21,558 nt of DNA from a virus, in IMG/VR virus record IMGVR_UViG_3300033145_000141, positions 1 to 21,558 of that record; one strand, given 5' to 3'. Below, piece by piece: positions 1 through 21,558 of this stretch. A program made the position numbers and the translations under genes. Position 1 is the first letter of the stretch. Each line of letters opens with the position of its first letter. The notes under the pieces are model-generated. The model was not told where the DNA came from, searched no databases, and worked only from the letters and a program-made list of their open reading frames with translations.

Positions 1-1
1 A

Positions 2-106
2 GTTTGGAATACTGGTAGTATGCTCTATTTTGAAGCTGATGGACATGAAGCCGAAGAGTGCGAAAGATATACCCGTAAATTCTGGAAATTCTGGAGGCCG
101 AAATGA
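2..106 (+). CDS. C-terminal end of an unknown phage protein (cut by window edge)
   Basis: An open frame runs in from the left edge and stops at TGA 104-106. It encodes a 34-residue tail rich in aromatic and charged residues (ends RKFWKFWRPK). Its stop overlaps the start of the next gene in an ATGA arrangement, so the two are probably co-transcribed and translationally coupled. Too little is present to name a family. Confidence 0.55.
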   Translation, partial: VWNTGSMLYFEADGHEAEECERYTRKFWKFWRPK

Positions 107-555
107 GATATAGTCTTACAAAACATTTTAAATATAAATTAGAAGCTCGGTATGTCGTAAAGACTTCAATCACGGGGTATAGCTTTAGGACAAAATATAT
201 TAGTATGTTTCCTGATGGCAGATTTTCTATCCATGAATCGTACTCGTGGGATGGTTCGAGTGTACCATTTAAGAAGATGTTCAGGATAATAACTTTGGGT
301 TGGTACGATGCTGATAAATACTGTAAAGAGGCAAGCCTTGTTCACGATGCACTCTGCCAGACGATGCGAGAGGGAGTAATAAGTAGAAGTCTCAAACCTT
401 ACGCTGATGGACTTTATTACGAGATGTGTATCGCCAGTGGTATGAGCGAGCGACAAGCCGCAAGGAGATACAAGGCACTCCGTAAGTTCGGCGATGTCGG
501 TATCAGGCCGGAAGATAATCCGAGGAATACAGTTTATACGACACAAAGTCTTTGA
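103..555 (+). CDS. DUF1353 family phage protein
   Basis: This 150-residue protein has the marks of DUF1353: an N-terminal beta-rich part ending in SWDGSSVP (residues about 48-55), then a helical part with the conserved ASLVHDALC stretch (about 77-85) and a C-terminal segment with an Asp (ADGLYYE) followed by ARRYKALRKFGD. DUF1353 proteins are common in tailed phages and prophages; their biochemical role is not established, to my knowledge, though they often sit close to lysis or tail genes. The start is well supported by GGAGG five bases before ATG 103. It is the last gene of a rightward unit and is followed by a strong hairpin terminator. The family call rests on remembered motifs rather than a search. 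Confidence 0.7.
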   Translation: MRYSLTKHFKYKLEARYVVKTSITGYSFRTKYISMFPDGRFSIHESYSWDGSSVPFKKMFRIITLGWYDADKYCKEASLVHDALCQTMREGVISRSLKPYADGLYYEMCIASGMSERQAARRYKALRKFGDVGIRPEDNPRNTVYTTQSL

Positions 556-591
556 AGGGTAAATAAGTTGTGGAGATGCCGGTAAATAGAA

Positions 592-627
592 AAGGAGGGT
601 ACAAAACGTGCCCCCCTCCTTATTTTA
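592..627. terminator. Bidirectional rho-independent terminator between convergent operons
   Basis: An 8-bp perfect stem AAGGAGGG (592-599) / CCCTCCTT (614-621) is followed by a T-rich tract on the plus strand (TTATTTTA). It is preceded by an A-rich tract that gives a T-rich tract on the minus strand. It lies between the rightward DUF1353 gene and the end of the leftward operon, as expected for a shared terminator. Confidence 0.75.
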
Positions 628-632
628 GAGAC

Positions 633-821
633 TCAAATGTTGTGCACCATTTTATCAAAGCAAGCATTACAAAAATCTATTGCGTACCTATTCGCTAGTT
701 CTCTCGATACAGGTCTTTGAAATTTAGCTGTAAGTTTAACGGCCATTGTTTCAACTTTGTCAACGTATGCTTCGCCGAGATATATAACTTGTCTGGACGA
801 TTTTACTTTTTCTTTTGCCAT
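633..821 (-). CDS. Small hypothetical protein, last gene of leftward operon
   Basis: This 62-residue basic protein (starts MAKEKVKSSRQVIYLGEAYV) has a mixed N-terminus and a likely amphipathic helical C-terminus with two Cys (FCNACFDK). The opening 'SSRQVIYLGEAYVDKVETMAVKL' could be a short beta strand followed by a helix, as in ribbon-helix-helix repressors, but this is only an impression. AAGGA lies six bases before the ATG, inside the end of the upstream gene, two bases away, so the pair is probably translated together. No family recognised. Confidence 0.6.
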   Translation of the reverse strand: MAKEKVKSSRQVIYLGEAYVDKVETMAVKLTAKFQRPVSRELANRYAIDFCNACFDKMVHNI

Positions 822-823
822 TT

Positions 824-1045
824 TTAATCCTTAAAATAATATTTCGCTACGGTTGCTTTGTGGTTATCTTCGCATATCACGTCTATCAATTCTGTGGTAA
901 TGTCCATACCTTCCTTGCGGAGTTTGTAAATAAATGCTCCGAGCCTGCTTGTGCAGTACGGTTTCTTGTTTGCCCTTTTTTGCGTTAAAGATTCGCCTCG
1001 CAGCAGAGCAGCTTCGATCCTGTCTTTAATAGATTTTCGTTTCAT
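824..1045 (-). CDS. Small helix-turn-helix protein (HTH_39-like)
   Basis: This protein of about 73 residues has a helical N-terminus (IKDRIEAALLRGESLT) followed by a block resembling the HTH_39 phage family: YCTSRLGAFIYKLRKEGMDI (about residues 30-49 from the chosen start), where the family typically shows 'C.RL.aRI..LR..G..I.t'. Members are small phage DNA-binding-like proteins, often in early or accessory regions. I chose the second ATG (1045) because an AAGAGA element lies seven bases before it; the ATG at 1051 sits too close to that element. A 130-bp gap separates it from the upstream leftward gene, so it may also have its own promoter. Regulatory function is inferred. Confidence 0.6.
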   Translation of the reverse strand: MKRKSIKDRIEAALLRGESLTQKRANKKPYCTSRLGAFIYKLRKEGMDITTELIDVICEDNHKATVAKYYFKD

Positions 1046-1183
1046 AATCATATCTCTTGAATTAAGTTACTATAGAACTCATACACCATATACTAATTAT
1101 TGGATTTTGTTGTTACGAAAAACCGCCAAAACCGTTGACCACAGAGGAAAGAAGGATGGTTTTTGTCTAATAAATCGCATATT

Positions 1184-1366
1184 TTAAGAGAACCGTTTTG
1201 CTTCTGGCGTGTTTTCTGTAATAAATTGTCTTGTGGCTTTTGTGGATACTGACTGAAATAAGTGCAAATCAATCCAGGCAAGCTCAGTTTTTAGGCGGGC
1301 AATATTGCCCTCAAGAATTTTGATTCGCACTATGGCTTGTTTTATATTAGCATATTTACTTTCCAT
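1184..1366 (-). CDS. Small putative coiled-coil protein
   Basis: This 60-residue protein has a long predicted amphipathic helix with heptad-like spacing in the first 40 residues (IKQAIVRIKILEGNIARLKTE in two halves), suggesting a short coiled coil. AGGAG lies about nine bases before ATG 1366. An overlapping frame in another register was set aside because it has no ribosome-binding site. It belongs to the leftward operon of small genes; the 132 bases between it and the next gene hold no convincing gene. Function unknown. Confidence 0.5.
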   Translation of the reverse strand: MESKYANIKQAIVRIKILEGNIARLKTELAWIDLHLFQSVSTKATRQFITENTPEAKRFS

Positions 1367-1463
1367 TACAAGGCACTCCTAAAGGTTTTAATTTAATTGT
1401 AATACATCACAAGGTATTTTCCAAATTTTCCTACGTACCAATGTGTGTCTCTTGTAAATTTCT

Positions 1464-1919
1464 TCATTTTTCAGCCTTTGCAATAGCATCTTTGGCAGCT
1501 TGAACTTGACAATCACACTTCATATAATTTTTGTGATGAACACAAGCTGAATGATGCTCGCCCCGTGATACCCATTTGCACACTTCCAGCAAATCCGGTG
1601 CGGAGGCTATAAGGCGGGCGTTGGCTTCGGGAGTATTCAATGGCAGACCGTCTCTTGACCCTTCGCAGTTCGCAATGTGTGTTTTCATGTCCTTCTTTCT
1701 TATTAAATAGCTAAATGCTTTTTCTGCTTTTACCCATTTTCCTCTTGTAAAGCCCACAGCAACCTCTTTATTGCAGCAATCAATTTCAGTACCGCATTGC
1801 GGGCAGACTATAATAGTTTTGCTGGTGAAGTCTTTGTAATCCCAATCATCCCCAATAACACAATGACATTCTCTACAATGGTCGATACGCATCTCGATCA
1901 GTTCGTTAACAGCTTTCAT
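1464..1919 (-). CDS. Phage protein with N-terminal zinc ribbon and 'NARLIASAPDLLE' motif
   Basis: This is a 151-residue protein. The N-terminal 50 residues hold paired cysteines (CRECHC at about 15-20 and CPQCGTEIDCC at about 39-49), consistent with a treble-clef or ribbon zinc site. The middle carries EANARLIASAPDLLEVCKW (about residues 98-116), a motif very common in uncharacterised phage and prophage early-region proteins, which usually end in a helical 'AI.KAE' tail as here (AIAKAEK). Further Cys/His (CVHH, CDC) lie near the C-terminus. GAGG precedes ATG 1919 by four bases. The role is unknown; a DNA- or protein-binding accessory function is a guess from the zinc ribbon. Confidence 0.7.
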   Translation of the reverse strand: MKAVNELIEMRIDHCRECHCVIGDDWDYKDFTSKTIIVCPQCGTEIDCCNKEVAVGFTRGKWVKAEKAFSYLIRKKDMKTHIANCEGSRDGLPLNTPEANARLIASAPDLLEVCKWVSRGEHHSACVHHKNYMKCDCQVQAAKDAIAKAEK

Positions 1920-1948
1920 AATTCCTCACTTTCCGGCCTAATGGCTTA

Positions 1949-2113
1949 TTAAGCTAAATCGCTTTCGATGTATTCAGACTCAACGCATCTGTCCTTTTCG
2001 GCTTCTTCACGAGTCTCGTAATGCCTTGCGCCTTCTTTGTGTGGGGTATAAGACTTTATCGAACCGCTTGGGGCAACAAATCTGCCATCTTTGTATCGTC
2101 TTAATCTGTACAT
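1949..2113 (-). CDS. Small hypothetical protein
   Basis: This 54-residue protein starts MYRLRRYKDGRFVAPSGSIK and ends in an acidic segment rich in Glu (RHYETREEAEKDRC then ESEYIESDLA). AGAGG lies six bases before ATG 2113, giving a good start. The basic N-terminus and acidic C-terminus are the only notable features. It sits in line with the other leftward genes with short gaps. No family recognised. Confidence 0.6.
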   Translation of the reverse strand: MYRLRRYKDGRFVAPSGSIKSYTPHKEGARHYETREEAEKDRCVESEYIESDLA

Positions 2114-2122
2114 AATCAACCT

Positions 2123-2212
2123 CTACTTTCCGCCCATAGTCTCATAAAAGACTATCAGACAATATATGTTCACAATCAGCCAAAATATTAGTAGCATTAG
2201 TGGTCTATTCAT
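2123..2212 (-). CDS. Single-pass membrane peptide
   Basis: This 29-residue peptide starts MNRPLMLLIFWLIVNIY and is almost wholly one hydrophobic segment (about residues 4-24), ending in a short hydrophilic tail (ETMGGK). The chosen ATG at 2212 has AGAGG six bases upstream; an ATG two codons earlier (2218) directly abuts that element and is less likely. Its stop lies nine bases before the next leftward gene. Small membrane peptides of this kind in phages can act on host membrane functions, but nothing here shows which. Confidence 0.5.
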   Translation of the reverse strand: MNRPLMLLIFWLIVNIYCLIVFYETMGGK

Positions 2213-2334
2213 TTTCATCCTCTTTTCCGGCTTTTCGCCGAAATAAAACGATCCAGTTTTGCTTGTGCTAGCTCAAGGTCGGGGGTAGTTTAGCTAGGTG
2301 ATTTCCAAGCCAAGCCAGCCGCAACTGACCAGGG

Positions 2335-2547
2335 TTAATCTAAGTTTATTGACCGAGCAAATTCATAACCAACGCCGTTGATTTCAAGGACATAACCGGC
2401 AGCATGGTCGTTTTTAAACCATAACTCTGCGTTCCCATCACCTAAATTTTCAAGGATAACTATGGTTTTATTTGCCCGAAATCCGATAATGTGATAATCG
2501 CCGTTTTCTGCTAATGTTTCTCGTGTTTGACTACCAACAGTTTTCAT
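2335..2547 (-). CDS. Small hypothetical protein, first gene of leftward operon
   Basis: This 70-residue protein is probably beta-rich: alternating hydrophobic strands (YHIIGFRAN, KTIVILENLG, AELWFKND, GYVLEINGVGYEF). GAGGAT lies six to seven bases before ATG 2547, and a leftward promoter candidate lies about 35-65 bases upstream. As the first gene of the leftward unit it would be the most highly expressed. The roughly 120 bases after it contain a reading frame without a start (ends LDRFISAKSRKRG) that looks like a gene remnant. No family recognised. Confidence 0.55.
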   Translation of the reverse strand: MKTVGSQTRETLAENGDYHIIGFRANKTIVILENLGDGNAELWFKNDHAAGYVLEINGVGYEFARSINLD

Positions 2548-2581
2548 TTTCTATCCTCTCAATAAGGTTATCAATACAAGT

Positions 2582-2612
2582 ATAGTATCGGCACAATTAA
2601 TCACTAAGTCAA
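2582..2612 (-). promoter_or_regulatory. Leftward sigma70-type promoter candidate
   Basis: On the minus strand TTGACT (2607-2612) is followed after 19 bases by TACTAT (2582-2587). The predicted start of transcription would lie about 25-30 bases before the ATG of the first leftward gene, whose SD sequence is intact. The spacer is longer than the optimal 17 and the -10 is imperfect, so strength is uncertain. An identical AAGTCAAG octamer recurs at 2697-2704, giving a possible second -35. Confidence 0.45.
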
Positions 2613-2756
2613 GTAAAAAATAAAAAAAGATTGAAAATAGTGCCTGACGGTATCAAAAACAGCGATTCATTTGCAAAATAATTTCAAGGTATATACAAGT
2701 CAAGGGTGTGTTTCCAATTATTTGAGGACTATTTTCGCTATGTTTTGGATTAAAAC

Positions 2757-2785
2757 TTGACATAACCGGCATAATCGGTTAAAAT
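2757..2785 (+). promoter_or_regulatory. Rightward near-consensus sigma70 promoter with internal operator
   Basis: TTGACA (2757-2762), a 17-base spacer and TAAAAT (2780-2785) form an almost perfect sigma70 promoter pointing into the packaging and structural genes. The spacer contains the inverted repeat TAACCG (2763-2768), seven bases, CGGTTA (2776-2781). A dimeric repressor bound there would block polymerase directly. The likely start site is only a few bases before ATG 2799, so the first gene may be read from a nearly leaderless transcript. Confidence 0.65.
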
Positions 2786-2798
2786 ACCTGCTTTTAGA

Positions 2799-2987
2799 AT
2801 GATTAAGAATCGTCAAGAATGGGACACAAATCGGTCAATGGCCCGTAAGCCTTCTAGGAAAGGCAGTTGGTGTGATATTTGCGATATGGCTAAAGTCTTT
2901 GATGGGCAAAAATGTCCATTTTGCGGGAATAGAATAAAGCCGAGCCGCAACAAGAAGGAGCTAGATACAGCGGGCAATACTCTTTAA
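2799..2987 (+). CDS. Small zinc-ribbon protein
   Basis: This 62-residue basic protein has two CXXC pairs, CDIC (about residues 25-28) and CPFC (about 40-43), spaced as in a zinc ribbon, the second followed by GNRIKPSR. Small proteins of this type are frequent in phages and may bind nucleic acid or protein. It is the first gene after the strong rightward promoter. There is no clear SD before ATG 2799 and the predicted transcript start is only about 5-8 bases upstream, so leaderless initiation, or a start at the internal Met15, must be considered. Function unknown. Confidence 0.55.
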   Translation: MIKNRQEWDTNRSMARKPSRKGSWCDICDMAKVFDGQKCPFCGNRIKPSRNKKELDTAGNTL

Positions 2988-3087
2988 TTGCTTAAAAAGA
3001 GTGATATAGTTTTTTTTTAAACACAATGTTAGATAGATACATAACAAAGCAAGGAGTTTACTAAACACATAACATAAAAAAGGGATA

Positions 3088-3123
3088 ATGAATAATAACG
3101 GCTTAAATCGAAGACAAAAGTAA
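3088..3123 (+). CDS. 11-codon leader frame in phase with the small terminase
   Basis: ATG 3088 is preceded by AAAGGGA at a good distance and opens an 11-residue peptide (MNNNGLNRRQK) ending at TAA 3121-3123. The small terminase start ATG 3127 follows after one codon, in the same frame and without an SD of its own. It is either a leader peptide that supplies ribosomes for reinitiation, or the true N-terminus of the small terminase cut off by a nonsense codon. The sequence alone does not decide. Confidence 0.35.
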   Translation: MNNNGLNRRQK

Positions 3124-3126
3124 TAT

Positions 3127-3555
3127 ATGCCAAGCATAAAAGATAAAAGCACAGTTGAAGCAATAGCAAGGGAATATTGTTCTAATGGCCGGAGAAAATG
3201 CAAGGCTCTTGAAACAATAGGATATAGTCGAGCATACTCTATTGAGGGTGGTAGAGGTGCGGATGTTGTGTTCTCTAATGTCCGAGTCAAGGCTGAAATA
3301 GCAAGGCTGGATAGTAGTAATGCTAAAGCAGCAGAGTTCACAGTTAAAGTAGCGGGTGAGAATTACGACCGTATAATGAAAACAGCGGAAAAAGAACACC
3401 AGCTTAGCGCAGCAGTAGCTGCAAACACTGGCCATGCAAGACTTTACGGTATGGATAAGGACGCTAGCGATGACAAGCAAGCCGTTGAGCTTAGTGAGCT
3501 TAAGTACCGTGAGGCCAAGAGATTAGCACAGATACTGCTAGTGAAAGGGGCGTAA
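3127..3555 (+). CDS. terS: Terminase small subunit
   Basis: This 142-residue protein has an N-terminal DNA-binding region of small-terminase type: AIAREYCSNG, then ALETIGYS (recognition-helix region, residues about 12-37), a loop, and the highly typical VFSNVRVKAEIARLD (about 48-62) that follows the HTH in Terminase_2-like proteins. The rest is helical (oligomerisation). In phages TerS binds the packaging site and hands DNA to the large terminase, encoded downstream here. ATG 3127 has no clear SD; the frame is preceded in phase by an 11-codon leader and a TAA, so translation may depend on reinitiation. Its stop overlaps the next ATG (TAATG). Confidence 0.75.
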   Translation: MPSIKDKSTVEAIAREYCSNGRRKCKALETIGYSRAYSIEGGRGADVVFSNVRVKAEIARLDSSNAKAAEFTVKVAGENYDRIMKTAEKEHQLSAAVAANTGHARLYGMDKDASDDKQAVELSELKYREAKRLAQILLVKGA

Positions 3556-3944
3556 TGCTTACAGGACAGGCCAAGACAGCGTATCAAAAGGAATACATGC
3601 GGCAATGGCAGCGTAATAGGCGTGGGTCTAAACAAATAGATGATGGGTCTAAACAAATAGATGATGGGTCTAAACAAATAGATGATGGGTCTAAACATAA
3701 CACTGGGTCTAAACATAACACTGGGTCTAAACAATCAGATGTTAGACCTGATACACGTACTTATGCGAACGCAGTATTGTGTGAACCAGTGTCAAGCGGC
3801 TGCCGAGGTTGTAGCCAACTACAATACATACAAGGCAAGGGATTAGAGTGTCCGGTTGGCCAGTATCCAACAGCATCGACAGCAGTCTTTGAACAGCACA
3901 TCAACCCCAACCAGGACTGCGTACAAAGCTCGCCAGTCCACTGA
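3555..3944 (+). CDS. Hypothetical protein with internal tandem repeats
   Basis: This 129-residue protein starts with a basic amphipathic stretch (KTAYQKEYMRQWQRNRR, about residues 7-23), followed by three copies of GSKQIDD, two of GSKHNT and one GSKQSDV. It then has a Cys-containing C-terminal part (CEPVSSGCRGCSQ, then CPVGQY) that could bind metal. The basic opening resembles that of many small phage proteins of unknown role. AAGGGG lies four bases before the ATG, which overlaps the TAA of the small terminase. The repeat region is hydrophilic and probably disordered. Function unknown; its position between terminase genes suggests a packaging-linked or inserted accessory gene. Confidence 0.6.
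   Translation: MLTGQAKTAYQKEYMRQWQRNRRGSKQIDDGSKQIDDGSKQIDDGSKHNTGSKHNTGSKQSDVRPDTRTYANAVLCEPVSSGCRGCSQLQYIQGKGLECPVGQYPTASTAVFEQHINPNQDCVQSSPVH
3624..3743 (+). repeat. In-frame tandem repeat array (21-bp x3, 18-bp x2, plus one degenerate unit)
   Basis: Units beginning GGGTCTAAACA start at 3624, 3645 and 3666 (21 bp, identical) and at 3687 and 3705 (18 bp, identical), with a diverged 21-bp unit at 3723. All lengths are multiples of three, so copy number can change by slippage without breaking the frame. The perfect identity within each class indicates recent expansion. Confidence 0.95.
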
Positions 3945-4005
3945 ATCAAGGCAAGGGTATAGATTATGACTATAAACAATAAAGCATGCTTAAATCGAGA
4001 CACAA

Positions 4006-4036
4006 GACCCCTTAACCCCCAATGGGGGCGGGGGTC
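4006..4036. other. Strong GC-rich hairpin in a gene-free gap
   Basis: GACCCC (4006-4011) pairs with GGGGTC (4031-4036), and inside it CCCCC (4016-4020) pairs with GGGGG (4024-4028) across a three-base loop. This is very GC-rich for this genome. No T-tract follows, so it is not a standard terminator. It could be a processing or pausing element between the repeat-containing gene and the next gene. The gap 3945-4101 holds no convincing gene. Confidence 0.6.
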
Positions 4037-4101
4037 GATAGTATATAGTCTCTTCCTCAAAATATATGGATTTTAGGAATATCGGACACGGGTTATAGAT
4101 A

Positions 4102-4413
4102 ATGGAACAAATAGCGATTACTACAACCGACATGCTTATCGGAATCTTTAGGGCTGGGTGGAGCATAGACTTAGACAAGAGAATTTTCGCCTTTGACCCC
4201 GCCTCTGACGATGATGGCAGATTTATTTGGAAGGACGAAGGTTCTGGTACTTATGCTTACGTCCAGTTAGTAATACAAAAAGGTTCAAAGGCTTGGTGTT
4301 CTGGTGCGCTCATGGATTTTAATAAGGCTATTGAATTGTTTTATGTTAAATATATTGATATGAAAAATACCAATACAGGACACCAATACAGGACACAGGA
4401 GATAGAGAAATGA
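4102..4413 (+). CDS. Hypothetical protein
   Basis: This 103-residue protein starts MEQIAITTTDMLIGIFRAGW, with a central acidic stretch (FDPASDDDGRF) and a likely alpha/beta fold (IWKDEGSGTYAYVQLVIQKG). The end of the gene carries a 13-bp tandem duplication that changes the reading frame of the last residues. ATG 4102 has only a weak SD. The stop overlaps the next start (ATGA). No family recognised. It lies in the terminase region, so a link to packaging is possible but not shown. Confidence 0.55.
   Translation: MEQIAITTTDMLIGIFRAGWSIDLDKRIFAFDPASDDDGRFIWKDEGSGTYAYVQLVIQKGSKAWCSGALMDFNKAIELFYVKYIDMKNTNTGHQYRTQEIEK
4370..4395 (+). repeat. 13-bp perfect tandem duplication
   Basis: CCAATACAGGACA occurs at 4370-4382 and again at 4383-4395, with a partial third copy after it. 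Thirteen is not a multiple of three, so the duplication altered the C-terminus of the gene that contains it: with one copy the frame would stop earlier at a TAG. Confidence 0.9.
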
Positions 4414-4613
4414 ACTCTGATTTTGTGATAGAAATATCTAAAATGGGTGACAATTTAGTTAAAGAACAAAAATGGTGCAAGGGTAGTCTGTACTATGTAG
4501 AGTTTACAAATACACAGGCGAATAGTGCTTTTGCTACTTATTTAGGCGGCAATAGTCTCAAGAGTATGGTTGCTTGGATGATTAAAAAGTTTATTACAGC
4601 CGAGTTAAATTAG
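4410..4613 (+). CDS. Small hypothetical protein
   Basis: This 67-residue protein starts MNSDFVIEISKMGDNLVKEQ. It looks like a small alpha/beta protein ending in a helix (SLKSMVAWMIKKFITAEL). AGGAG lies eight bases before the ATG, and the ATG overlaps the stop of the gene before it, so the two are coupled. An AGGAG directly after its stop is not followed by a well-spaced start. No family recognised. Confidence 0.55.
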   Translation: MNSDFVIEISKMGDNLVKEQKWCKGSLYYVEFTNTQANSAFATYLGGNSLKSMVAWMIKKFITAELN

Positions 4614-4669
4614 GAGTTTTTTATCGTACTCATGTTAGTAGTGGTAATTATAGTTAGTTTTGGTGTGAT

Positions 4670-4774
4670 ATGTCTGACGAAATGACCCCTGACGATTTAG
4701 CGATAGCTGACGCTGGTTATTGGGCGAGGTTGAATAAGAAAGATACGTCTTCAGGCTGGCGAATACTCTGTTAA
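4670..4774 (+). CDS. Out-of-frame N-terminal fragment of the large terminase
   Basis: ATG 4670 opens a 34-residue frame beginning MSDEMTPDDLAIADAGYWAR and ending at TAA 4772-4774. In large terminases of the lambda gpA type, a segment like this precedes the 'Y.v.G.EYqiEPM' stretch. That stretch is found here at about 4761-4800 in the +1 frame without any start codon of its own (the frame is closed at TGA 4731). Together this suggests that the terminase N-terminus is split by a +1 shift somewhere around 4748-4760. It may be a real mutation, a programmed shift or a sequence error. The ribosome-binding site before 4670 is weak. Confidence 0.5.
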   Translation: MSDEMTPDDLAIADAGYWARLNKKDTSSGWRILC

Positions 4775-4799
4775 GGGTTTCGAGTACCAGATTGAGCCG

Positions 4800-7115
4800 A
4801 TGGGTTCTGATTCTCGTCGGATATGTTATTTGAAGTCTGCCCAGAGCTTTGGCGCAACTGTTATGGAGTCTCTTAAAGATATACATGGTATGATAACTCG
4901 CAAGTACAAGATGGGTGTTGCGCATATATTCCCTACTAACGATGAAGTTGGCGACTATAGCAAGTCTGTTTTTAAGCCTTTAATAGCTTCTAATAAGATT
5001 TCTATTGGCAGGTATGTTAAGAATGTCTCTGGTGGAACTGACACTACTGCACTAAAGAATGTCAATGGTGCGATGTTATATCTTCGTGGCGCAAGGTTAA
5101 GTCAGAAGGTTGGCGATTCAGCAGAGAGTACCAGTTCTAAGACTTCTGGTTTTTCGGTAGACAAGGTAGTCTTTGACGAAGTTGATTTTATGGACACTGA
5201 CGTAATTGAAAAGTACAAAGGCCGCATGGGAATGAGTCCTCACAAGCACGAAGTTTATTTAGGTAATCCATCTCACGAGGACTTTGGTATTGACCTTATT
5301 TTCAAGTGTGTTACACCCGACACTAAAATACTTACAGCCGATTTAAGATGGAAGCAGGCAAGTGAATTGTGCACCGGCGATAAGTTGGTTGGTTTTGATG
5401 AATATCATAAAAAGGGCAGCAAGACCAGAAGATATGATATATCCACAATAACTGGATGTGGTAGGGTGAGTTTGCCTTGCTCAAAATTAACACTTGACGA
5501 CGGAACATCGGTTACTGTAAGCAAAAAGCATAAATGGTTAGTTTCGTGGAATAGCAATGTAACTTGGAAGTGTACCGATAAGTTAAAAATCGGGGACAAA
5601 ATCTTATCTATTGGGACATGGGAAGAAAAAGATTCTTATGAATATGGCTGGTTGGGCGGAGTATTAGATGGTGAAGGTTGTATTTCATTGCAGACAAGAA
5701 GTGGCGGAAACCAACGACTAATCTATTTTACAGTAGCACAAAATGAAGGTGTCGTGATTGAGAAAACAAAGTTCTTGTTAGATAAATTAAATATACCTTA
5801 TAGTTGTAATAGCCATATTGATAAAAGGTCTGATAAGAAACATGTTTCTTTGTTTATTAAAGGTGGTATGCCAGTTAGATTAAGACTGCTTGGCCTTACT
5901 CGTCCTTGTCGTTTACTGGAAAAAACAGATTTATATCTGAAAAATGTATCTGTTGGTAACGATGGTGGATGTACAAAAACTCCCAAGATTACAAAAATAG
6001 AAGATGTTGGCGTAAAAGAGGTTGTTGCATTAGGAACAGATAAGAAAACATTTATAGCCAATGGATTGTTGTCACACAATTCGTCTGACCAGCGATATTG
6101 GTTTAGGAAATGTAGTTGTGGTCATTGGACTTGTGCCGAGAAGAGTTTTCCGCAGTGTGTGAAGATACGACCTGACGGTACTGGTTATGTAGGGTGTGAT
6201 AAATGTGGCAAGGAAGTTCATGTATGGGCTGGTGAGGGTACTGGCGAGTGGGTTCCCGACTTTCCAGATAAGTCTAAGTATATGCACGGGTACATGGCAA
6301 GTCAGTTAATGACATCATTTAACGACCCTGCCGAGATTTTAGAAGACTTGGTTAATCCACCGTATGGTAATCTTGGTGATTTCTGGCGGTTACGCATGGG
6401 GCGACCTTATTCTGATAAGAGCGAGAAGTTAAGAAAAAGTGACGTTCTTATGTGTTGTGGTAACGATGGGCTATCAACAAAACATCCTGGCCCATGTGCA
6501 ATGGGAGTTGACGTTGGCAAGATTAAGCATGTAGTAATCGGCATGAAGATGCCAAAAGGCAGATACGAAATACTCCGCGCAATAAAGATACCAGAGGGAA
6601 GAGAAGGCTGGAACCAAATCTCCGACCTTGCCCTAAAGTACAATGTAAAGAGTACTGTTATTGATATAAGACCTTACGAAGATGAGGCGAGGGCGTATCA
6701 AACAAAACATTGCGGTGGCAGTATAAATCCTTCTGTGTTTCTGTGTGAGTATAGCGATACACAGGTTACAGATTCAGCTTTTAACAATAACACCGGAGTA
6801 GTAAAGGCTCATCGCACTGGTATATTCGACCAGACCCATAGACTACTTTCGATGGGCGAGATAATTCTACCTAGACAATGTCCTGAGATTGAAGAGTTTG
6901 CCAGACAGTGTTGTAATTGTGCAAGATTTGAAGAAAAAGACAAAAGAAAAGGCACGATAGTAAACAGATACCGACCGACCGGCGACCGTCAGGAGCATTT
7001 CAGAAACGCATTGAACTATATGATTTTAGCGTGTAGTGGTCATCGTGTTGGCACGGTTTCAAGATATAAAGTACAGACTTATGCGGAAGTAGATAACGAA
7101 TACACAAGATATTAG
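4800..7115 (+). CDS. terL: Terminase large subunit (gpA-type) containing an intein
   Basis: This is the ATP-driven packaging motor and nuclease. Counting from ATG 4800: deviant gpA-type Walker A KSAQSFGAT (12-20), Walker B VVFDEVD (123-129), an intein at 170-427, then the extein resumes with SSDQRYWF and a zinc-finger-like region (CSCGHWTC, CDKC). The RuvC-like nuclease follows with GVDVG, VIDIRP and GDRQEHFRNALNYM (likely catalytic Asp/His). Without the intein the extein is 513 residues, slightly short, because conserved N-terminal sequence (EYSVKGFEYQIEP) lies upstream in the same frame without a start codon and the probable initiator is in another frame at 4670. The protein may therefore begin upstream by frameshift, or be made from 4800 and lack about 40 residues. 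Confidence 0.85.
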   Translation: MGSDSRRICYLKSAQSFGATVMESLKDIHGMITRKYKMGVAHIFPTNDEVGDYSKSVFKPLIASNKISIGRYVKNVSGGTDTTALKNVNGAMLYLRGARLSQKVGDSAESTSSKTSGFSVDKVVFDEVDFMDTDVIEKYKGRMGMSPHKHEVYLGNPSHEDFGIDLIFKCVTPDTKILTADLRWKQASELCTGDKLVGFDEYHKKGSKTRRYDISTITGCGRVSLPCSKLTLDDGTSVTVSKKHKWLVSWNSNVTWKCTDKLKIGDKILSIGTWEEKDSYEYGWLGGVLDGEGCISLQTRSGGNQRLIYFTVAQNEGVVIEKTKFLLDKLNIPYSCNSHIDKRSDKKHVSLFIKGGMPVRLRLLGLTRPCRLLEKTDLYLKNVSVGNDGGCTKTPKITKIEDVGVKEVVALGTDKKTFIANGLLSHNSSDQRYWFRKCSCGHWTCAEKSFPQCVKIRPDGTGYVGCDKCGKEVHVWAGEGTGEWVPDFPDKSKYMHGYMASQLMTSFNDPAEILEDLVNPPYGNLGDFWRLRMGRPYSDKSEKLRKSDVLMCCGNDGLSTKHPGPCAMGVDVGKIKHVVIGMKMPKGRYEILRAIKIPEGREGWNQISDLALKYNVKSTVIDIRPYEDEARAYQTKHCGGSINPSVFLCEYSDTQVTDSAFNNNTGVVKAHRTGIFDQTHRLLSMGEIILPRQCPEIEEFARQCCNCARFEEKDKRKGTIVNRYRPTGDRQEHFRNALNYMILACSGHRVGTVSRYKVQTYAEVDNEYTRY
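5307..6080 (+). mobile_element. Intein (258 residues) with LAGLIDADG-like endonuclease in the large terminase
   Basis: In frame within the terminase. It begins with Cys1 in CVTPDTKIL (block A). Block B is GTSVTVSKKHKWLV (intein residues 66-79) with the His of the usual TxxH motif, Thr being Ser here. A LAGLIDADG-like motif WLGGVLDGEGC (115-125) marks a homing endonuclease insert of roughly 110 residues. The C-terminal splicing part ends VVALGTDKKTFIANGLLSHN (blocks F and G), with penultimate His and terminal Asn, followed by Ser+1 of the extein. All splicing residues are present, so it should be active. Removal joins ...DLIFK to SSDQRYWF, rebuilding a conserved terminase segment. Only one LAGLIDADG motif is evident, so the nuclease may act as a dimer or be degenerate. 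Confidence 0.92.
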
Positions 7116-7124
7116 GACATAGAT

Positions 7125-7379
7125 ATGAAATATAGAAAAAAGCCAGTTGTAATTGATGCTTGGAGATTCAGAAATCAGAAAGAATGTTTTGATAATCTTA
7201 AAAAACAAGGCGTCCCAATCAAATATGATTATCAACATTCGCCGAATAATTGTTTTATAGAAACATTGGAAGGCAATATGTATATATCAGATAATGATTG
7301 GATAATCAAGGGTGTCAAAAATGAATACTATCCTTGCAAGCCAGATATATTTGAACAGACCTACGAAAAGGTAGATTAG
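7125..7379 (+). CDS. Conserved small phage protein ('DWIIKGVKNEYYPCKPDIFE' type)
   Basis: This 84-residue protein has the opening MKYRKKPVVIDAW and a C-terminal block IETLEGNMYISDNDWIIKGV, then YYPCKPDIFEQTYE (about residues 65-80). This pattern is widespread in phage and prophage proteins, in which 'TLEG.m...pGDwii.GvkGE.YPckpdIFe.tYe' is conserved; it may belong to or near the PGDYG family. Its role is unknown. AGGA precedes ATG 7125 by seven bases, nine bases after the terminase stop. Family naming is from memory. Confidence 0.7.
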   Translation: MKYRKKPVVIDAWRFRNQKECFDNLKKQGVPIKYDYQHSPNNCFIETLEGNMYISDNDWIIKGVKNEYYPCKPDIFEQTYEKVD

Positions 7380-7394
7380 AAATAAAGGTATATA

Positions 7395-9014
7395 ATGACT
7401 CCAGAAGAAATTATAAATCTTAGGAATATAGAACTTGCCACACAGGGTAATATCAGGAACTTATGGCAGGATACGTCAACTTATCTCTATCCTTATGTCC
7501 AGATAACTTCTAAGTTTGAATCAGGGACACCTCGGACAAAGGAGATATACGACTTAACGCCTATGCTGGATGCAGAAGATATGGTATCTAATTTAAAGCA
7601 TATTCTTTTTCCCGCCGGTCAGCAGTTCTTTGCTATAAAAGTTGGAAATAATAACGACTTACCTGATAATATCCAGCGATATATTTCTATACTGACAGAG
7701 GTGACCCATGACCAAATATTTAATTCAAACTTCATAACAGAACTTGACGAGGTTCTTCGTTCTCTTATTGATTTCGGCCCTGCAAGTATTTTTTCGGAAT
7801 GGACGGCAAAGACAGGTCTTAACTATTGCAATACAACTATCGGCACGTATCAACTTATAGAGAATAGCAAAAAGTTAGTTGATGGTATTATTGTAACGAT
7901 AGACTATACACCAAGACAGGCTATTGAAGAGTTTGGCGATAAGGCTGGCCTAGAGGTCATTGTGGCATCGAACGACCCAAAAAAGGCAAATACCAGATTT
8001 GAATATATATATATTATCCAGCCAAGAAAAGTTATAAATCCTAATCTTTCGCAAAAAATCAACACTAATATGAAATGGGAAGAGCAGGTTGTAAATGTCA
8101 AGGAAAAGTTGACAGTCTTTGAGGGCGGCTATCCACAGTTCCCATACCATACAGCAAGGTGGAAACGTCCTGCTAACGAGAAAGATGGACGTGGTATAGG
8201 TACAGAAATGCTACCGCAGATTAAAGTTTTACAGAGAATGAACAGGGACTTTAATGAAGTTGGTAATAAATGGGCTAATCCGGCCAGGGAAACACTTTCG
8301 TCATTTGAAGGAAAGTATAAGACATTTCCTGGTGCGAATAATATTGTAAGAGAACTGCCGTCAAGTAGAGCAGTTGACCAGGGTCTTAACGGTAATTTTA
8401 ATATAACTGAAAAGTCTCTCGATAGACAGACAGGAATAATTGACAGGGCTTTTTATAAGAACGCATTTAATCCAATAGAAAATTTAACCGGCGATAGACG
8501 TACAACTTTAGAGATAAGGGAGCGAATACGTGGAACGTGGCCTAAGATTGGAACTCCTGTAGCCCGTATCTGGTATGAACAGATTGCGCCACTTGTTGAG
8601 AGGTCGATATTACTTCTCATTAGGAATGGTGTTGTAGAACGGCCACCGGCAGAGCTTGAAGGCGTGAACTTTGGCCTTGAATTTGTCAGTCCGTTTGCCC
8701 TCGAGCTTAGAAGCCAGCAGAGTAAGGCATTTCAGGAGTGGGCTTATATCGTTGGCGAAATGGAAAGTGTATTTCCAGGTGCAACTGACAACGTTGACTC
8801 TGACGATGCTATACAAAGACTTGGCCGTACTTTGGGTGTTAATACAGAGGACATGGCTTCGGAAGAGCAGCGTAAAGAAAAGAGAGAGACAAGGGCATTA
8901 AAAGAACAACAGGCATTAGAGTTGGCTATGCTTCAAACAGGTGGTCAGGCATACAAAGACGGAACCAAAGCACCAGAAGATGGGAGTCCTTCTGCTGCGG
9001 TGATAGGAGTATAA
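7395..9014 (+). CDS. Portal (head-tail connector) protein
   Basis: This 539-residue protein matches the T7/BPP-1-type head-tail connector family (PF12236). Its N-terminus LRNIELATQGNIRNLWQDTS resembles the usual helical start with 'R..W..i..yl.P'. It is followed by TKEIYDLTPMLDAEDMVSNL (about 49-68), where family members read 'iyDsT...a...LaagL', and HILFPAGQQFFAIKV ('l.sllfPpg..wF.l'). Later come GRGIGTEMLPQIKVLQRMNR (crown/stem region) and a helical C-terminus (QQSKAFQEWA) ending in a Glu/Lys- and Ala-rich tail. Twelve copies form the ring at the capsid vertex through which DNA passes and to which the terminase docks. A GGTATATA stretch precedes ATG 7395. Length fits the family. Confidence 0.9.
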   Translation: MTPEEIINLRNIELATQGNIRNLWQDTSTYLYPYVQITSKFESGTPRTKEIYDLTPMLDAEDMVSNLKHILFPAGQQFFAIKVGNNNDLPDNIQRYISILTEVTHDQIFNSNFITELDEVLRSLIDFGPASIFSEWTAKTGLNYCNTTIGTYQLIENSKKLVDGIIVTIDYTPRQAIEEFGDKAGLEVIVASNDPKKANTRFEYIYIIQPRKVINPNLSQKINTNMKWEEQVVNVKEKLTVFEGGYPQFPYHTARWKRPANEKDGRGIGTEMLPQIKVLQRMNRDFNEVGNKWANPARETLSSFEGKYKTFPGANNIVRELPSSRAVDQGLNGNFNITEKSLDRQTGIIDRAFYKNAFNPIENLTGDRRTTLEIRERIRGTWPKIGTPVARIWYEQIAPLVERSILLLIRNGVVERPPAELEGVNFGLEFVSPFALELRSQQSKAFQEWAYIVGEMESVFPGATDNVDSDDAIQRLGRTLGVNTEDMASEEQRKEKRETRALKEQQALELAMLQTGGQAYKDGTKAPEDGSPSAAVIGV

Positions 9015-9015
9015 A

Positions 9016-9114
9016 ATGCCGTTTAAAAGTCAAAAGCAAAGAAAGTTTTTATTTGCAAAGAAACCAAAGGTTGCTCGTAAACTTGCGAAACATCCAAAGA
9101 AAGGAAAGAAATAA
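9016..9114 (+). CDS. Tiny basic phage protein (MPFKS type)
   Basis: This 32-residue, strongly basic peptide, MPFKSQKQRKFLFAKKPKVA and a Lys-rich end, starts one base after the portal stop with AGGAG seven bases upstream. Small proteins beginning 'MPFKS..Q...f' and ending in Lys-rich sequence occur in many phages next to portal or head genes. The role is unknown; nucleic-acid binding is possible from charge. Confidence 0.65.
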   Translation: MPFKSQKQRKFLFAKKPKVARKLAKHPKKGKK

Positions 9115-9261
9115 TATTACTTAAAAAAAAGTACAATTATTTTGCCAAGAAAGAACTTTGGTATTTCTTTTTAGGTAATAAGGTATATGCGCACGAGTCA
9201 TTGTTTCATGTAATTAAAGTAATGATTAAGAGTTGGTAATGGAACATAGAAAGGAAACGTA

Positions 9262-9429
9262 ATGTCATTTGGTATGTCTAAGCATAGAAAGAGTGGGCAC
9301 ATTCATAACAATAATCATTTTACAGGTTTAAAAAAGAAAACTGGGACATCAAGAAAACAGAAACTTACAAGAAAGCAAAAATTGGCGAAACAAAAAACGC
9401 ATATAAATAAATTTAAAGAAGTTGCGTAA
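9262..9429 (+). CDS. Small basic His/Lys-rich protein
   Basis: This 55-residue peptide starts MSFGMSKHRKSGHIHNNNHF and continues with a Lys/Arg-rich segment (LKKKTG, SRKQKLTRKQKLAKQK). AAGGAAA precedes ATG 9262 at a good distance, and the TAA overlaps the next ATG (TAATG), supporting a real coupled gene. The 147-base gap before it holds no clear gene. Highly basic, so likely nucleic-acid binding, but no family recognised. Confidence 0.55.
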   Translation: MSFGMSKHRKSGHIHNNNHFTGLKKKTGTSRKQKLTRKQKLAKQKTHINKFKEVA

Positions 9430-9707
9430 TGGCACTAACAGAAAAAGAAAGAATCAAACAAAGGAACAGCGACTTTCTGCATATATTCAGTGGCAGTCCT
9501 CAAGGAAAAAGGATATATGATTTTCTTGCTGGTTTTTGCCTGAAAAAAGAATGTACTTTTGACAAAGATTCTGCCAGAAAAAGTGATTTTAATGATGGTG
9601 CAAGAGCGGTCATATTAGAGATAGACTATTGGATGGAGTACGACTTATCTACTTTAGAAAAAGTAAATGAGACTGAAAATGTCAGTCTGGAAGATAACTT
9701 AGATTAA
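9429..9707 (+). CDS. Bbp19-like phage protein
   Basis: This 92-residue protein has an N-terminal FLHIFSGSPQGKRIYDFLAG (about residues 16-35), a Cys-containing linker, then FNDGARAVILEIDYWM (about 57-72). This fits the Bbp19 pattern 'F..vF.tpeGr.vL..L....f........a...eGrR...l.i...l', a small helical protein found near portal and scaffold genes in BPP-1-like phages. The function is not established. Start supported by overlap with the previous stop; the SD is weak. The C-terminal 20 residues are acidic. Confidence 0.7.
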   Translation: MALTEKERIKQRNSDFLHIFSGSPQGKRIYDFLAGFCLKKECTFDKDSARKSDFNDGARAVILEIDYWMEYDLSTLEKVNETENVSLEDNLD

Positions 9708-9720
9708 GAAAGGAAATAAA

Positions 9721-10107
9721 ATGTCAAATCAAGGATTAGCCGAGACCTCGAAAGAGACTACCAAGGCCCCAACAATGTATCGTGAAATTGAGCAGGAGGA
9801 AAATGTTGCACGAGGTTGTGTGGAAGTTGTCGAGATTATCGCCTATGACGCTACTAAGGAGCCAAGGCGGCATCCACCAGAGAAGAATCAATCTAAAGGC
9901 GAAATAGTGAAGAAGGATGGTGTTGTATTGTATGTAGAAATTGGCCGTGCGCCATATTTCTGCCAAGACCCTGAAGATGCTCTGGTATTCGCCGAGAACA
10001 ATCCAAATGTAAGAACAGAGACATTTACAATTCAGCTAAGAAAATCAACTGCGATTAAGTATCTGGACGCACCACGAAATATGAAGCAGTTCGAGAGGAG
10101 AGTGTAA
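9721..10107 (+). CDS. Hypothetical protein upstream of scaffold
   Basis: This 128-residue protein has a disordered-looking N-terminus (LAETSKETTKAPTMYREIEQ), then VEVVEIIAYDATKEPRRHPP and a probable beta-rich segment (VVLYVEIGRAPYFCQDPEDA). AAGGAA lies well placed before ATG 9721. It sits between the Bbp19-like gene and the scaffold, as unknown small genes often do in this phage group. No family recognised. Confidence 0.6.
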   Translation: MSNQGLAETSKETTKAPTMYREIEQEENVARGCVEVVEIIAYDATKEPRRHPPEKNQSKGEIVKKDGVVLYVEIGRAPYFCQDPEDALVFAENNPNVRTETFTIQLRKSTAIKYLDAPRNMKQFERRV

Positions 10108-10108
10108 T

Positions 10109-10981
10109 ATGGTTGACGAACCTATTGTAACACCCCCAGTAGAATCTCCAGTTACGCCTCCGGTTGTTCCACCTGCCGCTCCTCCGGTTTATTTTGGAAC
10201 TGACGGTGTATTAAATGAGGGTTGGCAGGGAACGCTTGACGAGGACTTGCGAGAAGAAAAGAGTCTTCTTTCGTTTAAGAGCGTTGGAGATTTGGCAAAG
10301 TCTTTTGTGAATACAAAAAAGATGGTTGGTAAAGATGTGATAGCCGTCCCAACCGATGCTTCATCCGAAAGCGAATGGCAAGAGTACCATAAAGCCGGTG
10401 GGAGACCTGAAACTGTCGCTGATTATAATTTAAAACCACCAGAAGGATTTCCTGAAGAATTGGCAATTAAGATTTTTCCTGAAGCCCGCATGGAACAATG
10501 GAAAGAGCGTTTATTCAAAGGTGGTGTAAGTCAAAAGGCTGCGACTACTCTTATTAACGCTTACGCACAGGATATGCAAGCTGATTTTCAAGCAATAGAA
10601 CAGGCGAAAGAAGCTGTAAAGGCAGAACTTGTTGGTAAGTTGTCCACAGAATACGGCGCAGCTTTCGACCAGAAGCTGCATCTTGGCGATATAGCATTTG
10701 AAGAGGGTATAAATGGTGATGAGACAATGAAAGAGAGTCTTGCGTATTTAAGAGAAGACCCGAATGCTATAAGGCTTTTAGTAAATCTTGGCGAGAAGTT
10801 TTCAGAGGGCAAACCGCCGAGTTTTTCAGCGATACCAACACCGAGTGATTTAGACGACCAGATTGCCGCTTTAATGGCTGACCCGCTATACACCAAAGGT
10901 ACGCAAAAAGAAAGAATGAAGATTGCCGAAAAGATAATGGCAATAAGAAAATTACAAAAACCCGAAACTGCGACTACCTGA
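10109..10981 (+). CDS. Capsid scaffolding protein
   Basis: This 290-residue acidic protein has a Pro-rich disordered N-terminus (repeats of TPPV/PPV in residues 1-28), then GWQGTLDEDLREEKSLLSFK and VGDLAKSFVNTKKMVGKD (about 61-78), as in podovirus scaffolds ('f.svdelaksy.n.k.liG...i.vP'). ADYNLKPPEGFPEE and a long helical region (EQAKEAVKAELVGKLSTEYG) follow. The C-terminal basic helix (QKERMKIAEKIMAIRKLQK) is typical of the capsid-binding end of scaffolds. It would guide procapsid assembly and leave before DNA filling. It lies immediately before the capsid gene, as usual. GGAG precedes the ATG closely. Confidence 0.88.
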   Translation: MVDEPIVTPPVESPVTPPVVPPAAPPVYFGTDGVLNEGWQGTLDEDLREEKSLLSFKSVGDLAKSFVNTKKMVGKDVIAVPTDASSESEWQEYHKAGGRPETVADYNLKPPEGFPEELAIKIFPEARMEQWKERLFKGGVSQKAATTLINAYAQDMQADFQAIEQAKEAVKAELVGKLSTEYGAAFDQKLHLGDIAFEEGINGDETMKESLAYLREDPNAIRLLVNLGEKFSEGKPPSFSAIPTPSDLDDQIAALMADPLYTKGTQKERMKIAEKIMAIRKLQKPETATT

Positions 10982-11135
10982 TAGGCCGTAGATAGGGATG
11001 TAGTGGATTACCTTTCGTAAAGGAAGGCCCAAAGACGACAGTAACCTGTCCTCCAGCCGAAGCATCGGTAGGAATTGGCCTGATTTTTTCAGACTACCAA
11101 TCTGTTAAATTACAACTTTTATGAAAGGTACAACA
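10982..11135 (+). promoter_or_regulatory. Possible structured RNA leader of the capsid gene
   Basis: This 154-base gap before the capsid start has no gene but several helices. CCTTT (11011-11015)/AAAGG (11019-11023) is nested inside GGCC (10984-10987)/GGCC (11026-11029). TCCT (11049-11052)/AGGA (11070-11073) encloses CCGA (11057-11060)/TCGG (11065-11068). Another fold pairs GGTAG (11067-11071) with CTACC (11094-11098), enclosing CTGA (11080-11083)/TCAG (11089-11092). The second and third sets share bases and exclude one another. It matches no riboswitch class I know. Confidence 0.45.
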
Positions 11136-12059
11136 ATGTCAGCACAGATACCCATTGCTTTTGTTGACCAGGTTAAGGCCAATATTCTTATGCTCTCGCA
11201 GCAGAAGCCTGCGAAGTTAAGAATGACTTGCCGACCTGAGTCAGTGACAGGCGATACAATGTTTGTGGAAAGGCTTGGGCCAAAGGATGCACAGCCACGT
11301 GGCGCACGTCACGGTGTTACTCCTATCTCCGATGCCGACCACACAAGGCGTCAGTTATTGATGGTGGACTATGTAGTTCCCGCCGATATAATTGATAAGC
11401 CTGATAAGCTAAAAATGCTTATCGACCCGCAATCACCCTATGCACAGAACCAGGTATTCTCACTTAATCGTCAGATTGATGATGTGGTAATTACTGCTCT
11501 TGGCGGTACTACCAGAGGTGGTCATACTGGTGCAACTACAATTAACAACTATGATGTTGGTGAATGTCGTCTTATCGAATCAGATGGAACTATTGCAACA
11601 GCAGGGTCAGACTGGTCGAATACGACCGAAACTTCACTTACTATTGCAAAACTGCTTACCTGCAAACAACTTCTTGACGATGCCGAGATAGACGATGAGA
11701 GACAGCGTTATTTCCTTTGTAATCCTTACAATATTAACCAACTGTTGAATACCACAGAGGTTAAGAGTGCGGATTATAATACAGTTAAAGCGTTGGCACA
11801 GGGTCAGATTGATACCTTTATGGGTTTCAAATTCATCAAGTCCACAAGGCTTGTTGCTGATGATACCGATACAGGTGCAACAAAGTGTTATGCTTATGCG
11901 CAAGACGCAATCGTGCTTGCAGTCGCCGAAGAGCCGACAGTTTCAATCGACCTTCGTCCCGACCTGCTAAACAGTACTCAAGTATTTTCTACGCTTAGTA
12001 TTGGCGCAACCAGAGTAGAAGGCCCCGCAGTTGTCGGTATTACACTCGACACCGCTTAA
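11136..12059 (+). CDS. Major capsid protein
   Basis: This 307-residue protein forms the capsid shell. It resembles the podovirus capsid family typified by 'F..qf...v..l.QQkgskLr..v..e.v.g...ff..ig': here AFVDQVKANILMLSQQKPAK then LRMTCRPESVTGDTMFVERLG (in two parts, residues about 9-50). RHGVTPISDADHTRRQLLM and DYVVPADIIDKPDKLKMLID follow, where the family has 'r.v.l.dye.a..id..D..r.l.dp.s.ya'. The second ATG (11136) is chosen: AAGG lies eight bases before it, while ATG 11121 has no SD. Position after the scaffold agrees. The family may be Phage_capsid_2 (from memory). The gene is preceded by a possibly structured leader. Confidence 0.88.
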   Translation: MSAQIPIAFVDQVKANILMLSQQKPAKLRMTCRPESVTGDTMFVERLGPKDAQPRGARHGVTPISDADHTRRQLLMVDYVVPADIIDKPDKLKMLIDPQSPYAQNQVFSLNRQIDDVVITALGGTTRGGHTGATTINNYDVGECRLIESDGTIATAGSDWSNTTETSLTIAKLLTCKQLLDDAEIDDERQRYFLCNPYNINQLLNTTEVKSADYNTVKALAQGQIDTFMGFKFIKSTRLVADDTDTGATKCYAYAQDAIVLAVAEEPTVSIDLRPDLLNSTQVFSTLSIGATRVEGPAVVGITLDTA

Positions 12060-12076
12060 TTGAAAGGATTTAAATT

Positions 12077-12847
12077 ATGAGTAAATATTTGACAAAACCA
12101 TTTAATCCTATTGAGTGGCCTGCTTTACCGCATGACTTTGGTAGCGATAATTTGCTTGGTATTCGTTCAACAGATGCCACGCAGAGATATGTTTATGGAA
12201 CTCGCTACACCACTTGGGACGGTAGAGTTTATAAATATTTCAATGCCGTTGCTGGTGTTTCTTCTTATCACGGTGCTGGAAATGCCGAAGTTGCTGCTGT
12301 TACTTATGTAGTATTGCCAGTTGATGCTGAGGCAGGTCAAAACCATATCATAGTAACTCTTGGCAGCAGAGCAGAGGACGACCTTGCTGGTAGTTACCTG
12401 ATAATTTACGACAAAAGTTCAACAGCAGGACTGGAAGACAACCTCAACTATGGTATTCTTGGCAACAGTAATACTACAACGACTACTGATATATATCTTG
12501 ATGGTAACTTGCCCGTGAAATTATTAACGTCGGATGCCGTTGAAGTCTTTGAGAACCCATACCGTGAATTGACCCATGCGACTGATAGTTATGCTTTTTG
12601 GGCTGGTATTCCGGCACGCAGCCAAGCGGCTGGGTATAAGGGTTGGGTACAAACCTGGGGTCCGTGTGTAGTTAGTGGCGGCGAAAATGTTGGTGCGCCT
12701 GGCGCAGATACACGAGAACTGGTGTGGGGCAGCAACGCTACTCTCTATAAGTGGGCTACAAAAGAAGCTGCGCAGAGAGCCGGTTGTATTATGACTGGTA
12801 GTTCTGCTGCTTATGGACCGTTGATTATGCTTCAATGCAGTACATAG
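12077..12847 (+). CDS. Putative capsid-associated (decoration or minor head) protein
   Basis: This 256-residue protein directly follows the capsid gene with AAGGAT eight bases before the ATG. It starts MSKYLTKPFNPIEWPALPHD and is rich in Gly, Tyr, Thr and Ala, with many predicted beta strands (AAVTYVVLPVDAEAGQNHII) and no membrane segment. A terminator follows within 10-45 bases, so capsid gene and this gene form one strongly expressed pair. From position and composition I infer a structural head protein; no family is recognised with certainty. Confidence 0.6.
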   Translation: MSKYLTKPFNPIEWPALPHDFGSDNLLGIRSTDATQRYVYGTRYTTWDGRVYKYFNAVAGVSSYHGAGNAEVAAVTYVVLPVDAEAGQNHIIVTLGSRAEDDLAGSYLIIYDKSSTAGLEDNLNYGILGNSNTTTTTDIYLDGNLPVKLLTSDAVEVFENPYRELTHATDSYAFWAGIPARSQAAGYKGWVQTWGPCVVSGGENVGAPGADTRELVWGSNATLYKWATKEAAQRAGCIMTGSSAAYGPLIMLQCST

Positions 12848-12856
12848 GTTTAACTA

Positions 12857-12892
12857 AAGGTGGGTGGCTTAACGGCCACCTGCCTTACTTTT
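12857..12892 (+). terminator. Rho-independent terminator after capsid genes
   Basis: GGTGGC (12863-12868) pairs with GCCACC (12875-12880) around a six-base loop. AAGG (12857-12860) and CCTT (12883-12886) extend the stem across a TG/TG internal loop, followed by ACTTTT. It lies just after the capsid-associated gene and would limit read-through into the neck genes, giving the usual high capsid to low neck ratio. Confidence 0.65.
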
Positions 12893-12907
12893 AAGAAAGG
12901 TGCCAAA

Positions 12908-12997
12908 ATGGCAAAGGAAAAAAAAGAAAAAAAAGAAACAAATCGCTATGTTTATGTTCCACCAAAGCCAAAGGAAAAAGAATGCAAGGAGAAATAA
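12908..12997 (+). CDS. Tiny Lys/Glu-rich protein
   Basis: This 29-residue peptide starts MAKEKKEKKETNRYVYVPPK and is very rich in Lys. AAAGGTG lies four to five bases before ATG 12908. The next gene's SD and start lie inside its 3' end in another frame. Composition suggests a flexible, basic peptide; function unknown. Confidence 0.45.
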   Translation: MAKEKKEKKETNRYVYVPPKPKEKECKEK

Positions 12998-13155
12998 GAA
13001 GCATAAACCCGCAATGTAAATGTGGTTCATATATGGTCTTTCCAAAAGAACGGAATGGTAGAATGGTGCGCAAGTGCAAGGTATGTGGCCGTTTTCGTTA
13101 TGAACAGTCTCGTTGGACAGACATTTTTGAAAGGTTGATGCTTTGGAAATCATAG
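12982..13155 (+). CDS. Small zinc-ribbon protein
   Basis: This 57-residue protein has CKCG (residues 12-15) and CKVCG (32-36), a clear zinc-ribbon spacing, with MVRK before the second pair and an amphipathic C-terminal helix (WTDIFERLMLWK). AAGGA lies seven bases before ATG 12982. It overlaps the genes on both sides in other frames, typical of tightly packed phage genes. It would bind zinc; partner unknown. Confidence 0.55.
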   Translation: MQGEIRSINPQCKCGSYMVFPKERNGRMVRKCKVCGRFRYEQSRWTDIFERLMLWKS

Positions 13156-13376
13156 AACGGGCAAAAGGTGATGCTGGTGAATTTATTCCTTGGAACGCAG
13201 ACAAAAAAGATGTGCAACAGGAGATAAATCACAGAACATATAAAGCCGGTTATACAGACCGAGACGGGCAACCAAAGATTAGCAGGAATAACGGTGCAGG
13301 TAAGGGGGATGTACCTCGACCCTGCAATATGAAAAAGTATCGTGAAAATTACGAAAGAATTTTTGGACACAAGTAA
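13143..13376 (+). CDS. Conserved small phage protein ('GKGDxPRP...YxxNxxxIFG' type)
   Basis: This 77-residue protein contains NNGAGKGDVPRPCN (about residues 49-62) and a C-terminal KKYRENYERIFGHK, the pattern of a common phage family with 'GKGD.pRpv....y..nwd.iFgk'. Its role is unknown. The likely start is TTG 13143 (AAGG about eight bases upstream); there is no ATG or GTG in frame between the stop at 13128 and this codon. It overlaps the zinc-ribbon gene by 13 bases. Confidence 0.65.
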   Translation: MEIIERAKGDAGEFIPWNADKKDVQQEINHRTYKAGYTDRDGQPKISRNNGAGKGDVPRPCNMKKYRENYERIFGHK

Positions 13377-13388
13377 AGGAGATTTATT

Positions 13389-13760
13389 ATGGGAACAGCA
13401 GCGGCAGTTGATATGTTTTGGGCGTTTGTTCGGTATATACTGAACAACTCAGACCAGACGATAGAAGCAATGACAAAAAAAGATTTTATAGGATACGTAG
13501 AGGAATTTGCGGCTGTAAACGTCGAACTTTGCGTTGGTACAACGGAAGCGGGATGTTATGACGATGCTTTAGTTACTACTGCAACGGCATATACCGACGT
13601 TCAGTTACCTGGTGTTACTGGTACAGACCTCGATAATGCGAATACTTTCGCAAAGAAAACAGTTGTATTTAATACTGCAACATATCCAGGACAAGACCAA
13701 GCCGTAGCTGGTCATAGCACTGCATCTACTTATGACAATCAGAAACTTTATGGACTATAA
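13389..13760 (+). CDS. Hypothetical head/neck-region protein
   Basis: This 123-residue protein starts MGTAAAVDMFWAFVRYILNN. The N-terminus is helical (FWAFVRYILNNSDQTIEAM), the rest is rich in Thr, Ala and Gly and likely beta (AYTDVQLPGVTGTDLDN). AAAGGAGAT precedes ATG 13389. It is in line with the next two genes, with gaps of about 10 bases. A structural role is inferred from place only. Confidence 0.6.
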   Translation: MGTAAAVDMFWAFVRYILNNSDQTIEAMTKKDFIGYVEEFAAVNVELCVGTTEAGCYDDALVTTATAYTDVQLPGVTGTDLDNANTFAKKTVVFNTATYPGQDQAVAGHSTASTYDNQKLYGL

Positions 13761-13771
13761 GGAGATAAATT

Positions 13772-14122
13772 ATGGCAGATATAGTTGTAACAGCACTTAC
13801 TATAACTCAAGCTCCGCTTGCAAGAGCTTATTGGGCCGTAAATGCTACAGAGACCGACTCGGCATCTAATTCAGAAGTCAAAGCCGCTGTAACCGGCAAG
13901 AGTTTGTATGTAACAAAATTAGTTATAAACTGTGCTGTTGCCCAGACGGTGGTACTCAATGATTCTACTACGGCATTGCTTGGCCCATACACTTTTCTTG
14001 CTGCTGGTGGAACGATTGTATCTATAGATTTTACGAGACCAATTAAATTAACAGTCAGTCAGGCTCTTAATGTAACTGCTGGCGGTGCGTACGCTTTGTA
14101 TGTAGAAGGTTTTACAGCATAA
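13772..14122 (+). CDS. Hypothetical beta-rich structural protein
   Basis: This 116-residue protein starts MADIVVTALTITQAPLARAY. It appears to be an all-beta fold (SLYVTKLVINCAVAQTVVLN, GGTIVSIDF, PIKLTVSQALNVTAGG), the pattern of small beta-sandwich proteins that decorate capsids or fibres. AAGGAGAT lies just upstream. No family recognised; the virion role is inferred from fold impression and position. Confidence 0.6.
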   Translation: MADIVVTALTITQAPLARAYWAVNATETDSASNSEVKAAVTGKSLYVTKLVINCAVAQTVVLNDSTTALLGPYTFLAAGGTIVSIDFTRPIKLTVSQALNVTAGGAYALYVEGFTA

Positions 14123-14132
14123 GGAGTAAATC

Positions 14133-14324
14133 ATGGCAGAAATTGAAGAAGAAGTAATTTTCTGTACTAAACCAGATGCTATTGAGTTTAAGACAAGGAC
14201 AAATGGAGATACTTTGTTTATCCACAAACTTCACTTGACTCAGGCTCAAGCTACGTCTCTTGCATGGTTAGTAAATGCAGATGGTAATGCGGAATTAGAA
14301 TTTCAAGTTAAGGTGAAACACTAA
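14133..14324 (+). CDS. Small hypothetical protein
   Basis: This 63-residue acidic protein starts MAEIEEEVIFCTKPDAIEFK, with likely beta strands and one helix (LTQAQATSLAWLVNA). AAGGAG precedes the ATG, and its TAA overlaps the ATG of the adaptor gene (TAATG), so it is probably coupled to it. Function unknown. Confidence 0.6.
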   Translation: MAEIEEEVIFCTKPDAIEFKTRTNGDTLFIHKLHLTQAQATSLAWLVNADGNAELEFQVKVKH

Positions 14325-15247
14325 TGGCACTTACATCGGCAGAAGTTGATATATGTAACAAGTCACTGGATAAGATAGGTGCAACGTCATTTACATTTGG
14401 TGATGTGACAAGCAATGAAAGTATTAAGTGTTTACGTCACTTCGACCAGACAAGAGATTCACTATTGCGCAGTTACGAATGGCCATTTGCTAAAACAAGA
14501 TTAAGACTTGTAAGTGGATGGCTGACAGATACTATTTACACTACTGACCAATATGTATGGCAGAGTGCGTTACTTTACAAATGTGCTACTGCCCATACAT
14601 CAGACGTTTTTGCTACAGACCTCGCTGCCGTTAAGTGGGTATTGGTCTCTACGGTGGATGACTGGGCGACTGCAACAGACTACGCATTGGGTGAAACGGT
14701 AGTGAATGATGCTGTATTGTATCAGTGTATCTTAACTCATACATCGGGCGATACAGACGATGAGCCTGGCACTGGTGCGACATGGGAGACATATTGGATA
14801 GTTACTACGACCAAGCCTACGAATGTGTTCGGGTACAGTTACGACATACCTGCAAACTCTTTAAGGCTTATCGAGAACCAAACGATAAATACAAGCAATG
14901 TAAACTGGAACTGGTACGGTTCGTACACTTATCCACGCTCAAACAAACCAGCAGACACATGGGTTCTTGAGACAAATACTATTCTGACAAACGATACAGA
15001 AGTTGATATTGTGTATATTGATACCATAGACACTACAACCAAATGGGATGCGTTATTTATGGAACTTTTTATTGCCTTACTTGCCAAGAAACTACTCTCT
15101 TTAGCAGGTTTTGGCCAAGGTACGGCTTCGCTAAGAGAAGATTTGAAAGAAGAAATTAAAGAACTAACCAAAGAGGCAAATTCAGTTGGAAGTCAAGAAG
15201 GAAATAACTCAGGTAGTTCCGATTGGAATAACAGCAGGTATTATTGA
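14324..15247 (+). CDS. Tail adaptor protein (tubular protein A / gp11-like) with inserted CBM-like modules
   Basis: This 307-residue protein has the typical adaptor start: VDICNKSLDKIGATSFTFGD then CLRHFDQTRDSLLRSYEWPF (about residues 36-55), where the family has 'c...yd..rd.lLr..pWnFA'. The C-terminal part (VDIVYIDTIDTTTKWDALFM and a helix with ELFIALLAKKL) also fits. Adaptors of this kind form a ring under the portal and join the nozzle. Between residues about 65 and 160 lie two related modules with aromatic and W-Y patterns (GWLTDTIYTTDQYVWQSALL; DDWATATDYALGETVVNDAV) that resemble carbohydrate-binding type 5/12 folds. They account for its length above the usual 190-220. Its 3' end overlaps the HNH gene by 7 bases. 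Confidence 0.82.
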   Translation: MALTSAEVDICNKSLDKIGATSFTFGDVTSNESIKCLRHFDQTRDSLLRSYEWPFAKTRLRLVSGWLTDTIYTTDQYVWQSALLYKCATAHTSDVFATDLAAVKWVLVSTVDDWATATDYALGETVVNDAVLYQCILTHTSGDTDDEPGTGATWETYWIVTTTKPTNVFGYSYDIPANSLRLIENQTINTSNVNWNWYGSYTYPRSNKPADTWVLETNTILTNDTEVDIVYIDTIDTTTKWDALFMELFIALLAKKLLSLAGFGQGTASLREDLKEEIKELTKEANSVGSQEGNNSGSSDWNNSRYY

Positions 15248-15735
15248 GATAACTTATTATGTATAACAGTATGGCAACTACAACAAACCGGTTCAACATC
15301 AAGGACGTGTTTTTCTTCATATCCGAGATGGTGATGGTATCTGTCTGCCTGTTTATCGCAATAAGTACACTTGAACTCAGTAGCGGGTCTCATATTGCCT
15401 TTTTTTATTGCGATATTTACCTTGTTCTTGGCATGAGTCTTTTCTGGGTATTGATTATGGTAGGCTTTTTTCTGTTCGCAAAGTTTAATTCGGTGTCTTT
15501 TTCTATAAGCAATACTTGTTTTCTTGACTATTTTCTTGCCATGTTCACTCTTGTTATACTTTTTAATTCTGGCTTTTGCCTTTGGGGTATTGACATATTT
15601 TCTTTTGTAATCTCTATCGCAAATTTTGCAGTATGTTTGATAGCCATCTTTGCGTTTAATGTTTTTATAAAACTCAGTCAATGGTTTGGTTTTCTTGCAG
15701 ATACAGCATTTTTTGGTTTTAATTTTATCAAACAT
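15241..15735 (-). CDS. HNH homing-type endonuclease, antisense in the late region
   Basis: This 164-residue protein (from ATG 15735, AAGGG seven bases upstream) is on the minus strand among rightward genes. Its N-terminal zinc finger (CCICKKTKPLTEFY, then CKIC) leads into a Lys/Arg-rich DNA-binding helix region. A C-terminal HNH nuclease carries CTYC, YHHHLGY and PVCCSCHTVIH. This layout is common in free-standing phage endonucleases that spread by cutting alleles lacking them. A longer frame starts at 15777, but only 15735 has an SD. It has its own promoter candidate. It lies in the gap between the adaptor gene and the Pro-rich protein gene and breaks no visible gene. Confidence 0.88.
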   Translation of the reverse strand: MFDKIKTKKCCICKKTKPLTEFYKNIKRKDGYQTYCKICDRDYKRKYVNTPKAKARIKKYNKSEHGKKIVKKTSIAYRKRHRIKLCEQKKAYHNQYPEKTHAKNKVNIAIKKGNMRPATEFKCTYCDKQADRYHHHLGYEEKHVLDVEPVCCSCHTVIHNKLSQ

Positions 15736-15802
15736 AGTTTTTCCCTTATTCAAAAATCCGTGTTTAGGGTCATACAAGCCCGATTCTTGGGCAGTTCGTT
15801 AC

Positions 15803-15831
15803 ATTGTAGCAGATTGATTGGAATATAGCAA
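15803..15831 (-). promoter_or_regulatory. Promoter of the HNH endonuclease gene
   Basis: On the minus strand TTGCTA (15826-15831), 17 bases, TACAAT (15803-15808) form a good sigma70-type promoter, with a start about 60 bases before the HNH ATG. The leader holds a GCCC/GGGC hairpin (15776-15790 region), away from the SD. Confidence 0.55.
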
Positions 15832-15861
15832 TAAAAATTAAAATAATTGTGAGGATAAATT

Positions 15862-16059
15862 ATGGGCGGTCTATTTGGTGGTAAACCAAAAGAAGTAAAA
15901 CCGCCTCCTGTTCCTGACCCACCTCCTGTTCCGGTGGTCAGTGATGAGGCGGAAGAGTTTGCAATAAGAGAACAACAGAAAAGGTCTGGTGCAAGTAAGG
16001 CGTTTCTTGTCGGTAATCTGACACCAAAATCTACTGGACGCAAAAAAACATTAGGTTGA
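15862..16059 (+). CDS. Conserved Pro-rich small phage protein
   Basis: This 65-residue protein has the opening MGGLFGGKPKEVKPPPVPDP, a Pro/Val-rich linker, a short helix (EEFAIREQQKRSG) and the end GRKKTLG. Similar small proteins with a Pro-rich N-terminus, a basic helix and a final 'G.kTLlG' are found next to neck and tail genes in many podoviruses; the role is unknown. GAGG precedes ATG 15862. Its 3' end is followed within a few bases by the SD of the next gene. Confidence 0.7.
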   Translation: MGGLFGGKPKEVKPPPVPDPPPVPVVSDEAEEFAIREQQKRSGASKAFLVGNLTPKSTGRKKTLG

Positions 16060-16076
16060 TTTTAAGGAGAGAGCAA

Positions 16077-16499
16077 ATAGCAAACGAAATCTACCATAGC
16101 TACGAAGAAGGGAACACTCTCTATGCTCTGATATGGCGAGCGTCTGACGATAAGGTATGGAACAATACCGATAGCACATGGGATACCTATACGGATACCG
16201 ATATAGATAAATACGACGTTGTATTAGCGAATCAGGTTGACAGTGATTATTATTCCGTTGACTTTCCTGCTGCCATAACAAGCACAACTCAACAGACGTA
16301 CAGGGTACAGATAATGTATCAGGCAGGTGCTATTGACGCTGACGACGATATAGCCATTGCGCAAGGTGAGATATTCTGGAATGGCGTAAGTGAGATAACG
16401 CTTGGAACAATAAACATAACGAATACAACGGTCAATAATTCCTACGACGAAACATTAACTCCGGGTGTTTCAGTAATTGACGAAACGATAAGAGTATGA
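16077..16499 (+). CDS. Hypothetical tail-region protein, apparent ATA start
   Basis: This 140-residue protein (ANEIYHSYEEGNTLYALIWR as first residues after the start) resembles a class of phage proteins beginning 'ma..iy..y..G.tLYa.i....d..vWn'. These are probably beta-sandwich proteins linked to fibres or neck. The frame is open from TTG 16056, but AAGGAGAG at 16064-16071 sits ideally before ATA 16077 and would itself encode residues of the longer form (LRRE). I therefore place the start at ATA, a rare initiator, or a mutated ATG. If TTG 16056 is used, the protein is seven residues longer. The stop overlaps the next start (ATGA). Confidence 0.65.
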   Translation: MANEIYHSYEEGNTLYALIWRASDDKVWNNTDSTWDTYTDTDIDKYDVVLANQVDSDYYSVDFPAAITSTTQQTYRVQIMYQAGAIDADDDIAIAQGEIFWNGVSEITLGTINITNTTVNNSYDETLTPGVSVIDETIRV

Positions 16500-16690
16500 G
16501 CAAACTAGCGATTGTAAATTTTAATTCAGGTGCGGTAACACCAGGGGTCGATGCTCGTTCTGATATTGAGAAGTATGTAAGTGGATGCAGACAACTGGAT
16601 AATATGATTCCTGATGTATTTGGTAATGCTACTAAAAGACCTGGTACTGAACTTATTGTAATTAGTAATGCTGATGGAACATACTCATGA
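16496..16690 (+). CDS. Nozzle N-terminal fragment, copy 1
   Basis: This 64-residue protein begins MSKLAIVNFNSGAVTPGVDA and continues with EKYVSGCRQLDNMIPDVFGN and KRPGTELIVI. This is exactly the N-terminus of T7-gp12/tubular-protein-B-type nozzles ('.nFs.GelsP.l.aR.Dl.kY..gc...eN.ip...G...rRpGt.fv'). It stops at TGA 16688-16690 instead of going on into the nozzle body. ATG overlaps the stop of the upstream gene, and its own stop overlaps the ATG of copy 2. It may be a functional separate chain or a relic of duplication. Confidence 0.75.
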   Translation: MSKLAIVNFNSGAVTPGVDARSDIEKYVSGCRQLDNMIPDVFGNATKRPGTELIVISNADGTYS

Positions 16691-16817
16691 AAACAGCAAT
16701 AATAAATTTTAACGGCGGTCAATTCACTCCAAAGATAGATGCCAGGGTAGACACGGAAAAATATGTAAGTGGATGCAGACAACTGGATAATATGATTCCT
16801 GATGTATTTGGTAATGC
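16574..16817 (+). repeat. Pair of 56-bp identical direct repeats in the nozzle N-terminal copies
   Basis: Bases 16574-16629 and 16762-16817 are identical (188 bp apart), coding YVSGCRQLDNMIPDVFGN in both copies. The flanks before the repeat have drifted strongly in base and protein sequence, and the flanks after it by a few substitutions. The identical core inside diverged flanks suggests recent exchange between the copies. Confidence 0.95.
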
Positions 16818-16908
16818 CACGAAAAGACCTGGAACTGAACTTATATCGCTTGCTTCGAGCGCTTATGGTATTGGCTATTATGGAGTAGGTAATTATGGAG
16901 GTACTTAG
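16687..16908 (+). CDS. Nozzle N-terminal fragment, copy 2, with Gly/Tyr tail
   Basis: This 73-residue paralogue of copy 1 starts MKTAIINFNGGQFTPKIDAR, followed by EKYVSGCRQLDNMIPDVFGN and KRPGTELISL. It ends in a tail AYGIGYYGVGNYGGT not found in copy 1. It stops at TAG 16906-16908, where a normal nozzle would go on to the 'MVPFKYS' block that is here found at 18584. GGAGG inside its last codons serves the next small frame. Either it pairs non-covalently with the nozzle body encoded 1.7 kb downstream, or it is a leftover. Confidence 0.75.
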   Translation: MKTAIINFNGGQFTPKIDARVDTEKYVSGCRQLDNMIPDVFGNATKRPGTELISLASSAYGIGYYGVGNYGGT

Positions 16909-16910
16909 AT

Positions 16911-17003
16911 TTGAATTTTAACAGAACTGATTTCAATAGCGATGGGATAGTTAATTTTATAGATTACGCTTATACGTTAAAAGGTGATAGAAATGGCAAA
17001 TGA
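16911..17003 (+). CDS. Dockerin/EF-hand-type calcium-loop peptide
   Basis: TTG 16911, preceded nine bases upstream by GGAGG (16897-16901), opens a 30-residue frame whose centre reads RTDFNSDGIVNFIDYAYTLK. DFNSDGIVNFID fits the 12-residue EF-hand/dockerin loop exactly: D1, N3, D5, G6, V8, N9, D12. One such loop is half of a dockerin, so it may be incomplete. Its end overlaps the spike start at 16993. The start lies two bases after the stop of nozzle copy 2, so coupling or a -1 shift from that gene is possible. The wording 'DGIVNF.D.A' is typical of Planctomycetota proteins (from memory). Confidence 0.55.
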   Translation: MNFNRTDFNSDGIVNFIDYAYTLKGDRNGK

Positions 17004-18558
17004 AATACCAGTACAAGGCAATAACTTTAATACTTGGGGAACGGATTTAAACAATTATCTCCGAAAAGGGCAAGGTTGGATTGATGTTAGAGCTTATGGT
17101 GCTAAAGGTGATGGCTCAACTGATGACACTGAAGCTATACAAGATGCCATTGATGCAGCAGAAGCGGCGAATGGGACTGTGTTTTTGCCAGCGGGAACGT
17201 ATTTGGTTTCAGGCGATACCGATTCAGTTAGTGCTGCTCTTAATATAAGAGGTAATAGCACTGGCTTTATTGGTGCTGGTTCTGCTGTAACTACCATAAA
17301 ATTACATGACACTCAAGCCAACGACGCCCCGATAGTTCTTGAAGTAGGTGATACGGCTTCTGGCAATATCGCAACGGCGTACACAAACATTATTGTTGGT
17401 GGTATTACATTTGACGGCAACAAAGGAACAGTTTCAAAAAAGGCTAGTGATATTTATGGATGGGGCATGATTACAACAAAAATAAGTTATTCTTATTTTT
17501 ATGATATAGCTGCTGTCGATTGCCATCAAGGCGGATTTGGGACTGTTATAGATTCAAATTACAATACAGGTGTAGGTTTCTATATCGAAGATTGTGGAAA
17601 CTCGGTACAGGGAACCGCTGGATGGGAGATGAACAGTTCTAAGTATTCATCTTATACAGGAATAACTACTAAAGATTGTTATTTGGGTCTTAAAGTCTTG
17701 GACAATTGCTGGAATAATTATTTTCAAGGTTCTGCATATAACGCAACATCGCAAGGACTTGTTTATCAAAATCAATCTGTAAACGAAAGCTATAGCAATA
17801 TTTTCGATATATCAGTATTTGATGGTTGCACTGATAACGGAGCATCTATTTCGGTAAATTGCAGAAACTCCACTTTAAACTTGAACATTCAAGACGTTAC
17901 TGGAAGAGGATTTCATGTAGTTGGAAACGCAACGGCTGCTAATGTCCCGTCTGGTAATATTATAAATTTAACTACAAGGAATTGCGGGAAGATGGGATTA
18001 CTTCTTGATGGTAATTATAATTTTATTAACCACACATCTATAACAGATGGTTTAACCGGAGTTCAAGGTGCGAGTTATGCAGTAGATATAGGTGCTAATT
18101 ATGCTGCCACAGGCAATAAACTTAATGTCATAGTCCAGGACTCTAGTACTTGGCAAGTTAGAGGTATTTCTGTAAGGGCAGGTGCGATTGATAATGAAAT
18201 TTTATCATATTACTATCTGAACACAGCAGACCCATATACCGATATTGGTATAAGAACGAAGTTTAATCATGGCTCTGGCATTGGTTCTGATATAGCGAGT
18301 TCAGCAACTATTGAGATACCGCTTTTCGGTAGCATGTTTACAGTAACCGGAACGGCTGACATCACAACAATAACCTCCGGAAACAAAAATAAGGGTAGAA
18401 CTATCTCATTGCTGTTTTCAGGAACAAAAGCAACTAACGGACTCGTGGATGGGAATAATCTCAAAATAGCAGGGACATTAGCTTACACTCCAGACGACAC
18501 AATCAATCTTATTTCTAATGGAACGAATTGGTATGAAACATCAAGAAGTGTGAATTAG
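16993..18558 (+). CDS. Tailspike, pectate-lyase-fold (beta-helix)
   Basis: This is a 521-residue protein. A short N-terminal part (MANEIPVQGNNFNTWGTDLN) that may bind the tail is followed by the pectate-lyase-superfamily signature DVRAYGAKGDGSTDDTEAIQ (about residues 32-51) and GTVFLPAGTYLV (about 62-73). Repetitive strands rich in Asn, Gly, Thr and Ser, as in right-handed beta-helix spikes, follow. The C-terminal about 100 residues look like a separate beta domain (IEIPLFGSMFTVTGTADITT), as in trimerisation or carbohydrate-binding tips. Such proteins bind or cut surface polysaccharides. ATG 16993 has AAGGTG six bases upstream; a GTG at 16984 is in frame but lies inside that region. It sits between nozzle fragment 2 and the nozzle body. 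Confidence 0.85.
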   Translation: MANEIPVQGNNFNTWGTDLNNYLRKGQGWIDVRAYGAKGDGSTDDTEAIQDAIDAAEAANGTVFLPAGTYLVSGDTDSVSAALNIRGNSTGFIGAGSAVTTIKLHDTQANDAPIVLEVGDTASGNIATAYTNIIVGGITFDGNKGTVSKKASDIYGWGMITTKISYSYFYDIAAVDCHQGGFGTVIDSNYNTGVGFYIEDCGNSVQGTAGWEMNSSKYSSYTGITTKDCYLGLKVLDNCWNNYFQGSAYNATSQGLVYQNQSVNESYSNIFDISVFDGCTDNGASISVNCRNSTLNLNIQDVTGRGFHVVGNATAANVPSGNIINLTTRNCGKMGLLLDGNYNFINHTSITDGLTGVQGASYAVDIGANYAATGNKLNVIVQDSSTWQVRGISVRAGAIDNEILSYYYLNTADPYTDIGIRTKFNHGSGIGSDIASSATIEIPLFGSMFTVTGTADITTITSGNKNKGRTISLLFSGTKATNGLVDGNNLKIAGTLAYTPDDTINLISNGTNWYETSRSVN

Positions 18559-18583
18559 TATAGTATAAACGAAAGTCGCAATT

Positions 18584-20713
18584 ATGGCAACAAGAATGGT
18601 TCCCTTTAAATATTCGTCCACAATAGCATATTCAATAGAGATGGGAAATCTCTACATGAGTTTCTATTATGATGGAGCATTACTTGACGGGGACGGTGCG
18701 CCGATAGAGACACCATACCTTGAAGCAGACTTACCAGAACTAGACTATGAGCAAATCGGCGATACGATATGGATTACTCACAATGACTATAAACCGAGAA
18801 AACTAACTCGCACGACTACTACCACTTTTTCGCTTGATGTTATAACATTTACAAAAGGCCCGTTCTTAGTCAGAAATGACATTGCAGAAGACGACGATGT
18901 TACTATGAAGTACACCGGAACTTTAACGGCAGATGCAGTGGGAACGCTTACTTGTTCGGCTGCCCATTTTGAATCTGGCCATGTTGATGCGCTGTATCAA
19001 TTAACCCATCCAAGAAGTCTTACAGATGCCAAAATATCTGATACCGGAGATAATTGGGGTGGTGGCGATTTAGATACTGATGGAAGCGATGCGTTGGATG
19101 TTAAGGGAAACTGGTCGTTTAATACTCACGGGACATGGACAGGAACGGTCAGGATATTAAGAAAACAGGGAAGTAATAACTATGAAACCTTTCGGACATT
19201 CATATCAGACAACGACCGTAATGTACAATACTCTGGAACAGAGCGAGAATATAACGTTAAGCTAAAATTCATAACCGAATCCGGCATGAACGCTGCATTT
19301 GGTGCGGATATTACCGCTAATACAAGCACTACAGTAGGTATCGTCCGTATAGACTCTATCACAAGCACCACAGTTGCCGTCTGTACCGTTCTTTCCTTAA
19401 TAGGGGGAACAAGTGCCGATACGACTTTAAGGTGGGCAGAGGGAGCGTGGAGCGGCGTACAGGGCTATCCTAAGGGCGTAGGGTTCTTTGCCGACAGATG
19501 CCTATATGGTGGTAGGCGGTCTGGCTGGCAGAGTAAGGTTGGTGACTATGAGAATTTCGATACAGGACTATTCGATAATGATGCGTTCACAATATCGCTT
19601 ACCACTGGTAACGAGATAATGTGGGTTGATACTGTAGATAAAACTATCGTATATGGCACTACTGGAAACCCTTGGACATTACAGAGCAACAAGGTTGGAA
19701 CGGTACTTACTCCGAAAAACTTCACAATAGATGAACAATCCGGCCTTGGTTCTGCGAATATTCAATGCGTAAAGATAAACAATGCTCTTATCTATATCGA
19801 TTTCAACCAGAAGAAACTAATGGAGTATGGATATAATACAGAACAGCAAAAGTATGTTTCTAACGAGATTACCGTACTAGCAGAACACTTCACTGCAACA
19901 TCTACAATTACATGGCTTGCATGGCAGAAGAATCCAGAATCTATTATCTGGTTTGGTATGACAGACGGTACACTTCATTCTTTTACTTACCAAAGAGACC
20001 AGAACGTATTAGCTTATGCCCCACACCCAACAACTGGAAATGTTAGGTCTGGATGTGTTATACCTGGCACTTACGAGGATGAGGTTTGGCTATCGGTCGA
20101 AAGAGATATAGGTGGCGAAACAGATGTAAACTGTATTGAGAGAATGAATCCAAGACGACTGACCGATGAAGATGATGCCCACTTTGTTGACTGTGGTGTA
20201 TTTTATGACGGCGTTGCAACGACAAGTATTACAGGACTTGACCACCACGAAGGTGAAACGGTAGCTATTCTTGCTGATGGCGCGGTTGTAACGCCACAAG
20301 TCGTGGTAAGTGGAGCAATAACTTTAACAACTGCTGCGTCAAAGGTTCATGCCGGACTACCGTTTACTCCGTACCTTAAACCAATGAGACTTGATAACGA
20401 AACTAATAGGGGTTCATCGCATGGAACTATTAAAAATATTCCAGAATTGGTATTAAGCGTACTTGACTCTGACAATATAAGAACCGGCAACATATCTACT
20501 AATATGCACAACATTGATTTAACAAGACCAGACCTTAAAAACAACAGCGAGATTGACGGATTGTTTACTGGCGATATACCAGTTTCGCAAGACGGCGGGT
20601 ATAGTATTGAGGACAGTATTTTAATATCAAGTAGCCAGACAGGTGGTGTAACAGACCCGACACCATTAACGGTGCGGGCGATTGTGGCAAGAATAAATGA
20701 GACGGGAAGATGA
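18584..20713 (+). CDS. Nozzle (tubular protein B / gp12-like) body lacking its usual N-terminus
   Basis: This 709-residue protein begins MATRMVPFKYSSTIAYSIEM, a block that in full nozzles follows the 'RRPGT.fv' segment at about residue 60-90. Conserved nozzle blocks follow: YLEADLPELDYEQIGDTIWI, THNDYKPRKL, and GYPKGVGFFADRCLYGG then SKVGDYENFD (about 300-333). Nozzles form the hexameric tail tube below the adaptor. The missing N-terminus is present twice, as separate frames, at 16496 and 16687. No in-frame extension is possible because TAA 18566 closes the frame. The SD is weak (GAAAG). Fragment 2 plus this body totals about 780 residues, a normal size. The stop overlaps the next ATG. Confidence 0.85.
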   Translation: MATRMVPFKYSSTIAYSIEMGNLYMSFYYDGALLDGDGAPIETPYLEADLPELDYEQIGDTIWITHNDYKPRKLTRTTTTTFSLDVITFTKGPFLVRNDIAEDDDVTMKYTGTLTADAVGTLTCSAAHFESGHVDALYQLTHPRSLTDAKISDTGDNWGGGDLDTDGSDALDVKGNWSFNTHGTWTGTVRILRKQGSNNYETFRTFISDNDRNVQYSGTEREYNVKLKFITESGMNAAFGADITANTSTTVGIVRIDSITSTTVAVCTVLSLIGGTSADTTLRWAEGAWSGVQGYPKGVGFFADRCLYGGRRSGWQSKVGDYENFDTGLFDNDAFTISLTTGNEIMWVDTVDKTIVYGTTGNPWTLQSNKVGTVLTPKNFTIDEQSGLGSANIQCVKINNALIYIDFNQKKLMEYGYNTEQQKYVSNEITVLAEHFTATSTITWLAWQKNPESIIWFGMTDGTLHSFTYQRDQNVLAYAPHPTTGNVRSGCVIPGTYEDEVWLSVERDIGGETDVNCIERMNPRRLTDEDDAHFVDCGVFYDGVATTSITGLDHHEGETVAILADGAVVTPQVVVSGAITLTTAASKVHAGLPFTPYLKPMRLDNETNRGSSHGTIKNIPELVLSVLDSDNIRTGNISTNMHNIDLTRPDLKNNSEIDGLFTGDIPVSQDGGYSIEDSILISSSQTGGVTDPTPLTVRAIVARINETGR

Positions 20714-21141
20714 TAGAATATCGTAAAGCGACTCAATCCGATTTAGATTATGTTAAGCAAAATCCATTTGAGGGTGCTATTAAGAATTATCAATATATGG
20801 AAGTGCCGGATGATAATACTTATACCGTTATATACGAAGGTCAGATAGTAGCCGTAGGCGGCCTACAAGTTCGCTGGAAAGGCACAGGGCTGTTATGGTT
20901 GATATTAACCGCTAATAGTAAAAAGGACGGCATACACGGACTAAGGGCGTTGTGTGCTATACAGAGCAAGGTGGACGAGTTAATAAAAAAGAACAATGTT
21001 TGGCGGGCAGAGGCAATGGTGCGAGTTGACTTTCCAAAGGCAATTAAAATGCTAGAGTTTTTAGGCTTTAAAAGGGAAGGTATTATGAAGGATTGTTTTC
21101 CAGATAGAAGCAATGGATATTTATACGCAAAGGTGATATAG
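20710..21141 (+). CDS. GNAT-fold protein (virion-cluster type)
   Basis: This 143-residue protein has a GNAT (N-acetyltransferase) outline: MIEYRKATQSDLDYVKQNPF as N-terminal strand and helix, YTVIYEGQIVAVGGLQVRW as the central strands, and a C-terminal FPKAIKMLEFLGFKREGIMK ('a...le.lGF...g....') typical of GNATs. The acetyl-CoA loop (Q/R-x-x-G-x-G/A) is not clear; LWLILTANSKKDGIHGLRA may correspond to it. Comparable proteins lie between nozzle and internal-virion genes in T7-like and BPP-1-like phages, where they are thought to help virion assembly. The ATG overlaps the nozzle stop (ATGA). Confidence 0.72.
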   Translation: MIEYRKATQSDLDYVKQNPFEGAIKNYQYMEVPDDNTYTVIYEGQIVAVGGLQVRWKGTGLLWLILTANSKKDGIHGLRALCAIQSKVDELIKKNNVWRAEAMVRVDFPKAIKMLEFLGFKREGIMKDCFPDRSNGYLYAKVI

Positions 21142-21558
21142 ATGAGTGGTTTATTTGAACAATTAAGCGGCGCGCAGGGCTTGAGAGTTGAGGGTAAATC
21201 CGCGCAGAATATAGCTAATTATAACGCCGAGGTTGCTGAACAGCAGGCAAAATCTGAGAAGATTCGTTCTGGTTTCGACCAGATGCAGCAAGCAAAAGAA
21301 GCTGAAAGAATCAAAGGTAGATTGCAAGCTGGCATTGGCGCAGCAGGTGGTGCTGGAAGCCCTGTAGCGATTGACCTTAATCTTGAACAGGCCAGAGAAC
21401 TTGAACTAGAGAATCTTTTAATTGGCTATGAGGGTGAAGTTAAAGCACAGAGATTACAGAACCAAGCTACATTAGACCGACTTCAAGGTCAACTCGCAAG
21501 GCAATCTAGTAAAAGTGCGGCAAGGCGTGCGAATATAGGATTTGGTATGCAATTGGCG
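21142..21558 (+). CDS. Internal virion protein (gp14-like), N-terminal part
   Basis: A frame opens at ATG 21142, just after the GNAT stop, with AAAGGTG upstream, and runs off the right edge (139 codons present). It starts MSGLFEQLSGAQGLRVEGKS, then shows long Ala/Gln/Glu-rich helices (NIANYNAEVAEQQAKSEKIR), a glycine-rich hinge QAGIGAAGGAGSPVAID and more helix (ENLLIGYEGEVKAQR). This layout is usual for the internal core or ejection proteins that follow the nozzle in podoviruses; they leave the head with the DNA and help it cross the cell envelope. Confidence 0.75.
   Translation, partial: MSGLFEQLSGAQGLRVEGKSAQNIANYNAEVAEQQAKSEKIRSGFDQMQQAKEAERIKGRLQAGIGAAGGAGSPVAIDLNLEQARELELENLLIGYEGEVKAQRLQNQATLDRLQGQLARQSSKSAARRANIGFGMQLA

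Follow-up and report, generated by a model that had tools for sequence, protein, structure and literature searches.

The tail nozzle encoded by this virus is probably a working split nozzle, in which the N-terminal module (NTM) and the body of the protein are made as separate chains. In the window, by which we mean the whole stretch of DNA that was analysed (21,558 bp, an entire IMG/VR record), the N-terminal segment is encoded twice, in separate ORFs located 1.7-1.9 kb 5' of the body. The features of the locus are:

16056..16499, + strand: gene directly 5' of NTM copy 1, with homologues directly 5' of the nozzle or NTM in the related loci L001, L003, L039, L114 and others
16496..16690, + strand: NTM copy 1, a free nozzle N-terminal module of 64 aa (phrog_376, E=4.8e-11, positions 7-56)
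16574..16629 (= 16762-16817), + strand: 56-nt run shared by both copies, by sequence identity
16687..16908, + strand: NTM copy 2, a nozzle N-terminal module with a 17-aa tail (phrog_376, E=1.5e-11, positions 10-59)
16911..17003, + strand: putative peptide of 30 aa whose loop is dockerin/EF-hand-like (Dockerin_1, E=0.041, under the cut-off)
16993..18558, + strand: tailspike-like protein of 521 aa with a pectate-lyase-type beta-helix (PF12708, E=2.6e-18)
18584..20713, + strand: nozzle body without the N-terminal module, 709 aa (phrog_376 65-709, E=3.8e-145)

The reading frames that the initial annotation had reported for the two short products, the spike and the body (16496-16690, 16687-16908, 16984/16993-18558 and 18584-20713) were confirmed, and each ends in a stop codon. 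ATGA overlaps connect the upstream gene to copy 1 and copy 1 to copy 2; the product of the upstream gene matched no Pfam or PHROG family above cut-off. The gene order adaptor, nozzle, acetyltransferase is present, as it is in the related loci L007 and L008, with a phrog_394 tail protein at 14324-15247 and a GNAT match at 20710-21141. The adaptor-like tail protein contains a CBM_5_12 carbohydrate-binding module (E=2.6e-7, above cut-off), and the L020 adaptor shows similar sequence. Between the adaptor and nozzle genes lies a minus-strand ORF of 178 aa (15241-15777) that appears HNH-endonuclease-like by eye and has only a weak Stc1 match in Pfam.

The protein starting at 18584 had been described as a nozzle body that begins at the block usually following the N-terminus, and both the PHROG search, in which the match covers all but the first 64 and last few of 712 family positions, and comparison with single-chain relatives bear this out. 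It also matches the nozzle structure 8ck1_A from chain residue 71 onward (E=2.7e-63). With respect to phrog_376, the family of T7 gp12-like nozzles, the window protein thus has the homology of the body but does not carry the N-terminal segment in the same chain. NTM and body in one ORF is a common arrangement among the relatives and is found in the solved nozzles 8ck1_A (Carin1) and 9efk_M (LME-1); the predicted model of one intact relative, L027, aligns over nearly its full length with the Carin1 nozzle (Z 34.6) and with T7 gp12 (Z about 21). The window shares with the T7-like nozzles (Cobetia phage Carin1, 8ck1; phage LME-1, 9efk; T7, 6r21) the family over both body and NTM as well as the gene neighbourhood, with the adaptor before and the acetyltransferase after. 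Whereas the known members are one chain, however, the NTM of the window is detached and duplicated, and NTMs of its relatives are fused to adhesins. The split nozzle is in this sense a variant of a known protein. Other departures from the standard body were also seen, including a single-chain nozzle of 1167 aa (L010, 6001-9501) into which ~300 residues, LamG-like by eye, are inserted in frame at body position 543, and a second break near body residue 310-315 in L055, L076 and L177 as well as L045, L048 and L052, where the following chain often has a grafted domain.

The two short frames had been read as neighbouring parts of one family. Instead, both match the same N-terminal part of phrog_376 (approximately positions 7-59), which makes them copies of one NTM rather than serial pieces. 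Their DNA is 79% identical over 155 nt and only 66% identical outside the perfect 56-nt run, a run length reached in 0 of 100,000 shuffles; this disparity suggests recent gene conversion between the copies, which we consider probable. The 17-aa tail of copy 2 contains YGxGxYGxGxYGG repeats, and the same repeat is found in body grafts of L018 and L020. The closest parallel to the layout is in L114, where a 64-aa NTM, equal in length to copy 1 and with the same overlapping junctions and a similar tail (SNEDGTYD* in copy 1 versus SNADGTYS*), is followed by an overlapping NTM fused to GLUG and then by the body. The order in the window matches, with the slot of copy 2 holding the NTM+GLUG protein in L114 and an NTM with a short tail, the dockerin-like peptide and a separate spike in the window.

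The same split recurs among relatives. We scanned IMG/VR with a nozzle alignment and, since 19 aligned free NTMs varied too much to be searched with as a pattern, with a degenerate DNA pattern written by hand to represent the NTM core, and removed duplicate loci; a single-protein scan of viral contigs with NTM copy 2 gave no confirmed relatives. The census yielded 37 distinct free NTM sequences in 28 IMG/VR contigs, nine of which have two copies, and a tenth two-NTM contig (L139) has its second NTM at the contig edge. Relatives divided in the same manner, which the initial annotation had suggested looking for, do exist: 21 further IMG/VR contigs, along with a MAG binned as Phycisphaerae, have the break in the same linker of roughly 12 residues. 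These counts exclude L120, and L105 is claimed neither way. In a tree of bodies from 112 loci, all 22 split bodies, including that of the window, fall in one clade (read without support values) together with nine single-chain members, which indicates that the split is not obligatory. Two free NTMs are present in every member of the window's own subclade (6/6: L029, L038, L039, L114, L146 and the window). L120 was considered as a split nozzle and rejected, as its additional NTM, joined to a long stretch of cargo, precedes a nozzle that is intact; this locus lies far from the split clade in the body tree. Three-chain splits occur in L055, L076 and L177; in the last, a GTDB genome contig binned as Phycisphaerae, three overlapping ORFs encode the NTM, the first half of the body, and GLUG with the second half of the body. 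This MAG also gives the sole hint at a host, which would belong to the Planctomycetota.

The position of the break is consistent across these loci. In 105 fused nozzles, the linker from the RRxG motif of the NTM to the start of the body has a mode of 12 residues; free NTMs without cargo end 8-15 residues past RRxG, and homology in detached bodies resumes at an R-x-x-PF motif (R-[MLIT]-[VIM]-PF). The linker also accepts in-frame insertions in some single-chain nozzles (e.g. L047), and the detached bodies of many relatives carry N-terminal grafts of about 110-650 residues. A gene of 125-137 aa is found repeatedly near the NTM and nozzle genes, though not always in the same position (L039, 7734-8147, with similar ORFs in L029, L038, L030, L031, L101, L128 and L139).

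Many NTMs of the relatives carry additional domains. These include a Gp80 (GP4 fibre I) domain in L033 (E=2.9e-41), which PHROGs places in a head-protein family, a LamG-type lectin in L028 and GLUG repeats in L030, while fusion to GLUG in L038 and L146 has below-threshold or structural support. The model of the NTM+GLUG protein of L146 is a beta-solenoid resembling IgA-protease solenoids. In L029, L038 and L039, NTMs are fused to short CYENN-type repeats, and in L029 an NTM is part of a 923-aa protein with a GLUG motif. L033 shares the Gp80 domain with the podophage GP4 fibre I protein gp80 (PF23140; PDB 8jou) but differs in having a nozzle NTM joined to it. Podovirus tailspikes and depolymerases likewise have small conserved N-terminal modules that attach variable binding proteins to the tail, but these anchors constitute a separate docking fold, whereas in the split clade part of the nozzle serves as the anchor, probably a part that complements the strands of the barrel.

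These fusions bear on an earlier proposal that the nozzle fragment helps to attach adhesins, which holds for the relatives in that their NTMs are physically joined to cargo but does not extend directly to the window, where the spike has no NTM. The assignment of a pectate-lyase-type fold to this spike is supported by the Pfam match listed above; its ATG start at 16993 gives the 521-aa product, a GTG start at 16984 is also possible, and PHROG matches point to a tail spike (phrog_2234, E=1.7e-11) and a tail fiber (phrog_33904, E=1.3e-9). Pfam and PHROG searches revealed no NTM within the ORF and no separate tail-anchoring domain beyond the partial PHROG matches. The calcium-loop peptide suggested earlier exists as a reading frame, with a TTG start 2 nt after the stop of copy 2, a GGAGG at 16897-16901 (9 nt before the start) and an overlap with the start of the spike. 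Its identity is weaker: the match scores 14.5 bits against a cut-off of 22.9, and it has one loop where a type I dockerin requires two, with no similar sequence among the related loci. Copy 2 and the spike are in the same reading frame; a single broken ORF comprising copy 2, the peptide and the spike was rejected, given several stops between copy 2 and the spike and the position of the peptide in another frame.

Copy 2 occupies the slot of the adhesin-fused NTMs of relatives and is followed by the peptide and a separate spike, an arrangement from which one may speculate that copy 2 docks the spike. A competing account, which we regard as quite plausible if somewhat short of an even chance, is that the spike cassette is an ordinary spike-gene insertion beside the nozzle with no mechanical link to copy 2. 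That the spike sits in its own ORF without an NTM, and that no homologues were found in the phage collection and no confirmed relatives among the IMG/VR viral contigs scanned, would be expected of such an insertion. Conversely, most split relatives have genes resembling fibres or adhesins in this interval, and L114 has an NTM-adhesin fusion at the position syntenic with copy 2.

In T7, the 45-residue N-terminus of gp12 contributes three strands to the C-terminal platform barrel, adjoining the adaptor, and the authors of that structure noted that these strands look like a circular permutation (PMC6702177). We hypothesize that, in the window and its split relatives, the NTM (about 55 aa) and the body are made as separate chains, broken in the linker just behind the NTM, and that the free NTM most likely binds to the body without a covalent link, completing in trans the ring of the platform beneath the adaptor. 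After duplication of the NTM gene, the bare copy 1 probably meets this structural need, while copy 2 sits in the slot that bears adhesin-fused NTMs in relatives. Some of the six sites on the platform would then be taken by cargo-bearing NTMs, whose binding domains would be displayed there, with the C-terminus of the NTM, to which cargo attaches, facing outward near the split linker. Structure prediction gave low confidence for the NTM region itself (pLDDT below 50 over residues 1-35 in L027 and 1-65 in a cargo protein, both from shallow alignments), so that the T7 study is the basis for locating it in the platform. A multi-chain model also faces a stoichiometric difficulty, as there are two different NTMs but six equivalent sites.

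Alternatively, the body may assemble alone and the free NTMs may only anchor accessory fibres or spikes. The cargo fusions fit this idea, as does L120, whose cargo-fused NTM beside an apparently intact nozzle indicates that an NTM can exist as an extra anchor. However, no split genome in which the body is visible lacks an NTM, and in many (L018-L026) the only NTM is a bare one of 58-62 aa without cargo, for which a role as adhesin anchor is hard to argue. We consider a purely anchoring function unlikely. More generally, the nozzle of this clade might act as a modular display scaffold. Several interchangeable NTMs with differing cargo would vie for the six sites of the platform, so that tails become mosaic, and exchange or conversion of a strand-complementing clip of 55 residues would swap one adhesin for another; we hold this extension at close to an even chance.

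The initial annotation had left open whether the nozzle works as two chains or the gene is broken. Among the free NTMs of L018-L026 and L116, dN/dS is mostly 0.04-0.17, with many synonymous distances saturated; it is 0.115 between copy 1 and its L114 counterpart and 0.247 between copies 1 and 2. These values (about 0.04-0.25) point to purifying selection on the free NTMs. A gene broken by insertion or recombination, its short frames being decaying remnants or assembly errors, might be suspected from the small size of the ORFs, the odd dockerin-like stretch in a different frame and the reliance on one metagenomic contig. Against this stand the purifying selection on the free NTMs, the recurrence of the split in the 21 other IMG/VR contigs and a GenBank MAG, the NTM of identical length and overlaps in L114, and the clean 709-aa body in the window, so that a broken gene is largely refuted by the comparative sequence evidence and in our estimate very improbable. 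Recurrence, selection and synteny instead make the two-chain nozzle well supported at the level of sequence.

Also very improbable is that NTM and body are joined into one chain after transcription or translation, by an intron, an intein, a ribosomal hop or a frameshift. In favour of such joining, the terminase of the same genome (ORF 4800-7115) contains an insert resembling an intein, whose matches to Intein_splicing (E=1.2e-5) and LAGLIDADG_3 (E=0.022) fall short of the curated cut-offs. Against it, the earlier argument against RNA splicing is reinforced by the lack of any Rfam match at E<=0.5 in 14000-21558, where group I or group II intron catalytic RNA would have been expected, and at gathering scores in eight related loci; the intervals of relatives contain several complete genes and span up to 3.4 kb, the NTM is duplicated, and NTMs and body N-termini bear unrelated grafts.

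Split nozzles were not described in the open-access papers searched. Short-tailed phages eject their DNA through the nozzle, which acts as the gate, and all solved nozzles used here are single-chain. If the present reading is correct, a multi-chain nozzle that reuses one of its segments as a clip would represent a new route for attaching receptor-binding proteins, and naturally split nozzles would make the circular-permutation idea raised for T7 directly testable. More broadly, many short ORFs left as 'hypothetical' next to podovirus nozzles may encode structural components missed in annotation.
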